A stretch of 64,000 nt of DNA from NCBI RefSeq assembly GCF_024227435.1, contig NZ_CP100445.1:1237369-1301368 (forward strand). The letters are read 5' to 3'. A program made the translations under genes and the position numbers. How positions within the stretch are numbered: the first letter of the stretch is position 1; the number at the start of each line of letters is the position of its first letter. Positions 1-64,000 of this stretch are shown in pieces. The stretch comes from Natrinema caseinilyticum. Lineage in GTDB: Archaea; Halobacteriota; Halobacteria; Halobacteriales; Natrialbaceae. The notes under the pieces were generated by a model, which saw only the letters and a list, made by a program, of their open reading frames with translations, was not told the DNA's origin and did not search any database.

Positions 1-378
1 ACACCCCGCTCGCGAAGTCGCGGCCAGCGAGCACTCGCTGGCCGCCGTCCGGCGAGCGGTGGGCAAATCGTTTCAACGACTACGATAGCCGGCCGATGGG
101 CCGCCGCTGCTCGTCGCCCCCGAACGCCGGGCGAACCGCGCGGACGGATTCCCGACTCCGGGCAGCGACTCGATACATCGACCGGCGACGGACGGCACCC
201 GAGCGGGTTCCGCGTCGCGACTTCCACCACGCTCTCGAGGCGGTCCGATCCGAGCGGCCTCGAGACGAATTCGACCGAAGCCGACGTCGAAGCGTCTCAC
301 TCCGGTCGGTCGCATCGATTACGAGGAGACCGAGAACGGATCCAAAACGGGGTCGTCGGCGACGTCGCCGCGTGGCGA
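1..378. other. Gene-free left edge with a repeated element
   Basis: I see no convincing gene here; the open frames are arginine-rich and unlike haloarchaeal proteins. Bases 1-78, read on the minus strand, align at roughly 80 percent identity with 27240-27318. Within it, GGCCAGCGAG and CTCGCTGGCC (23-44) form a perfect 10-bp inverted repeat with a 2-base spacer. The plus-strand frame starting at base 3 reads GERWANRFNDYDS, matching SERWVTRFNDDYS in the truncated regulator near 27.25 kb, so this is probably the tail of a related coding remnant that begins outside the window. Confidence 0.45.
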
Positions 379-618
379 TCAGTTCGTGATGACGTACTCG
401 TCTCCCGTCCGATGGACGTGGCCCGCGCCCGAAAGCGAGTTCAGGACGCTGAGGATGTTGATCTTCTTCATCGCCAGTATCTCTCCTAACTCCTCGGCCG
501 TCGCGCCGTCGGCCGCATCAAGATAGATGTACACCAGTTTCGCTCTCGCCGATTCCAGCCCCTGGGGAACCGGTTCGATTTTCGTCGCTGAACGGTGTTT
601 CTGTGACGTCATTGTCAT
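379..618 (-). CDS. Small winged-helix (MarR-like) DNA-binding protein
   Basis: This encodes 79 residues. Residues from about 20 to the end read as a compact winged helix: ARAKLVYIYLDAAD, then AEELGEILAMKKINILSVLNSL as helix-turn-helix, then a short wing ending RTGDEYVITN. It is a probable haloarchaeal transcription regulator of the MarR/TrmB-like type; the target is unknown. I place the start at 618 (MTMTSQ) because the TATA-like box at 638-646 puts transcription initiation at about 616, which suggests a leaderless messenger. ATG at 612 is the alternative. The longer frame to 651 would begin upstream of the predicted transcript. Confidence 0.75.
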   Translation of the reverse strand: MTMTSQKHRSATKIEPVPQGLESARAKLVYIYLDAADGATAEELGEILAMKKINILSVLNSLSGAGHVHRTGDEYVITN

Positions 619-637
619 CGGGACGGACCTCACTCTG

Positions 638-646
638 GTATATAAA
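638..646 (-). promoter_or_regulatory. TATA box for the small winged-helix gene
   Basis: On the minus strand the sequence ATTTATATACC lies about 24-26 bases before the ATG at 618, the usual haloarchaeal spacing for a leaderless transcript. Confidence 0.6.
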
Positions 647-780
647 TCCACACGTGGTGGGGAACTAATGAATACTAGGTCTCAATAGAGGCTACGTCAG
701 CACGTGACAGACTGTGCCGTCTCACGTAGTCCGGAGCGAGACGTTTTAGGGTGCCCGTACACACACTCGCATCGACAACC

Positions 781-1098
781 ATGACCGCGGACGAACGGCC
801 GTCGGTGCCGGCGGAACTGGACCGAACGGGGTGTGAGGCGCTCCGAGAACTCGAGGGCCGAGACGCGTCGACGCTCCGCGCGGCAGGGCGCTACCTCGAA
901 GAACTGGCGGCGTGGACGGAGCGACGGGACGCCGACGACGGGGAAACGCGTGCGCCAGCGGACGCGGCGTCGGTCGCGCTCCCCGACGGCGTTCCCGAAC
1001 GCGCGAGCGTCTCGGTGACGACGATCGGCGGAACCGAATACCGGTACTACCAGTGGCGCGACGGGGACGAAATCCGATCGGAAACGGTCCGGCGGTGA
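781..1098 (+). CDS. Conserved hypothetical acidic protein
   Basis: This encodes 105 residues beginning MTADERPSVPAEL. The first half is helical (LRELEGRDASTLRAAGRYLE), followed by an acidic linker and a beta-rich end (SVSVTTIGGTEYRYYQWRDG). I do not recognise a named family, although the shape is typical of small haloarchaeal proteins of unknown function. ATG 781 is preferred over an upstream start at 751 because a TATA-like CGTTTTAGGG at 742-751 lies about 30 bases before it. There is no membrane segment or signal peptide. The flanking genes point the other way, so it is probably transcribed alone. Confidence 0.65.
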   Translation: MTADERPSVPAELDRTGCEALRELEGRDASTLRAAGRYLEELAAWTERRDADDGETRAPADAASVALPDGVPERASVSVTTIGGTEYRYYQWRDGDEIRSETVRR

Positions 1099-1208
1099 CG
1101 GCTGCTACGCCCGATACGGCGCTGCTTCACGCGGTACGAACGCCGGTCGTGCGAGTGCGATCCGGACCCCGCTTACGTCGGTCGGCACCCGGTCGTGTGA
1201 CCGAATCG

Positions 1209-2132
1209 TCACACGGACTCGTACGGACCCAGTCGCGTCCCGTCCAGCAGGTAGGCCTCCCCGCCGGCCAGCCCCGCGGGCAGGAACGGCGAGAGAAACG
1301 ACTGTCCGGTCACGTTGATCCACGTCCCGCCGACGAGATCGTTGAACGCCGGAACGACGACCACCCGGGGCGGCGTTTCGCCCGCCCCGTCGAGCCACGC
1401 GACGTCCTCGTACTCGGGTCTGGGTCGAAACGGAGCGGGATCGAGCCGACCCCGCAGCCACACTCGTTCGACGCGACTCCCGCCGACCTCGTCTTCGAGT
1501 CGCACGCAGGGGTGTTCGTGACCCAGACAGACGACCTCGCACTCGAGAACCGCCGGTGAAGGCCACGTGTGGCCGTGACAGACGCCGACGTCGCCCAGTG
1601 GGGTGCCGTCGCCGGGAACGACGTCGATATCGGTGTCGACCTCGTCACCGTCGGTGAGCCACGTTTCGATGCGTCCGTCGTGGTTGCCCTTGACGACGGT
1701 AACGGGCACGTCGTCCGGCAGGGACTCGAACAGCACCTCGAGTTCGCCGCGCTCGGCCCCGCCCGGGTCGCCGATCGAGTGCATGAGATCCCCGAGGACG
1801 ACGAGTCGGTCGGGACGGGTCCGCTCGAGCAGCGAGGCGAGACGGTCGCGGCGCTCGGGGGCGCGACTGGGGACGTCGACGCCGCGGTCGTATCGCAGGC
1901 CGGCCTCGTAACCGGCGTGATAATCGGCGACGAGAAGGGCCCGTTGGGTGCCGACGGTTGCGATGGCGGCCGGTTCATCCGGAATCGGCTCGACGAGAGG
2001 TGCAGTCGTCGACGACGATCGCGCGGTCGATCGCTCCGACCGATCCGGGCGATCGGACCGAGACGGCCGATCTGACACGTCCGACCGCCCCGACCGATCC
2101 GATCCATCCGACCGACGCGACTCGTCTTCCAT
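1209..2132 (-). CDS. rpe: RPA-associated calcineurin-like phosphoesterase
   Basis: This 307-residue protein has a metallophosphoesterase core with DYH (70-72), GDLMHS (114-119), GNHD (149-152), a GHTW motif and GHEHP (204-208), which supply the two-metal centre. In haloarchaea such a phosphoesterase is encoded behind rpa1 and rpap1, and the same order is present here: it starts 7 bases after the rpap1 stop. A nuclease or phosphatase role in single-strand DNA metabolism is inferred from context. Residues 6-35 form an odd low-complexity run of R, S and D (RSDGSDRSGRSD and similar), encoded by short CGATC-rich DNA repeats. The true start could lie after this run, since the conserved fold begins near residue 45. 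Confidence 0.85.
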   Translation of the reverse strand: MEDESRRSDGSDRSGRSDVSDRPSRSDRPDRSERSTARSSSTTAPLVEPIPDEPAAIATVGTQRALLVADYHAGYEAGLRYDRGVDVPSRAPERRDRLASLLERTRPDRLVVLGDLMHSIGDPGGAERGELEVLFESLPDDVPVTVVKGNHDGRIETWLTDGDEVDTDIDVVPGDGTPLGDVGVCHGHTWPSPAVLECEVVCLGHEHPCVRLEDEVGGSRVERVWLRGRLDPAPFRPRPEYEDVAWLDGAGETPPRVVVVPAFNDLVGGTWINVTGQSFLSPFLPAGLAGGEAYLLDGTRLGPYESV

Positions 2133-2139
2133 CGAACGA

Positions 2140-3945
2140 TTAGATCGCTTTCAGCGTCTCGTCGTCGGGTTCGTAACACTGGCCGCCCATCAGCGCGTCC
2201 TGGATCGCGTCCTCGACTTCGTCCGTCGTCGCGCCGGTATCAGCGACGACCGTTTCGATGACCGTCCCTCGAGCGGCGCCGTCGCCGTCGTCGAGTTTCG
2301 CCATCGTTTCGACGACGTAGCTCTCCAGGTCGACGTCGGCTGCCGGTTCGTCGGCGACCGCTGGTTCGGCGTCGGCTGGTTCGACGTCGGCTGCCGATTC
2401 GTCGGCGACCGCTGGTTCGGCGGCTGCCGATTCGTCGTCGGCTGCCGATTCGTCAGTTGCGGAATCCGCCTCCGCCGAAGCCGCAGTTTCCTCGGCTTCG
2501 GGCTCGTCCGGTGTCTCGGCCGATTCCGGCTCCTCGGGGTCGGTTGGCGCGTCAGCGACGTCGTCCTCGAGTCCGGATTGCGGCGGTGCACCGAGGTCGT
2601 CGTCCGCCGGTCGATCGGTCGTCGTTTCGCCCGGATCGGGGGTCTCGATGTCGGCTTCGCCGGGGTCGTCGACTTCGCTGCCGGTCGTAAACTCCGTCCC
2701 GAACTCCGCTTCGAGTTGTTCGCGTTCCTCGTCGTCCATCTCGTACATGCCGTCGTCGCCGTCGCCGTCGTCGAACTCGCCGAGATCGCCGCCTTCGTCG
2801 GTGTCGCTGACGGCGGCCGTCTCGTCGTCCGCGTCGACCGTGATTTCCGTCTCCGCATCGGTCGTGTCTGAATCGGCGGTGGAAGCCGACGGTTCGGCTT
2901 CGGGTTCGCCGCCTTCTGCGGACGGCCTGGCGCCCTCGTCGGTCGCGGGTTCCGCGTCGGTTCCCTCGAGCGGCTCCGTGCCGGATTCGCCGGTCGTCGG
3001 GTCGCCGTCGGCCGTCCGTGGCGTCTCGACATCGGCAGTATCGGGCCCGCTACTGGTGGCCGTCCCGGCTGCTGAGCCCGACTGTGCGTTTGCCGACGTG
3101 GATTCGGTTTCGGCGCCCGCTGGCGCCGCTACTCGCCCTGACGCTGCGGTCGGCTCCGATTCCGGCTCGTCGCGCACGTCGAGGTCGGCGAGACCGACGT
3201 CCGCCAGTCCGGCCAGCGAGGCGACGGTCGCATCGGACGCGGGACTCGTGTCACCCGGCGAGAGGTCGACCCCACTTACTTGATCGCGCTCGCCCGCGAC
3301 GACTTCGCACGCCTCGAGCGCACACTCCCGCAGCGCCGCGAGATACGACGGCGTCGTCCCGTAATGCTCCCGTGCGAGCGGGATCCCTGCGGCGAAGCCG
3401 GCTTCGACGCCCGCCTCGAGGAGCGCATCGGTCAGCGCGTCGTCAGGTCCGTCAGCTCGAGCGGCCGCCGCGTAGGTGCCGATTCGCTCGAGCGTCTGTT
3501 CGGCCGCGCTGACGACCCAGCGGTCGCGGGTGTCGGCGTCGACCGTGGCGATGCTCTCGGGTCGAATCGAGGTGTAGACGCGATCGGAATCGTCCGGCTG
3601 GAAGGTTCGTGCCTTGCCGGTGACTGCGACGAAGGCGGGCGGCTCGACTTGCTCGAGGAAGGCCAATTCGTCCGGCTGGTACTGGCCGGCGTACACGACG
3701 AACGCGCCGGTCGGGTCGACGACGCGGGCGCGAACCATCTCGTCGTTGACCGACGTGACCTCGGTGAGCGTGCCGACGGCGAACACGCGGTTGAGTCGCG
3801 CGCCGGTCGGCGATATCACGTAGTTCGGTGCCCGTTCTTCGTCGCTTTCGGCGTACGAGAGCGAGGCGTCGTCGTACTCCGCCGCGAACAGCCTGTAGGC
3901 GATCTCCCGTCCGGGAATCTCGTCGTCAGTCCCGTTCGCGCTCAT
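2140..3945 (-). CDS. rpap1: RPA-associated protein Rpap1
   Basis: This 601-residue protein belongs to the COG3390 RPA-associated family. Residues about 15-140 contain an OB-type domain (YVISPTGARLNRVFAVGTLTEV and RVVDPTGAFVVYAGQY), followed by a conserved helical region to about 210. Residues 260-530 are a very acidic low-complexity linker, and a small C-terminal domain (about 535-601) resembles a winged helix (VVETMAKLDDGDGAARGTVIETV split by turns). It partners the RPA encoded just upstream, and the genes overlap by 4 bases (ATGA), implying translational coupling. The linker includes imperfect repeats of AAEPAVADESAADVEP type between about 2330 and 2460. It is longer than usual mainly because of this linker. 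Confidence 0.88.
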   Translation of the reverse strand: MSANGTDDEIPGREIAYRLFAAEYDDASLSYAESDEERAPNYVISPTGARLNRVFAVGTLTEVTSVNDEMVRARVVDPTGAFVVYAGQYQPDELAFLEQVEPPAFVAVTGKARTFQPDDSDRVYTSIRPESIATVDADTRDRWVVSAAEQTLERIGTYAAAARADGPDDALTDALLEAGVEAGFAAGIPLAREHYGTTPSYLAALRECALEACEVVAGERDQVSGVDLSPGDTSPASDATVASLAGLADVGLADLDVRDEPESEPTAASGRVAAPAGAETESTSANAQSGSAAGTATSSGPDTADVETPRTADGDPTTGESGTEPLEGTDAEPATDEGARPSAEGGEPEAEPSASTADSDTTDAETEITVDADDETAAVSDTDEGGDLGEFDDGDGDDGMYEMDDEEREQLEAEFGTEFTTGSEVDDPGEADIETPDPGETTTDRPADDDLGAPPQSGLEDDVADAPTDPEEPESAETPDEPEAEETAASAEADSATDESAADDESAAAEPAVADESAADVEPADAEPAVADEPAADVDLESYVVETMAKLDDGDGAARGTVIETVVADTGATTDEVEDAIQDALMGGQCYEPDDETLKAI

Positions 3946-5213
3946 GCGTTCACCCCCTCGAGGACGGCCGACGCACGGTCGGCCGGATCGTCGTCGCTTT
4001 CGTCGAACGTCTCGGCGTCCAGGTTCGCGCCGTACTCGTCGACGGAGAGGTGACCGCGAACGCGGTACTCACGGCCGACGATGCGCTCGCGGATCGTGTC
4101 CGCGACGACCTCCTGATCCATGGCTTCGCGGGCCTGTTCTAAGGCGTCGTCCAGCGTCCCGCCGTAGACTCGTTCGGTCAACTCGTCGTCCAAGACCACG
4201 GTGACGGTACCGGTGCCGTCGTCGAGGATCGCTTTGACCCGAAGGTCGTCGATCCCGTCGACGTCTCCGTGGGTTCGACACTGTCCTTTCTGGACGACGC
4301 GATAGCACTCGGGACAGCGCTGGATCAGGCCGGACCCCTCCCGGACGGCGAGGACGTTGCCGCTCACTTCGACGTCGTAGACGCCGCCCGTCCGGACGGC
4401 CTCGCCGACGGTCATGCTGGCTGTGTCGCTGCCGACGTCGATCGCCCGGTCGAGTTCGGTGACCGTCGAGAACGCCGAGACGTTGAGTTCGGGCACGCCG
4501 CGAAACTCCTGGACGTACGCGTTTTCGATTCGAACCGAGCCGCCCGCCTCGATTTCGGGCGCCGGATCCCAGTTCGTAAAGGGAAGTCGGCCGCTCTCGT
4601 CGCCGACAACGCCGCTCAGGATCTCCGTCTCGCCGTCGCGGCCGTCGATCGTTCGGCGCTCGCACTCGAGGACCGACACCTCGACCGCGACCGCGCGGTC
4701 ACCGGTCTGGAGGTCGGCCAACTGCGCGTCGCCGCCGATTTCGTGGGAGACGTCGACCGGTTCTTCCTCGAACGAGAGCGACGTGCTCTCTCCGAAGTTG
4801 AGTTCGGGTTCGCCGTCCCACTCGCGGACGCCCGCGTTTCCTGCGGTGATCGCATCGCCGGGAGAGAGGCCGAAGTCCTCCCAAGCCGTGTAGTCGATCG
4901 CACCGGTCTCGTCGGCCAGTCGACCTTCGACGATGACGTGATCCGATCCCTGATAGCGGATCGATCGTTTGCCCGCCGTCAGGACGACGCCGGTGACGGT
5001 GACGGCGCTGTCGTCGGGCGTAATCTCGGCGATTTCCCTGGCCGACGGGGCCCCGCCGCCGCTCGAACCGTCGCCGTACTTCCGCCGGAGGCTCTGTTTT
5101 GCCTCGTCGATCGGGACGCTGTACTCCACTAAGTTCTGCAAGTCGGATTTGACCTCCTCTTTGTCGATACCGAGGTCGGAGGCGAGATCCTCGGCATGAT
5201 CGTCTAGTTCCAT
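3942..5213 (-). CDS. rpa1: Replication protein A, single-strand DNA-binding subunit
   Basis: This encodes 423 residues from MELDDHAEDL. A short helical N-terminus is followed by three OB folds: one from VTVTGVVLTAGKRSIRYQG, one from RAVAVEVSVLECERR, and a third from YDVEVSGNVLAVREGSG, which carries a zinc site CPEC-x6-CRTH. This is the haloarchaeal RPA1 architecture, which protects single-stranded DNA in replication and repair. It is the first gene of the rpa1-rpap1-rpe operon. I chose 5213 because a TATA-like TTTTGAAT near 5236-5243 places initiation close to it and GGTGAT immediately precedes the ATG; a start at 5240 would add nine residues. Confidence 0.92.
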   Translation of the reverse strand: MELDDHAEDLASDLGIDKEEVKSDLQNLVEYSVPIDEAKQSLRRKYGDGSSGGGAPSAREIAEITPDDSAVTVTGVVLTAGKRSIRYQGSDHVIVEGRLADETGAIDYTAWEDFGLSPGDAITAGNAGVREWDGEPELNFGESTSLSFEEEPVDVSHEIGGDAQLADLQTGDRAVAVEVSVLECERRTIDGRDGETEILSGVVGDESGRLPFTNWDPAPEIEAGGSVRIENAYVQEFRGVPELNVSAFSTVTELDRAIDVGSDTASMTVGEAVRTGGVYDVEVSGNVLAVREGSGLIQRCPECYRVVQKGQCRTHGDVDGIDDLRVKAILDDGTGTVTVVLDDELTERVYGGTLDDALEQAREAMDQEVVADTIRERIVGREYRVRGHLSVDEYGANLDAETFDESDDDPADRASAVLEGVNA

Positions 5214-5382
5214 CACCGGCAATTCGAGTCGGGGATTCAAAAGCGTTCCCGCAGGAGGGTGGAAGTGAACGGACGGGTCTCGAGGCGGAAGCGAGACCGT
5301 CCGCGGCGGGTGAGCGATAGCCGCCGAGTCGAGAGAGAGGGGCGCAGCAGACGCCGAAGGTCGCGGTGCAACGGACGCCGGT

Positions 5383-6378
5383 TCAGGGACGCGGTGCGGC
5401 CTTCTGCAGCGCCGTTTCCGCGATATTCCCGCCGTAGTCGGCGCTTCTGGACAGCGAGTCGACGATCAGCCCGAGCGATTGGGCCTGCACCGGGTCGAGG
5501 TCCCGAAGCATGTCGTCTATCTGTCGGGTGTGTTCGTCGATTTCGAGGACGGCTTCGCGGGCGTCGTGGCCGAGCCGGGTCGCCTCGTTGGTGTCGTCTG
5601 CGAACAAGGCGTCCATCGACGTTTCCAGGACCACCGAGGTATCCGCCTGCAGGTCCGCGAGCGCGTCGGCGACCGACTCGGGAATTTCGTCGAGTTTGAG
5701 CGCGAGGTTGCTGATCTTCGTCGCGTGGTCGGCGACGCGTTCGAGTTGGCGGGCGCTCGAGTGGAAGTCGAAGCAGTCTTCGCGAGGGACACCGAGTTCC
5801 TCGGCCGCGCGCGGGGACCGAAGGGTCGCGCGGAAGATTCGCGAGACGACCAGCCAGAGGCGGTCGACGTCGTCGTCGCGCTCGATGACGTCGTGGGCGA
5901 TGTCGTCGTCGTTCTCGATCAGTGCCCGAACGGCGTCCTCGAGCATCGATTGGGAAATCAAGCGCATACGCGTGACGGCGTTGACGATCGACAGTTCGGA
6001 GGAATCGAGGAGGTCCTGGATGACCACGCTGTCCGTCGTCTCCTCGAGCACCTCGACGCCGACCAGTCCCTGCGTCGCGCTGCGGATCGCCCGTCGCTGG
6101 TCCGTCGTGATTCGACCCGCCTCGAGCCGGATAATGTCGAAGCCGCTGACGTACATGGTCATGACGGCCCGGGTCAATCGTTCGCCCTCCAGATTCGAGA
6201 CGTCGAGCGTTCCTTCCTGCCGGTGTGACTCGCTCTGGGGAGTCAACAGGAGGGTGTCGTCTTCGGGATAAAATTCGACGGTCGTGCCCGCGCTGACCTC
6301 GTTTTCGGTCGCCCACGTTTTGGGGAGCGAAACCGTGTACGTCGACCCGCCCGTCACCTGCACCTTGCGTGTCTCCAT
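5383..6378 (-). CDS. phoU: Phosphate regulator with AbrB and PhoU domains
   Basis: This encodes 331 residues. Residues 1-45 (METRKVQVTGGSTYTVSLPK onward) form a SpoVT/AbrB swapped-hairpin DNA-binding domain. The remainder is a PhoU-type helical repeat with conserved acidic clusters (HDVIERDDDVDRLW and RQLERVADHATKIS). In haloarchaea this fusion is the presumed transcriptional regulator of phosphate uptake. It stands divergent from the first pst operon across a 546-bp control region, and its own promoter carries a variant of the motif found before each pstS. The ATG at 6378 is chosen because the AbrB domain starts there and a TATAAATATA-like box precedes it; upstream codons are low quality. 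Confidence 0.9.
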   Translation of the reverse strand: METRKVQVTGGSTYTVSLPKTWATENEVSAGTTVEFYPEDDTLLLTPQSESHRQEGTLDVSNLEGERLTRAVMTMYVSGFDIIRLEAGRITTDQRRAIRSATQGLVGVEVLEETTDSVVIQDLLDSSELSIVNAVTRMRLISQSMLEDAVRALIENDDDIAHDVIERDDDVDRLWLVVSRIFRATLRSPRAAEELGVPREDCFDFHSSARQLERVADHATKISNLALKLDEIPESVADALADLQADTSVVLETSMDALFADDTNEATRLGHDAREAVLEIDEHTRQIDDMLRDLDPVQAQSLGLIVDSLSRSADYGGNIAETALQKAAPRP

Positions 6379-6414
6379 GTGGCGGCCTTTCGACCGCCCG
6401 AATATAAATATACA

Positions 6415-6425
6415 GGGATCTATAG
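6415..6425 (-). promoter_or_regulatory. Pho-type element upstream of phoU
   Basis: On the minus strand the sequence CTATAGATCCC lies immediately before the TATA-like tract TATATTTATA. It differs slightly from CATAGCATCCC at the pstS1 and pstS2 promoters but occupies the same place relative to the TATA box, so the regulator may bind both sides of the divergent region. Confidence 0.5.
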
Positions 6426-6880
6426 AGCTACGTCTGTGACGAGGGATAATCGGCTCGAGAGGAGAGATTCCGGCCGATCTTCGAACCGACGGTTTGATAG
6501 AAGTACCCCTCTCAAGTATGTTGGACATAGTGGTATATATTACTCGAGTTGTCTCTGTTGCATCCACCGACGCGGTGCTATTGCGCTGCCGTCGGACGGG
6601 CAAGCGTGTTGGTCCGTCGTCGGAACGCGGTCGTCGATTCGCGATGGATTCCGCGACGCCCTCTTTCCACAGTCGGCCGAAAACGAAATTTCTAGACGGA
6701 CGGTCGCCCCGGTACCGCCTTCGTTAGACCGTCAGACGGAAACGTCGAGGGATTGGGAATCAGCGACCAGTTCAGATCGGAAACGACCGACGCTCCGGCC
6801 TGCCGCGGCGGTTTCGGGAACCGACGTCGTTCTAACCACTGAAATATATAGGAATATGTGATCACTGACCGGTATATATG

Positions 6881-6904
6881 GTTCATAGCATCCCTTTTTT
6901 ATAC
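6881..6904 (+). promoter_or_regulatory. Pho-type element plus TATA box of pstS1
   Basis: The 24 bases contain CATAGCATCCC (6884-6894) joined to TTTTTTATAC (6895-6904). The same 24 bases recur without change at 12427-12450 before pstS2. CATAGCATC ends 33 bases before the ATG. The TATA centre lies about 24 bases before that ATG, so the transcript is leaderless and the element abuts the TFB recognition site. Confidence 0.7.
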
Positions 6905-6924
6905 CGTCTCGAATCAACCTCGTG

Positions 6925-8019
6925 ATGGCAGACAACAAGTTCGGACGCGACGCAGTATCGCGACGGAAGTTCGTTGCCGGAGCAGGTGCCGCCGGCCTTG
7001 TCGCAGCAGCCGGCTGCCTCGGAAGCGATGGAGGGGGAAGCAGTGGCAGCGGACCGCTGACGGCCGACGGTTCCTCTACCGTCTACCCGATTACGTCCGA
7101 CGCGGCGTCCTACTGGAACTCCAACCACCCCGCCGACGACGGCGAGTACTGGGGCTCCAACTCCGAGGGCACCGCGCCCGGCTACGACAAGATCGACAAC
7201 CCCGACGACGAGAACCTCGCCGACTACTGGGCCGGCCTCTACGGCTTCGAACCCACGGACGGCGCCGCGCCGCCGTTCTCGGTCAACATCGGTCTCAGTC
7301 ACTCCGGAACCGGCATCGAGAAGGTCGCCAACGGCCAGGTCGACATCGGTGACGCCAGTTCGAGCGTCGCCGACGAGCTCCCCGACGCCAGCCAGGAAGA
7401 CCTCGACAAGTACACCGACCACGTCGTCGCGCGCGACGGCCAGCCCGTCGTCGTGAGCAAGGAAATCTGGGACGCCGGCGTCGAGAAGCTGACCGGCGAT
7501 CAGGTTCGCGCGATCTACACCGGCGAGATCACGAACTGGTCCGAGATTGACGCGTACTCCGGACCCGACAAGGAGATCCAGGCGGTCGGCCGCGCGGTCG
7601 GCTCCGGGACCGACACGGCGTTCCGCGCCAACATGCTCGGCGACCCCGAGGCCGAGATGAGCGTCGACGTCCGCAAGGGCCAGAACCAGCAGGTCCAGAC
7701 GACGGTCGCGGACTCCGACAACGCCATCGCGTACATGGCGCTCGCGTTCGTCGACATGGACCGCGTCCCCGCGATCTCGCTCGAACTCGAGGGGACGACC
7801 TACACGCTCGGCGAGAACCTCGGCTCGAAGGACTACCCGCTCTCGCGTGAGCTTCACTGCTACACCTACGAGGGGACGAGCAAGAAGGAGGCAGCGTTCA
7901 TCAACATGCTGCTGAGCGAGTTCGGTCAGCTCCACTTCGTCCAGCCGAACAACTACTTCATGCTCCCGCCCGAGGAGCGCGACGAACAGCGCTCGAAGCT
8001 GCCCGAGCAGGAGAACTAA
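6925..8019 (+). CDS. pstS1: Phosphate-binding lipoprotein PstS (first operon)
   Basis: This protein of about 364 residues begins with a twin-arginine signal (VSRRKFVAGAGAAG) and a lipobox ending AAGC, so it is exported folded and lipid-anchored. The binding fold shows ADGSSTVYPIT near its start and GRAVGSGTDTAFRANMLG further on, the usual phosphate-contacting loops. It starts the pstS-pstC-pstA-pstB-phoU operon. ATG 6925 is preferred over the adjacent GTG 6922, given the leaderless promoter. It differs clearly from the two other PstS proteins here, which lack the insert rich in aromatic residues at about 65-100. It delivers phosphate to the PstC/PstA permease. Confidence 0.92.
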   Translation: MADNKFGRDAVSRRKFVAGAGAAGLVAAAGCLGSDGGGSSGSGPLTADGSSTVYPITSDAASYWNSNHPADDGEYWGSNSEGTAPGYDKIDNPDDENLADYWAGLYGFEPTDGAAPPFSVNIGLSHSGTGIEKVANGQVDIGDASSSVADELPDASQEDLDKYTDHVVARDGQPVVVSKEIWDAGVEKLTGDQVRAIYTGEITNWSEIDAYSGPDKEIQAVGRAVGSGTDTAFRANMLGDPEAEMSVDVRKGQNQQVQTTVADSDNAIAYMALAFVDMDRVPAISLELEGTTYTLGENLGSKDYPLSRELHCYTYEGTSKKEAAFINMLLSEFGQLHFVQPNNYFMLPPEERDEQRSKLPEQEN

Positions 8020-8049
8020 GTCGCGCCGCAGTTCAACCACCGATATTTT

Positions 8050-9126
8050 ATGTCAACGTCAGAACTACACCAACAACTGAAAGACCACTTCGGGGTCGAG
8101 TCGGCCGACGACAGGGTCGTAACCCTGGGAGCGGTGGGAGCGGTGTGCCTACTCGGGTCGGCCGTCGCGTTCTTGATCGGGTCCCCGTTTACCGCGCTGC
8201 CCCTCGCGGGGTTCCTGCTCACGGTGGCGTATGGACTGTACGAGTATCAGGCGGCCACGGCGAAAGCGCTGAGTTTTCTCGCGACGGTCGGCACCGGTGC
8301 GATCCTCGCGTTGATCACGATCTACCTGATCGTCGAGGCGCTGCCAGCGATCCGCTTCACGGGTGTGGAGATGTTCACACACGCCTCGGAGCCGATGTGG
8401 CGCACGCGCGGTGAGGAGATGTACTCGCTCGTCCCGATGATGTGGGGCACGCTCGTCACGACGGTGCTTGCGATGCTGATCGCCGGCCCGCTCGGCGTCG
8501 CGGGCGCGCTGTTCATCAGCGAGATCGCACCCGACGCAGTCCGGGAGGTCGTCAAGCCCGCCGTCGAGACACTCGCCGGGATCCCCTCGATCGTCTACGG
8601 CTTCATCGGGTTCACCATTCTGAACGACTACATGATGGAGAACGTGGACCTGTCGACGTCCGGCAGTCTCGTCATCGTGGGGATGGTCGTCGGGCTGATG
8701 TCACTACCGACGGTCGTTTCCGTCGCCGAGGACGCCATCGCGAGCGTCCCGGAGTCGATGAAGAGCGGCTCGCTCGCGCTCGGAACGACCGACTGGCAGA
8801 CCACCAAGAGCATCACGATCCCCGCCGCGTTCTCGGGCGTCTCCGCCGCCGTGTTGCTCGGCGTCGGCCGCGCCGTCGGCGAGACGATGGCGGCGACCGT
8901 GATCCTGGGCCACGCCCAGCGGCTCCCCGACCCGCTGTACGACGTCTTCGGCAACACCGAGACGCTGACCAGCCTCATCGCGAGCCAGTACGGCGTCGCC
9001 AGCGGTACGCACATGAGCGCGCTGTTCGCCGCCGGCGTCGTGCTGTTCGTCAGCGTCACCGTGCTCTCGGTCGCGTCCCAGTACATCGAACGACGCATGC
9101 AGAGCCAACTGCAGGGTGAATCATGA
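8050..9126 (+). CDS. pstC1: Phosphate ABC transporter permease PstC
   Basis: This 358-residue integral membrane protein has an N-terminal pair of hydrophobic helices ([19 protein letters not shown] and the next) and a permease domain with the EAA-type loop ([20 protein letters not shown]) that contacts PstB. It is about 50 residues longer than bacterial PstC because of the N-terminal helices. It forms the membrane channel with PstA. It begins 30 bases after pstS1, with an AT-rich TATTTT before the ATG, and overlaps pstA1 by 4 bases (ATGA), so the two are translationally coupled. Confidence 0.93.
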
Positions 9127-10676
9127 GCCAGGAGACGACGACCGGGACGGCCGCGCCCGCCGTCGACGCGTTCGACCGCGTCGCGCTGAGCGTCGTCGGT
9201 CTCTCGATCGTGACGTTCCTGCTCGGCTGGACGACGCTGTTCGAGCGCACGAGCGCCGACACCGCCGTCGCGGGCCTCTCGCTGTTTACGCTGTTCGGCG
9301 TCGTGTTCCTGTTGGCGGGCCTCGGACTGATCGTCTCGGGAATCGCGTCGTACGTCGACGCATTCGAGACGACCGCCGACCAGTACACCGGACTCGGCAC
9401 CGGCATCGCGTTCGGCGTGGTCGGTTTCGCGACCGGCGGGTTGGCGACGACGGTCCTGTTCGGCGTCGGCGCCACCGGCAGCGTCCTCGCGGGGCTGGTC
9501 GTCGCGTTCGTCACGACGATCGGCGTCGCGGTGCTTCCGGAAGACATCGGCACGACGCTCCCGGTCGGCTCGCTCTCGATCCTCTGGGGCGCGCTGCTGG
9601 TCGGCGGCCTCGTCGACGCGAGCTGGTTCTGGAACCCACCGTCGCTGGAGGCGACGTTCCACGCCCCGATCGTCGTACCGCTCGCGACCATCGCGCTCAG
9701 CCTGCTCGTCGCCTGGAGCGGCGCTATCGTCGCGGAGGGCTTTGGCAGCCAGGGCCGACAGAACGGCGCGTACCTGCTGATCGGATTGAACGCCTTCGGC
9801 ATGATCGCAGTACTGCTGTTGCTGATCCTCTTCGTCGTCCGCAAGGGGCTCCCGAAGCTCCTCGAGGGCGCCCAGTTCGGTCCGGGGCTGAGTATCTCCG
9901 TTCCCTTCCTCACGAAGGGAGTCGTGCTCGGCCAGCAGTACAACGGCATCTTCCCGGCCATCGTCGGCACGGTCTGGCTCGTGATCGGCGCGGTGGTGCT
10001 CGCGGTCCCGATGGGAATCGGCGCTGCCGTCTTCCTCACCGAGTACGCAGAGCAAGGCCGGTTCACCGCGGTCATCGAAACCGCGACCAACGCGCTGTGG
10101 AGTACGCCCAGTATCGTCTACGGCCTGTTCGGCTACGCGTTCCTCGTGCCTCGGTTCGGCAACAGCAATTCGCTGCTCGCGGGGATGATGGTTCTGGGCT
10201 TCATGCTGCTGCCCCTGGTCGTCATCACCAGTCGCGAGTCGATCAAGAGCGTCCCCGACGAGTACCGGGACGCGAGCGCCGCGCTGGGCGTCAACCAGTG
10301 GCAGACGATCCGGAGCGTCGTGCTGCCGGCCGCGATGCCCGGCGTCGTCACCGGCGTGATCCTCGGCGTCGGTCGGATCGCAGGCGAGACGGCGCCGATC
10401 CTGCTCGTGACGAGCGGCCAGCCGTTCCCCGCTCGCGCGCCGAGCATCCTCGGCTCCTTTCGGTTCGTCGCGACCCCACCGTTCGTCGAGAACCAGGCGC
10501 TGTTGCAGGCCTCGAGCGCGCTCCCCTACCAGCTGTACGCCGTCATCACCGCCGGCGTCGGCCAGGAAGAGGCGTTCGGATGGGGGACCGCCCTCGTACT
10601 GCTGATGGTGGTGCTTGGATTCTACGCGATCGGCATCGCCTCGCGAATCTACTTCAGGAGGAAGCTACACGAATGA
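9123..10676 (+). CDS. pstA1: Phosphate ABC transporter permease PstA, long form
   Basis: This 517-residue membrane protein has two parts. Residues 1-240 contain about six extra hydrophobic helices not found in bacterial PstA (about 290 residues). Residues 250-517 are the standard permease domain, with the EAA loop [20 protein letters not shown] and [14 protein letters not shown]. The extra half is shared with the second PstA in this window, so it is a family feature, not a fusion accident; its role is unknown. It overlaps pstC1 and pstB1 by 4 bases each. Confidence 0.92.
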
Positions 10677-11578
10677 GCGAACAGACGGCACCGACGAACG
10701 TTGCACAGTCATCGAACAGCCATACGGTCGACGCCGAGACCGACGAGCGACTCGTCGACTCGTGGACCGACTACGAATTCGCGGGCGAGGCCGCCATCTC
10801 GGTCGAAGACCTCGACGTGTACTACGGCGACGACCGCGCCATCGACAGCATCTCGATGGACATTCCCGAGAAGAGCGTGACGGCACTGATCGGCCCGAGC
10901 GGTTGCGGGAAGTCGACGTTCCTTCGGTGTCTCAACCGGATGAACGACCGGATCGACAGTGCCCGAGTCGAGGGGACCGTCGAGATCGACGACGAGAACA
11001 TCTACGAGGGGGACACCGACCTGGTTGAACTCCGAAAGAAGGTCGGGATGGTCTTCCAGAGCCCGAACCCGTTCCCGAAGTCGATCCGCGCGAACGTCTC
11101 CTATGGCCCGCGAAAGCACGGCGACGTCAACGTCGGCGTGCTGGGTCGCCTGCTCGGGAACGACGACCGCGAGGTCGAGCGTGAGATCGTCGAGCGCTCG
11201 CTCGAGCAGGCGGCGCTGTGGGAGGAAGTATCCGAGCGGCTCGACGACAACGCGCTCGGGCTCTCGGGCGGCCAGCAACAGCGCCTGTGCATCGCGCGCT
11301 GTCTCGCCGTCGACCCCGACGTGATCCTGATGGACGAGCCGGCGAGCGCCCTCGATCCCGTCGCGACCGCCAAAATCGAGGATCTGATCGAGCAACTCGC
11401 CGAGGAGTACACCGTCGTGGTCGTTACCCACAACATGCAACAGGCCGCGCGGATCAGCGACCAGACCGCCGTGTTCCTCACCGGCGGTCAACTCGTCGAG
11501 TACGACGACACCGACAAGATCTTCGAGAATCCCGAGAGCGACCGCGTCGAGGACTACGTCACCGGCAAATTCGGGTGA
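10673..11578 (+). CDS. pstB1: Phosphate ABC transporter ATPase PstB
   Basis: This 301-residue ATPase powers phosphate import. Residues 1-40 are a polar acidic extension; the ABC domain follows, with Walker [10 protein letters not shown] (74-82), the Q loop ([11 protein letters not shown]), the signature LSGGQQQR, Walker [10 protein letters not shown] and the switch VTHNM. Pst-specific CLNRMNDRI follows Walker A. I set the start at 10673 because AGGAGGA lies about ten bases upstream and the ATGA overlap with pstA1 is the usual coupling; the open frame runs much further upstream but is non-coding there. Confidence 0.94.
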
Positions 11579-11582
11579 GGAG

Positions 11583-12305
11583 ATGGCACGCGAGGACTAC
11601 CGGGGGCGACTCGAGCGTCTTCGCGAGGCAATCGTCGCGCTGGGCGACCTCGTTCGCGAGCAACTCGCCGACGCCGCCACGGCACTCTTTACCCGCGAAC
11701 GAGCGCTCGCACGGGAGGTTATCGCGGGCGATCGGAGGGTCAATCAGCGCACCCTCGACATCGAAGGGGAGTGTCTCGACCTGGTGGCACTCTACCAGCC
11801 CGTCGCCGGCGACCTTCGGATCGTCGTCGCCGCCTTCAAGATCGTCACCGATCTCGAGCGCGTCGGCGACCTCGCGACCAACCTGGCAGAGTACGCGCTT
11901 GCAGCGACCGAATCGTCGCCGCCGCTTCCCGACGTCGATTTCGAGCGGATCGCCGCGCTCGCACTGGAGTTGCTCGAGCAGGCGATCGAGGCGTTCGTCA
12001 CGGAGGAGCCAGCGGTCTGTTTCGCGGTCGCCGATCGCGACGACGAACTCGACGCCCGCTGTGCCAGCGTCACGGAGCGGGTCGTCCGGGCCTGTATCGA
12101 TCTCCGGGTCGAAGGCGTCGGCGAGACGACGGAGTGGCTGGTCGAAACCGGTTCCGACGGAACCGCGGGGACGTACGACGTCCTCGCTGACGTCGTGCGG
12201 ACGCTCGTGATCGTTCGCGACATAGAACGGGTCGGTGATCACGCGGTGAACGTGGCTGCCCGGACGCTGTACGCGGTCGAAAGCAGCGACGAGTTGCTCC
12301 GGTGA
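11583..12305 (+). CDS. phoU1: PhoU-type phosphate transport regulator
   Basis: This 240-residue protein is made of two PhoU three-helix repeats, with the metal-binding signatures KIVTDLERVGDLATNLAEY and IVRDIERVGDHAVNVAART. PhoU proteins inhibit or tune the PstSCAB transporter under phosphate excess and may link it to signalling. It has no AbrB domain, so it probably acts by protein contact. It is the last gene of the first pst operon, starting 4 bases after pstB1, with GAGGAG directly before its ATG. Confidence 0.93.
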   Translation: MAREDYRGRLERLREAIVALGDLVREQLADAATALFTRERALAREVIAGDRRVNQRTLDIEGECLDLVALYQPVAGDLRIVVAAFKIVTDLERVGDLATNLAEYALAATESSPPLPDVDFERIAALALELLEQAIEAFVTEEPAVCFAVADRDDELDARCASVTERVVRACIDLRVEGVGETTEWLVETGSDGTAGTYDVLADVVRTLVIVRDIERVGDHAVNVAARTLYAVESSDELLR

Positions 12306-12426
12306 GACGCCGGCTTCGGTCGTCGCTTCGATAGACGAGGGTTCGGGACGGCGAGCGATCGTCCCGCCCAGGAGACCGCCGTAGCCGGTGCATATTCGAC
12401 TATGACTCTATAGATGGATATACAGC

Positions 12427-12450
12427 GTTCATAGCATCCCTTTTTTATAC
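12427..12450 (+). promoter_or_regulatory. Pho-type element plus TATA box of pstS2
   Basis: These 24 bases are identical to 6881-6904. CATAGCATC ends 33 bases before the pstS2 ATG, as at pstS1. Further upstream, CTCTATAGATGG at 12407-12418 looks like a second, weaker element resembling the phoU variant. Confidence 0.7.
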
Positions 12451-12470
12451 TCTTTCGAATTTTCCCCACG

Positions 12471-13493
12471 ATGAGAATCGATGGGTTCGGACGGTCTGTC
12501 GAGTCGGCATCGCGGCGGAAATTCATCGCGGCAACCTGTGGAGGAGGAATGGTAGCTCTCGGCGGGTGTCTGTCGAGCGACGGCGACACGGGAGACGATT
12601 CTCGCAACGACGACGAAGGAGAGTCCGACGGCACCGAACTGAACGGGGAAGTCGTCGTCACGGGATCGAGTACGGTCTTCCCGATTTCGGAGGCGATGCG
12701 CAATCGGTTCACCGAGGTGCATCCGAACGTCACCGTTCGGGTTCAGTCTACCGGCAGTGGCGGCGGATTCGAGGATCATTTCTGTCCCGGCGACGCCGAC
12801 ATCAACGCGGCGTCGCGGCCGATCAAACCCTCCGAAAGGGACCATTGCACCGGAAACGACGTCTCCCCGATCGAGATGCGGATCGCGGGCGACGCCCTCA
12901 CGGTGGCCGTCAGCACCGAGAACGACTGGGCCGATTGCCTGTCGTTCGACCAACTGGCACAGATCTGGGGTTCGGGTGGTGCGGAAACCTGGGCCGATAT
13001 CGACCCGTCGTGGCCCGACGAGCAGTTCGAACTCTACGGCCCGGACACGACATCCGGGACCTACGATTGGTTCACGACGAACGTCGTCGGCGACGCCGGT
13101 CCGCATCGCAGTGACTACGTCGGAACGGAAGACGACACCATCATCGTCCAGGGACTCGAGGACAGTCAGTACGCGATGGGATATTTCGGCTACGGCTATT
13201 ACGCCGAAAACGCGGATCGCGTGACGGCGTTGCGGGTGAAACGGACCGAGAGCGACGACTGTGGGGAGCCGAGTCTGCAAGCGGCACGGAACGGATCGTA
13301 TCCGATGGCTCGGCCGCTATTCATCTACCCCGCCGAGGAAGCGCTGCAGCGCGAGCCCGTCGCCGAGTTCGTCCGATTCTACCTCGAGAATTCGACCGCG
13401 AGTTGGATCGCCGAGGACGTCAATTACGTGCCCTCGAGCGACGAGCAGGCGGACGAGAATCTACAGGCGCTCGACTCGGCCGTGAACTCGTGA
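12471..13493 (+). CDS. pstS2: Orphan phosphate-binding lipoprotein PstS
   Basis: This 340-residue protein has a twin-arginine signal (SRRKFIAATCGGG) and a lipobox LGGC. The mature part shows VVTGSSTVFPISEAM, STGSGGGFEDHFCPGD and GPDTTSGTYDWF, the phosphate-contacting loops of the PstS family. It sits between the two pst operons with its own promoter and no permease genes of its own, so it probably feeds one or both transporters. It is closely similar to pstS3 and more distant from pstS1. Two cysteines conserved with pstS3 (in FCPGD and the DHC region) could form a disulfide. Confidence 0.9.
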   Translation: MRIDGFGRSVESASRRKFIAATCGGGMVALGGCLSSDGDTGDDSRNDDEGESDGTELNGEVVVTGSSTVFPISEAMRNRFTEVHPNVTVRVQSTGSGGGFEDHFCPGDADINAASRPIKPSERDHCTGNDVSPIEMRIAGDALTVAVSTENDWADCLSFDQLAQIWGSGGAETWADIDPSWPDEQFELYGPDTTSGTYDWFTTNVVGDAGPHRSDYVGTEDDTIIVQGLEDSQYAMGYFGYGYYAENADRVTALRVKRTESDDCGEPSLQAARNGSYPMARPLFIYPAEEALQREPVAEFVRFYLENSTASWIAEDVNYVPSSDEQADENLQALDSAVNS

Positions 13494-13751
13494 GTGCTGT
13501 CCGTCGGGGATCGAAGCGTATTCGGGCGGAAGCGGATCGGTGAACGAGCGGGATCGCTGACGTCAGCGCCCGTCCGTTTGCCGGCTCATCGACGGTGACG
13601 CGGCTGTTCGATCGCCTGTTGGAACGCTCGAGTCGACGCAAACGCGACGGGACGGGTTCCAACGGCGTCGTTACCGTGTCGGAACAGTTTTGAACTCGCA
13701 CTATCAACTGTCTCTGTTCGGGCGACCTGCCACTATAGTTTTGGCGGATCT

Positions 13752-13777
13752 ATAGTCCCGTTCTCCTATAGTCCCCT
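13752..13777 (+). promoter_or_regulatory. Tandem CTATAGTCCC elements
   Basis: Two perfect copies of CTATAGTCCC start 16 bases apart. They resemble the CTATAGATCCC of the phoU promoter and the CATAGCATCCC of pstS1 and pstS2, but lie about 190 bases upstream of the pstS3 start, so they may be distal operator sites. Confidence 0.5.
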
Positions 13778-13913
13778 ATGTAACATATGGTGAATGTGGG
13801 CCTTTCATCCGAATCTGATTTGAGCGCCCCGAGAGCGCCCAAAATGGCAAAATTGCCTTTCGTCGAATCGGCGAATCGTGACTATAGCCGTGTATTTAGA
13901 GATATATAGCCAA

Positions 13914-13937
13914 CATAGCATCGTATTTCTATATACA
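13914..13937 (+). promoter_or_regulatory. Pho-type element plus TATA box of pstS3
   Basis: CATAGCATC (13914-13922) is followed by GTATTTCTATATAC, an AT-rich TATA box. The element ends 32 bases before the ATG at 13954, almost the same spacing as at pstS1 and pstS2. Confidence 0.65.
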
Positions 13938-13953
13938 GTCGAACGTCCACACG

Positions 13954-14922
13954 ATGACTGATATCCAGATGGATCGTGAGGGTCGCTCGTATTCTCGGCG
14001 AAAATTCCTGGCCGCGACGGGAGCGGCGGGAGCGCTCTCGATCGCTGGTTGCACGGAAAATACCGGTGGAGATGGGGGTAACAAGCGCGTTATCGTCACG
14101 GGAAGCAGTACGGTGTTCCCGATTTCAGACAGGTTGTCCGAGGAGTTCATGGACGAAAACTCTCAGGTGAACGTGCCGACAGATCCAACCGGGACGGGCG
14201 GTGGATTCAGTAACAATTTCTGTCCCGGCGATTCGGACATTAACGGCGCATCGCGGCCAATCAAGGACGAAGAGCGCCAGTTGTGTCAGGACAACGGCGT
14301 CGAACCGATCGAGTTCCAGATCGGGAAGGACGCGGTCACCATGGCGGTCCACAACGACTCCCCGATCGACTGCGTTAGCTACGACGAACTCGCCCAGATC
14401 TGGTCCGAAGGCGGTGCCGAAACGTGGTCCGACGTCAACTCCGAGTGGCCCGACACGAAGATCGAGCGCTACGGTCCGCCCTCGACGTCGGGCACGTTCG
14501 ACTGGTTCGGGAGCAACGTTATCGGCGACTCGGGTAGCCACGTCAAGAATTACGAGAAGACCGAGGACGATAACATCCTCGTCAAGGGCATTTCGTCGAC
14601 CGAAAACGCGATCGGCTACTTCGGGTACGCCTACTATCGGGAGAACGAGGATAAGCTCAAAGCGCTCGAGATTCGCGAAAGCGAAGACGGCGAGTGCGTC
14701 GCACCGAGCATCGAGGCCGCACAGTCCGGCGCCTACCCGATGGCACGGCCGCTTTACATCTACGTCAGCAAGGAGTCGCTCGAGCGCGAACCGGTCTATA
14801 ACTTCGTCGAGTACTACCTCGAGCAGTCGTCGACCGACACCATCACCGATGTCGGTTACGTCCCCGTCAGCGACGAGCAGGAGCAGTCGAACCTCGAGAA
14901 ACTCGAGAAGCAAACGAGCTAA
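13954..14922 (+). CDS. pstS3: Phosphate-binding lipoprotein PstS (second operon)
   Basis: This 322-residue protein has a twin-arginine signal (YSRRKFLAATGAAGALS) and a lipobox IAGC. The mature domain carries VTGSSTVFPISDRL, TGTGGGFSNNFCPGD and GPPSTSGTFDWFGSN, matching pstS2 closely. It is the binding protein of the second transporter, pstS3-pstC2-pstA2-pstB2, which has no phoU of its own. The gap to pstC2 is 54 bases and contains GGTTATACGAC, so an internal promoter is possible. Confidence 0.92.
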   Translation: MTDIQMDREGRSYSRRKFLAATGAAGALSIAGCTENTGGDGGNKRVIVTGSSTVFPISDRLSEEFMDENSQVNVPTDPTGTGGGFSNNFCPGDSDINGASRPIKDEERQLCQDNGVEPIEFQIGKDAVTMAVHNDSPIDCVSYDELAQIWSEGGAETWSDVNSEWPDTKIERYGPPSTSGTFDWFGSNVIGDSGSHVKNYEKTEDDNILVKGISSTENAIGYFGYAYYRENEDKLKALEIRESEDGECVAPSIEAAQSGAYPMARPLYIYVSKESLEREPVYNFVEYYLEQSSTDTITDVGYVPVSDEQEQSNLEKLEKQTS

Positions 14923-14976
14923 CCGCGGCGAACCGAACCGAACGATTCACGATGGTTATACGACTATGCCCCACCA

Positions 14977-15918
14977 ATGAGTGAGCGATCGATAGACGTC
15001 GACCTGACGCGTTCGTCGTCGGGTCAATTCGTCAGAGAACGCATCTACAAGTGGCTGTTGTTCGGCTGTGCTGCGTTGACGGTCATCGTCACGGGGAGTA
15101 TCATCCTCACGCTCGCGGTCGACGCGCTCACGTTCTTCAGTAAAGTCTCGCTGACCGAATTTTTCACCGGCACGGAGTGGTACGCCACCTCGGACGGCGG
15201 AACGTTCGGCGTCTGGCCGCTCGTGACCTCGACGCTGATTATCACCGCTGTGTCGGCGATCGTCTCGGTGCCGACCGGCGTCGCCGCCGCCGTCTACTTG
15301 AGCGAGTACGCGAGCGACCGAATGCGATCGGTTCTGAAACCGTCGCTCGAGGTGCTCGCCGGGATTCCGACCGTCGTGTACGGGTATCTCGCGCTCATCT
15401 ATCTGACGCCTGCACTCCAGTGGGTCGGCGTTCCGGTCAGCACGTTCAACCTGCTTTCCGCATCGATCATGGTCGGGATCATGATCATCCCGATGGTCTC
15501 GTCGCTGTCGGAAGACGCGATGAGTTCCGTGCCGGACTCGCTTCGGCAGGCGGGCTACGGCATGGGCGCGACGAAGTTCGAAGTGTCGACCGGAATCGTC
15601 ATTCCCGCCGCCGTCTCGGGGATCTTCTCGTCGTTCATTCTCGCGCTTTCGCGAGCGATCGGCGAAACGATGATCGTCGTCATGGCCGCGGGGCTCCAAC
15701 CGCGGATGTTCAACTTCTCGAATCCGCTCGACAACCTGCTCAGTTCGGGCCAGCCGATGACCGCCGCGATGGTCAACGCCGTGACGAGTGACGCGACCGG
15801 CGGCTCGGCGACGTACCTGAGCATGTTCGCCCTCGGACTGACGCTGTTTACGATCACGTTCGCGATGAACCTCGCGAGCGACTTCGTCGCCGCACGCTAC
15901 CAGGAGGAGTACCAATGA
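14977..15918 (+). CDS. pstC2: Phosphate ABC transporter permease PstC (second)
   Basis: This 313-residue permease has an N-terminal helix (KWLLFGCAALTVIVTGSIIL), a periplasmic-side loop FTGTEWYATSDGG typical of PstC, and the EAA loop SVPDSLRQAGYGMGATKFEV. Its length matches bacterial PstC and it lacks the extra N-terminal helix pair of pstC1, so the two transporters are not simple copies. Its stop overlaps the start of a 12-codon reading frame leading into pstA2. Confidence 0.93.
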   Translation: MSERSIDVDLTRSSSGQFVRERIYKWLLFGCAALTVIVTGSIILTLAVDALTFFSKVSLTEFFTGTEWYATSDGGTFGVWPLVTSTLIITAVSAIVSVPTGVAAAVYLSEYASDRMRSVLKPSLEVLAGIPTVVYGYLALIYLTPALQWVGVPVSTFNLLSASIMVGIMIIPMVSSLSEDAMSSVPDSLRQAGYGMGATKFEVSTGIVIPAAVSGIFSSFILALSRAIGETMIVVMAAGLQPRMFNFSNPLDNLLSSGQPMTAAMVNAVTSDATGGSATYLSMFALGLTLFTITFAMNLASDFVAARYQEEYQ

Positions 15919-15953
15919 CAGATACCGACGAACCACGGGAGGTGTACCGATAA
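15915..15953 (+). CDS. Possible 12-residue coupling ORF between pstC2 and pstA2
   Basis: The frame MTDTDEPREVYR starts at an ATG overlapping the pstC2 stop (ATGA) and ends at a TAA that shares its last base with the pstA2 ATG (TAATG). It contains GGGAGGTG (15938-15945), a good ribosome-binding site for pstA2. It may be a translated leader that couples the two genes, or simply spacer DNA. No function can be assigned. Confidence 0.3.
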   Translation: MTDTDEPREVYR

Positions 15954-17566
15954 TGTCGACCGACCAGCGTACCGGACAGTGGTACGGAACGGGCCAGGCC
16001 GTCAGTCGCGTTCGCGGCCGGGCGTTCAAGGCACTCTGTCTCGGCGCGACACTGCTCGCCCTGTCGGCCGTCTTCGTTCTCCTCCTGTACGTCGCGAACG
16101 ACGCCTTCAAGCCGTTTACCGCAGATTCCGGCTGGCTCCTCACGTTCGTTGGGACGGTCGTTCTCCCCGTCTTCGGAGCGATGGCGTACTACTACACGCG
16201 CGACACGAGAGCCGGTGAGACCGCGACCGTCGCGCTCGGACTGCCGATCGCCTCGCTCCTGCTCACCGGCGGGGTGTTCATCACGTTCGACCACATCGTC
16301 AGCGTCTATCAGTGGCTCGCGATTCTCGTCGCGCTCGTCGTGGCCGGCGGGATCGTGTCGGCTCACAGCCGCGTTCGAACGGAGGCCGACCTCGAGCGGC
16401 TCGCGGTCACGGTGATCGTCCCGGTCCTCGCGCTCTGGCTGATCCCGAAGGGCATTCTTTCGCTTCCCGTGTTGCCGACACGGTCGCTCGCACTAGTGGG
16501 TTCGTTCGTCGTCCCGGTCGCGCTCGCCGTCGGCTGGTTCGTTCGGAAACAACGCGAGAGCGACCGTGACGGCGGCATCGCTGCGGGACTGACGCTTATT
16601 GGCGCAGTTGCAGGATTCGCACTCGCCCCGATCGTGGGCCTCGATCCGTTCGTCTGGATGCTTCTCGTCACGGTCACCGCCGTCCCGGTCGGCCTCTACG
16701 TTGAGAGCGTCGTCCGCAACGAGGCCGGCGTTACCGGCCTCGCGTTTCCGCTCATCGTTGCCGGTGGTATTCTCGCCGGTGTCCTCATCACGGACGCGCT
16801 GGGATTCACCGGCCCGAGTGCGTGGCTCGACTGGGGATTCCTCACGAACGCCCCATCGAGGACTCCCGAGGACGCGGGCTTCTATCCGCCCCTCGTCGGC
16901 TCCGTGATGATGTTGCTCGTGATCGTCGCGTCCGCGTTCCCCGTCGGCGTCGGCGCTGCGCTCTATCTCGAGGAGTACGCCCCGGAACGTGGTCTGTGGG
17001 GGCGCGTCGTCGACCTGATCGAAGTCAACATCGGTAATCTCGCCGGCGTTCCATCCGTCGTCTACGGCGTTCTCGGGCTCGCGCTGTTCGTCCGATGGGG
17101 CGGTCTGAATTCCGGGACCGCCCTCGTCGGCGGGTTCACGATCGGACTGCTCATCCTCCCGATCGTCATCATCTCCTCCCAAGAGGCGATCAGTGCCGTC
17201 CCCGATTCGATGCGGCGCGCATCGTACGGCATGGGAGCGACCAAGTGGCAAACGATCCGCAACGTCGTCCTCCCGGAGGCGCTGCCGGGAATCATGACCG
17301 GCAACATCCTCGCGATGGGCCGTGCGATCGGCGAGACGGCACCGCTGCTCATCATCGGCGCACCCGCAGTCGTTCGAATTGCGCCGAATTCCTTCACGAC
17401 CAAGATTAGCGCGATGCCGCGCCAGATCTACACCTGGTCCGGCGCGATTCAACAAGAGTTTCAACACGGCGTCCTCGCCGCCGGGGTCGTCACGCTACTG
17501 ATCGTCCTCTTGCTGATGAACGCCTCCGCCATCATCATCCGGAACAAGTATCAACGCCGAGACTGA
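15953..17566 (+). CDS. pstA2: Phosphate ABC transporter permease PstA, long form (second)
   Basis: This 537-residue membrane protein has an N-terminal half with about eight hydrophobic helices (for example ALCLGATLLALSAVFVLLLY and ILVALVVAGGIVSA) and a C-terminal permease domain with SVPDSMRRASYGMGATKWQT and MGRAIGETAPLLI. As in pstA1, the extended N-terminal half roughly doubles the usual size. It pairs with PstC2 and is driven by PstB2. ATG 15953 follows GGGAGGTG at a normal distance. Confidence 0.92.
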   Translation: MSTDQRTGQWYGTGQAVSRVRGRAFKALCLGATLLALSAVFVLLLYVANDAFKPFTADSGWLLTFVGTVVLPVFGAMAYYYTRDTRAGETATVALGLPIASLLLTGGVFITFDHIVSVYQWLAILVALVVAGGIVSAHSRVRTEADLERLAVTVIVPVLALWLIPKGILSLPVLPTRSLALVGSFVVPVALAVGWFVRKQRESDRDGGIAAGLTLIGAVAGFALAPIVGLDPFVWMLLVTVTAVPVGLYVESVVRNEAGVTGLAFPLIVAGGILAGVLITDALGFTGPSAWLDWGFLTNAPSRTPEDAGFYPPLVGSVMMLLVIVASAFPVGVGAALYLEEYAPERGLWGRVVDLIEVNIGNLAGVPSVVYGVLGLALFVRWGGLNSGTALVGGFTIGLLILPIVIISSQEAISAVPDSMRRASYGMGATKWQTIRNVVLPEALPGIMTGNILAMGRAIGETAPLLIIGAPAVVRIAPNSFTTKISAMPRQIYTWSGAIQQEFQHGVLAAGVVTLLIVLLLMNASAIIIRNKYQRRD

Positions 17567-17569
17567 CCC

Positions 17570-18493
17570 ATGACACAAGATACTATGAGCGATCCGAACA
17601 GCAGTACCGATACCCAAGCAACTGACGAGGGGCAGGGAAGCCTCGCGAGCGGCGATCTCGAGGGTTCCGATCCGACGACCGAGTCGCTGGTCGAATCGTC
17701 GATCGATGTCGACGGTCGTTCGGGTCAGCCGGCAAGCGGGAGCCAGACCGTAATCGAATCGAGATCCCTCGACGTCTACTACGACGACGTTCAGGCGCTA
17801 CAGTCGATCGATATCGAAATTCCATCCAAGCAGGTTACAGCGATTATCGGGCCATCGGGCTGCGGGAAATCGACGTTCCTTCGGTGTATCAACCGAATGA
17901 ACGATCTCGTCGACGCTGCCCGCGTCGACGGTGAACTGCTGTTCGGCGGGAAGAACGTCTACGACGACGACGTCGATCCAGTCGTACTCCGTCGCAAGAT
18001 CGGGATGGTGTTTCAGGCGCCGAACCCGTTCCCGAAGAGTATCTACGACAACGTCGCCTACGGGCTCGAGGTACAGGGTATCGACGGTGACCACGACGCG
18101 GTCGTCGAGAACGCGCTCCGTCGCGCCGCGCTCTGGGACGAAGTGAAAGACCGACTCGACGAGAGCGCGCTCGGCCTCTCCGGCGGCCAGCAACAACGCC
18201 TCTGTATTGCGCGAGCGATCGCGGTCGACCCCGACGTCCTTCTGATGGACGAACCTGCCTCGGCGCTGGACCCAGTCGCGACGTCGCAGGTCGAAGACCT
18301 GATCGACGACCTCGCCGAGGAGTACACGGTCGTCATCGTCACCCACAACATGCAGCAGGCGGCCCGTATCTCGGACAAAACGGCCGTCTTCCTGACCGGC
18401 GGCGAACTCGTCGAGTTCGACGACACCGACAAGATCTTCGAGAACCCCGAACACGACCGCGTCGAGGACTACATCACCGGCAAGTTCGGATAA
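17570..18493 (+). CDS. pstB2: Phosphate ABC transporter ATPase PstB (second)
   Basis: This 307-residue ATPase has an acidic N-terminal extension of about 60 residues, Walker [10 protein letters not shown], the Q loop [11 protein letters not shown], the signature LSGGQQQR, Walker [10 protein letters not shown] and VTHNM. The core is very similar to pstB1, differing mainly in the extension and in residues 150-190. It begins 3 bases after the pstA2 stop. MSDPNSS at 17585 is an alternative start. It ends the second pst operon. Confidence 0.93.
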
Positions 18494-18739
18494 GGTCGGA
18501 GCGCCCTCGCTCACTCTCTTTGTCCCCACCGCTTGCGGTCCGGATTTTCGGCATCGTCGGTTCGTTTCGTGAACGTCCTCGGTTCGTATCCTCAGCACCG
18601 CCGACAGCGTCGTCGGGGTCGTCGATCCGTCGTGACGATCACCACGGGTCTTCGATAACGCGCGTGAGAGACCCCTTCACGCGAATCGCCATAACCGCTC
18701 GAGACAGTCTCTAACACCTGTCAATGCCAGATACTGACC

Positions 18740-19270
18740 ATGTCGTTTATCAGTCGACACCGCGTGGTAATAGGGCACATGGTCGCCAACGGGGTCCATA
18801 TCCTGGCCAGTCTGGCACTGGTGCTGATTATCGTTCGATCTAGACGACCCGAACCGTACCTCGTCACGGCGCTCGCCGCCGCCGTTCCGGACATCGACAT
18901 CATCGTCTTTCGACCGCTGGTGACTCACGGATACGTCGAGGGAGTCCTGTGGGCGCATCGGGGAGTGACACATTCGGTACTATCCGGGCTCGTCGTCGTC
19001 GGTCTCCTCTCCGTGTTCGGACCCTGGCGCGCGGCCGCCATCGGATACGGCTCACACCTCTTCTTCGATTCGCTGACCGGCGGGGTCCGGCCGTTCGCTC
19101 CCTTCGATCCCGCGCTGTACGGGGTTTCCGTCGACTGGCTGCTCTTGAACCTGGTGACCTCGGCCGTCGCAGTTACCGTCCTCCTCGGCGGGATGTTCGG
19201 GCGAAAGTACGATTTCGGGTACCGGGTTCCCTCGCTCACACCGAACCCGCTACTCGACTGGTTCCAGTAG
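18740..19270 (+). CDS. YdjM-like membrane-bound metal-dependent hydrolase
   Basis: This 176-residue membrane protein has about four hydrophobic segments and the family histidines: GHMVANGVHILAS, VPDIDIIVFRP, HRGVTHSVLSG and YGSHLFFDSLTGG. The family (YdjM, also called LexA-binding or DUF457) is annotated as a metal-dependent hydrolase of the inner membrane, with an uncertain substrate. It is preceded by about 250 bases of non-coding DNA after pstB2 and is likely transcribed alone. Confidence 0.8.
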   Translation: MSFISRHRVVIGHMVANGVHILASLALVLIIVRSRRPEPYLVTALAAAVPDIDIIVFRPLVTHGYVEGVLWAHRGVTHSVLSGLVVVGLLSVFGPWRAAAIGYGSHLFFDSLTGGVRPFAPFDPALYGVSVDWLLLNLVTSAVAVTVLLGGMFGRKYDFGYRVPSLTPNPLLDWFQ

Positions 19271-19428
19271 CGGTCGTCGTCCGTAATCGCTCTCGGTCGC
19301 TATTCCGACCGCCGACCGCTCGAGTCGGTCGGATACCCGTCGAACACGCTCGACCGATCCCGGAACGGCTCCGCGAGCCAGTTCCGTGGGGGTGATAGTT
19401 TAAGGGTTCCGGGTCCGCTATCCTGAGC

Positions 19429-19728
19429 ATGGCCGACCCGACCGGATCCGACGGCGACGATCCGACCCTGACGCTGTATCGACTACACGGCTGCCCGTAC
19501 TGCGAACGCGTCGCACGACGACTCGAGCGATACGACGTGTCGTACAGGTCCCGATTCGTCGCCGGCGAACACAGTCGGCGAGACGCGGTCAAACGCGTCG
19601 CGGGCACGCGATCGGTACCCCTGTTGATCGACCGCGATCGGGGGGTGACGATGCCGGAGAGCGGCCAGATCGTCGAGTATCTCGATCGAACGTACGGCAC
19701 CGGGGCGGTCGACGAGGAGGGTATCTAA
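19429..19728 (+). CDS. Glutaredoxin-like protein
   Basis: This 99-residue thioredoxin-fold protein has the active site CPYC (LYRLHGCPYCERVARRLE), the cis-proline region TRSVPLLIDRD and the C-terminal GQIVEYLDRTYG typical of glutaredoxin and glutathione-S-transferase N-terminal domains. It probably handles small-thiol redox, with gamma-glutamylcysteine as the likely haloarchaeal partner. A TATA-like TAGTTTAAG at 19397-19405 fits a leaderless start at 19429. The next gene begins 1 base after its stop, forming a two-gene operon. Confidence 0.85.
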   Translation: MADPTGSDGDDPTLTLYRLHGCPYCERVARRLERYDVSYRSRFVAGEHSRRDAVKRVAGTRSVPLLIDRDRGVTMPESGQIVEYLDRTYGTGAVDEEGI

Positions 19729-19729
19729 C

Positions 19730-20242
19730 GTGGCCGACTTCCAACTGATCGATTTTCCGCCGTCGGACCATCCCGTCGAGGGGGACTCCGTGCCGGACTT
19801 CACCCGCCCGCTCGTCACCGAGGAATACTGGGAGGACGTCCCGCTATCCGCCCTCGCCCAGAACGCCGGGTCCGTCCTGCTGGTATTTTACCCGTTGAAC
19901 TGGGGTGGGAAATCGCTATACTGGTGGACGGAGATTCGAGAGCGCGAGTGGGGGAGCGACGACGTCGCGGTCGTAGGCGTCGGAATTTCACAACCGTTCG
20001 ACCACCAGCGGTTCATCGAAGCGAGAGACCTCGAGTATCCGCTCTATTCGGACCCCGGAAACGGCGTCGCGGAACGGTACGATATCGTTCACGACCTCGA
20101 TGGGATGGCCGGGATCGCCGAACCGCGACCGGCGGTCTTCCTGGTCGACGCCGATCTGACCGCCGAGTACGTCTGGGTCGCCGGCGAGTGGCCCGAGTCG
20201 CCGCCGTACGACGAGATCGAGTCGGCACTAACGCGATCGTAA
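19730..20242 (+). CDS. Peroxiredoxin-like protein without cysteine
   Basis: This 170-residue protein of AhpC/TSA type starts with GTG one base after the glutaredoxin stop. The fold markers are present: VPDFTRPLV, SVLLVFYPLNWGGKSLYW, VAVVGVGISQPFDHQRF, YPLYSDPGNGVAERYDI and RPAVFLVDADLTAEYVWV. The peroxidatic cysteine expected after FYP...T is absent, and the protein contains no cysteine at all, so it cannot be a classical peroxidase. It may be a chaperone-like or binding partner of the upstream glutaredoxin. Confidence 0.8.
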   Translation: MADFQLIDFPPSDHPVEGDSVPDFTRPLVTEEYWEDVPLSALAQNAGSVLLVFYPLNWGGKSLYWWTEIREREWGSDDVAVVGVGISQPFDHQRFIEARDLEYPLYSDPGNGVAERYDIVHDLDGMAGIAEPRPAVFLVDADLTAEYVWVAGEWPESPPYDEIESALTRS

Positions 20243-20383
20243 GCCGGTGTCGAGCGGATCGGCGGTCGCGCCCGCGGGCGCCGTTCGACGAGTCGGCGCC
20301 GGGAGGACCCGTGCCGCCGATCCCGGTGCCGTCCCAGAGGTTGGCACACAGCCTTTATCAGTGACGGACGAGGTGCCTTAGGT

Positions 20384-21055
20384 ATGGCCAGGCAATCATA
20401 CCAGGAGAAACTCACGGAACTTCGTGAGGACGTTCTCTACATGAGTGAGGTCGTAATGGAGCGACTTCGGATGGGACTCGACGCCTTAGAGCAGAAAGAC
20501 GAGGAACTCGCCCGCGAAGTGATCGAAGGAGACGGCGAGATCAATCGGATGTACCTCGACCTGGAACAGGACTGTATCGACCTGCTCGCGCTCCAACAGC
20601 CGGTCGCGAGCGACCTTCGGTTCATCGCGGCGTCGTTCAAGATCATCACCGACCTCGAGCGAATCGCGGATCTCGCGACGAATCTCGGCGAGTACACGAT
20701 CGAGGCCGAACAGGACCTCTTCCCGGACGTCGACGTCCAGGAGATGGGGGAATTGACCCTCGACATGCTCGAGGACGCGATGGTCGCGTACGACGCCGAA
20801 GACGTCGACCTGTGTCGGACGCTTGCGAACCGCGACGACGAACTCGATCGCTTCGCAGAACGAGCGAGCGAGATCGTCGTTCGGGACCTCATCGAGCGCG
20901 AACTCGAGTCACCGAGCGAAGTCGAACAGTTACTCCAGGACGTCTCGCGCCTTCTGTTGACGATTCGCGATCTCGAGCGCGTCGGCGACCATACGGTCAA
21001 TATCGCCGCGAGGACGTTGTACATGGTCGAAAACGACGACGAACTCATCTACTGA
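20384..21055 (+). CDS. phoU2: PhoU family protein (stand-alone)
   Basis: This 223-residue protein has two PhoU repeats with the signatures KIITDLERIADLATNLGEY and TIRDLERVGDHTVNIAART. It is similar to the phoU1 product. It lies about 1.9 kb beyond the second pst operon, which lacks its own phoU, and could serve that transporter. A TATA-like CCTTTATC at 20351-20358 fits a leaderless start at 20384. Confidence 0.92.
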   Translation: MARQSYQEKLTELREDVLYMSEVVMERLRMGLDALEQKDEELAREVIEGDGEINRMYLDLEQDCIDLLALQQPVASDLRFIAASFKIITDLERIADLATNLGEYTIEAEQDLFPDVDVQEMGELTLDMLEDAMVAYDAEDVDLCRTLANRDDELDRFAERASEIVVRDLIERELESPSEVEQLLQDVSRLLLTIRDLERVGDHTVNIAARTLYMVENDDELIY

Positions 21056-21193
21056 CCCGATCGGCACCCGGATGCTATCGCCGGCCGAGTCGACCGGCGC
21101 GCGGTCCCGCGGCTTTCCGCCCCGGATCGATACCGTCGATCGGTGGCCGGAACGATACCGTCGGGTCGTCCCTTCGAACGGTCGCGACGGATT

Positions 21194-21781
21194 CTATCCC
21201 GTCGTGTTGCCGCCCGTTTCGTTGCCGGTCTCGTTGCCGCCCGTTTCGTTGCCGGTCTCGTTACCAGTCTCGTTACCGCCACCGCCGCCACCGCCGCCAC
21301 CGCCGACTTGAATCTCGCCGACCATCGTCGTCGGGTGGACCTGGCAGATGTACGTGGTCATCTCGCTGGTGGGCTGGAACTCGAGCCACTGGTTTTCGGG
21401 TTCGGTGACGACCTCCGTCGCGAGGTCGTCGACGATCTCGTCGTTTTCGTTCCGAATCTCGATGTTGTGTCGGGCGCCGTCACCGGTCGTCCAGCCGATC
21501 TCGTAGGTTTCGCCCTCCTGGAGGATGAGCGTCGGATTCTCCATGTCCGCGATCGAGTCGGGTGCGATCCCGACCCAGCCGGACGTCTGTCCGTCGAACT
21601 CGATCTGCGTGCCGGGTTCGATCTCGACGCCGCCGTTACCACCGCCGCCGTTGCCACCGCCGTTGCCGTTGCCGTTGCCGTTACCGCCTCCACCACCGCA
21701 ACCGGCGACCAACGCCGTCGATGTCGCGACACCAGTCAGCTTGAGCATCCGCCGTCGTGATACCTTCTCGTCTCGTACCAT
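21194..21781 (-). CDS. Cupredoxin lipoprotein with sequon-rich tail
   Basis: This 195-residue protein has a twin-arginine signal (VSRRRMLKLTGVATS), a lipobox VAGC, a Gly/Asn linker, a plastocyanin-like domain and a Gly/Asn/Glu/Thr tail. The type 1 copper ligands are visible: H in GARHNIEI, then C, H and M in YICQVHPTTM. It is probably a halocyanin-type electron carrier on the outer face of the membrane. The last 26 residues contain NET or NTT six times (NETGNETGNETG and similar), each an N-glycosylation sequon. Start 21781 is chosen because the signal peptide begins there. Confidence 0.88.
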   Translation of the reverse strand: MVRDEKVSRRRMLKLTGVATSTALVAGCGGGGGNGNGNGNGGGNGGGGNGGVEIEPGTQIEFDGQTSGWVGIAPDSIADMENPTLILQEGETYEIGWTTGDGARHNIEIRNENDEIVDDLATEVVTEPENQWLEFQPTSEMTTYICQVHPTTMVGEIQVGGGGGGGGGGNETGNETGNETGGNETGNETGGNTTG

Positions 21782-21920
21782 CGTGCTGACTTTGTGCTCG
21801 TCGGGAATAGCCGAATAGCCGTCACCTGCGTGGCAGTCATATACGGGCGGGTTTGTCACAGTAGAAACCGCCGACTACGCCACATTCGGCGTGTTAACCC
21901 TACGCACGGGTCGGACGCGC

Positions 21921-22382
21921 TCACCGAGTCGGTCGCGATTCCGATCCGCGTTCCGGAACGCGTGTCAACAACTGCGTCGTGTCGACGATATTTCTCGTTT
22001 CGAGCAACACCTCCGCGGCCTCCCGAACGGTGAACTCGGCTTCGAGTTCCACGCCGTGACAGCGTGCGTAACACTCGAACCAGCGGTTCATGGCGGCCTC
22101 GAGCGCGTCGAATTCGTACTCGCTAAACGGGACCAGTCGACCGCCGGTGCGAGCTTCGATGTACAACCAGATCGCCTGACCCGCACCATCGCGAAGGTAG
22201 TGGTCGGCCTCGTCGGGATCCGTTCGGACCGCTGTTCCGGCCGGAGAACGGCTGGCGGCATCGGATCGGGTGGCCGTGTCGGGACTGCTGGCACCGTCCG
22301 ACCGGGAGGCTGCCTCGAGTGCAGTCCGTTCGCGCTCGGCACGGCGGGCGAGCGCGGCGATGCGGGGACCGTACCGGCTCAC
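21921..22382 (-). CDS. Conserved hypothetical protein following fixCX
   Basis: This encodes about 153 residues. The N-terminal part is alanine/arginine-rich and helical (IAALARRAERERTALEAA), then comes an acidic linker, then a conserved-looking domain: ADHYLRDGAGQAIWLYIEAR, FSEYEFDALEAAMNRWFECY and EAAEVLLETRNIVDTTQLL. I do not recognise a named family. I place the start at GTG 22382, one base after the fixCX stop; the upstream ATG at 22418 would overlap it by 35 bases. It is probably the last gene of the electron-transfer flavoprotein operon. Confidence 0.7.
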   Translation of the reverse strand: MSRYGPRIAALARRAERERTALEAASRSDGASSPDTATRSDAASRSPAGTAVRTDPDEADHYLRDGAGQAIWLYIEARTGGRLVPFSEYEFDALEAAMNRWFECYARCHGVELEAEFTVREAAEVLLETRNIVDTTQLLTRVPERGSESRPTR

Positions 22383-22383
22383 G

Positions 22384-24066
22384 CTATCCCTCGCGGAACT
22401 CCACACCTTTGCCGCCACGGGGATGTTCCCAGTCGGTGTCGGCGACGATAGCGCAGGTGCCGCATTCGACGCACGGCTGGGTGTCGAGGCTGACCAGCGT
22501 CTCCTCCGAGCCGTTGGTCTTCACCGTCTCCGAGCGGTAGCAGCCGCCGCCGAAGTCCTCCGCACTCACGGGACAGGCGGTGACGGCCGCGCCGCTGGCC
22601 GCGTAGGATTCGTCTCTGAGTTCGATGTGCGGATTGCCCACGTCGGTATCGTAGGTGAGGTCGCCGATCCGCTGCTCGAGACTCGGCGGTTCGATCTCGT
22701 TGTCCCACTGGATCGTTCGGCCGTGTTGCTCGCCGATCACCGTCGGCAGGGAGACGTAGCCAGTCTTGGTGTCGGGCAGCATCGATACCAGAAACGGCGA
22801 GTTGTAGGCGCGCTCGAGCAGACGATTCGCGATCGGATTGCCGACCGCGACCGAGCCGACCGGGGAGTCGAGCACCCGTTCGACGGCCGCGGTGACGGTG
22901 TCGTTTTCGCCGACGGTCCGGCTGAGTTCGTACCGACGGGGCCGAAGCTTGTCCATCGTTCCCGAATCCTCGAGCATCCGGGCGTACCGCCGGCCGGCGG
23001 CCGCCGGATCGTTGTTCCCGCGGGTGATGGAGAAGGCGTCCGCCGCGAGCGCGCCGGCGGTAACGGCGTGATTCATCCCCTTGATGATCGGCCCCTGGGC
23101 TTGCATCTGTCCGGCGGCGTCGCCCACGAGAACGAGCCGATCCCGGTAGGGCTCGCGGTGGGCGACCTTCTTCGAGTCGGGGACGAGCTTTGCGGCGTAC
23201 TCGAGTTCGTGATAGTCGTTGCGGAACCAGCCGGCCAGCAGCGGATGCGTCAGCAAGGCGTCGAGCAGGTCGTGTGGGTTCGCCTCCTGCTCGACGAGAC
23301 TATCGAGGTGGAAGACGGTCCCGATCGACAGCGAGTCCTCGTTCGTATAGAGGAAGCCGCCGCCGCGGACGTCCTCGAAGAGGTCGCCGGAGAACAGATG
23401 TGCGGCTCCTTCGTCGGGGTCGATGTCGAACCGGTCGTCGATCGCGTCGGGTTCCATGTCGACGACCGCCTTGACGCCCTGGAACCACTCGTCGGGTTCC
23501 TCCCAGTCCATCAACCCGGCATCGCGGGCGAGTTCCGAGTTGACGCCGTCGGCCCCGACGATCACGTCCGCCTTGATCGGGTCGAGTTCGTCACAGGTGA
23601 CGCCGACGATCTCGCCGTTTTCCCTGAGGAGGCCGTTCACCCGAACGTTCGTCAGTACGCCACCGCCCGTCTCGCTCGTCTTCTCGTGGACCCGTTGCTC
23701 GAGCCAGGCGTCCATCTCCCGGCGGAGGACGGCGTCGCACCAGTCGGTATCGTGTTCGTGCAGGTCGACCAGATCGTACGTCTTGACCGAGTTCCCGGCC
23801 ACGTTGTGGATGTAGTAGTCCGTGACCGGCCGTTCGGACGCCTCCTCGCGGAAGCCCTCGAAGAGGTCGTCGATCGTGTACGGTGCCGAATCTTCGGCGT
23901 AGATCAACCCGCCCGAGACGTTCTTCGATCCCGCTTCCGTCCCCCGCTCCAGGACGAGCGTCTCGACGCCGTGGTCGGCGAGCCGGGCAGCCGCCGCGGC
24001 CCCGCCGGGGCCACAGCCCACCACGACCGCCTCGTAGTGCTCGTAGTCGTCGGTGTCGGCCGCCAT
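22384..24066 (-). CDS. fixC: ETF-quinone oxidoreductase, FixC-FixX fusion
   Basis: This 560-residue flavoprotein starts with a dinucleotide-binding motif (AVVVGCGPGGAAAAARLADHG) and carries DVIVGADGVNSELAR, LVLVGDAAGQMQAQGP and a FixC-type central region. The C-terminal 90 residues are a FixX-like ferredoxin domain with TACPVSAEDFGGGC and QPCVECGTCAIV, so FixX is fused to FixC. It passes electrons from the FixAB flavoprotein to the quinone pool. The TGATG junction with fixB makes ATG 24066 the natural start. Confidence 0.9.
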   Translation of the reverse strand: MAADTDDYEHYEAVVVGCGPGGAAAAARLADHGVETLVLERGTEAGSKNVSGGLIYAEDSAPYTIDDLFEGFREEASERPVTDYYIHNVAGNSVKTYDLVDLHEHDTDWCDAVLRREMDAWLEQRVHEKTSETGGGVLTNVRVNGLLRENGEIVGVTCDELDPIKADVIVGADGVNSELARDAGLMDWEEPDEWFQGVKAVVDMEPDAIDDRFDIDPDEGAAHLFSGDLFEDVRGGGFLYTNEDSLSIGTVFHLDSLVEQEANPHDLLDALLTHPLLAGWFRNDYHELEYAAKLVPDSKKVAHREPYRDRLVLVGDAAGQMQAQGPIIKGMNHAVTAGALAADAFSITRGNNDPAAAGRRYARMLEDSGTMDKLRPRRYELSRTVGENDTVTAAVERVLDSPVGSVAVGNPIANRLLERAYNSPFLVSMLPDTKTGYVSLPTVIGEQHGRTIQWDNEIEPPSLEQRIGDLTYDTDVGNPHIELRDESYAASGAAVTACPVSAEDFGGGCYRSETVKTNGSEETLVSLDTQPCVECGTCAIVADTDWEHPRGGKGVEFREG

Positions 24067-25658
24067 CACTCGTCACCCCCGTCGGCGACGGCCTCGGGCT
24101 CGAGCGCCGTCTCGCCCGATTCGACGGCCTCAGTGAGCCGCGGTAACACCTCGAACAGATCGCCCTCGACGAAGTAGTCGCTGAAGTCACGGATGCGGGC
24201 GTCGGTGTCGGTGTTGACCGCGACGATGGTGTCGGATTCGTCCATGCCGACTTTGTGCTGGACCGCACCGGAGACGCCCGCCGCGATGTAGAGGTCGGGC
24301 GCGACGACCTGGCCCGTCTCACCGATCTGGCGCTCTTCTTTCGAATACTGCTCGACGTGGCCCTCGAACTGGTACGAGGAGGTGACGATCCCGCGCGTGA
24401 TCCCGAGTTCGGCGTCCTCGAACGCGTCGACCAGGTCGAGACCGAGTTCCATCCCGAGCGTCGGATCGTCGGCGATCCCGCGGCCCAGACAGACGATCAC
24501 GTCGTGGTCGGTGAGGTCGATCCCGGCCTCGAGTCGGTCGGAGTCGGTGATCTCGACGCGGAACCACTCCTCCTCGAGTTCCATGTCGTGTTCCACGACG
24601 AGACCCTCCCGATCGTAGTCGGGTTCCATGGGCTCGAAGCTTCCCGGAATGACGGAACATCCCTGCGGGTGGAACTCTCGCCCCGGATTGTCGAGACACA
24701 GGATCGTCGAGTACTCGAACCCGGAGAAATCGGGTCGCTTCATGTGGAGGACCTTCTCGAAGGTCTTCTTGACGCCCGGTTCGCCGGTCTTGACCGGGTT
24801 CGAGACCTCGTTCTCCTCGATGAAGAGGTCAGAACAGTCCGAGGCCAGCCCGGAGTCGAGTTCCGCCTGGACCTTCGCCGAGAGGTCGCGTCCGTTGTTC
24901 GTCGCCGGGAACAGGACGTAGCGCGGTTTGTCGTAGTCGCGCCAGTCGGTACTCTCGACCGATCCCTCGCCGCGTGCCATGTGCGCCGAGATTTCCGTGT
25001 ACGGTTTGTGGAGGAACCGTTCCAACCTGTCGTCGTCGTGATAGACCGCCACGTCCGCTCCGTGAGCGATACACTCCTCGGCGAGCCCCTCGCAGTCGTC
25101 ACCCATCAGGAACGCGACGACGTTCTCGTCGTCGCCGTAATCCGATTCGAACTGGTCCATCAACTGGCGGGCTTTGCCCAGCATCTCTCGCGACACCTCG
25201 AGCAACTCGCCCGCCTGGGTCTCACAGAAGACCCACATGTCTTCGTACTCGCCGTCCGCGAGCGCCCTGACGTGTCTCTTGTCGCGAGTCGGGTGCGTGA
25301 GGCCGTCGTCTTCCTCCGGTTCGTCTTCCGTCCCCTCGTCCTCGGCTTCGGGTTCGGTTTCGTCTGCCGCCTCGTCCTCGGCATCGGCATCGTCCTCCAC
25401 GGATTCGGCCTCGGCATCGTCACCCACGTCTTCGGCCGTCTCCTCGTACTCGCCTTCCGTCTCGGTGCCCTCCTCGACTCCCTCGAGATCGGCGCCGATC
25501 TCTTCGAGCCGGTTGTGGACCGCCTCGCGGGCCGTCGCCCGATCCTGGCCGGTCCGTTCGGCCTCGAGTATCGCCTGGAGGTCGTCCGCGTCGTCGATCG
25601 TCTCGAGTTCGTCGGTCAGTTCGTCGACGGTGTGGTCATCCGGGTCTACTGTCGTCAT
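24066..25658 (-). CDS. fixB: Electron-transfer flavoprotein alpha subunit with acidic extension
   Basis: This 530-residue subunit has its C-terminal FAD-binding signature (VAPDLYIAAGVSGAVQHKVG and AVNTDTDARIRDFSDY). Residues 1-55 form a helical region (HTVDELTDELETI and following) and residues 60-125 are almost entirely D, E, A and T, an extension not found in ordinary ETF alpha (about 320 residues). The flavodoxin-like domain starts near residue 145. Start 25658 follows an AGGTGAT ribosome-binding site, and the fixA stop lies just before it. Confidence 0.9.
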   Translation of the reverse strand: MTTVDPDDHTVDELTDELETIDDADDLQAILEAERTGQDRATAREAVHNRLEEIGADLEGVEEGTETEGEYEETAEDVGDDAEAESVEDDADAEDEAADETEPEAEDEGTEDEPEEDDGLTHPTRDKRHVRALADGEYEDMWVFCETQAGELLEVSREMLGKARQLMDQFESDYGDDENVVAFLMGDDCEGLAEECIAHGADVAVYHDDDRLERFLHKPYTEISAHMARGEGSVESTDWRDYDKPRYVLFPATNNGRDLSAKVQAELDSGLASDCSDLFIEENEVSNPVKTGEPGVKKTFEKVLHMKRPDFSGFEYSTILCLDNPGREFHPQGCSVIPGSFEPMEPDYDREGLVVEHDMELEEEWFRVEITDSDRLEAGIDLTDHDVIVCLGRGIADDPTLGMELGLDLVDAFEDAELGITRGIVTSSYQFEGHVEQYSKEERQIGETGQVVAPDLYIAAGVSGAVQHKVGMDESDTIVAVNTDTDARIRDFSDYFVEGDLFEVLPRLTEAVESGETALEPEAVADGGDE

Positions 25659-25659
25659 T

Positions 25660-26523
25660 TTAATCACCTGCCTCTGCGCTAAACGGATGCATTTCCTCGA
25701 GTACGTCGCCCATGCCGTCGTCGGGATCGATCATCGTCGCCTCCCGCTCCGAGGGCGCTTTCGGGATCGGATCGACCGACGAGACGATCGTGGGCGAACC
25801 GTCGAGTCCGATGTAATCGGGGTCGAGATTCAGATCGACGTGATCCCACGTCGTCAGGTGGTCGTCGTGCGCCGCGGCCCGCGCTTCCGTTTCTGCCCGG
25901 AGGCGCTTGTGCGTCAACCGGTGGGAGGCCTTCCGGTACGTCGGCTCGAACTCGGGATCGGTGACGACGAAACAGGGCAGGGGCGCCTCGACCGTCTCGA
26001 TTTCGTCGACGTCACCCTCGACGAGGCGCTTCGCGCGCAGCATCCGCTCGTCCGGATCGATGTCGAGTGCGATGACGTGCGTGACGATCGGCCAGTCCAT
26101 CGCCCAGCACGTTTGCGGGCCGGTCTGACCGGTCTCCCCGTCGGCCGTCTTGAATCCCGCGAACACGATGTCGATGTCGTCTACTTCCTCTTGATACTTC
26201 TCGAGGCCGGCACTCAGCGTGATCGCCGTCGCCCACGTGTCCGAGGCGGCCAGCTCGCGGTCCGAGAGCAGATAGCTGTCGTCGGTGTAGACCGATTCCA
26301 TCGCACCCTGCAGAACGTCGGCATACCCCGGCGGACCCATACTCATCCCGGAGACGTGGCCGCCGTGGCGAACTTTCGTCTGCAGCGCGGCTTCCACTGC
26401 GAACGCGTCGTTCGGGTTCATGACCGTCGGCGTCTTTCCCCGCTCGAGGTGGCCGTCTTCGTCGAACGAGACGGCGCCTTCCGAAAAGTCGGGGACGCCT
26501 TTCGTCAGAACTATCGATCGCAT
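25660..26523 (-). CDS. fixA: Electron-transfer flavoprotein beta subunit
   Basis: This 287-residue ETF beta subunit has the AMP-binding half-fold: LTKGVPDFSEGAVSFDEDG, MNPNDAFAVEAALQTK, SMGPPGYADVLQGAM and FAGFKTADGETGQTGPQ. It is the first gene of fixA-fixB-fixCX. In archaea such clusters transfer electrons from dehydrogenases to quinones, sometimes by bifurcation; which applies here is not shown. A TATA-like GTTAATACC (26551-26559, minus strand) and GGAGGG just before the ATG are visible. Confidence 0.92.
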   Translation of the reverse strand: MRSIVLTKGVPDFSEGAVSFDEDGHLERGKTPTVMNPNDAFAVEAALQTKVRHGGHVSGMSMGPPGYADVLQGAMESVYTDDSYLLSDRELAASDTWATAITLSAGLEKYQEEVDDIDIVFAGFKTADGETGQTGPQTCWAMDWPIVTHVIALDIDPDERMLRAKRLVEGDVDEIETVEAPLPCFVVTDPEFEPTYRKASHRLTHKRLRAETEARAAAHDDHLTTWDHVDLNLDPDYIGLDGSPTIVSSVDPIPKAPSEREATMIDPDDGMGDVLEEMHPFSAEAGD

Positions 26524-26800
26524 CGATCCCTCCGTCGTAGACTAGTGATTGGTATTAACATGTCTGTGTCTCTCTATCGCAATTATCACTATTAAGAATA
26601 CGGGTTAGAATCGCCGTCAGGAGAGGCGAATGCAGCGACGGGTATCGGAATATCCACCGAAAATCGTCGACGATGCGGGCATTTCAGGCGCTCGAGGGCT
26701 GAACTGGTCGAATCGCAAGTGAAACGCCGGGACCCGGTTTCGCGGGCGAGGTCACCGAACGAACGCGGGCGAGCGCCGCCGATGCTCCTCGGAGCGCGGC

Positions 26801-27322
26801 TCACCGGCCGATCACCGCCAGTACGTTCGCTTCGATCTTCCGAAGGTGGTCGCCGACGGTGCCAGCGGACAGATCGAGCGTTTCGGCGATGTCTTCGTGC
26901 GTCGCTTCTCGCGGCGCGCTGTAATAGCCGGCGTCCAGTGCGGCGTCGAGAATCTCGCGTTGGCGTTCGGTGAGGGTCCCGTACAGTCTATCCGCCTCGG
27001 ACCGGTACTCGCCGATGCGTCCGATCTTCAGGGACACGTCGTTGGGGACGCGCTCGAGCGCCGACCGGATGGCTGCATCGGTTCCGTAGACCTGGACTGA
27101 GAGTTCGCCGTGTCGCGTGAACTCGAGCGGCGTGTCGAGAACGAGGGTGAACGTGTCGAAGATCGTCAGTAAGTCGGTGACCGTCTCGTTCGGAACGAAG
27201 TGAACGAACGCTGTGGTGGAAGTCGAGTCGCTATAGTCGTCGTTGAAACGAGTTACCCACCGCTCGCTGTCAGGTGGCCAGCGAACACTCGCCCGCCGCG
27301 AATTCACGAGCGGGGTGTGCAC
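26801..27322 (-). pseudogene. 5'-truncated HTH_10 (Bat-type) regulator
   Basis: The frame encodes a complete HTH_10 domain at its C-terminus (LTERQREILDAALDAGYYSA and DIAETLDLSAGTVGDHLRKI) preceded by part of the usual sensor half (FTRHGELSVQVYGTDAAIRS). The first 40 residues (TPLVNSRRASVRWPPDSERW and on) do not look like this family. They coincide with the element shared with the left edge of the window, so the original start seems to be lost. Expression as a short protein cannot be excluded. Confidence 0.6.
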
Positions 27323-27345
27323 TGACGTTCAACGACTACGATATC
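27240..27345 (+). repeat. Diverged element shared with the left edge of the window
   Basis: Bases 27240-27318 align with the reverse complement of 1-78 at roughly 80 percent. In addition, TTCAACGACTACGATA at 27326-27341 is identical to 70-85 in direct orientation, so part of the element is present as an inverted copy here. Confidence 0.55.
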
Positions 27346-27393
27346 TCGGTCATTACCCAACTCGAGGCGCTCATGCCCCTTCTGCTCACGGCA

Positions 27394-27489
27394 CCGCCGT
27401 TCGCATGGTCAGCGGGACCTTCGGTCCCGCGCTACCCTCACGGAGCGAGCGGCGCAAGCCGTGAGCAAGTAGGGTGGGGAGGAAGTCAC
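27394..27489 (+). repeat. 96-bp repeat with hairpin, copy A
   Basis: This copy matches 29552-29647 at 85 of 96 positions without gaps. It contains the hairpin GCGGGACC-TTC-GGTCCCGC (27412-27430) and ends GTAGGGTGGGGAGGAAGTCAC (split here as GTAGGGTGGGG and AGGAAGTCAC). Downstream, 27490-27715 holds an open frame (VFEIEAPVATVTQFLENHD and on) that I cannot identify. The element may be a MITE or the right end of an IS200/IS605-type element. Confidence 0.7.
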
Positions 27490-27715
27490 AGACCAGATTA
27501 GCGAACGGCTCGCTACGCTTTCAGGTGTGTTTGAGATCGAGGCACCGGTAGCGACTGTGACCCAGTTCCTCGAAAATCACGACGCAGTGATTCGAGATGC
27601 CTTGGAGCGCGCTGTTTCCAACAAGGACAGGGTAATCTCTACTGCCACTCCAAGCTCGTTGACGTATGCTGGCTGCTCCGTCGATTGTGACGGAACCCTG
27701 AGTAATCGTAACGGA

Positions 27716-27886
27716 TTACTCGTCTTCGAGTGCTGCGTAGATCTCCGCGTGACGGCGTCCGTCGAGTTCCCCCATCTCGAGGGCGATCTCGCGACGTTCG
27801 GCGTCGCTCTCAGCTGCCTGATACCGCTCGTAGAGCTGGCGGACCTCGTCGTCGGCCGCCGTCGAGGAATCGGTGCTGGACGCCAT
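27716..27886 (-). CDS. Small acidic helical protein downstream of doc
   Basis: This encodes 56 residues from MASSTDSSTA: an acidic helical protein (DDEVRQLYERYQAAESDAER and REIALEMGELDGRRHAEIYA). It lies about 33 bases behind the doc toxin gene on the same strand. Its size, charge and position suit an antitoxin or accessory of the Doc module, but antitoxins usually precede doc and no DNA-binding motif is visible. A start at 27901 would add five residues. Confidence 0.55.
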   Translation of the reverse strand: MASSTDSSTAADDEVRQLYERYQAAESDAERREIALEMGELDGRRHAEIYAALEDE

Positions 27887-27919
27887 TGTTCTGTTGAGCA
27901 TACTCTGTGTGTCCCTTTA

Positions 27920-28318
27920 TCAGTTGCGACGAGCACAGGCCCGGAAGTAGACGACTGCAGTCTCTGTGTCGACCGCGGCTTCGTCAGTTGCGAAGCGGTG
28001 CAAGAGGGCCCGAATTTCATCACCGTACTCGAACGTGTCCCCGTTCAGCATATAGAAAACGACCACCGTTCGGAGCGCTGTTCGTTTGTTCCCGTCGACG
28101 AATGGATGCTCCGCAACGAGCAGTCGCATCAGATGGACCGCTTTGTCGTGGATCGTGTTGGGCACCTCCCCAAAGAATCCCTCCGAGATATACTGCAACG
28201 CGGAGGAAATCGAGTCTTCTGACCGAACTCCTGGTTCCGTGGTGTCGCCTTCTGCTACGATCTGTTCGTGGAGATCCAGAATAAGTTCGACAGAGGGATA
28301 CGCAAGATCGTCAGTCAC
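27920..28318 (-). CDS. doc: Doc-type Fic-domain toxin
   Basis: This 132-residue protein has the complete Fic/Doc motif HPFVDGNKRTAL, with SVELILDLHEQIVAEGDTTE at the start and FATDEAAVDTETAVVYFRAC at the end. Doc toxins transfer phosphate or AMP from nucleotides to protein targets; bacterial Doc phosphorylates EF-Tu. The motif is intact, so the protein is predicted to be active. The start is GTG 28318, because the preceding ATG is followed directly by TGA. It lies in a decayed accessory island on the same strand as the remnants upstream. Confidence 0.85.
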   Translation of the reverse strand: MTDDLAYPSVELILDLHEQIVAEGDTTEPGVRSEDSISSALQYISEGFFGEVPNTIHDKAVHLMRLLVAEHPFVDGNKRTALRTVVVFYMLNGDTFEYGDEIRALLHRFATDEAAVDTETAVVYFRACARRN

Positions 28319-28417
28319 ATACCGGACTTTCTCACGCCGCCCGTTAACCGTTTCTCAACCATCGAGATCAGGCCTCGTCGTCGACCGCGTGGGTGGCCCA
28401 GTTATCGGTTGTCTCCA

Positions 28418-28897
28418 TCAGCGGTGTCGACGGTCATCGCGTTCATCGTCGATGTCCAACTCATCGAGCGACGCCCCTGCTTCCTCGATATCGTAATGCT
28501 CGTCGACGACGGGTCGGAGCACCTGCAGGATTATCTCCGCAGCAAGCGACGATATGCCGAGATTCTCAGCCATCAGCCGATGGGTCACCTCCCCGTGTTC
28601 ACGGACGACCGCATCGGTGAGCGCTGTCGCGAAGCCGGCGACGTCGTGGCGGTCGATGTAGGTGTCGATGTCGGCGTTCGTCTCGTGCCGCCCAACGGCG
28701 ACGATCAGCGCCGGCATGATCGTGTACTCCCGGTCACCGGCAGCCGTTGTCACGGTCAGGTCGATTTCCCGGGCGGCGTACCGCCGTGGTTGCTCGTCCT
28801 GCGTGACTTCGACGACGCCGGCGTCGACGAGGTACAGGGCCGCCGTGAGGCCGTTGTGTCCCGCCCCAACGATGACGGCGTCGTACGTGTTAGACAT
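28418..28897 (-). CDS. Chimeric ORF: FAD-oxidoreductase start fused to a regulator tail
   Basis: The 159-residue frame begins with the N-terminus of a phytoene-desaturase-like FAD protein (MSNTYDAVIVGAGHNGLTAA), including a GxGxxG motif. After about residue 25 it continues as the C-terminal part of a haloarchaeal winged-helix regulator (VDAGVVEVTQDEQPRRYAAR, then a helical domain ending in an acidic tail). The junction lies in LVDAG, near 28814-28840, where both parents are likely to read L-x-DAG. The fusion lacks an FAD domain and a complete helix-turn-helix. It is probably a recombination relic, though the frame is open. Confidence 0.6.
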   Translation of the reverse strand: MSNTYDAVIVGAGHNGLTAALYLVDAGVVEVTQDEQPRRYAAREIDLTVTTAAGDREYTIMPALIVAVGRHETNADIDTYIDRHDVAGFATALTDAVVREHGEVTHRLMAENLGISSLAAEIILQVLRPVVDEHYDIEEAGASLDELDIDDERDDRRHR

Positions 28898-28980
28898 CCG
28901 GAAGAATTATTAGGCACAGTTAGAAAAGCCTTCGGCGGCTGCGAGACGTCGCTGACGTCGGCAGCGGTAGTACGGTATGC

Positions 28981-29322
28981 TCAGGAGGGGAGATAGCCAA
29001 TCAATTGTGTCGCCACGTCTTCGGTGCGTTCGTCGACGAGAGAAGTCATATAGAATTCTACGTCAGCTGCACTGTTGAGAGTCACGAGCGACCACGGGAG
29101 AACGTGACTTCGCTCCCCGACCGGATCGCCTTCGTAGTCGTCGTCACAGAGTGTGAGAGACTTCTCGTGGTAGGTTTTCGTCGAGATCAGGACCGTGATG
29201 AGCTGGATCCCGTGGTTGAGAAACTGGGGTGTTCCAAGCACGAGCATCAGGCGACCTTTGTCCGAGAGCGGATCGGTCCCTCAGATGATATCACCGCGTG
29301 CCAATTCATCGAACGCGGTCAC
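28981..29322 (-). pseudogene. PemK/MazF-type toxin gene with an internal TGA
   Basis: From GTG 29322 the frame reads VTAFDELARGDII, then TGA (29281-29283), then GTDPLSDKGRLMLVLGTPQF and on to the stop at 28981. The part after the stop matches haloarchaeal PemK-like toxins (LITVLISTKTYHEKSLTL, ERSHVLPWSLVTLNSAADVE). The stop falls where the family has tryptophan, so a single TGG to TGA change has inactivated it. The GTG overlaps the TGA of the upstream HTH gene, as in intact operons. Translation restart at ATG 29247 would lack the first strand. Confidence 0.7.
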
Positions 29323-29564
29323 TGCACTTTCTCCATATCGTCGGTTTGTAGCTCCTCGAGACGCTCCTCACCGTACTGCTCGTCTGCGGTCTCGTGATTC
29401 CTGTGAAGCCGGTAGGCGGCTCGGAGCCGTTTCTCGTCGTCTGTGATCGCCCAGTACGGCCGCTTGTGCCGCACGAGCCTTCGTTCCTTCAGTCGCGAGA
29501 GGATCGCACTGACGGCGTCCGTCTTTAGCTCACGTTGCTCGGCGATCGTCGCCGCCGTTCGCAT
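29319..29564 (-). pseudogene. 5'-truncated HTH antitoxin-like gene
   Basis: The frame reads ELKTDAVSAILSRLKERRLV, then HKRPYWAITDDEKRLRAAYR and an acidic end LEELQTDDMEKVQ. This resembles the HTH partner encoded before PemK-like toxins in haloarchaea. The 5' part is missing: the 96-bp repeat copy B covers the first codons, and its ATG (29562-29564) lies inside the repeat. The element therefore probably removed or replaced the natural start. Confidence 0.6.
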
Positions 29565-29647
29565 GGTCCGTGAGACCTTCGGTCTCACGCTATCCTCGAG
29601 GAGCGAACGGCGCGAGCCGTGAGCGAGTAGGGTGGGGAGGAAGTCAC
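29552..29647 (+). repeat. 96-bp repeat with hairpin, copy B
   Basis: This copy contains the hairpin GTGAGACC-TTC-GGTCTCAC (29570-29588). Compared with copy A, two base pairs of the stem changed on both sides (C-G to T-A, and G-C to A-T), so the stem is preserved. It interrupts the 5' end of the HTH gene. Confidence 0.7.
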
Positions 29648-29824
29648 TTAGAACGTGACTGACGTATGAGACGACTCACGACCGCTCAGACCGACTCCGA
29701 CGACGCGTCCCGGTCCGGCATCGCACACCAGCTCGTGCGACCGCTGGGAACCGGCGACCCAGGAGGGGCCCGGAAAACGACACGCAACGAGGCCACAGTC
29801 GCCCAGCAACTAGAACGAGTCGAT

Positions 29825-30703
29825 CTACTCGATTTCCCTGTCGGTCGTCCCCATCGTGATCTCGCCGTCGGCTCGGATCGTCCCGTCGATCTCGGCGTCG
29901 GGACCGAGTTCGAGGTCCGCACAGGAGACGTCGCCCAGGATGCGAGCATCGCGCTCGATAGTGACGTCGCCGTCTCGAGTCGTCAGGTCGCCGTGAATCC
30001 GAGTCCCCTCGCCGACTGTGACGTCGCCTCGAGCGCGAAGGCTGCCGAAGATGTTGCTTTCCGAGCCGACGTCGATCGTCTCGGCGCGGACGTTGCCGTG
30101 GAGCCGGCAATCTGAGCCGATCGTCGCGGGTGTCGAGACGCGCCAGGCGTCGTCGCCGACGGTCGCATTTCGAGGGATAACGAGCGGTTCGGCCTCGGGG
30201 TCGTCGTCCGCTTCGTCGACGAGGTTGGAGATGAGCCGCTGGGCGGCGTCTTCTTCGCCGATCAGAAGGAGGTGTTTGAGGTAGACGAACAGGAAGACGA
30301 TCGTCGGCATCGGGTTCCGGATGACGATCCAGCCGTTGGCCTCGAATCCCTCTTCGATTTCGACGTCGTCGCCGATGTCGAGGTCGCCGGCGACTTTCAA
30401 CTCCCCGCCGATGTGCACGCGCTCCCCGATGTACGCGTCCTGACCGACCAGGACGTTCCCGGTAACGTCACACCACATGTCGAGTCGACAATCGCCGTCT
30501 GCCTCGATCGCGCCGCCGAATTCGGACGCTTCGCCCGCCAGCACGTTTCGTCCGCGGACGCCGAATTCGACGGTCGCCCGACCGCCCACGAGGACGTCCC
30601 CGTCGGTCACGAGGTCGCGTTCCTGCGCTTCCGTCCCGTCGGGAACGACGAGTGAATCGAGCGGGTCCCTGCTGAAGGCCACACTCGCATCCAAAGGGAG
30701 CAC
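29825..30703 (-). CDS. Bactofilin-like polymer-forming protein
   Basis: This 292-residue protein consists of two right-handed beta-helix halves with hexapeptide-like periodicity (GDVLVGGRATVEFGVRG, VHIGGELKVAGDLDIGDDVE, RARGDVTVGEGTRIHGDL, DARILGDVSCADLELGPDAE). They are separated by a hydrophobic helix (PTIVFLFVYLKHLLLIG) and a short acidic stretch. Such proteins polymerise into filaments in bacteria (bactofilins); a scaffold role at the membrane is plausible here. No neighbour suggests a pathway. Confidence 0.8.
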   Translation of the reverse strand: MLPLDASVAFSRDPLDSLVVPDGTEAQERDLVTDGDVLVGGRATVEFGVRGRNVLAGEASEFGGAIEADGDCRLDMWCDVTGNVLVGQDAYIGERVHIGGELKVAGDLDIGDDVEIEEGFEANGWIVIRNPMPTIVFLFVYLKHLLLIGEEDAAQRLISNLVDEADDDPEAEPLVIPRNATVGDDAWRVSTPATIGSDCRLHGNVRAETIDVGSESNIFGSLRARGDVTVGEGTRIHGDLTTRDGDVTIERDARILGDVSCADLELGPDAEIDGTIRADGEITMGTTDREIE

Positions 30704-30828
30704 CGACTAATAAACCCCCCGCGTCGTCTGCCATTCGTCTGACGCGCGTCTGCCTCAGTCGCCCGCTCGAGGTTCGACCGACGCCGGAACCCGCCTCCCT
30801 TTTACATACCCGCTGCATACGTCCGCTC

Positions 30829-31026
30829 ATGACCACGCTCGCGTTCGACGACGACGGCGTCGACGTCGTCTACGAAGGCACCGAATTCCGCCTCGAGCGG
30901 GACCTCGTCGAGGAGGCGACCGAGAAGTCCTACTACGACGTGACCGATCACGAGGTGTTGAAAATCGTCGCCGAACAGCCGAACCTGCAGGGCGAGCCAA
31001 GACGCATCGGCGACATTCTGGACTGA
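30829..31026 (+). CDS. Small conserved haloarchaeal protein (DUF5800-like)
   Basis: This encodes 65 residues, starting MTTLAFDDDGVDVVYEGTEF and containing KSYYDVTDHEVLKIVAEQP. It fits the small haloarchaeal DUF5800 family, of unknown function. A TATA-like TTTTACATA near 30796-30804 lies about 30 bases upstream. There is no signal peptide or membrane segment. Confidence 0.75.
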   Translation: MTTLAFDDDGVDVVYEGTEFRLERDLVEEATEKSYYDVTDHEVLKIVAEQPNLQGEPRRIGDILD

Positions 31027-31044
31027 AATCGGTGGCCGACGAAC

Positions 31045-31608
31045 TCAGTAGACGACGTGGAGTAACACGAAGACGACGATCCCGAGCGAAAACGAGATCA
31101 GCCACAGCGTCGCAGCGATTCGACCGACGCGAGCGTGACTCGTCCGGCGCAAGTCGGCGATCGGACGGGAGAGCGCGAGCAGGAGGACGTAGTAGAGCAG
31201 CGGAATGCAAACGATCGCCAGCAGGATGTGGATCGAAAGCAGTGGCAGGTAGACGAACTGATAGACCGTCTCGGGACCGGGGAACGGCTGCGGCCCACCG
31301 GTCGCCGTCAGCCGGTAGAGATAGAGCGCGAGAAAGCTCGCGAAGAGGACGAACGAGGTGACCATGGCGATCCGGTGGCGCTCGACGTCGCCGCGTCGGA
31401 TCGCCCGCCAGCCCAGCGTGATCGTCCCGATCGCGGTCGCACTGAGCACGGCGTTGACCAGCGGAATCGTCTCGAGGATCCACTCCGGCGTCGCGGGCAC
31501 GCTCGAGGACGGAATCCGCCCGCCCGCGGCCGCGAAAACCACCGCCAGTGAAACGACGCTCAATACGCCAGTAAGCAGCCGCACGCGCTCTCGAGGGACG
31601 TATTCCAT
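31045..31608 (-). CDS. DUF420 family membrane protein
   Basis: This 187-residue protein has five hydrophobic helices (LLTGVLSVVSLAVVFAAAGG, LVNAVLSATAIGTITLGW, IAMVTSFVLFASFLALYLYR, IHILLAIVCIPLLYYVLLLA, LWLISFSLGIVVFVLLHVVY) and conserved histidines (HRIAMVTSF, IHILLA, LLHVV). This is the DUF420 pattern seen near haem-copper oxidase genes, where the histidines may bind haem; no such genes lie nearby. ATG 31608 is chosen because the upstream residues lack family character. Confidence 0.8.
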   Translation of the reverse strand: MEYVPRERVRLLTGVLSVVSLAVVFAAAGGRIPSSSVPATPEWILETIPLVNAVLSATAIGTITLGWRAIRRGDVERHRIAMVTSFVLFASFLALYLYRLTATGGPQPFPGPETVYQFVYLPLLSIHILLAIVCIPLLYYVLLLALSRPIADLRRTSHARVGRIAATLWLISFSLGIVVFVLLHVVY

Positions 31609-31950
31609 GTGTGTTCGTTCGAGCGCAGGGAGAAAGTGATTACTCTCTGCGCCCGGATTCGCGGCCCCGTCCGTGAGTCTCGTGTGAGTAACCAACGAAC
31701 TCGGGTCGGAGGCCGTGGCTCGTCGGTGTCGCTTCGAGAGGAATTTGCGTGGGTGATGTCCGCGAAAAGAGGTGTGAGCCTCTGCCTCGCGGGTATACTA
31801 TTCATTCGCGCCTTGGACCTCGCTGCTCAAGTCGCTTCCGGGTCGGACGTGGCCACTCCCGAATTCAGCAGCTCCTGTTCGGCTGGGGGTTTTTGTTCCG
31901 ATGCCAGCGTCCTTCACCGAGACGAAGACTACTCAATCCCGTTCGACACC
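31609..31950. other. Gap between the DUF420 gene and the dehydrogenase
   Basis: No gene is supported. It contains the first 21-bp direct repeat (31746-31766). The G5-T5 run near 31884-31894 is the only other notable feature. Confidence 0.5.
31746..31766 (+). repeat. 21-bp direct repeat, left copy
   Basis: The sequence TGCGTGGGTGATGTCCGCGA plus one A is identical to 33327-33347. The eleven bases upstream are also similar (8 of 11). The two copies bracket the alcohol dehydrogenase gene. Confidence 0.75.
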
Positions 31951-33009
31951 TCATGCGTCATCGAATTCGATCAGTGGCTTGATTATGCCATCTTCTTTGG
32001 TTTCCATCAGATCGAACGCTTTCTCGATCTCGGCGAAGGGGAACTCGTGAGTCGTCATCGGCGTTGGATCGACGACCCCTTCCTCGAGGAGCCGCAGTAA
32101 TCTGCGCATTCGGAGCCCACCGCCAGGACAGAGGCCAGTGACGATGTCCTTTTCAGCCATCCCGACACCCCACTCTTCTCGCGGGATTTTCACGTATTCG
32201 CCCTCCCCGTGATACCCGATATTCGAGATCATGGCGCCGGGTTTGGTCACGGCAACGCAGTCTTCCAGCGTCGACGAAGTCCCAAGGGCTTCGATAGCAG
32301 CGTCGACACCCCTGTCGTCGGTCAGTTCGTGAATTCGTTCGACGGGATCGTGTTCTTCGAAATCGATGATCTCGGTTGCCCCGTACCGTTCTGCGAGCTC
32401 CTGTCGCTCGGGAACCGATTCGACCGCGAAGATCCGTCCGGCCCCCTGTAGCACAGCGCCTTTGGTGGCCATCAGACCGACTGGCCCCTGTGCGAACACG
32501 GCGACGGTGCCACCGACGGGAATGTCAGCGTGCTCAGCACCCATGAACCCCGTGCTCATCATGTCGGTGGTGTAGACGGCTTCCTCGTCACTGACGCTCT
32601 CGGGGATGTGCGCCAGATTCGCGTCCGCTTCGTTGACGTGGGCGTATTCCGCGAACGTCCCATCTTTCACGTTTGCGAACTTCCAGCCTCCAAGGGCGCC
32701 GTTGGACTGAGAGGAATGGCAATCTTGGGCTGCATCGGATCCCCAGTCGGGGGTTATAGCGCCGACGACGACGCGGTCGCCAGGTTCGAACGCTTCTACG
32801 TCATCGCCAACTTCTTCGACGATACCGACCACCTCGTGACCGAGTGTGAGGTCTTTACGATCGCCGATCGCACCGTGAACAGTGTGGACGTCCGAGGTAC
32901 AGATGAGTCCTTTCGTCGGCCGAAGAATCGCATCTGACGGCCCCGCTTCTGGCTCGTCTTTCTCTGCGAACCCGGTTTCGCCGATCCCGTTCATAACGAA
33001 GGCTTTCAT
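31951..33009 (-). CDS. adh: Zinc-dependent medium-chain alcohol dehydrogenase
   Basis: This 352-residue enzyme is related to the secondary alcohol dehydrogenases of thermophilic anaerobes. The catalytic zinc ligands are visible: C in LICTSDVHTV, HE in LTLGHEVVG and D in YTTDMMSTGF. The Rossmann motif is GPVGLMATKGAVLQGAGRI, followed by AVESVPERQ. The NADP-dependent relatives have Gly-Ser-Arg where this protein has Glu-Ser-Val, so NAD(H) is more likely. The structural zinc loop is reduced. The gene stands alone and is bracketed by direct repeats, which hints at acquisition as a cassette. Confidence 0.88.
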   Translation of the reverse strand: MKAFVMNGIGETGFAEKDEPEAGPSDAILRPTKGLICTSDVHTVHGAIGDRKDLTLGHEVVGIVEEVGDDVEAFEPGDRVVVGAITPDWGSDAAQDCHSSQSNGALGGWKFANVKDGTFAEYAHVNEADANLAHIPESVSDEEAVYTTDMMSTGFMGAEHADIPVGGTVAVFAQGPVGLMATKGAVLQGAGRIFAVESVPERQELAERYGATEIIDFEEHDPVERIHELTDDRGVDAAIEALGTSSTLEDCVAVTKPGAMISNIGYHGEGEYVKIPREEWGVGMAEKDIVTGLCPGGGLRMRRLLRLLEEGVVDPTPMTTHEFPFAEIEKAFDLMETKEDGIIKPLIEFDDA

Positions 33010-33394
33010 GCCGTTGAAACGCTACCACCACCGGCGCCTTGAAACGCTATTCGACACTCGGAAGAAACTATCTCTACCAGGGATTCACAGCAGGACGTCT
33101 GCTCGTCTCCCGTCCCACACGGACGACCGTGCTGAACCCATCCGCTGTATTCAGTACGCTGATCGTTGGAGGATGTCGTACCGCTAGTTCTCATCAGCGT
33201 CGATCGAATCGCCGGAGTAAGACCGGCGCCGATCACGGTGCAGCACCTCCGTAGGCCGGCGCTATCGTACGTTTGGATCGAAGAGCTGTGGCTGGCGCTC
33301 GAGGAAGAGTAGTCCCGAAAGGATTATGCGTGGGTGATGTCCGCGAAGGGAGATCACCTGCATCGGTTGACGGTGGAGCATTCCACCTGTGCGA
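33010..33394. other. Gap between the dehydrogenase and tRNA-Leu
   Basis: No gene is supported. It contains the right copy of the 21-bp repeat. The dehydrogenase promoter should lie near 33030-33050, but I see no strong TATA box. Confidence 0.45.
33327..33347 (+). repeat. 21-bp direct repeat, right copy
   Basis: This copy is identical to 31746-31766, and it lies 48 bases before the 3' end of tRNA-Leu. Its first eight bases, TGCGTGGG, equal the plus-strand image of the tRNA 3' end (33395-33402). Confidence 0.75.
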
Positions 33395-33479
<85 letters not shown>

Positions 33480-33517
33480 TCGCGGTCTTTGTCTGCACTC
33501 AACCGTATCCAGCGTGA

Positions 33518-33526
33518 TTATAAAAG
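33518..33526 (-). promoter_or_regulatory. TATA box of tRNA-Leu
   Basis: CTTTTATAA on the minus strand lies about 40 bases before the mature tRNA 5' end, leaving a short leader for processing. Confidence 0.6.
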
Positions 33527-33708
33527 CCCTTTCCTTTGGGTCGGTGACTGCGGCCGGGTGTCCCGACGAATTCGGACCGTGGTGGCCGATCGTCGGACAC
33601 CGCATTCGTCTCTGACTCGCCCGGCCGTCGGATCCCCCGGATACAGCCGACGGTCACTCGAACCGGACAGACACAAAGATTTCAACGCTCGAGCGAGAGT
33701 TTCGACCG

Positions 33709-34506
33709 ATGTCGGTGTCGCCGGGCCGGACGCGCGCGCTCGCAGGTGCGGTCGTGGCCGTCGGAATCGTCGCTGCGGGCGTCTTCGTCTCGCCGTCGTC
33801 GATGCTCGAGACCGTCGATTCGCTGGCAGCGGAGCCGCTCACATTCGGGCTCGTCGTCGCGGGGCTCTACCTCGTGCGGCCGCTTTTGGCGTGGCCGACG
33901 ACCCCGCTCGCCGTCGTCGTCGGCTACGGCTTCGGCGTCGTCGTCGGCCTCCCGATCGCGCTCGTCGGCGTCGTCACGACCGTTCTTCCGGTCTTTTTCG
34001 CCGTCCGGTGGCTCGCCGTCGGGGGCCGATCGGCCACCGATCGGGGCCCGCGGGAGTCTCGAGTCGCTTCGTCTTCGTCGGCCGGGGACGCGGACGGTGG
34101 CGGAACGCTCCTCGAGCGAGCCGGCGAGACCGTGACGCGCTATTACGACGCGACCGGGCCGCTTCGCGGCGTCACCGCCTCGCGGTTGGCGCCGATTCCG
34201 TCCGACGTCGCGACGTGTGCCGCCGCGGTGAGCGACGTCGAGCCCCGACACTTGCTGCTCGGGACGGCGATCGGCGAACTTCCCTGGACGACGGCAGCGG
34301 TCGTCGTCGGCGCGTCGGCCGCGACGGTCACCACGAGCGGACTCGGTGAACTCGGCGTCGCGCTTTCGGTCGCCTGTGCCGTCGCCGCCGGGGTCTTACT
34401 CGCCGGTCCTGCCTACCGCGCGATCGGGGCACGAATCCGTCAGCGACCGGCACGTCCCGACAGAGCCGAGCGAACTGAGGAGACGAATCGGACGACGGAA
34501 CAGTAG
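33709..34506 (+). CDS. VTT-domain (TVP38/DedA-like) membrane protein
   Basis: This 265-residue membrane protein has five or six hydrophobic helices and VTT-family features: PLLAWPTTPLAVVVGYGFGV near the first half and RLAPIPSDVATCAAAVSDVE followed by LLLGTAIGELPWTTAAVVVG in the second. Related proteins are lipid scramblases or transporters of uncertain substrate. The loop between the halves (about 100-140) is variable and acidic, and the C-terminus is charged. It stands alone. Confidence 0.8.
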   Translation: MSVSPGRTRALAGAVVAVGIVAAGVFVSPSSMLETVDSLAAEPLTFGLVVAGLYLVRPLLAWPTTPLAVVVGYGFGVVVGLPIALVGVVTTVLPVFFAVRWLAVGGRSATDRGPRESRVASSSSAGDADGGGTLLERAGETVTRYYDATGPLRGVTASRLAPIPSDVATCAAAVSDVEPRHLLLGTAIGELPWTTAAVVVGASAATVTTSGLGELGVALSVACAVAAGVLLAGPAYRAIGARIRQRPARPDRAERTEETNRTTEQ

Positions 34507-34665
34507 CTCGCACTCGCTTTCCAGCGCGATCGAAACGGCAGGTGAGGCTCGTCTTCGTGTTCGATCGACAGGTCGTGAAATCTGCCCGTGCGAGCGACGG
34601 ACGGGTGAGCGACCGCCAGTGCGAGCGGCGGATCGTGTGATGCCGGACTGCCGGCCAGCGTCCGG

Positions 34666-35205
34666 TCACTGACTCGCGAGTTCCTCGTCGTCGAGTTCCG
34701 CGACCAGCGAATCGCTCAACACCTTTAGATCGGACTCGAGTTCCTGGTACGCGCTGGTATCGGTCAGTTCCTCGATCGAGTGTTCGTCCTCCAGGGTCTC
34801 CATCTTGTTCGAGATCGACTCGAGTTCCCGACGGCCGTCGTCGCCGTAGCGAGACTGGACGCGAAGGTTCTCGATAATCCGGGTCAACTGCGCCCGCGTG
34901 ACCGGCTACGTCACGTAATCGTCGATGTCCAGTTCGACGATGTCGAGACCGGGATCGACGGCGGTCACCATGATCACCCAGCAGTCGTATCCCGCAGCCC
35001 GAATCTCCTCGAGGACTCGATCGCCGGTGATATCGGGCATGTGCCTGTCGAGCAGAACGGCGTCGATCGAGTCGTTCACGCGTTCGATCGCACTCCGGCC
35101 GTCGTAGGCGGTCACGACCTCGTAGTCTTCGCCGACCCACATCGCGTACAGGTCGGCGAGTTCCCGTTCGTCGTCGACGACGAGGACCGTCGGTTGCGCA
35201 GACAT
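34666..35205 (-). pseudogene. HalX response regulator with TAG at the conserved lysine
   Basis: From MSAQPTVLVVDDERELADLY the receiver domain is complete up to DIVELDIDDYVT, with the phosphoacceptor in AVLLDRHMPD. The next codon is TAG (34906-34908), followed in frame by PVTRAQLTRIIENLRVQSRY and a HalX helical domain to 34666. Receivers normally read KP here, so AAG has become TAG. Without suppression the product is a truncated receiver. Family knowledge: HalX domains form coiled helices in haloarchaeal regulators. Confidence 0.8.
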
Positions 35206-35316
35206 AGCGTTCCTGTCGGAGAACACAGACCCTCGTTGTGTAGGGGTTCCGGGCGACTCACGTCTCGAGTCGGACGCTGAACCGCTCGATCCGATCGGGT
35301 CGAAACCCTCGCGCTC

Positions 35317-35493
35317 TCATCGAAAAGGGTCGCTGCAATCGATGATGACCCCGTGCTGGGGACAGACGTACTTGCAGTGGCGCTTGAACATCGCCGCGTC
35401 GCAGTGTGGACAGCGCGGGCCGCGGGTCGATCGATCACTCGAGCCGTCCTTCGCGGCACCGCCACCGGAGCCATCCCGACCATCGGCCGTCAT
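35317..35493 (-). CDS. 58-residue zinc-ribbon protein
   Basis: Direct translation of the minus strand gives a 58-residue protein: a polar N-terminus MTADGRDGSGGGAAKDGSSD, then RCPHCDAAMFKRHCKYVCPQ and HGVIIDCSDPFR. The CPHC, HC, C and H residues form a compact zinc site. Small proteins of this CPxCG type are common in haloarchaea and usually of unknown function. The high density of cysteine and histidine, against the low background here, supports coding. It lies between the response regulator remnant and the ribonucleotide reductase gene. Confidence 0.75.
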   Translation of the reverse strand: MTADGRDGSGGGAAKDGSSDRSTRGPRCPHCDAAMFKRHCKYVCPQHGVIIDCSDPFR

Positions 35494-35563
35494 ACGAGTG
35501 CGTTCTTCCCGGCACGTGCTAAGTGTGGTGTTTCGTTCGATACTGCACCGGGAGAAGTGAGAG

Positions 35564-35569
35564 AAAAAA
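35564..35569 (-). terminator. T-run terminator of the ribonucleotide reductase gene
   Basis: On the minus strand a run of six T lies 27 bases after the nrdJ stop codon, matching the U-tract terminators of archaea. Confidence 0.5.
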
Positions 35570-35595
35570 GAACGCGAGACGGACTCAGTTAGCGC

Positions 35596-38500
35596 TCAAC
35601 ACTCGCTCCAGCCACAGGATTCGCAGGTTTTGCAACCTTCGGAGAAGTACAGCGACATCGAGCCACAGTCAGGACACTCCGGCGACTCGCCGGCGTCGAT
35701 GAGATCCTGCGTCGTGTCGTCGTCAGCGTCGACGGACGCACCGGCTTTGGCCGCGGCCGCCCCGCCGTCAGTCTCGTGGCCGTCGTACTCGGTGATCTCC
35801 GCGTCGGCGGATTCCTCGAGCGTCTGCTGTTTCGGGTACGGTTTGTCGATCTCGTTCTCGAGGTAGCGTCGCATCGCCGTTCCGATGGCGTCGGGGATGG
35901 ATTGGATCTGTTCGCCCTTGTCCCAGGCGACCTTCGGGCTCCGGGTGCCACAAAGTTCGTCGACGATCTCCTCGGGATCGACGCCCGAGCGCAGCGACGT
36001 CGAGATGACCTTCGCGAGCGCCTCGGTAAAGGAGTTGGTGAATCCGCCCGAGTGGCCGATGTTGGCGAACAGTTCGAACGGCTGTTTCGTCTCGGGGTCC
36101 TCGTTGATCGTCACGTAGATCTTCCCGTAGCCGGTGTCGATGCGCTGGCTGACGCCCTGGAGCGCGTCGGGCCGCTCGCGTTTTTCGGTGAAATCGATCC
36201 GGTCGGGTTCGGCGTCGCCGAGCAGCGATCCGACGTCCTCCTCGAGGACGTCCTGGACGTCCTCGCTCTCGAGGAACTGTTCGAGGCCGCCGAAGATCTC
36301 GTCGATCTGTTCGACCAGCGCCTGTGCGGCTTCCGTCTCGTCGGCGAAATCGGCGTTGTCCGCACGGGTCGTCAGCACCTGCTTCGATCGGGTGCCGTCG
36401 CGGTAGTAGGTGACGCCCTTGCCGCCCTGCTCGTAGACCCACTCGAAGACGTCCTTGGCGTCCTCGAGCGTGGAGTCGTTGGGCGCGTTCACGGTCTTCG
36501 AGATGGCCGAGTCGACGCCGTTCTGGCAGGCACACTGCACCGCCGCGTGCTGTTTCGCGGTGAGGTCGCTGGTGATGACGAACAGTTCGCCGATCGCGTT
36601 CGGCACGGTCGAGAGGCCTTCGACGCCGTCGAACTGGTTGGTCGCCATCTGCTCCTGGGCTTCCTCCTTGACGGCGTCGACGTCGATGTCGTTGGCCTCG
36701 AGGGTTCGCAGGAAGTAGTCGTCGAATTCGACCAACATCTCGTCGCCCTGCACGTCGTCGGTGACGTTCTTGTAGTAGGCGACGTTATAGATGGGCTCGC
36801 AGCCGCCGGTCGTGTTGCCGACCATCGAGGTGGTCCCGGTCGGTGCGATGGTCGTGACGTTGTGATTGCGGATCGGGAAGCCGTCGGCCCAGTCGTCCGC
36901 GTCCTCGCCGGTCTGTTTCTCGAACCACTCGCGGTACTCGGTCGGGGTCGCGTACTTCGAGTCGTTCCAGTCGGCAAAGGAGCCGCGTTCGGTGGCGAGT
37001 TCGTGGCTCGCGGCCTTCGCGCCGTGGTTGATGTGGGTCAGCAGCTGACGGGCGACCTCGTTGCCCTCGTCGCTGCCGTATTTGATTCCCAGCTGGACGT
37101 ACAACTGCGCCAGCCCCATGATGCCGAGGCCGATTTTGCGCATGTCCCTGACCTTCTCTTCGATCTCCTCGACCGGGAAGTCCGACATCGTGACGACGTT
37201 CTCGAGGAATCGCGTGCCGTACTCGATGCGCTCGTCGAACTCCTCGAAGTCGATGGCCGCCTCGAGGAACGCCTCGACGGCCGCCTCCTGCGTGTCGTAC
37301 TCGTCCGCGTGTTCGGCGGACCAGACGCGCCAGTCGGGCGCCTCGAGGTCCGCGAGCGTCGAGAGGTTGATGTGCCCGAGGTTACAGGCCTCGTACTCTT
37401 CCAACGGTTGCTCGCCGCAGTTGTGGACGTTTATTGTCTCGTCGCCGGATTCACTGGCGAAGAAATTGTGTGTATCGTCGACCGTCAGGTCGTACACGTC
37501 TTCGCTGCCGTCTGCCTCGACGCTCGCGATGGTGGCCGTAGTCGTCTCATGTACGGTTCCTTGCGGTGTTGCGAGCGGCTTCGAGAGGCTAACGACTTCG
37601 TCCCCGGGCGAAAGATCGACGGCTTCGACCCATTCACCGTTTTCAGCACGTATCTCGTGGTCCGGGGTAACGCGAATGGCGAGGCCGGATTCAGTCGTGA
37701 CGCGCACAACATCGGCGTTTACTTTCGTCTTGAACGCGCGTGCCTCGCGAGTAACAACCGCTCCACCGTCGAGCGTCCGCACGTTCACCGATTCGTTACT
37801 GGCAGCCAGTTCGCCGATCGGCACGGTAGTTTCGTCCGCCAATCGGACCTCCATGCCCGCTGTCAGACATGGATTAGTCGCCAGAATACGGTGGTCGTCG
37901 TGCTCCTCGACGTCGAACGAGTGTTCCTTGTTCACCCGCTCGAGGTAGATCACGCCGGGTTCGCCGTTCTCGTGGGCGCCGGCAACGATGCGCTCCCAGA
38001 CGAGTTCGGCGGGGATCGAGAGCGGTTCGCCGACGTCGACGTGCTCGCCGAGGTCGTAGCGGCTGTACATCTCCTTGGTCTCGGCGGTGGCGATGTGGGG
38101 TTCCTCCGTCCGCGGGTTGGTGAAGGTGTACTCCTCGCCGTTCTGTACGGCCTCCATGAAGCCGTCGGTGACGCCGACGGAGATGTTGAAATTCGAGAGG
38201 TGGCCTTCGACGGCGTTGCGCAGGTGCTTGGGCACGCGGCCGTCCTCGTCGATCAGGTCGCGCGCTTCCTCGAGGGCTTCGCTGAAGGAGGTGTAGGTGT
38301 AGTCGTCGGGGTCGTTGAGTCGGAGACAGTGGGCCAGCGAGACGTCCTTGTTCTTCGCGTGGATGAATTCGATGACGTCGGGGTGGGAGACGCGCATGAT
38401 GCCCATCTGGGCGCCGCGGCGGGTCCCGCCCTGGGCGATGGTTTCACAGAGCTGGTCGTAGGTTCGCATGAAGGTGATCGGCCCCGACGCGATGCCGCCG

Positions 38501-39168
38501 GTGGAGCCGACCGCGTCGCCGTAGGGTCGGAGTTGCCAGAAGCCGTAGCCGACGCCGCCGCCGGACTGGAAGACCTCCGCTGCCTTCTTCGCGGTCTCGT
38601 GGATGTCCGAGAGGTCGTCGTCGGGGGACATGACGAAACAGGCGGACAGTTGCTGGAGTTCGTCGCCGGCGTTCATCAGTGTCGGCGAGTTGGGCATAAA
38701 CGAGAGCGATTCCATGCCCTCGGTGAAGGTTTCGGCGACGTCCTCGACGTGAGTCCGGACCGCGTCGGGGAGTTCGGGAACGATCGTCTCGTAGGAGAAC
38801 TTGTTGACGTTCCGCTCGGTCAGCGTCGTTTCGGCCTCGTCTTCGACCGTGGTTCCCGCACCGAAGACCTCCGCGGCGAGTTCGTCTCGGCGCGGATGGT
38901 CGGGCTTCAACTGGTCGGGCGTGACGGTGATCTCGAGGTCCAGGTTTTCGGCCTCGTAAACCGCCTCCGCGAGGGCGATGTTCTTGCCGACGCGATCGAA
39001 GAGATCCTCCTGCGTCTCGACGAGTTCACCGTCGGCGTTCCGGCGCAGATATCGTGCCGGGAGAATGTTCTGATAGGCGTTGTCGGTCATTCGCTCCTCG
39101 AGCGTCTCGCCCTCGGTGCGCTTGATCGGGAGCGTGAGATCTTCCGCGGAGAGTTCGGCATCGCTCAT
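35596..39168 (-). CDS. nrdJ: Adenosylcobalamin-dependent ribonucleotide reductase with intein
   Basis: This encodes a 1190-residue precursor of class II ribonucleotide reductase, which makes deoxyribonucleotides using coenzyme B12. Visible host motifs are [10 protein letters not shown] with the redox cysteine (177), [10 protein letters not shown], the radical-site loop [20 protein letters not shown], and [18 protein letters not shown]. The C-terminal tail carries [20 protein letters not shown], a zinc or thiol-exchange motif. An intein (434-583) splits the radical loop; the spliced enzyme would have 1040 residues. There is an acidic, low-complexity patch near 1120-1165. It is probably the main or only aerobic and anaerobic enzyme, but this cannot be told from the window. 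Confidence 0.94.
   Translation of the reverse strand: [1190 protein letters not shown]
37420..37869 (-). other. 150-residue mini-intein in nrdJ
   Basis: The intein runs from Cys434 to Asn583 of the precursor. Splicing blocks are intact: block A [12 protein letters not shown], block B with TPDH, block F [17 protein letters not shown] and block G INVHN followed by Cys. No homing endonuclease domain fits in 150 residues. The insertion lies between NP and CGEQP, so the +1 extein residue is Cys584, the thiyl-radical cysteine of class II reductases. Its DNA is noticeably less GC-rich than the flanks. Confidence 0.92.
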
Positions 39169-39602
39169 GCGCGAGCCACCTCGTCGTTACCACGCTGCAG
39201 CACGTCGATTCTCTTGTATGTCCGGATCCGTTCTCTCATCATTCGTGACGAAGGTTCGGTATTCATGCATCCATCATAAAACGTGGTGTTGTTCTCCCAC
39301 GCTGCTTGTAGTAACACAAATTAATTTGTTTAGATGTCTCTGGAACTTGTCGTTTCTGTGTTCTCGGGGCCGCCGAGACTGCCGCCTGTGCTGTTATGCG
39401 TCCTTAGGCCGCCGACTCCCTTAACGATTTTCAGACCGGACTGAAAGTGACTGTTTCCGACGCCATCTCGTCGCTGTGGAGCGTTTTTCACTTTTACAGG
39501 GACGGTCGGTCGAACGAACAGTGTCTCGAGTGAGTCAGTCGTCGCCGCGTGGAAGTCAGAATTCCCGGAAAGATTACGTTCTTGGAGTGCGGGTTCTGGT
39601 GT
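39169..39602. other. Divergent gap between nrdJ and a small membrane gene
   Basis: No gene is supported. The stretch 39270-39360 is AT-rich (AACACAAATTAATTTGTTTAG; TTAATT is palindromic) and could hold promoter elements for either side. Confidence 0.5.
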
Positions 39603-39794
39603 ATGATCGATGCACTGACATCCGCACCTCCGGTCCTGCTGGTGTTGGCCGCGCTCGCCGCCTTCGCCGTCGCCGTCGTCGCGATCAAAATCGCTATCAA
39701 ACTGGCCGTCCGAATCGGCATCGTCGCCGCCGTCGTCCTCGCAGGACTCTACGCCGCCGGCTTCACGGATCTGTCGTTTCTTCCCTTCTTCTAG
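39603..39794 (+). CDS. Small membrane protein
   Basis: This encodes 63 residues from MIDALTSAPPVLLVLAALAA, with two close hydrophobic segments separated by IKIAIKLAVRIG and ending GFTDLSFLPFF. It resembles short haloarchaeal membrane proteins of unknown function. ATG 39603 is preferred because upstream codons are not hydrophobic and GGTGT precedes it. It lies convergent with the trp operon end. Confidence 0.65.
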   Translation: MIDALTSAPPVLLVLAALAAFAVAVVAIKIAIKLAVRIGIVAAVVLAGLYAAGFTDLSFLPFF

Positions 39795-39880
39795 GGACCC
39801 GGTGTCGACCAGTCGTCGCTGCGGCGAGCGACGTCGTGGCACGGTACGAAAGCACTGCTCGGTGCGTGGCGATTCGGCCG

Positions 39881-40711
39881 TCAGACCGATTCGAGGAAGT
39901 TCTCGATCACGTCGTGTCCCGCGGCCGTGAGCACGCTTTCGGGGTGAAACTGCACGCACTCGAGCGGGTAGTCGCGGTGTCGCACGCCCATAACCAGCGT
40001 GTCGTCGCCGTGTTCCGCCGTCGCCGAGACCTCGAGGCACTCCGGCACCTCGGTCGCGACGAGCGAGTGATACCGACCGGCCCGGAATCCCTGCTCGAGG
40101 CCGTCGAACACGCCCTCGCCGTCGTGATCGACCGCCGAGGCCTTGCCGTGGATCGGCTCGGGAGCCCGGCCGACGGTGCCGCCGTACTCGTAGACGGCGG
40201 CTTCGAGGCCGAGACAGACGCCGAGCGTCGGCGTCTCGGGAGTGACGTCCCGGAGCACGTCCATCGAGAGACCGACGTCGCGGTCGTTCTTCGGGTGGCC
40301 CGGTCCGGGGCTGATAACGATCGCGTCGGGATCGACGGCGTGGACGTCCGCGAGCGAGGCGGTGTTCTTCAGGACCTCGGTTTCGGTGCCGGCCTGCTGA
40401 CTGACGTACTCGACGAGATTGTACGTAAAGGAGTCGTAATTGTCGACGAACAGGACGGAAAGCGAGTCCGCGCCGTCGTCGCCTCGCGCGTCGCGGTCTG
40501 CCTCGAGACTCGTGGTCGAACCCTCTTCCGCCTCGAGACTCGTGGTCGAACCCTCTTCCGCCTCGAGACTCGTGGTCGAACCCTCTTCCGCCTCGAGACT
40601 CGTGGTCGAACCCTCTTCCGCCTCGAGACTCGTGGTCGAACCCTCTTCCGCCTCGAGACTCGTGGTCGAACCCTCTTCCGCCTCGAGACTCGTGGTCGGA
40701 CGTTCCGTCAT
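39881..40711 (-). CDS. trpG: Anthranilate synthase glutamine amidotransferase subunit with repeat extension
   Basis: This 276-residue protein is TrpG, which supplies ammonia from glutamine for anthranilate synthesis. The class I amidotransferase domain starts near residue 82 (SVLFVDNYDSFTYNLVEYV) with IVISPGPGHPKND, the nucleophile in GVCLGLEAAVYEYGG and HPE in VQFHPESV. Before it lie six perfect ten-residue repeats TTSLEAEEGS and a partial seventh. The ATGA overlap with trpE fixes the start at 40711. The oxyanion region reads CLGLE where most homologues have CLGHQ. It is the last gene of trpDFEG. Confidence 0.92.
   Translation of the reverse strand: MTERPTTSLEAEEGSTTSLEAEEGSTTSLEAEEGSTTSLEAEEGSTTSLEAEEGSTTSLEAEEGSTTSLEADRDARGDDGADSLSVLFVDNYDSFTYNLVEYVSQQAGTETEVLKNTASLADVHAVDPDAIVISPGPGHPKNDRDVGLSMDVLRDVTPETPTLGVCLGLEAAVYEYGGTVGRAPEPIHGKASAVDHDGEGVFDGLEQGFRAGRYHSLVATEVPECLEVSATAEHGDDTLVMGVRHRDYPLECVQFHPESVLTAAGHDVIENFLESV
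40501..40698 (-). repeat. Tandem 30-bp repeats in trpG
   Basis: Six identical 30-base units occupy 40501-40680, and an 18-base partial unit follows to 40698. Each unit encodes TTSLEAEEGS. The units show no substitutions, even at synonymous positions, so the array is recent or is homogenised. Confidence 0.95.
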
Positions 40712-42432
40712 CGACTCACCTCCGGTGTCGCTTCGGGAGTCCCGGTCCGGGAAGACTCCTCGATCGGGAGTTCGATCTCCTCGAGCGCCGCCAGCACGCC
40801 GCCCATCTTCTTTTCGGTCTCCTCGTACTCGGCGGTCGGATCGCTGTCGGCGACCAGCCCCGCACCGGCCTGAACCGTGATCCGATCTCGCTCTCCGTCG
40901 GCTCGCGGCTCGCCCGATCGTCCGTTCGCGGCGCGTGGCGCCGCGCCCGTTTCGACGGTCGCCGTTCGAATCACGATCGCGAAGTCCGCGTCGCCGGTCC
41001 AGGAGTAGTAGCCGACGCCGCCGCCGTAGAGACCGCGCGGTTCCGTCTCGAGATCGTCGATGATCTCCATCGCCCGAATCTTCGGCGCACCCGAGAGCGT
41101 GCCGGCGGGGAACGCAGCACGCGTCGCGTCGAAGGCGTCGGCGTCGGACGAAAGCGTTCCAGTGACGGTCGATTCGATGTGCTGGACGTGACTGTACTTC
41201 AGGACGTTCATGAACTCGTCGACGCGAACCGATCCCGGTTCGGAAACCCGCCGAACGTCGTTGCGCGCGAGGTCGACGAGCATCGTGTGTTCGGCGCGTT
41301 CCTTGCCGTCGGCCAACATCTCGCCGGCGAGGCGGCGGTCCTCGACGGGACTCGAGCCCCGGTCGCAAGTGCCGGCGATCGGATTCGACATCACCTCGCG
41401 TCCGCGCACGGAAATCAGCGTCTCCGGGCTGGCCCCGACGACGGTCAGGTCGTCGTGGTCGAGCAGATACATGTACGGGGACGGGTTCACGTCTCGCATC
41501 GCCTCGTAGAAGCCGATCGGATCGACGTCGCCGTACAGTTCGCGCGTTCGGGAGATGACCCCCTGATAGATGTCTCCGTCGAGGACGTGCTCTTTGGCCC
41601 GCCTGACGCTCTCTTCGTACTCCGCTTTCGGGTCCGCGACCTCGTCTTCGCGGACGAACCCGCCGGTCTCGAGGTCGGTCGCGTCTCGGAGCGTCGCCGC
41701 GACCGCGTCGGCCTCGTCGGCGAGCGCCTCGTACACCGCGTCGGGGTCGTCGTCCGCGTCGAGAATCGGCGTGAAGATCAGCGAGATCGTCCCGTCGCGC
41801 TCGTCGAACGCGAGCGTCTTCGTCGTCAGGAGAAACTGCGCGTCAGGGAACCGCGAGTCGGGCCGTTCGAGCCCGACCTCCTCGAGCCAGAGGTCGTAGA
41901 CGGCGTCGTACGAAAGAAAGCCGACCAGCCCGCCTTCTAAGTGCTGACGGTCGTGGTCGGGCATATTCTCGAGGCGCACGTCCGGCATCGCCGCCCGGAG
42001 CGCGTCGACGGTGTCGCCGTCCGCCTCCGTCCGGACGCCCTCCAGCGAGACGTCGTCGCTGAGCGCGTCGACGGTGGCCGCTCCGGATTCGACCGTCACG
42101 ACGGCGGCCGGATCGTAGCCGACGTAGGAGTATCGCGCGTGGCGTTCCGCGTCCGCGGCGCTCGGCCGGAACGCCCCGTCCGGATCGCTCGAAGCGGTCT
42201 TCTCCGCGCTCTCGAGCAGGAAGGCGTAGGGCGATCGCTCGCGGTCGCTCGCGTCGGTCCGTCCGGTGAGCGCGGCGTAGGCGGCAAGCGGCGTCGTGTC
42301 GACCGCGAGCGTCGCGACGGTGCGGACGACGACCGGCCGATCCGACCGGTCAGCGCCGGTTCCCGCGTGGTCGCGAAACGTCTCTCGATCGATGTCGAAC
42401 GCCGGCGATCTGGGTGCGTCGGATTCGGTCAT
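40708..42432 (-). CDS. trpE: Anthranilate synthase component I
   Basis: This 574-residue enzyme converts chorismate to anthranilate with TrpG. Visible motifs are LEGGLVGFLSYDAVYDLW, LDGDIYQGVISRTRELYGD, SPSTPET-like VGASPETLISVRG, ISNP-like MSNPIAGTCDRG, the metal-binding HTMLVDLARNDV and SGAPKIRAMEIIDDLE. The N-terminal region is longer and more acidic than in bacteria. It starts 11 bases after the trpF stop and overlaps trpG by 4 bases. The feedback motif region (LLES at LLESAEKTAS) is present, so tryptophan inhibition is likely. Confidence 0.94.
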   Translation of the reverse strand: MTESDAPRSPAFDIDRETFRDHAGTGADRSDRPVVVRTVATLAVDTTPLAAYAALTGRTDASDRERSPYAFLLESAEKTASSDPDGAFRPSAADAERHARYSYVGYDPAAVVTVESGAATVDALSDDVSLEGVRTEADGDTVDALRAAMPDVRLENMPDHDRQHLEGGLVGFLSYDAVYDLWLEEVGLERPDSRFPDAQFLLTTKTLAFDERDGTISLIFTPILDADDDPDAVYEALADEADAVAATLRDATDLETGGFVREDEVADPKAEYEESVRRAKEHVLDGDIYQGVISRTRELYGDVDPIGFYEAMRDVNPSPYMYLLDHDDLTVVGASPETLISVRGREVMSNPIAGTCDRGSSPVEDRRLAGEMLADGKERAEHTMLVDLARNDVRRVSEPGSVRVDEFMNVLKYSHVQHIESTVTGTLSSDADAFDATRAAFPAGTLSGAPKIRAMEIIDDLETEPRGLYGGGVGYYSWTGDADFAIVIRTATVETGAAPRAANGRSGEPRADGERDRITVQAGAGLVADSDPTAEYEETEKKMGGVLAALEEIELPIEESSRTGTPEATPEVSR

Positions 42433-42443
42433 GGGTGTCACGA

Positions 42444-43094
42444 TCAGGTCCCCGCCGGCCGGCGGGCCTCTTTCGCTCGGTCGACGAACGTTCGAACGGC
42501 CTCGGCGTCTTTGATGCCGCCGCGGTCTTCGACCCCGCTCGCCACGTCGACGGCGAACGGCTCGACGGTCCTGACGGCATCGCCGACGTTTTCCGGGGTG
42601 AGTCCGCCCGCGAGGATCAACGGCGACTCGAGGTCAGCGGCGGCCATGCGGGTCCGGTCCCAGTCGTGGGTCCGTCCGGTTCCGCCGCCTCCGTCTTCGC
42701 CCGCCGTGTCGACGATGAGCCCGTCGACGACGTCGTCGTACGTTTCGGCGGTCGCCGCGTCGTCGGCATCGACCGCGAGCAGGACTTCGACGTCCAGTTT
42801 CGCGCGCAGGTACGCGAGGTCGCCGGGCTGGATACCGCCGTGGATCTGGATCGCGTCGGGCTCGATTTCGTCGACCAGTTCGATCGCGTCCTCGGGACTG
42901 GCCGGCATCGTCACGAGCACGCTCGTCACGAACGGCGGCGCGGCCGACGCGAGTGCCACGGCCCGATCGACCGATACCTCCCGCGGCGTGTCGACCGGCA
43001 CGTCACAGATGATCCCGACCGCGTCGGCCCCCGCGTCGACCGCCGCCTCGAGGTCGGCGATCTCGGTCAATCCGCAGATCTTCACGCGGGTCAT
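42444..43094 (-). CDS. trpF: Phosphoribosylanthranilate isomerase
   Basis: This 216-residue TIM-barrel enzyme has KICGLTEIADLEAAVDAGAD with the catalytic cysteine, AIQIHGG in the middle and the phosphate-binding ILAGGLTPENVGDAV followed by AVDVASGVEDRGGIKD. It carries out the third step of tryptophan synthesis. It overlaps trpD by 4 bases (ATGA). The loop containing GEDGGGGTGRTHDWD, the family's DSxxGGTG region, retains the catalytic aspartate (VDTAG). Confidence 0.94.
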   Translation of the reverse strand: MTRVKICGLTEIADLEAAVDAGADAVGIICDVPVDTPREVSVDRAVALASAAPPFVTSVLVTMPASPEDAIELVDEIEPDAIQIHGGIQPGDLAYLRAKLDVEVLLAVDADDAATAETYDDVVDGLIVDTAGEDGGGGTGRTHDWDRTRMAAADLESPLILAGGLTPENVGDAVRTVEPFAVDVASGVEDRGGIKDAEAVRTFVDRAKEARRPAGT

Positions 43095-44113
43095 CGTCCC
43101 GTCCCGGCCGGCGTCGCCGTCGCATCGCAGAGTCGCTCGAGTTTCCGCGTCGCTGCTCCCGAGTCGATGGCCTCGCGAGCCGCGTCGGCTCCCGCCTCGA
43201 GCGAGTCCGCCTCGCCGGAGACGTAGATCGCGGCGCCGGCGTTCGCGAGGATGACGTCCCGTTTCGCACCGGTCACGTCGCCGTCGACGATCCCGCGCAT
43301 GTCGGCCGCGTTCTCTTCGGGGGACCCCCCGGAAATGGCGCCGATGTCGTACTCGTCGAGGTCGAGATCGGCCGGTTCGAGCGCGTACTCCTCGACGGAG
43401 TCGCCGGCGACCTCGGCCGCGACCGTCTCCCCGTGGATGGCGATCTCGTCGGTCCCGGAACCGTGAACGACCAGCGCGCGGTCGACGTCCATCCGGGCCA
43501 GCGCGTCCGCGAGCACCGGGACGAGATCGGACTCGTAGACGCCGACGACCTGTGCGTCCGCCCCCGCGGGGTTCGTCAGCGGTCCGAGAACGTTGAAGAT
43601 GGTCCGCATACCGAGTTCCTTCCGCGGCCCGATGACGGCCTTCATCGCCGGGTGAAACACGGGCGCGAGCATGAAGCCGATGCCGTCGGTCTCGATCGCG
43701 TCCTCGACGGCCGGCGGTTCCGCTTCGACGTTCACGCCGACTTCCTCGAGGACGTCCGCACTGCCCGACGAGGACGAAACCGAGTAGTTGCCGTGCTTTG
43801 CGATCGGCACTCCCGCGCCGGCGGCGACGATCGCACTCGTCGTCGAGACGTTGATCGTGTCGTAGTCGTCGCCGCCGGTCCCGCACGTGTCGACCAACGG
43901 CTCTCGGTCCGGCGAGATCGTCCGCGCCGCCGCTCGCATTCCCTCGGCGAAGCCGGCGATTTCCGCTTCCGTCTCTCCTTTCGCGCGCAGCGCCGTCAGT
44001 AAGGCGCCGATCTGTGCCTCCGTCGCACCCTCGAAGACGGCCGTCGAGGCCGCTCGAGCGTCCGCTTGCGTGAGATCCGTCCCCTCCGTAACGCGTTCGA
44101 CGTACTCCTTCAT
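43091..44113 (-). CDS. trpD: Anthranilate phosphoribosyltransferase
   Basis: This 340-residue enzyme attaches phosphoribose to anthranilate. Motifs: VDTCGTGGDDYDTINVSTTS, KHGNYSVSSSSGSADVLE, and RTIFNVLGPLTNPAGADAQV. It is the first gene of the trpDFEG operon, as known in Haloferax volcanii. I choose ATG 44113 (MKEYVERVTEG) because an upstream start at 44152 lies within the promoter. An inverted repeat flanks the probable TATA box (44125-44162). Confidence 0.94.
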   Translation of the reverse strand: MKEYVERVTEGTDLTQADARAASTAVFEGATEAQIGALLTALRAKGETEAEIAGFAEGMRAAARTISPDREPLVDTCGTGGDDYDTINVSTTSAIVAAGAGVPIAKHGNYSVSSSSGSADVLEEVGVNVEAEPPAVEDAIETDGIGFMLAPVFHPAMKAVIGPRKELGMRTIFNVLGPLTNPAGADAQVVGVYESDLVPVLADALARMDVDRALVVHGSGTDEIAIHGETVAAEVAGDSVEEYALEPADLDLDEYDIGAISGGSPEENAADMRGIVDGDVTGAKRDVILANAGAAIYVSGEADSLEAGADAAREAIDSGAATRKLERLCDATATPAGTGR

Positions 44114-44124
44114 TGTGAACACCA

Positions 44125-44162
44125 ATGTACGTAGTTGTCTTACAATGCCCAAATCCGTACAT
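44125..44162 (-). promoter_or_regulatory. Candidate trp operator
   Basis: ATGTACG (44125-44131) and CGTACAT (44156-44162) form a perfect 7-bp inverted repeat with a 24-base spacer. The likely TATA box CATTGTAAG (minus strand, 44139-44147) lies inside the spacer, about 28 bases before the trpD ATG. A dimeric repressor bound here could block TBP. Confidence 0.45.
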
Positions 44163-44303
44163 CAACTTAAGCGTATCGACCGGGCGCGTGGGGCGGACTC
44201 GCGTACGGCGGTCGATTCGAAACCTTCAATTGTGGTGGCGGGCAAGCAGAGAGTGCAGACAGCGTGGCGCCGGAAGCCAGGCTGCGTGAACGCAAAACCG
44301 GTC

Positions 44304-44378
44304 GGGTTGGTGGTCTAGTCTGGTTATGACACCTCCTTGACATGGAGGAGGCCGGCAGTTCAAATCTGCCCCAACCCA
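44304..44378 (+). tRNA. tRNA-Val (anticodon GAC)
   Basis: The 75-base tRNA has acceptor arms GGGTTGG/CCAACCC, discriminator A, anticodon stem CCTCC/GGAGG with loop TTGACAT (anticodon GAC) and T arm GGCAG-TTCAAAT-CTGCC. CCA is not encoded. T5 follows directly. Confidence 0.95.
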
Positions 44379-44488
44379 TTTTTGACGACACAACGACGAC
44401 GAGCGGAGCGAGGAGTCCGTGTCGTCGAAGATGGTCGGCAGTTTGAACCGGACGAGTCGCGCGCAGCGAAGCGAGCACGTCTCGGCGT

Positions 44489-44510
44489 GGTTCAAATCTG
44501 CCCTAACCCA
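44489..44510 (+). repeat. tRNA-Val 3'-end duplication 1
   Basis: The 22 bases GGTTCAAATCTGCCCTAACC plus CA match the tRNA end (44357-44378) at 20 of 22 positions. This is the usual footprint of an integrase att site. Confidence 0.75.
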
Positions 44511-44600
44511 CTAATTTTGCCGCGAGCAAGTCCGTGAGCGGCATATTCGTGACGGTAGGATAGATTTGAATCAGGGAGTGAAGCGAAGCGGAACGACCGT

Positions 44601-44622
44601 GGTTCGAATCTGCCCCAACCCA
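44601..44622 (+). repeat. tRNA-Val 3'-end duplication 2
   Basis: The 22 bases GGTTCGAATCTGCCCCAACC plus CA match the tRNA end at 20 of 22 positions. Confidence 0.75.
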
Positions 44623-44989
44623 CTACTTCTGTCGCAGGCAAATTCGCGAGTGACAGGACTGCGACACCGGGTTGATTTAGACGAGACACAGCCCCGAACG
44701 ACGTGAAGGCGGCGGTTTTAGCGGGCACTGAGGGCGATACTGTTCGCGGGTTCCTGGTCGAGGCCGACCACGACGGGCCACAGCCGATTACTCGCCGATG
44801 CACCACAGGTCCATCTTCGAGACAGACTCCACCTGCGGGGTCCACGACGTCCGCTCGCCGAGCCACGACCGGGATTTCATCGACATCGCTACCTTCGAAT
44901 GACGCCACGAACTCGGGAGCGATCCGCGCTCTCGAGGAACGGCGCGACAGCTGATCGGTCGCGACCAGGCGAACCAGCTGACTGCGACG

Positions 44990-45475
44990 CTACTCGGCGA
45001 GCGCCTCGACCAGCGTCTCGACGTCGAAGTCGTTGAGCGGGTTCCGTTCGTCTTTGACTGTGGTAATAACGAACTTCGACGAGGTCCGCTCGATCTCTTC
45101 GATCGCTTCGTAGTCCTCCACGAACGTCTCGACCATCTCGCGGTCGGCCACGTGAGCGATGACGACGAAGTCGGTATCTCCCATCGTAAAATACACCTGA
45201 TTGACGCCCTCGACGGCGGCGAGTTTCTCTCCGACGAGGTCGTGGTACCCCTCCTCGAACTCGGCCCAGACCTCGGAGATGAGCGTGATCGAGAGGCCGA
45301 CCTTCTCGAGGTCGATATTGTGGAGATCGTTTTCGATGACGCCGGACTCGCGAAGCCGGTTGAGCCGATAGTGAACCGTCGATTTCGGGATGCCGGTCGT
45401 ATCTTCGATTCTGTCCGGGCTCGCCGTTCCGTCTTTGGCAATGGCGGTCAAAATCCGAATGTCTTTCTCATCCAT
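44990..45475 (-). CDS. Lrp/AsnC family regulator
   Basis: This 161-residue protein has the Lrp helix-turn-helix (MDEKDIRILTAIAKDGTASP, then GIPKSTVHYRLNRLRESGVI) and a RAM ligand-binding domain (VYFTMGDTDFVVIAHVADRE). Such regulators sense amino acids. It follows the class III aminotransferase gene on the same strand by 95 bases and probably controls it and the divergent APC permease. I use ATG 45475; the frame upstream adds 13 unlikely residues. Confidence 0.9.
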   Translation of the reverse strand: MDEKDIRILTAIAKDGTASPDRIEDTTGIPKSTVHYRLNRLRESGVIENDLHNIDLEKVGLSITLISEVWAEFEEGYHDLVGEKLAAVEGVNQVYFTMGDTDFVVIAHVADREMVETFVEDYEAIEEIERTSSKFVITTVKDERNPLNDFDVETLVEALAE

Positions 45476-45570
45476 AGCTTTATTCCGAATACCGTTCAAC
45501 GAGAGCGGGCACATACAAATGAATACTGGTCGTTGGTCTCTACAGGAGCGAATGATGCCCGCGGTGACTG

Positions 45571-46938
45571 TCAGGCTGCGCGTCGCTCGATCGCCTCACA
45601 GATAATGTCCATTCCGATGGTAGCCTGTTTTCGCGTGAGGACGAGCGGCGGAATCAGTCTGAGGACGTTGCCCCGTCGGCCGGCCGACCAGATCAAGACG
45701 CCGCGCTCGTAACACTCCTCCTGGACAGCTTTGACGAGTTCCTTGCCCGTCCTCTCCTCGCCGTCGGCGAACTCCGCACCGACGAACAGTCCGCGTCCGC
45801 GCACGTCGACGAGGTGTTCGGTCACGTCGGCCGACTCGCGCAGGCGGTCCCGGATGTACTCGCCGAGGTCGCGAGCGTGGGAGAGCAGGTCGTTTTGACG
45901 GATGAATTCGATGGCGCGGAGACCGCCGACCATCGCGGGGGCGTTTCCGCGGTAGGTGCCGACGTGTCCGCCGGCGTCCCAGGTGTCGAGGTCCTCGTGG
46001 TACATGGTCGCCGACAGCGGCAGCCCGATGCCGCCGATCGCCTTGGCCATCGGCATCGCGTCGGGGGTGACGCCGTCCCAGTCGCTCGCGAACCACTTCC
46101 CGGTCCGACCGAATCCGGTCTGGATTTCGTCGACGATGAGCGGGACGTCGTTGGCTTCCGCGATCTCCTCGAGACCCGGGAGAAACCCCTCGGGCGGTGC
46201 CACGATGCCGCCTTCGCCCTGGATCGGCTCGACCCAGATTCCGGCCGGATTCGCCAGTCCGCTGTAGGGGTCTTCGAGAAGTTCCCTGACGTTGGCCAGC
46301 GCACGGTCTGTGGCGTCTTCGGGGTCGATTCCCTGTGCCTGCGCGTACGGATACGGCACGTGACGGACGTTCGGGAGCAAGGGTGTGTACTCCTCCTTGT
46401 ACTTGTTGCCCGCCGTGAGGCTGAGCGCCCCCGCGCTACCGCCGTGGTAGGCCCCGCGGAACGCGATGAGGCCGTCGCCGCCAGTGTTGTACTTGGCGAG
46501 CTTGATCGTCGCCTCGATGGCGTCGCTGCCGGTCGGTCCGCCGAAAACGACGCGGTTGTTGTCGGGGAGCGTCCCCGGTGCGATGTCGTTGAGCGCCTCG
46601 ATCAGGTCCAATCGCGCTTCGGTCGGGAAATCGATCGTGTGTGCAACCTTTTCGGTCTGTTCCTGAACGGCCTCCAGCACGTACGGGTTCGAGTGACCGA
46701 CGTTCAGGACGCCGATCCCGGCGAAGAAGTCGAGGAACGTGTTTCCGTCGACGTCGCGGACCGTCGCACCTTTCGCTTCCTCGATCGCGATGGGAACGAC
46801 CTTCGGATACGCGACCGCACTGCTGTCGACGCGTCGCTGTCGCTCGAGGAGTTGCTTCGACTTCGGTCCTGGAATCGCCGTCTCGATCTCCGGCTCCTGT
46901 GCGAAGTGGAGTTCGTCGAACGTCTGTCCTGCAGCCAT
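45571..46938 (-). CDS. Class III aminotransferase, probably 4-aminobutyrate type
   Basis: This 455-residue pyridoxal-phosphate enzyme has NTFLDFFAGIGVLNVGHSNP, GPTGSDAIEATIKLAKYNTG, AYHGGSAGALSLT, VDEIQTGFGRTGKWFASDW and the lysine region MAKAIGGIGLPLSATMYHED. The pattern fits 4-aminobutyrate or diaminobutyrate aminotransferases rather than ArgD. With the Lrp regulator and an APC permease it probably forms an amino-acid uptake and catabolism unit; the true substrate is unknown. Confidence 0.87.
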   Translation of the reverse strand: MAAGQTFDELHFAQEPEIETAIPGPKSKQLLERQRRVDSSAVAYPKVVPIAIEEAKGATVRDVDGNTFLDFFAGIGVLNVGHSNPYVLEAVQEQTEKVAHTIDFPTEARLDLIEALNDIAPGTLPDNNRVVFGGPTGSDAIEATIKLAKYNTGGDGLIAFRGAYHGGSAGALSLTAGNKYKEEYTPLLPNVRHVPYPYAQAQGIDPEDATDRALANVRELLEDPYSGLANPAGIWVEPIQGEGGIVAPPEGFLPGLEEIAEANDVPLIVDEIQTGFGRTGKWFASDWDGVTPDAMPMAKAIGGIGLPLSATMYHEDLDTWDAGGHVGTYRGNAPAMVGGLRAIEFIRQNDLLSHARDLGEYIRDRLRESADVTEHLVDVRGRGLFVGAEFADGEERTGKELVKAVQEECYERGVLIWSAGRRGNVLRLIPPLVLTRKQATIGMDIICEAIERRAA

Positions 46939-47363
46939 GACGGAACACAGTCCTACTGAATACTAAAACTTTGTATTGGGTCCGATTTTATTCGTCTTCC
47001 CCATATTTTGTCCGAGGAACTGGCACGCCGGGACGGCTCAAGCGTCTCGCCGACCGACGAGTGCCACGCCGACGTGCGGCGAACTCGTCGGTTCCCTGGT
47101 CGCTCTCCTGCCTTCGTCGTCCCCGCTCAGTCGCGCCGGTCCAGCGCAGTATTCGGCGCGAAGGTCTCGAGTCAGCTGTCCAGCGCCACGGGGACGTCTC
47201 CCGTTCCCTGCCGTTCCGCCGTCGATCGTCGTCCGGTCGGACTGCGACACTGTTCCCGACTCGTCCGTGCATCCCGTGCAGAGGAATATTCGAACTGAGT
47301 TCCAGAATAATACTAATTCTCGAACTTAGAAAGGTATAAGGCCCTGTATCTAAACGAGTGCAT
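46939..47363. other. Divergent promoter region, aminotransferase and permease
   Basis: No gene is supported. ACTTTGTATT-like sequence lies near 46966-46977 on the aminotransferase side. On the permease side are direct repeats CGAACTGAG (47290-47298) and CGAACTTAG (47320-47328), then GGTATAAGG (47333-47341), a TATA box about 25 bases before ATG 47364. The repeats are possible Lrp sites. Confidence 0.5.
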
Positions 47364-48758
47364 ATGGTTGACACGCAAACCGACGGAAAGTTCTCACGCG
47401 TTCTCACGAAGCGTGACATATTTGTCTTGGCGTTCGGCGCGATGGTCGGCTGGGGCTGGATTATCCAGTCCGGCTACTGGATCAACCAGGGCGGCGTCAC
47501 CGGGTCCGTTCTGGCGTTCGTTATCGGCGCGTTCATGGTCGCCGTCGTGGGACTCATCTACGGCGAACTCGCGTCGGCGATGCCGTTCGTCGGCGGCGAA
47601 CACGTCTACAGTATGCGCGCGCTGGGTCCCATCGGGTCGTTCATTTGTACCTGGTCGTTGATTTTGGGATACGTCGGCGTCGTCGTCTTCGAGGTCGTCG
47701 CGTTTCCGTCGTCGCTGGCGTACGTCGTGCCCGGATTCAACGCGATCCCACTCTGGACGGTCGCCGGTCAGACCGTCTACGGAACGTGGGTCCTCGTCGG
47801 TGGCGTCGGTGCGATTGTCATGACGTATCTGAATTACAAAGGCGTCCGACCCGCGGCACAGTTCCAGACGATCCTGACGCTTGTCATCGGTCTGGCGGGA
47901 GTCACGCTCGCTATCGGCGCCGTAGCGAACGGTCACTCGACGTCGACGCCACCGTTCGCCGACTCCGGAATGGCTGGCGTGCTCACCGTCGCCATCATGA
48001 CGCCGTTCATGTTCGTCGGATTCGACGTCATCCCGCAGGCCGCCGGGGAGGCCGACATCTCCGAACGGCTGCTCGGCCTGCTGATCGTCGTCTCCGTGTT
48101 GGTCGCGGCGCTCTTCTACATCCTCGTCATCTGGGCGTCCGGCCAGGCGCTTCCGGGATCCGTCCTCGTCGAGAGTCCGCTTCCCGCAGCCGCCGCGATG
48201 GAGTCGCTTTTCAGTAGTGCCCTGATCGGAAAGATCATGGCACTGGCCGGCATCGCCGGAATTCTCACTAGTTGGAACGCGTTCTTGCTCGGGGGCAGTC
48301 GCGCCATCTACGCGCTGGCCGAATCCGGCATGCTGCCGAAGACGCTGGCAACCGTCGATCCCGAAACCAACACTCCCTCGCGGGCGCTGGCACTTATCGG
48401 CGGCCTGTCGGCGTTCGCACCCCTGTTCGGGGAACAGATGCTCATCTGGATCGTCAACGCCGGGGGATTCGGAATCGTCATCGCGTGGGTGATGGTCGTG
48501 ATTTCGTTCCTCGTGTTGCGCGTCCGCAAACCCGAGATGGAGCGCCCGCTGAAGATTCCTGCCGGGAAGGGGGTCGGGTTCCTCGGACTCGCGCTCACGC
48601 TCGGATTCACCGTGATGTACTTGCCGGGAGCCCCATCCGCGCTACAGTGGCCCTTCGAGTGGGGCATCATCCTCCTGTGGGTTGTCCTCGGCATCGCCCT
48701 GGTTTCGCAGTCATACCTCGCCAGCGAGACGGGACGGGCCGACGCTCACGGAGAGTAA
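47364..48758 (+). CDS. APC family amino-acid permease
   Basis: This 464-residue protein has about 12 transmembrane helices. The APC signature near the start reads FALAFGAMVGWGW-like (VLAFGAMVGWGWIIQSGYWI), followed by ELASAMPFVGGEHVYSMRAL and TPFMFVGFDVIPQAAGEADI. It imports an amino acid or amine, plausibly the substrate of the divergent aminotransferase. ATG 47364 lies about 25 bases after the TATA box, giving a leaderless transcript; an upstream in-frame ATG at 47358 is less likely. Confidence 0.9.
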   Translation: MVDTQTDGKFSRVLTKRDIFVLAFGAMVGWGWIIQSGYWINQGGVTGSVLAFVIGAFMVAVVGLIYGELASAMPFVGGEHVYSMRALGPIGSFICTWSLILGYVGVVVFEVVAFPSSLAYVVPGFNAIPLWTVAGQTVYGTWVLVGGVGAIVMTYLNYKGVRPAAQFQTILTLVIGLAGVTLAIGAVANGHSTSTPPFADSGMAGVLTVAIMTPFMFVGFDVIPQAAGEADISERLLGLLIVVSVLVAALFYILVIWASGQALPGSVLVESPLPAAAAMESLFSSALIGKIMALAGIAGILTSWNAFLLGGSRAIYALAESGMLPKTLATVDPETNTPSRALALIGGLSAFAPLFGEQMLIWIVNAGGFGIVIAWVMVVISFLVLRVRKPEMERPLKIPAGKGVGFLGLALTLGFTVMYLPGAPSALQWPFEWGIILLWVVLGIALVSQSYLASETGRADAHGE

Positions 48759-49186
48759 CCGCCCGCCGTTTCTCAGTTCCGACGCCATACGGACTACTGT
48801 ACGTCATCGCCGGTGCAACCGCAGGACGGTCGCGGTTGCACCGGCACATCGTTACGGCAGACCGTCGTCCGCAACGCCGCTACCGGTGAGGCCGATACGA
48901 ACGGTTCCGACCCACTGGTTACACAATCATCCGTCTGACATGTGAGCGGCCCGGTGTGCGAACGTCACGTTCCGGCACGATGCTTCCAACGAAGCGAGAT
49001 TTGGCCCGAAGCGAATCCCCGAATCGTCCGGACGACCTCGAACGGCTCACCGTTCTCGCGTCCACCCGCGGAACGTCGGTCAGTTCTTTTCCCGTGAGGC
49101 ACCGGTCCAACGAAACGTCAAGCCGGAAAAATTGTCATTGTTTTCCACGATATTTGTTTATCATGCAGTCCGTCGTAATATAGCGC
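48759..49186. other. Gap after the permease, with a strong hairpin
   Basis: No gene is supported. It holds the 14-bp inverted repeat at 48809-48845, and an AT-rich promoter zone at 49130-49183 with ATATTTGTTTATC and AATATA just before the SBP56 gene. Confidence 0.55.
48809..48845. repeat. Perfect 14-bp inverted repeat
   Basis: GCCGGTGCAACCGC (48809-48822) and GCGGTTGCACCGGC (48832-48845) form a perfect stem with a 9-base loop. It starts 50 bases after the permease stop. Haloarchaeal terminators usually rely on U-tracts, and none follows here, so its function is open. Confidence 0.8.
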
Positions 49187-50587
49187 ATGAGCTCTCACTC
49201 AGATCACGCCGACGAGACTCACGTTCACGAAGGCCACCGCGAACACCACGCCGGCGCGGTGGGATACGAGACGCCCCAGGCCGCCATCGAGGAGTCGACT
49301 CGAGAGACCGTCGCCTACGTGCCGGCGCTCTACGTCGGAACCGAGACGGACGCTCCCGACATGCTGACCGTCGTCGACGTCGATCCGGATTCGTCGACGT
49401 ACTGCGAGATCGTCGACAGGGTCGAGATGCCGACCAAGGGCGACGAGCTGCACCACTTCGGCTGGAACGCCTGTTCGTCGTCCTGTCACGTCGAGGGCGC
49501 GGAGCGACGGTACCTCGTCGTCCCCGGCAACCGGTCGTCTCGCATCCACATCATCGACACCGCGGAACGAGAGAATCCCGAACTGATCTCCGTCATCGAA
49601 CCCGAGGAGGTCTACGAGTACGATCTCTCGGCCCCGCACACCGTCCACTGCATCCCCGATGGGCAGATCATGATCAGCATGCTCGGCGATGCCGAGGGCG
49701 ACCTCCCGGGCGGGTTCCTGCTCCTCGACGAGGACTTCGAGATCGACGGGCGCTGGGATACGCCGGGGGACATCGGGATGAACTACGACTACTGGTACCA
49801 GCCGCGCCGAAACGTGATGGTCTCCTCCGAGTGGGCCGCCCCGTCGACCTACCAGCCGGGATTCGATCTCGAGGACGTGGAGGCCGGCGAGTACGGCCAG
49901 CGGCTCAACATCTGGAACTGGGAGGACCGAACGGTCGAGCAGACGATCGACCTCGGCGAGGAGGGGCTGGTCCCGCTCGAAGTGCGATTCCTCCACAACC
50001 CCGAGTCCGACCACGCCTACGTCGGCGCGGCGCTCTCGTCGAACATGTTCCACCTGTCCAGGGAAGACGGCGACTGGCGCGCTGAGAACGTCATCGACGT
50101 GGCGTCGCGCGAACACGACGACTGGGACATGCCGGTTCCCGGGCTGATCACGGACCTCCTGGTCTCGATGGACGATCGCTACCTGTTCTTTACGAACTGG
50201 CTCCACGGGGAGGTCCGGATGTACGACATCTCCGATCCGTCGACCCCGCGACTGGTCGACGAACTCTCACTCGGCGGGCTCTTCGGCGACGTCCGCGAGG
50301 TGCAGGGCCGACCGATCAACGCCGGGCCGCAGATGCTCCAGCTCTCGCTCGACGGCGAGCGCCTCTACTTCACGACGTCGCTTTACTCGACGTGGGACGA
50401 CCAGTTCTTCCCGGCGGAAGGGGAACAGGGCTCGGTGATGCTCAAAGCGGACGTGGACCCGCGCAGGGGGACGATGACCCTCGACGAGGACTTCCTCGTC
50501 GACTTCGGGACGCTCCCCGAGGGCCCCGCCCGCGCCCACGAGATTCGGTGGCCGGACGGCGACTGCACGAGCGACGTCTGGCTGTAG
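49187..50587 (+). CDS. SBP56 family protein (methanethiol oxidase type)
   Basis: This 466-residue beta-propeller protein of the selenium-binding protein 56 family has VPALYVGTETDAPDMLTVVD, HHFGWNACSSSCHVEG, LSAPHTVHCIPDGQIMISML, GPQMLQLSLDGERLYFTTSL and YSTWDDQFFPAEGEQGSVM. Members are copper-dependent methanethiol oxidases in some bacteria and in humans. The N-terminus is histidine-rich: eight histidines lie in the first 25 residues, beyond the usual family start. Downstream is a ZIP-like transporter. There is no signal peptide. Confidence 0.9.
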   Translation: MSSHSDHADETHVHEGHREHHAGAVGYETPQAAIEESTRETVAYVPALYVGTETDAPDMLTVVDVDPDSSTYCEIVDRVEMPTKGDELHHFGWNACSSSCHVEGAERRYLVVPGNRSSRIHIIDTAERENPELISVIEPEEVYEYDLSAPHTVHCIPDGQIMISMLGDAEGDLPGGFLLLDEDFEIDGRWDTPGDIGMNYDYWYQPRRNVMVSSEWAAPSTYQPGFDLEDVEAGEYGQRLNIWNWEDRTVEQTIDLGEEGLVPLEVRFLHNPESDHAYVGAALSSNMFHLSREDGDWRAENVIDVASREHDDWDMPVPGLITDLLVSMDDRYLFFTNWLHGEVRMYDISDPSTPRLVDELSLGGLFGDVREVQGRPINAGPQMLQLSLDGERLYFTTSLYSTWDDQFFPAEGEQGSVMLKADVDPRRGTMTLDEDFLVDFGTLPEGPARAHEIRWPDGDCTSDVWL

Positions 50588-50766
50588 TGACAGCCGGCCG
50601 AACGCTGGCCTCGAGACGGCGTCGACCGACGGCGGACGTCTCGTTTCGCCCGTAACCGACGACAGCCGGTGGAACGCCGGGGGACGAACCGAGACCGACT
50701 GCGGTGAGACGACGGAAAAAGAACACGGATGAAACGGACGACTGCCGCTGGAGTCGGTGAGAGACG

Positions 50767-51513
50767 ATGCGGGTGAATCGAACGGTCGCGGCCGCGCTCG
50801 TGGCGCTCTCGCTGTGGCCCAGCATCGTCAGTGCCCACGGCGTCGAGACGCACGCGGGAAGTCAGATTCCGGGGGTTCCGTTCGTCGTGGCGATCGGAGC
50901 CTCGGCGCTGCTCGGTGTCGCTTTCGGACTCGGCTCGGTCTCACACTATCGGACGTCCTCCGCCGTCGCGGATCACCACGGCGCGACGGGACCCGAAGTG
51001 GTGGTACTGGTGATCGTATTGGGGGTCGCCGCGTTCACGACGGCCCTCACGCAAGGGTGGATCCCGGCGGTCGGTGGCGGAGCGTTCGGCGCCGCGCTCG
51101 CGTTGGCGGGCCGCACACGCGGCGTCTCACCGCACGCCGGTTGTGCGGACGCGGCGCTCGGCGCCGTCCTGACTCACCGCGTGGTCGAGGGAATCCTCGT
51201 CGCGAGCATCTACGCGACGAACGCCTCGATCGGCCTGTTCGCCCTCGCCCTGCTGACGGTGCACGCGATCGCCGAGACGGTCGCCGTCGGCGGGCTCTAC
51301 GCGCCCGTCAGCCGGAGTTGGGGGATCGCGAGCGTCGTCGCCGTCCAGGTCGGTTTCGTCGCCGGGGCCGTCGTCGGCGCCACCCTCGTGGGGGGCCTCT
51401 CCCCGCCGATCGTCACCATCTTGCTCGCGAGCGTCGGCGGCGTCCTCTTCGTCGCCGGCGCGACCGAGTTTCACGTGGCGGCGATCCGCCGCCGGAAACG
51501 TCTCGAGGCGTGA
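50767..51513 (+). CDS. ZIP-like metal transporter
   Basis: This 248-residue membrane protein has an N-terminal signal or first helix (VAAALVALSLWPSIVSAHG) and about seven further helices. ZIP-type metal-binding motifs lie in two helices: THRVVEGILVASIY and VHAIAETVAVGGLY. The usual HN is replaced by HR. It follows the SBP56 gene by 180 bases on the same strand and may supply its metal. The family match is partial. Confidence 0.7.
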   Translation: MRVNRTVAAALVALSLWPSIVSAHGVETHAGSQIPGVPFVVAIGASALLGVAFGLGSVSHYRTSSAVADHHGATGPEVVVLVIVLGVAAFTTALTQGWIPAVGGGAFGAALALAGRTRGVSPHAGCADAALGAVLTHRVVEGILVASIYATNASIGLFALALLTVHAIAETVAVGGLYAPVSRSWGIASVVAVQVGFVAGAVVGATLVGGLSPPIVTILLASVGGVLFVAGATEFHVAAIRRRKRLEA

Positions 51514-51630
51514 CATCGGCCGCGGAGCGCGTCGGATCCGCGATCTCGAGTCGCGCGGTCGGCTTCGATCCCGCTCGGCGGCTCGTCGGGCGACGACCGA
51601 CAGCGGGACCGACCAGCACCGGCGTACGTG

Positions 51631-52199
51631 CTATCGGGAGAAGAACCGTTTGAGCCGTCCGAGCAGCCCCGAACCGTCGTCTTCGGACCCGCTCGATTCA
51701 CTGCCCGCATCGCGATCGATCGAGTCGACTCGCGGCCCTCGCCGGCTTCGGCCGCACGGACGTCCGCGCCGGTGACGGTTCCGTCTTCGACGCGGGCGGC
51801 CAGGTCCTCGAGCGAGGCTTCAGGCGGATCGGCCGAGAGCGACGACGCGGCTGCGTCGATCGACGCGGAATCCCTCGCCGACGAGTCGGCCCCGGTCGCG
51901 TCGTCGACTGCCGGAGATCGAGTTTCGTCGGCGGGTTCACTCCGGGAGTCGGACGCGGTACGGTCGTCGTCTTCGTCGGCTTCGTCGGGTGCTGCCGGGT
52001 CGCTATCGGCCGCGTCGTCTTCGTCGGTCACGGTCACCGACGTCGATTCCGATTCGTCGAGCGAATCCAGAATGTCGTCTACGGTCCGCTCGGAGACGAC
52101 GCGCTGGGGACCGCCGCCGGGTTCGAGACCCGCGCTCGTGACGGCGTCGTCCGCGCCCCCCTCGTCGGACCCGAAAGAAGATGGTCGCTCGTCGCTCAT
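51631..52199 (-). pseudogene. Acidic hypothetical protein gene with a frameshift
   Basis: From MSDERPSSFGSDEGGADDAV a strongly acidic protein runs to LEDLAARVEDGTVTGADVRA and AEAGEGRES. The other frame then gives the typical family ending SEDDGSGLLGRLKRFFSR and a stop at 51631. Adding one CGAT unit in the run TCGACTCGATCGATCGCG near 51715-51728 restores a single frame. In the present frame the protein continues into arginine-rich nonsense up to 51471. The role is unknown; the end suggests a membrane-proximal amphipathic helix. Confidence 0.65.
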
Positions 52200-52375
52200 G
52201 GAGGGGATCTGTCGCTGCCGGGGGCATAACCGTTCCCCTGTTCGAACTGTTGGGCGATCCGTTCGTGAGCCGGGGGTGAGACCGGGTACGCGGAGTGGGA
52301 GTATTTCTGTCTCGGACGATTCGCGCCCTGCCATCGCCGACCGACGGGCGATACGTCACGGTCGGCGGACCGACG

Positions 52376-53158
52376 CTATTCCGCGAGTCGTGGACGTGCT
52401 CGAACGACGTTCAGGATGGCTCCGAGGAGGATGATGATTCCCGCGAAGTAGAGCCAGGTGACGAACAGGAGCACGGCACCGACGGCGCCGTAGGCCGCGT
52501 ACCGCCCGGCGTTTGCGGCGTAGATCTGGAATCCGAACTGCAGAATCGTCCAGCCGACGGCGGCGAAGATCGCGCCCGGAACGATTTCGATCAGTTCGAC
52601 CGGAACGGGCGGCAGGACGTAGTATACCGGCAGGAAGACGAGTACGAGTCCGAGCAACAGCGAGAGCCAGCTCAGGGCACCGACGAACGGGAGGGTGTCG
52701 GCGACGATCGCGAGCAACGCGCCGATCCCGATCATCAGACCGATCGCGCCAGCGCCGGCGACGATCACGGTGAGTCCGTCCCGAATCTGGTCGGCGAGCG
52801 AGTCCTCGGACACTTCGTCGTAGACAATGTCGAACGCGAGGCTCAACCCGCGAAAAACCTTGAGCGCGCCCCAGGCAGCGACGGCGAGCGCGATGGCGGT
52901 GGCTTCCGTGCGACCCGACTCGGTAGTCAACGCCTCCCTGACTAACTCTTCGCCCGCCGCCGGGAGATAGTCGCCGGCGACCGTGATCAACTGTTGGGCG
53001 GCCTGTTCACCGCCGATCAGCGACCCGACCACGAGCGCGAGCAGGACCAGCGGGATCAGCGAAACGAACGCGTAGTACGCGAATCCGGCCGCGAGAAAAG
53101 TCAGATCACGGTCTCGCGACGTCCGATAGATCGCGGTGACCGTCTCCGGGATGGTCAT
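52376..53158 (-). CDS. YihY/BrkB family membrane protein
   Basis: This 260-residue protein has six hydrophobic helices and the family features LTFLAAGFAYYAFVSLIPLV, AVAAWGALKVFRGLSLAFDI, FLPVYYVLPPVPVELIEIVP and YGAVGAVLLFVTWLYFAGII. YihY proteins are widespread; some were called ribonuclease BN in error. The function is unknown. ATG 53158 (MTIPETVTAIYRTSRDRDL) is chosen as the family start; the longer frame upstream is arginine-rich. Confidence 0.88.
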   Translation of the reverse strand: MTIPETVTAIYRTSRDRDLTFLAAGFAYYAFVSLIPLVLLALVVGSLIGGEQAAQQLITVAGDYLPAAGEELVREALTTESGRTEATAIALAVAAWGALKVFRGLSLAFDIVYDEVSEDSLADQIRDGLTVIVAGAGAIGLMIGIGALLAIVADTLPFVGALSWLSLLLGLVLVFLPVYYVLPPVPVELIEIVPGAIFAAVGWTILQFGFQIYAANAGRYAAYGAVGAVLLFVTWLYFAGIIILLGAILNVVRARPRLAE

Positions 53159-53362
53159 ACCGAACGTACGGTTCTCGAGACCATGAACCTGTAAGTCGTT
53201 CGCAGTTACTGCATCTGGCCCAGTACGGTCGTTTTCGTCGTACCTATCATTTCGCGTATCTGAACGGTCCCCGGTCGATCTTCGCTCGTGACGGGCCCAT
53301 ATCGTTCGTGACGGACTCCAACCGTTCGTAACCGACCTCCACGTCGTTCGTCTCAAAGCCGC

Positions 53363-54112
53363 TCACCACTCGTGACAGAAGTTCTGCCCCGCGTAAACGG
53401 CCCCATCGTCGGTGATATAGACGCCGACGCCGGCCCGGTCCCACCCGGGCACGTCGCCCTCCTCGAGAATGGCCTGCCGATGCTCCGTGGAGTTCATCCA
53501 CTGGTTGACCAGCCCGGTCGCGAGTCCCTCGGCCGTTCGGTGCCGAACGACGCCGTCGCCGCCGGGTCGTCTCATCCGTCGGTCGATCCAGGTCTTGGCG
53601 ATATTTTCGCCGTATCCCTGACAGTATCCGTCGACGTCACGAAACCGGGCGTACGGGCCTTCGCCCTCCGGATTCGTGTGGCTGAAGTAATCGCGACGAG
53701 CCATATCGGAGCTGTGAGCGCGCGCGACGGACGCGACCGTCCCGTCCCACTCGAGCGGCTCCAGGCCGTGTCGGGCCCGGCGATCGTTGACTTCCGCGTG
53801 GACGAAATCCTCCACGGTCGCGGACCTGATCACCTCGACGTCGGTTTCGTAGCTCGAGTTGTCGGGATCGTCGGGATCGGTCACCGCGGGATCGCGCTCG
53901 CCGGCCGGCGGCGGATCGGCGCTGGGTGCCGGCGGCTGCTCGAAGCCGACCCCATCGATGAGCTGGGGCGCGAACAGCGCGGCCCCGATCGCGAGCGAGC
54001 AGACGAGGACGACGGCGAAGAGGAAGTTCACCAGGCCCCGGAGCAGCGCACGGTCGGGACTCCCGCCTGTAATCGTCTCTGACTTCCCGCTCCCGGACCG
54101 CTGGCCCCGCAT
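53363..54112 (-). CDS. Membrane-anchored CAP-domain protein
   Basis: This 249-residue protein has one N-terminal transmembrane helix (LVNFLFAVVLVCSLAIGAAL), a proline/aspartate-rich linker (about 60-90) and a CAP (SCP/PR1) domain on the outer side. The CAP motifs are FVHAEVNDRRARHGLEPLEW, ARAHSSDMARRDYFSHTNPE, CQGYGENIAKTW, NQWMNSTEHRQAILE and VYAGQNFCHEW. The two cysteines could form a disulfide. CAP proteins act in extracellular contexts of varied kind; the role here is unknown. Confidence 0.87.
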   Translation of the reverse strand: MRGQRSGSGKSETITGGSPDRALLRGLVNFLFAVVLVCSLAIGAALFAPQLIDGVGFEQPPAPSADPPPAGERDPAVTDPDDPDNSSYETDVEVIRSATVEDFVHAEVNDRRARHGLEPLEWDGTVASVARAHSSDMARRDYFSHTNPEGEGPYARFRDVDGYCQGYGENIAKTWIDRRMRRPGGDGVVRHRTAEGLATGLVNQWMNSTEHRQAILEEGDVPGWDRAGVGVYITDDGAVYAGQNFCHEW

Positions 54113-54193
54113 CGAGTCGACTGTCGGACCGTCAGTACAAGATAGGTGCGACCGGTTACAGTCTCTGAAAGAGAGGTGTTCGTGATTCGTCAG

Positions 54194-54517
54194 TTACCTC
54201 GGTGCGGTCGCGCGATCGGGGTCGTCACCGAAAATCGTCTCGTGGATACCGATGACGAGTCCCGGGACGACGGCCATGAACACGTGTTCCTCGAGCGGGA
54301 TGCCGGCGACGTCGATGCCCGTTCTGAGTTTGATATCGAAGACGCCGACCGAAAGGGTGTAGCGGTCCCAGGCGTAGGCGATCGGGTACAGTGCAACGAT
54401 GGTGACTGCTGCCTTCCGGAGGGCGTTCGCTCGGCCCAGGAGGACGGCGGCGACGGTTCCCCACACGATCTCGGTCACGAGGTACGTGTATCGACCGAAG
54501 ATGCTGATATCGTACAT
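54194..54517 (-). CDS. Half-size lycopene cyclase-domain protein
   Basis: This 107-residue membrane protein has three helices and a lycopene cyclase (CrtYc/CrtYd type) repeat: YPIAYAWDRYTLSVGVFDIK and GIDVAGIPLEEHVFMAVVPG, with the PLEEH motif. Full haloarchaeal cyclases have two such repeats; here only one is encoded and no partner is visible. It may work as a homodimer, or with another half elsewhere. It is transcribed away from the CBS protein gene. Confidence 0.75.
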   Translation of the reverse strand: MYDISIFGRYTYLVTEIVWGTVAAVLLGRANALRKAAVTIVALYPIAYAWDRYTLSVGVFDIKLRTGIDVAGIPLEEHVFMAVVPGLVIGIHETIFGDDPDRATAPR

Positions 54518-54623
54518 CGCGAGTCCGCTTCAACGCCACGGTCAAAAACCCCCCGCCTGGAGCCACCCGGATAAAATGGGCAGTATGTTAAATACCTCGG
54601 CGGCAGTACGTTCGCCCGGAAAG

Positions 54624-55781
54624 ATGAATATCGCTGATATCGCCACCACGGAGTTTATCGAAGTCGACGTCGGCACGCGAATGGGGAAAATTCGATCCAT
54701 GTTCGAAGACGGAAACCCCAAGGGGATCATCGTCACCAACGATGGAGAGTACGAGGGCGTCATCAGCGAGCGGGAGGTCCTCCAGTCTCACGTCGAGGAC
54801 GACGCCAAGGTGGCTGCGCTCACCAAACCCAGCCGAAACGCACCGGCACCGAAGGTCGCCCGTGAGGAGGACGTCCGGGAGACTGCGCGCGTGCTCGTCG
54901 AAAGCAACGCGAAGGTCGCGCCCGTCTTCGAGAACGGCCAGCTCTGGGGTGTCATCACCGACGACGCGATCCTCGAGGCGATCCTCGAAAATCTCGATGC
55001 GCTCACCGTCGAGGACATCTACACGACGGATCCGGTCACCATAGACGAGGACGACGGGATCGGCAAGGCGATCAATCTCCTGCGCGAACACGGCATCTCT
55101 CGACTGCCGGTCATGAACGAGAACGGCTACCTCTCCGGCGTCGTCACGACCCACGACATCGCCGACTTCGTCATCCGGAAGAGCACCTCGACGACGACCG
55201 GCGACCGGGTCGGCGACACACAGCGGATGCTCGACGTTCCCGTCTACGACATTATGACCAGTCCCGTCGAGACGACGACGCTCGACGCCACCGCCAAGGA
55301 GGCCGTCGAAGCGATGCTCACGGACGATTACGCGGGGCTGATGGTCACGCCCGACGACGACGATCGGGTCGTCGACGGCGTCATCACGAAAACGGACGTC
55401 CTCCGGGCGCTGACGTTCACCGAAGAGCAACACATGGACGTCCAGATCACGAACGTCTCGATGCTCGATACGATCACTCGAGAATCGATCGTCCAAAGCG
55501 TCGAGGAAGTCGCGGACAAGTACGCCGATATGCAGGTGATGCACGCCCACGTCCGCTTCCACGAACACGACGAGAAGCTTCGCGGCACGCCGCTGGTCCT
55601 GTGTCAGATCCGCCTGCGGACCAACAAGGGCCAGGTCGCCGGCACCGGCGAGGGGTACGGCGCGGAGAACTCGTTCCGCGTCGCACTGGACAAACTCGAG
55701 CGCAACGTCCTCGAACTCAAAGGCGTCACCAGCGACGAGGAGTACCGCGGACAGCTCCTGCGGAAACTGAACGAACTGTAA
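54624..55781 (+). CDS. Four-CBS protein with a possible ribosome-hibernation tail
   Basis: This 385-residue protein has four CBS domains in tandem (from IATTEFIEVDVGTRMGKIRS, VAALTKPSRNAPAPKVARE, VEDIYTTDPVTIDEDDGI, and VYDIMTSPVETTTLDATAK), which bind adenine nucleotides. Residues 300-385 (MHAHVRFHEHDEKLRGTPLV to YRGQLLRKLNEL) look like a degenerate S30AE/HPF fold, the ribosome-hibernation domain; this is an inference from pattern. ATG 54624 lies about 33 bases after the TATA-like ATGTTAAATAC (54585-54595). Confidence 0.8.
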   Translation: MNIADIATTEFIEVDVGTRMGKIRSMFEDGNPKGIIVTNDGEYEGVISEREVLQSHVEDDAKVAALTKPSRNAPAPKVAREEDVRETARVLVESNAKVAPVFENGQLWGVITDDAILEAILENLDALTVEDIYTTDPVTIDEDDGIGKAINLLREHGISRLPVMNENGYLSGVVTTHDIADFVIRKSTSTTTGDRVGDTQRMLDVPVYDIMTSPVETTTLDATAKEAVEAMLTDDYAGLMVTPDDDDRVVDGVITKTDVLRALTFTEEQHMDVQITNVSMLDTITRESIVQSVEEVADKYADMQVMHAHVRFHEHDEKLRGTPLVLCQIRLRTNKGQVAGTGEGYGAENSFRVALDKLERNVLELKGVTSDEEYRGQLLRKLNEL

Positions 55782-55959
55782 CGCCGCGTTTCGTCCTCGA
55801 GTACCGGGACGGTCCCGTTTTCGGCGGGATGACGGAGTCCTGCGCACCGTCCCGGCGAGACCCACGCGACGGAACCCCCGGTCACGGCCCCGCCGATCCG
55901 CAATCGTCGATCGACGGTTACAAGCCGGTATCAGGGCCATCGGCGGTCGAAACCCGGTA

Positions 55960-56691
55960 TCAGGAGCGGGCCGCCGTGTCATCGCCGTCGAGTCCGGTCT
56001 CGGTGATCCGGAACTGGACCGATTCACCGGCGGGCTTCGATCGGTGTTTTTCGAGCGTTGCACGTCGATTCCCGCCGCGAAAGCGATCGAGGCGGACGAT
56101 CGTCCCGGTCCAGTGTTCCAGCGTGTTTCCGCCGAGCCCCCGTGTGCGATCCGATTCCGGGTCCGCGAAGACCTGGTTCGTCAGAACGACGGCCAGATCG
56201 TGCTTGCGGGCCAGCGAGAGCAGGTGGGTCACCTGCCGCGTGACGCTGCGCAGCGCCTCGCCGTCGTCGCCGTCGGCCGTCCGCTCGAGCCGGTAGAACC
56301 CGGTCGCGCTGTCGAGAACGATCAGATCCGCACGGTCGGCGAACTCCTCGGCGTCGCGGACCGCCTCGGCTTGCTCCTCGAAATCCAGCGCGTCCTCGAT
56401 GACGATTCTCGAGGCGACGGCCTCGACGGTTTCGCCGTCGGGCTCCGCCGACGGCCCGTCGTCGACCGCAGCATCGAGCAGTTGCTGGAAGCGGTCGACC
56501 GAGACGCCCTCCGTGTCGATGTAGACGACGGTGCCGTCGTCGACCGCCGTTCGAACGGCCGCCGACAGCGCGATATTCGTCTTGCCGGCGGCCGGCGGGC
56601 CGTACAACTGCGTGACGGTCCCGCGTTCGAACCCTCCGCCGAGTAACTCGTCGACCGGGCTACAGCCGGTCGGAATCGCCTCGTCTGTCAC
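55960..56691 (-). CDS. radB: DNA repair and recombination protein RadB
   Basis: This 243-residue RecA-fold protein has TGCSPVDELLGGGFERGTVT, Walker A GPPAAGKTN, IDTEGVSVDRFQQLLD, Walker B ADLIVLDSAT and VVLTNQVFADPESDRTRGLG. It lacks the N-terminal helix-hairpin-helix domain of RadA, as RadB does. RadB assists RadA in homologous recombination. The start is GTG 56691 (VTDEAIPTG), which matches the family; upstream codons are arginine-rich. Confidence 0.93.
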   Translation of the reverse strand: MTDEAIPTGCSPVDELLGGGFERGTVTQLYGPPAAGKTNIALSAAVRTAVDDGTVVYIDTEGVSVDRFQQLLDAAVDDGPSAEPDGETVEAVASRIVIEDALDFEEQAEAVRDAEEFADRADLIVLDSATGFYRLERTADGDDGEALRSVTRQVTHLLSLARKHDLAVVLTNQVFADPESDRTRGLGGNTLEHWTGTIVRLDRFRGGNRRATLEKHRSKPAGESVQFRITETGLDGDDTAARS

Positions 56692-56877
56692 GGTTCGAGT
56701 TGGCAGGGAACGCGCAAAAAGGCCCCGGAACGGCTGCGGGCGAGTGCGCCGTCGTTCTTCTCGAGTACGGACGATAGTACCATCCGTTTCCGTTTCCGAA
56801 TCGATTGACGACGATTTTTTCGCACCCGTCCGTGAACCGCGATAACTCTTATCATTGGCTGGCGTGTTCCGACCGAT

Positions 56878-57099
56878 ATGTCTGCGAGCCAGCCAAAATT
56901 GAAGGGGATCCTGTTCGACCTGCTCACCACCGTTCAACTGGTCCTGGGTGTGTTGCTCCCCATCGCTTTTATCGGATGGGTGTACATGATTCTCGACACC
57001 TACTGTAGCCCGGATCCGGTCCGGTTGTTCCCGCTCGTCCCGCTGGTCCTGATCGGAGGAATCGTCCTCACCTTCCTCCTCGGAACCCCGTACGACTAG
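56878..57099 (+). CDS. Small two-helix membrane protein
   Basis: This encodes 73 residues: a short cytoplasmic start MSASQPKLKGILFDLLT, two hydrophobic helices (TVQLVLGVLLPIAFIGWVYM and LVPLVLIGGIVLTFLLG), and a loop with one cysteine. The function is unknown. A CTCTTATC near 56845-56852 lies about 28 bases before the ATG. Confidence 0.7.
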   Translation: MSASQPKLKGILFDLLTTVQLVLGVLLPIAFIGWVYMILDTYCSPDPVRLFPLVPLVLIGGIVLTFLLGTPYD

Positions 57100-57297
57100 T
57101 CGTTCGGTCCATTTCCGTCCCTTCGAGCGGCGGCGATTTACGCCCGTTCGATCCTCGTGCGTCTGCGGATCGCGCCATTGCACACCCGACAGGACCCGAT
57201 TCATTCCTGCGCGAACCCTGCTGATCCGCCGGTACCCGTCGGTCGTCGTGCGGTTCGAAACCGGTCGCGAAACGGGTACGCGTTGCAGGATGTGCGC

Positions 57298-58125
57298 TCA
57301 CTCCTCGAGCGGATCGTAGACGTTTTCTTCGGCGGGGAACGCGCCGTCGTCGACCTCGGAAACGTACGTCTCGACGGCGTCACTGATTATCGAGTCGAGG
57401 TCGGCGTACTGCTTCGAGAGGGTGAACGATTCGCCGCCGAGTCCCAGCATGTCGGTGATGACGAGCACCTGCCCGTCGACGTATCGCCCGGCGCCGATAC
57501 CGATGGTCGGAACGTCCACCGCCTCGGTGACCGCCTTGCCGGTTTCCTCCGTCACCGTCTCGAGAACGACCGCGAACGCGCCGGCGGCCTCGAGACGCTC
57601 GGCGGTTTCGACGAGCGCGTCCACGGCCGCGGAACTCGAGTGATTCCGCCCCTGAATGTACCCGCCACCGATCTGGTTCATCCGCTGTGGCGTCAGCCCG
57701 ACGTGTCCTTGCACGGGAATCCCGAGTTCGGTCAACCGGTCGATGATCTCGATCGTCGTCTCGCCGTGGGGTGCCGTCTCGAGTTTGACCGCGTCGGCGC
57801 CCGCCTCCTTCAGAAACCGTACCGCGTTGTCCACCGAGGTTTCCATCGACTGGCCGTAACTCCCGAACGGCATGTCGGCGACGACCATCGCGTCCTCCAC
57901 CGCGCGGTCGACCGCCGCAGTGTTCGACAGCGCCTCGTCCATCGTGACCGGAATCGTATCGTCGTACCCCAGGTGATTATCGCCGGCCGTGTCGCCGACG
58001 AGAATCATATCGACACCGCCGCGATCGACCTGACGGGCGATCGGCGCGTCGTACGCGGTCAGCATCGAAAGCGGCTCCCCGTCGCGATATTTCTCGTGGA
58101 GTTCGGGAATGGTATTGCGTGCCAT
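57298..58125 (-). CDS. panB: Ketopantoate hydroxymethyltransferase
   Basis: This 275-residue TIM-barrel enzyme makes ketopantoate from 2-oxoisovalerate and methylene-tetrahydrofolate in the path to coenzyme A. The motifs are LSMLTAYDAPIARQVDRGGV, MILVGDTAGDNHLGYDDTIP, VVADMPFGSYGQS, DAVKLETAP, VQGHVGLTPQRMNQIGG, AVVLETVTEE and GIGAGRYVDGQVLVITDMLG. It is transcribed alone. ATG 58125 gives the standard start MARNTIPELH. Confidence 0.94.
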   Translation of the reverse strand: MARNTIPELHEKYRDGEPLSMLTAYDAPIARQVDRGGVDMILVGDTAGDNHLGYDDTIPVTMDEALSNTAAVDRAVEDAMVVADMPFGSYGQSMETSVDNAVRFLKEAGADAVKLETAPHGETTIEIIDRLTELGIPVQGHVGLTPQRMNQIGGGYIQGRNHSSSAAVDALVETAERLEAAGAFAVVLETVTEETGKAVTEAVDVPTIGIGAGRYVDGQVLVITDMLGLGGESFTLSKQYADLDSIISDAVETYVSEVDDGAFPAEENVYDPLEE

Positions 58126-58302
58126 GCGTAGATGCCGGGGCCGGGACCAATTCAAAGTGATGAAACGACTCACCGTCTCGGTGAGAGACTGACGGGTACC
58201 GGGCCTCGATCGGCACGATCCGACCGATCGAGGCGTGACGAACTCCGAGGATCGAAACGGCGTTCGCGTACGTTTATTCGTCGCCAGGGCGAAGCTCGTA
58301 CC

Positions 58303-59082
58303 GTGATCGTCGTCGCCACGTCCGATTTCGAAGTGTACCACGGCGTCGTCAACGAGCTCCGCGACCGCGGGACGGCGTTTACGACCGTCGAGCCGGACGA
58401 GGAACTGCCCGAACGGACGACCGTCGTCGTCACCGGAACCGACGACGCCGACTCCTTCCCAGGCGTGACGACGATCGTCGCGGATCCCGACGACCCCCGA
58501 CGCGCGGTCGATCAAGCCATGGCGACGATTCGTGGCGGCGGTGGCCGAACGATCATCGGCGTCGATCCGGGTCAGAAACCCGGGATCGCCGTTCTCTCCG
58601 GCGAGACGATCGTCGCCGCCTTCCAGGTCCCCCTCGGCGATGCGGTCGACGTCGTCCAGCGCGAAGTCGCCGAAGCGCCATCTCCGGTCGTCCGGATCGG
58701 CGACGGCTCCCGCCTCGAGGGCGCGAGACTGATCACCGACCTCGGGGACGTTCGGGTCGAACTCGTCGACGAAACGGGGACGACACCCTACCTCGGTACC
58801 GGATCGCGCGGGATGGGCGACGTGTTAGCCGCGGTCAACATCGCCCACCGGGAGGGCGAGGTCGTCGACGCGCGCGAGATAGAGCCGACGGAGGGGGAGA
58901 TTCAGGTCATCAAAGATCGGTCCCGCGAACAGAGCGACGGGAATCGGGCAATCGACGACGTTCTGGCCCGCCGGGTCGCTACCGGCGAGTTGAGCATCGA
59001 CGAAGCGCTCGTCGAGCACCGTGACGACGGCACCGGCTCGCCGTCCGAGTCGACCGACATGGACGATTCCGGCGAGTCGTAG
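58303..59082 (+). CDS. Conserved archaeal protein with RNase H/RuvC-like fold
   Basis: This 259-residue protein has an N-terminal Rossmann-like part (VIVVATSDFEVYHGVVNELR) and a domain beginning TIIGVDPGQKPGIAVLSGET, where DPG-x-KPG-x-A is the first strand of a RuvC/RNase H fold. A later DVLAAVNIAHREG may supply acidic residues. It is annotated in relatives as a hypothetical or predicted nuclease; activity is unproven. GTG 58303 follows ACGTTTATTC (58269-58278), a TATA box at the proper distance. It is divergent from panB. Confidence 0.75.
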   Translation: MIVVATSDFEVYHGVVNELRDRGTAFTTVEPDEELPERTTVVVTGTDDADSFPGVTTIVADPDDPRRAVDQAMATIRGGGGRTIIGVDPGQKPGIAVLSGETIVAAFQVPLGDAVDVVQREVAEAPSPVVRIGDGSRLEGARLITDLGDVRVELVDETGTTPYLGTGSRGMGDVLAAVNIAHREGEVVDAREIEPTEGEIQVIKDRSREQSDGNRAIDDVLARRVATGELSIDEALVEHRDDGTGSPSESTDMDDSGES

Positions 59083-59325
59083 TCGTCTCGAGTGCCATCC
59101 CGGTCGCCGACGCCGAAGCGGACGCCGCCGGCCGCGAGTCGATGTACTGGATACGGCGGCGATTTCGGCTCCGCAAACCAGAGTCGAGTGACAGCGTCGT
59201 CACCGCCACCGGGGCTCGGGGGACAACACACCGAGATGTGCCGCTCTCGAGGGGAACGGGGAATCGAAAAAGAAACGGAAACCGTCGGTCACGTCGGTCG
59301 AAAATCGACCGTGTGACGAATCGGG

Positions 59326-60882
59326 TTACGCGCCAACCCAGGCGTTCGTCGCTGAGACGGACGTGAACTGCACGTTCTCGTTCTCCTGCAGAGTCACCTG
59401 CGAGCTACTCGCACTCCCGCCGTCTTCCGCGACTGCGACGGAGGTGTGTTGCTCGTTGACGTTCTGCTGGGTGATGAACTGGGCCTGTTGGATCGCGGCA
59501 CTGGCCTGCTGATCGACGTCGTTCGTCTGCATCGCCTCGGACGCGTAGTCGTACGACATACCGGGGTTCTCCATCCCCGAGTTGCCGTCGACGGTCACCG
59601 TCGTACTCGAGGTTCGGGTAACGTCGTCGGAGACGTAGCCCGGACTCGCGTAGACGTTGAGCGCGGTGGCGTATGCGACCTGCGCGTTGTAGTTCGTCTG
59701 GTACGCGAGTTGGACAGCGGTGGCTTCGCTATCGTTCTGTGCGATGGCCAGGGCGCTGTTCTGCAGGTTGACGTTCAGCTGTTCGACGCCCTGCTCCTGG
59801 GCCACGCCGGCGGTCGCGGTCTGCTCGATGCCGTCTTTCTTGTCCTTCTTGTCCGGTTGGGTCGGCTCGACATTCTGCGAGAGGATCTCGCCGCTGACGT
59901 CGCCCGCGGTCGCGACGCTCATGCCGGGACTGGACGCCAGGAGGTTCGACGCGCTGGCGCTGGCGATTTGTTCGTTGAGGTTGCTCTGGTCGGTGAACTG
60001 AATCGCCGTGGCGGTGCTTCCCTCGCCGACCGCGATGGCGACGGCACCGTCCTGCTCGTTGATGTTCGCCTGTTCGACGTCCTGTTGCTGCGTGACCGTC
60101 GCCTCGGCGCTCTGGCTGGCGGACGAGTAATCGCCCGACTTGTCCTTCTTGTGACCGAATTCACCGTCACCGAGGTAGACGTTGGACGCGTTCGCGTGCC
60201 CTTCCTGCAAGTTCTCGTTGCGCTGGTAGGACTGCTGGAGCGCGGTCGCCTCGCTGTCGTCGACCGCGAGGGCGAAGGCGGTACTCTGGTTGTTGTAGTT
60301 CGCCTGCGCGACCTCTTGGGACTGCGCGACGGAGGCGATGGCTTCCTGCGTGATCGTCTCCTTATCTCCCTTCTTGTCCTTGACCGCCCAGCCGTCGAAC
60401 TGCTGGTCGCCGCCGTCACCGATGATGATGTTGACGTTCCCAACGTTCTCGAACTGGGTCTGGGCGCTTCGAACGTCGATGTTCTCGGCCGTGACCTCGC
60501 CGTTCTGTACGTTGTCGTTGTACTGGTTCGACTCCTGAATCGCGGTCGCGTCACCGCCGTCGATCGAAATCGACACCGCGGAGCCCTGTTCGTTGATGTT
60601 GACCTGATCGACGTCCTGGTACTGGATGACTTCGGACGCGGAGTCAGCCGTATCGCCCGCGTGCTGGTCGACGTACTCCTCGAGCGACATGTCGCCGAGG
60701 TCCGCGCCGAAGACCAGATACAGTTCTTCGCCGTCGTTGAGCGCGTGTACCGTTCCGTTCTCGAGATCGCCGTCGCCACCTGCGGTAGCTGCCGGAACGC
60801 CGGCACCTATCATGGCAAAGGCGACCATACAGGTCATAATGAGTGTCGTAGTTCGTGACCGTCTCGTCGTGTCGTTTGTCAT
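59326..60882 (-). CDS. Secreted protein with five curlin-like repeats
   Basis: This 518-residue protein has a Sec signal peptide (TTTLIMTCMVAFAMIGAGVP, cleavage near ATAGG). Residues 40-80 form a small domain (NGTVHALNDGEELYLVFGAD), followed by five repeats at about 83-137, 181-236, 259-315, 357-412 and 460-514. Each repeat has the form QxQxVxQxNxNxQ, then AxAxxxxxxATAxQ, then QxNxNxQ, for example QEVAQANYNNQSTAFALAVD. The linkers hold lysine clusters (KDKKGDK, HKKDK, DKKDKKD). The alternation fits a beta-helix or amyloid-like fibre. It lies beside two related secreted proteins. There is no anchor or sorting motif. Confidence 0.82.
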   Translation of the reverse strand: MTNDTTRRSRTTTLIMTCMVAFAMIGAGVPAATAGGDGDLENGTVHALNDGEELYLVFGADLGDMSLEEYVDQHAGDTADSASEVIQYQDVDQVNINEQGSAVSISIDGGDATAIQESNQYNDNVQNGEVTAENIDVRSAQTQFENVGNVNIIIGDGGDQQFDGWAVKDKKGDKETITQEAIASVAQSQEVAQANYNNQSTAFALAVDDSEATALQQSYQRNENLQEGHANASNVYLGDGEFGHKKDKSGDYSSASQSAEATVTQQQDVEQANINEQDGAVAIAVGEGSTATAIQFTDQSNLNEQIASASASNLLASSPGMSVATAGDVSGEILSQNVEPTQPDKKDKKDGIEQTATAGVAQEQGVEQLNVNLQNSALAIAQNDSEATAVQLAYQTNYNAQVAYATALNVYASPGYVSDDVTRTSSTTVTVDGNSGMENPGMSYDYASEAMQTNDVDQQASAAIQQAQFITQQNVNEQHTSVAVAEDGGSASSSQVTLQENENVQFTSVSATNAWVGA

Positions 60883-61567
60883 TGATCGCGTGATTTGTGT
60901 CGTGATGGTCTTTCGTTTCTCAATCTATACGACGCAAACCATCGTATCCGTATGAGTGACTTTGTTATCGACAGGTTGGATCCCGTATGCGACGGCCTAT
61001 TGATCCGAAGGGCGCTGCTTATGCGGAGAAATCGTCGCCTTCGGTCGGCTCGCGACCGGCGTTGCCGTATCGATTTCCTCGGTCGGTTTCACGCGGAACT
61101 GCGCAATTGCGAGGCGAAAACGCGACGTTCCGGACCCAGATCGGCCCACTCCGAGGACCGTTTCGAAAATGGAATCAGCGCGTTTCTGTTCAGTCGACGC
61201 CTGTCGCGTAGCATACATCGAATATTTCGGGGACGGCACGGGCGGATCGGCCGATGAAACTGCCGGCGACACGTACGATAGGGTCGTCGTTTCGACGACA
61301 AGTTTCCGACTACCGATGATGAACGGTCCGGTGGTGTCCATTAGCGGTCTTGTAGGCCGGTCTAATACCGTGTTCGTCCTGAAACCATATTTTGGGTTCA
61401 AATGGTCGTCTCTCGACAGCGACGACTGGGCACCGCGCCACAGCAGGGCCCGGGAGACGAGCGAACCCGCGTGATGAGTGACTGCGCCGTCACTCGGGGT
61501 GCGCCCTCTCCGATGGCAGATTCCCCTGTACGTGGTCGGTACGCGCACTGCCCGACACTACCTAACA
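60883..61567. other. Divergent region between the curlin-like genes
   Basis: A TATA-like GTATAGATT on the minus strand (60922-60930) serves the leftward gene. Bases 61380-61400 (CCATATTTTGGGTTC) are AT-rich. A weak rightward frame, 61169-61474 (MESARFCSVDACRVAYIEYF), has near-normal composition, but no features support it. Confidence 0.45.
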
Positions 61568-61927
61568 ATGAAACGCACGATCACAACTCTGCTGGCGGTC
61601 GCATTGATCGGGAGCCTGTGCATCGCGGGCTTCGCAGGATCGGTCTCCGCATCCGCTGTAGATGATGACGGCGGAGACGAAGTCAATCAGGGCGCTATCG
61701 CGATAGTCGAGCAGGATCAGGACGTTAGTCAGAACAACGTCAACGTACAAGAAGATGCGATAGCAGTCGCCGTCGGCGTCGGCAGCGGTGATGTCGAGGC
61801 GGAGGCGGAACAGGAGAACGAGCAATCGAACGCCAACGCGCAGATCGGTGAGGCCGAGGCCGAAAACGAGATCGAAGACAGCTTCAACGACGATAGCTAC
61901 AACGAAATTCCGTGGCTCTTGAGGTAG
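61568..61927 (+). CDS. Small secreted protein with one curlin-like repeat
   Basis: This 119-residue protein has a Sec signal peptide (MKRTITTLLAVALIGSLCIA, cleavage near SVSA). The mature part holds one repeat (EQDQDVSQNNVNVQEDAIAV, then AEQENEQSNANAQIG), followed by an acidic stretch and the end NEIPWLLR. The signal peptide resembles that of the protein encoded at 62929. It may be a minor or nucleating subunit of the same assembly. ATG 61568 begins the signal peptide. Confidence 0.8.
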   Translation: MKRTITTLLAVALIGSLCIAGFAGSVSASAVDDDGGDEVNQGAIAIVEQDQDVSQNNVNVQEDAIAVAVGVGSGDVEAEAEQENEQSNANAQIGEAEAENEIEDSFNDDSYNEIPWLLR

Positions 61928-62928
61928 CACAACCGAAGTGACTTCCTCCGATTTTTCGCGCGACTTGCAGCCGTACTCGGATGTCCAGCGACCGCGAGCG
62001 ACGGTCGAAAAATCGGTCCCAGTTACCTCGAATCGATAGCGTAAGACCGCTAAACTGCGTTTTGCGTCCGCTCGATCCGTCACACCGACGTGTAAGGGCG
62101 GTAACCAAACACCGAGAGGTCGACACGCTCGTCTCGAGAGGATCATCACGCGGCGGCGCGCGATCGAAGACAGACTCCCGACGGCGGACGACCGTCCATC
62201 TTCGGTTCGAGAACGACGGCTCGAACTGCGATCCGCACTCGACGCTTCGACGTCCTCGCAGTCGCACCCCCCAACCGACCCTCGTCGACGCTCGCGGCCG
62301 TGACGCAAATTTCGTAGCCCTCGCCGCCGATCTCGAGGCCCGAGGTCGGGGACCCCCAATTCGCGCGGCCGTCGCGCTTGCAACCAAGGGAGTCGAACTA
62401 CCTGCGGTTCGCATCGTCTCCGAGACGTGACAGAGTCGAGACTTCCCTTCCGACGCGGGAAGGTTGAACCCAGACGTCGGGCGACCCAACGGAACTCGAT
62501 GCCGATACGTCGGTGACTTCCCTGTAGCAATCGAATAGACGGTATCAACGTCATCATACGTCGATGCCGGGAATTCTAGGAGGAGATAGCAGTGTGTAAT
62601 CCGTACTGAAGGAGAACCGTAGAACTGATATCCATATTATACTTCCGTTCCAGATTTCGCGATTAATGTCATCATTTCGTAATTCAATACAGTAATCGAT
62701 ATCGTCCGTTGTAGCGCGCGAATATCCCTCTGAACGGTATTTGGCCTTCATATGGGCGGCTGAGGACGATTTCGACTGGGAGATGCGCCACAGTGATATG
62801 GGTGCTCGTGGTGACACGGGTTGCAACTGGCACGATAGTTTGCGCCGATCCGTGTCCGATCGGTTAGCGTCGAATTCCCATAGTGTACGTGTGCGCAGAC
62901 CCGGAAAACACAGAGATCTACCCAAACT
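61928..62928. other. Kilobase gap between two secreted-protein genes
   Basis: No convincing gene. Bases 61980-62520 are GC-rich but give arginine-rich frames only. Bases 62570-62760 are AT-rich; a minus-strand frame ending at 62554 (MKAKYRSEGYSRATTDDIDY onward) has plausible composition but no recognisable features. Confidence 0.45.
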
Positions 62929-63702
62929 ATGAGACGGACAATCACGATACTACTGACGCTCGCACTCATCACCAGCGCGGCGTTCGTCGGACTCGCTGGG
63001 ACGGCAGCTGCGGGCGGTACAGACGACGATCACAAGGACTACGGAGATTCTGACGATCTCCGATTCGCAGATATCGACATCGATCAGTCGCAAGGCGTCT
63101 CGCAGACGAACGCGATCGAGCAAAACGCGGCTCAGGTCGCCAATCAGGAGGCGACCGGAATCGATATCGGCGAAATAACTGACGGCGATGATGGAGACGA
63201 TGGTGATGGAAACGATGGCACTGACAGCGTCGACGGCATTCAGACCGTCGAGTTCTACCAAAACGATAATCTGTTCGTCAGATTCCGGTGGACTGGCCAA
63301 ATGTTCGTCCCCACCGAGGGGTCGCAAGGTGCTGTCGATCTACAAGCGACCACATTCAACGAGGATGGCGAACCGACGGCAGCCGAGTGGAGTGTCCAGG
63401 GTGGCGGTCCACAGCTAGATTACGCAATCGTTCAATCGAACGGCGAGCAGTGTCGGTTCGACATCAGCGAGGGCCAGTTGAGCGGAACAGTGACCGCCTG
63501 TGAACCGACCAACGGCGACGGTAACGGCAACGGCGACGGTAACGGTGACGGCGCCGGCGACGGTGACAGTTTCACCGGCACCACTGGCGATCAGACGATC
63601 AACCAGGTTATCGAGCAGAACGCCGACGCGGACAACGCGAACTCACAGAACGTCGACGCGTCTGCCTGGAACGGCGATGTCACCGCGCTCTTCGCCGGCT
63701 GA
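62929..63702 (+). CDS. Secreted protein with curlin-like ends and an inserted domain
   Basis: This 257-residue protein has a Sec signal peptide (MRRTITILLTLALITSAAFV, cleavage near TAAAGG). Residues 47-80 form one repeat (DIDQSQGVSQTNAIEQNAAQ) and residues 220-250 another (GDQTINQVIEQNADADNANS). Between them lie an aspartate-rich linker, a beta-rich domain of about 90 residues (VEFYQNDNLFVRFRWTGQMF to GTVTACEP) with two cysteines, and NGDGNGNGDGNGDGAGDGDS, resembling calcium-binding Asp/Gly repeats. It may be an adhesive tip or binding member of the family. Confidence 0.8.
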   Translation: MRRTITILLTLALITSAAFVGLAGTAAAGGTDDDHKDYGDSDDLRFADIDIDQSQGVSQTNAIEQNAAQVANQEATGIDIGEITDGDDGDDGDGNDGTDSVDGIQTVEFYQNDNLFVRFRWTGQMFVPTEGSQGAVDLQATTFNEDGEPTAAEWSVQGGGPQLDYAIVQSNGEQCRFDISEGQLSGTVTACEPTNGDGNGNGDGNGDGAGDGDSFTGTTGDQTINQVIEQNADADNANSQNVDASAWNGDVTALFAG

Positions 63703-63733
63703 ACGCGTCGTTCTCGGCTGAATTCGACATCGC

Positions 63734-63740
63734 TTTTTTT
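63734..63740 (+). terminator. T-run terminator after the third secreted-protein gene
   Basis: Seven T follow 32 bases after the stop codon at 63700-63702. This fits an archaeal U-tract terminator. Confidence 0.55.
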
Positions 63741-63921
63741 ATCGTGGCGCTCGAGCCCGGACCGATAGCCGGTCGTTCGATGCCAACTGAACGGGAGTCG
63801 ACGAGCGATCTGCGTCCCGAGAACGGATCGACGGGGCAGGTCGACGGCGGAGCCGCGCGGCCGTACTGTCGCGCTCGAGGCGCTCGTCGTCCGTCGAACG
63901 TGACTCTCACCGCGATGGCGG

Positions 63922-64000
63922 TCACTCTGCCCCGTCGTCGGACCGGACGAGCCGTTCCGCCCGTTCCATCACGGTTCGAATCGGGAGCCCGGTCTCTCGA
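63922..64000 (-). CDS. C-terminal end of a gene continuing beyond the window
   Basis: On the minus strand the frame from the window edge reads RETGLPIRTVMERAERLVRS, then DDGAE and TGA at 63922-63924. Its acidic, helical end looks like a real haloarchaeal protein C-terminus. The identity cannot be told from 25 residues. The gap 63703-63921 holds only the terminator. Confidence 0.5.
   Translation of the reverse strand, partial: RETGLPIRTVMERAERLVRSDDGAE

Follow-up and report, generated by a model that had tools for sequence, protein, structure and literature searches.

Haloarchaeal biofilms are known to stain like amyloid, and in the literature found no gene has been shown to be responsible. 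The window considered here, the whole stretch of 64,000 nucleotides that was analysed, comes from a haloarchaeal genome of 4.77 Mb and encodes a protein with five repeat units rich in glutamine and asparagine (Q/N). The locus raises the question of whether this protein is a structural component of such a matrix, and to which of the characterised amyloid systems, curli among them, it is comparable. The five-unit family supplies a definite gene for this question, together with candidates for a minor subunit and for a regulatory element. The features of the major gene are as follows.

59326 to 60882, reverse strand: major gene, secreted five-unit Q/N-ladder protein of 518 aa (open reading frame and orthologues)
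60781 to 60882, reverse strand: putative signal peptide, residues 1-34 (MTNDTTRRSRTTTLIMTCMVAFAMIGAGVPAATA), judged from the sequence by eye
60472 to 60642, reverse strand: unit 1, residues 81-137 (pattern; strands in AlphaFold2 model)
60172 to 60342, reverse strand: unit 2, residues 181-237 (pattern; strands in AlphaFold2 models of the whole protein and of two units)
59935 to 60108, reverse strand: unit 3, residues 259-316 (pattern; strands in AlphaFold2 models of the whole protein and of two units)
59647 to 59817, reverse strand: unit 4, residues 356-412 (pattern; strands in AlphaFold2 model)
59335 to 59505, reverse strand: unit 5, residues 460-516 (pattern; strands in AlphaFold2 model)

The full unit pattern, QxQxxxQxNx[NQ]xQ-(14-20)-QxxxQxNxNxQ, occurs five times in the 518-residue protein, starting at residues 87, 187, 265, 362 and 466, and is absent from 20,000 shuffles of the mature protein. 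The first-pass annotation, which had placed five Q/N repeats at 59326-60882, is therefore correct in both coordinates and motif. Each unit, 57-58 residues long, is made up of two half-units about 28 residues apart that both end in QxNxNxQ, giving ten half-units in all; the half-pattern is observed 10 times against a mean of 0.0036 per shuffle of the mature protein. Since linkers of variable length intervene, the units are spaced 78-104 residues apart and do not follow each other head to tail. The units contain 14% Q, 11% N, 17% A and no K, and the linkers are rich in G, D and K. Identity between units, calculated over half-unit blocks, is 27-54%, which identifies them as old repeats and not the product of a recent duplication.

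Orthologues of the five-unit gene have been identified in 32 of 60 related genomes, and 47 named loci carry it in genera such as Natrinema, Natrialba, Natronorubrum and Halopiger, which we take to belong to the Natrialbaceae. In the class as a whole 85 of 391 genomes have a match, 79 of them in the family of the window; at least 20 genomes of that family are without one, and in a phylum-wide sample the five-unit family is matched in this family only. Three other haloarchaeal families of the order contain five distant relatives in all, each of which can also be read as five units, and a sixth match outside the family (G376) covers an N-terminal stretch alone (E=8e-5). No Pfam or NCBIfam family matches the protein and no sequence relative is found in the PDB, where the search returned just a weak match to PhoQ (E=0.1).

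An alignment of 210 units from 42 proteins reveals conservation of 91-100% in the Q/N columns, mostly of 99%, and small core positions that are mostly at least 80% Ala, with variable positions in between and linkers that differ in length across the 42 members. The alternation of Q and N with small residues noted at first pass is thus a property of the whole family. Such a combination of invariant Q/N and variable neighbours would be expected from selection on inward-facing ladder residues. A signal-peptide-like N-terminus is present here and throughout the family, as the earlier description of a secreted protein requires, and is of the Tat type (RRxxLKG) in the distant members; a PGF-CTERM-like C-terminal anchor is found in some relatives. 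Both the anchors and the Tat-type signals indicate a location outside the cell, and an extracellular protein is strongly implied by these sequence features.

Structure prediction, one of the checks proposed at first pass, gave units that are all-beta. The AlphaFold2 model of the whole protein, built from a 42-row alignment, has five beta-rich units with core pLDDT of about 85-93 (pTM 0.54) and linkers below 50 that are modelled as disorder. The two-unit model has a mean pLDDT of 71 and a pTM of 0.44, and the overall arrangement of the units is of low confidence in the AlphaFold2 models. Stacking of successive units through Q/N ladders is likely, at odds clearly better than even. The composition rich in Q, N and A and the low-confidence linkers could also be taken to indicate a low-complexity sequence without an ordered fold, which is very unlikely because Q and N are conserved by position while their neighbours vary, and the strands of the units are confident in the model. 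The five repeats are real, conserved and ordered.

Foldseek searches against the PDB and viral models, together with VIA-align, yielded no significant fold match, and a VIA search for a Greek-key-like match gave none at Z of at least 2. Two FapC structures took ranks 1 and 2 in Foldseek with the two-unit model, at the non-significant E-values of 0.19 and 0.48. FapC has been found experimentally to consist of ordered repeats with flexible linkers, in which conserved Asn and Gln hold each layer (PMC12392863), and this layout is that of the AlphaFold2 model, with its ordered units and disordered linkers. Like FapC/FapB, the family is secreted, has a few imperfect Q/N-rich repeats with flexible linkers between them and has a second repeat-bearing subunit encoded nearby. 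FapC usually has three repeats of 38-39 residues with the motif GNxGxNxaaGxxNqQN (PMC12392863), whereas here five units of 57-58 residues with another motif, compared by eye, are present; the Fap proteins are encoded in a fapABCDEF cluster, and none was seen among the flanking genes scanned. In its imperfect Q/N repeats and flexible linkers the protein resembles FapC more than curli, and FapC is the closer architectural comparison.

The curlin-like character suggested at first pass has been retained as a possible mode of action similar to that of functional amyloids and not as a relationship to curlin. Comparison with Pfam PF07012, also proposed at that stage, produced no match to the protein up to E=10 and nothing above the cut-off in its own genome; hhalign of CsgA against the five-unit family found nothing, and with the unit HMM E. 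coli CsgA and CsgB obtain negative scores (-1.9 and -3.5 bits). CsgG and CsgF were both searched for and are absent from the genome. The flanking genes, scanned for dedicated export factors, are instead ordinary housekeeping genes (pantoate hydroxymethyltransferase, Rad51/RecA-like, CBS, nickel insertion and Cdc48-like). With CsgA/CsgB the protein shares secretion, periodic columns of Q and N that alternate with small residues, a major and a minor subunit and, in the case of E. coli CsgA, the number of five repeats. Curli repeats, however, average 23 residues and are without long linkers (PMC10192328), and the spacing in the present protein is indeed not the canonical one, as had been remarked from the sequence. 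Acquisition of a true curlin by the archaeon is hardly credible, having failed on every feature tested (PF07012, unit HMM, hhalign, CsgG and CsgF). The earlier remark that no curli-type system is described for this group is roughly right, apart from a passage in Dueholm 2012 (PMC3521004) on a single archaeal protein, given without a name, whose curli-like repeats are regularly spaced.

We know of no cell sheath reported for these Natrialbaceae genera. Amyloid-like extracellular coats have archaeal precedents in the sheath protein SH of Methanospirillum and MspA of Methanosaeta (PMC10593813, PMC7582709), and anchored forms exist among the relatives of the five-unit protein, which is likewise archaeal and extracellular. 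SH and MspA are components of methanogen sheaths. A role in a sheath or an S-layer-associated coat is quite unlikely for the five-unit protein, whose sequence matches none of the solved structures. The biofilm matrix of Haloferax volcanii stains with Congo red and thioflavin T (PMC4180959) and is a haloarchaeal, amyloid-like matrix whose protein was not identified in that study; the five-unit family, in contrast, is found almost only in the Natrialbaceae. A literature search combining haloarchaea and functional amyloid found no paper in the collection covered.

Upstream of the major gene a divergent partner gene and a conserved element have been identified.

60883 to 61567: divergent intergenic region of 685 bp between major and minor genes, of similar length in most relatives
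60960 to 60969, reverse strand: conserved candidate promoter element GATAACAAAG, 87 bp 5' of the ATG of the major gene
61568 to 61927, forward strand: minor gene, secreted protein of 119 aa with one complete unit (profile and HMM match)

The 119-residue protein matches the two-unit family profile with an E-value of 2.5e-13 and the unit HMM with 51.5 bits, the best shuffle reaching 6.4. A divergent, small, secreted Q/N-rich gene lies upstream of the five-unit gene in 39 of the 45 loci with enough upstream sequence, usually at a distance of 550-720 bp, and 52 of the 53 such genes in the loci are upstream and divergent. Many of these neighbours match the unit weakly, with non-significant HMM scores, so that for the diverged ones position, signal peptide and composition are the grounds for homology.

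In 33 of 36 intergenic regions GATAACAAAG is found 85-99 bp 5' of the ATG of the five-unit gene (87 bp in 21, 99 in 6, 86 in 4, and 85 and 98 in one each) and is expected by chance 0.01 times in the window. Many of the intergenic regions have more conserved blocks (CGCGTTGCCCGG and AACGGTTTCG) closer to the start of the minor gene. An Rfam search of 59000-64000 found no RNA family, and a search of the literature for the element sequence as text gave no relevant paper among the matches listed.

GATAACAAAGYC occurs 66 times in 41 genomes of the family, where the reversed control occurs 9 times. In a sample of 30 genomic sites, one taken from each genome, in which orthologous sites do not count as independent events, 24 precede genes of surface-glycan type (12 hexapeptide acyltransferase, 10 Gfo/Idh/MocA oxidoreductase, 1 glycosyltransferase and 1 phosphodiesterase), and the remainder precede the five-unit gene (2) or other genes (4). 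Before Gfo/Idh genes the element is in most cases 36 bp from the ATG, and it may be either a promoter core or the site of a regulator. In the window's own genome (L157) two sites 11 kb apart, at 5572 on the forward and 16962 on the reverse strand, enclose hexapeptide acyltransferase, DegT aminotransferase, Gfo/Idh, UDP-sugar dehydrogenase, glycosyltransferase and epimerase genes, presumably a surface-glycan pathway. Three genomes (G033, G088 and G089) have element sites at glycan genes and no five-unit match. The element is therefore primarily that of the glycan genes, and the five-unit gene shares it. From its sequence context GATAACAAAG is a candidate for the common element of a matrix regulon in the Natrialbaceae that would comprise the five-unit gene and the surface-glycan cluster. 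The five loci of other families have, within the stretch examined, no small partner and no GATAACAAAG; the partner is therefore not essential to the unit pattern.

The presence of a partner bears on whether the units stack within one molecule or between molecules. A folded, non-polymerising beta-solenoid, in which the five units stack in a single capped chain to form a rigid surface stalk or a glycan-binding adhesin without fibres, is a serious possibility, though at well under even odds. It is favoured by the unit number fixed at five across the family, by the PGF-CTERM anchors and Tat-type signals of different relatives and by the presumed co-regulation with glycan genes, which would suit a glycan-associated surface protein. 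Tat exports folded proteins, and the Tat-type signals of the distant relatives call for caution with the fibre reading, as they are no less compatible with a folded monomer than with an assembling one. Assembly between chains, on the other hand, is suggested by the divergent one-unit homologue and the corresponding genes at 39 of 45 loci, and the window protein has no obvious cap, unit 5 stopping two residues short of the C-terminus.

We favour, with a probability of about 0.5, a secreted surface or biofilm-matrix structural protein that would work like a functional amyloid together with a minor subunit and be co-regulated with surface polysaccharide. The fibre or matrix role, at about even odds, rests on the design, the partner gene and the shared element. 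Each unit would fold as one beta-arch layer, and the five layers would stack with Q and N side chains as hydrogen-bonded ladders around an alanine/valine core, the linkers looping out of the stack. Open edge strands could permit end-to-end addition of molecules into fibres, which the one-unit partner may nucleate, cap or join, and protein and glycan made together would form the matrix; relatives with a PGF-CTERM would keep the protein attached to the cell. That these components constitute a new archaeal functional-amyloid system, with a five-layer major subunit, a divergent one-layer minor subunit and a promoter element shared with a glycan cluster, independent of curli and Fap, is a tentative proposal that we hold somewhat short of even odds. 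If true, this family and the bacterial functional amyloids would have come by the imperfect-repeat Q/N design independently.

A further small gene has been noted downstream of the minor gene.

62929 to 63702, forward strand: probable second minor gene, secreted, 257 aa, with half-unit-like ends flanking an acidic insert (by eye)

Its product scores 6.1 bits with the unit HMM, which is not significant (shuffled maximum 8.5), and the assignment, made from sequence features, is probable and the weaker case of the two. The domain inserted between the half-unit-like ends has two cysteines, and similar genes are found in L041 and L043. In L069, L071-L074 and L080 the small upstream genes, which adjoin the C-terminally extended or anchored group of five-unit proteins, have a very high content of Q, N and D, and little of the unit can be recognised in them. 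Natrinema gelatinilyticum (L034, 2791-7326) encodes four small Q/N-rich secreted proteins in a row opposite the five-unit gene, where the other loci have one or two such genes.
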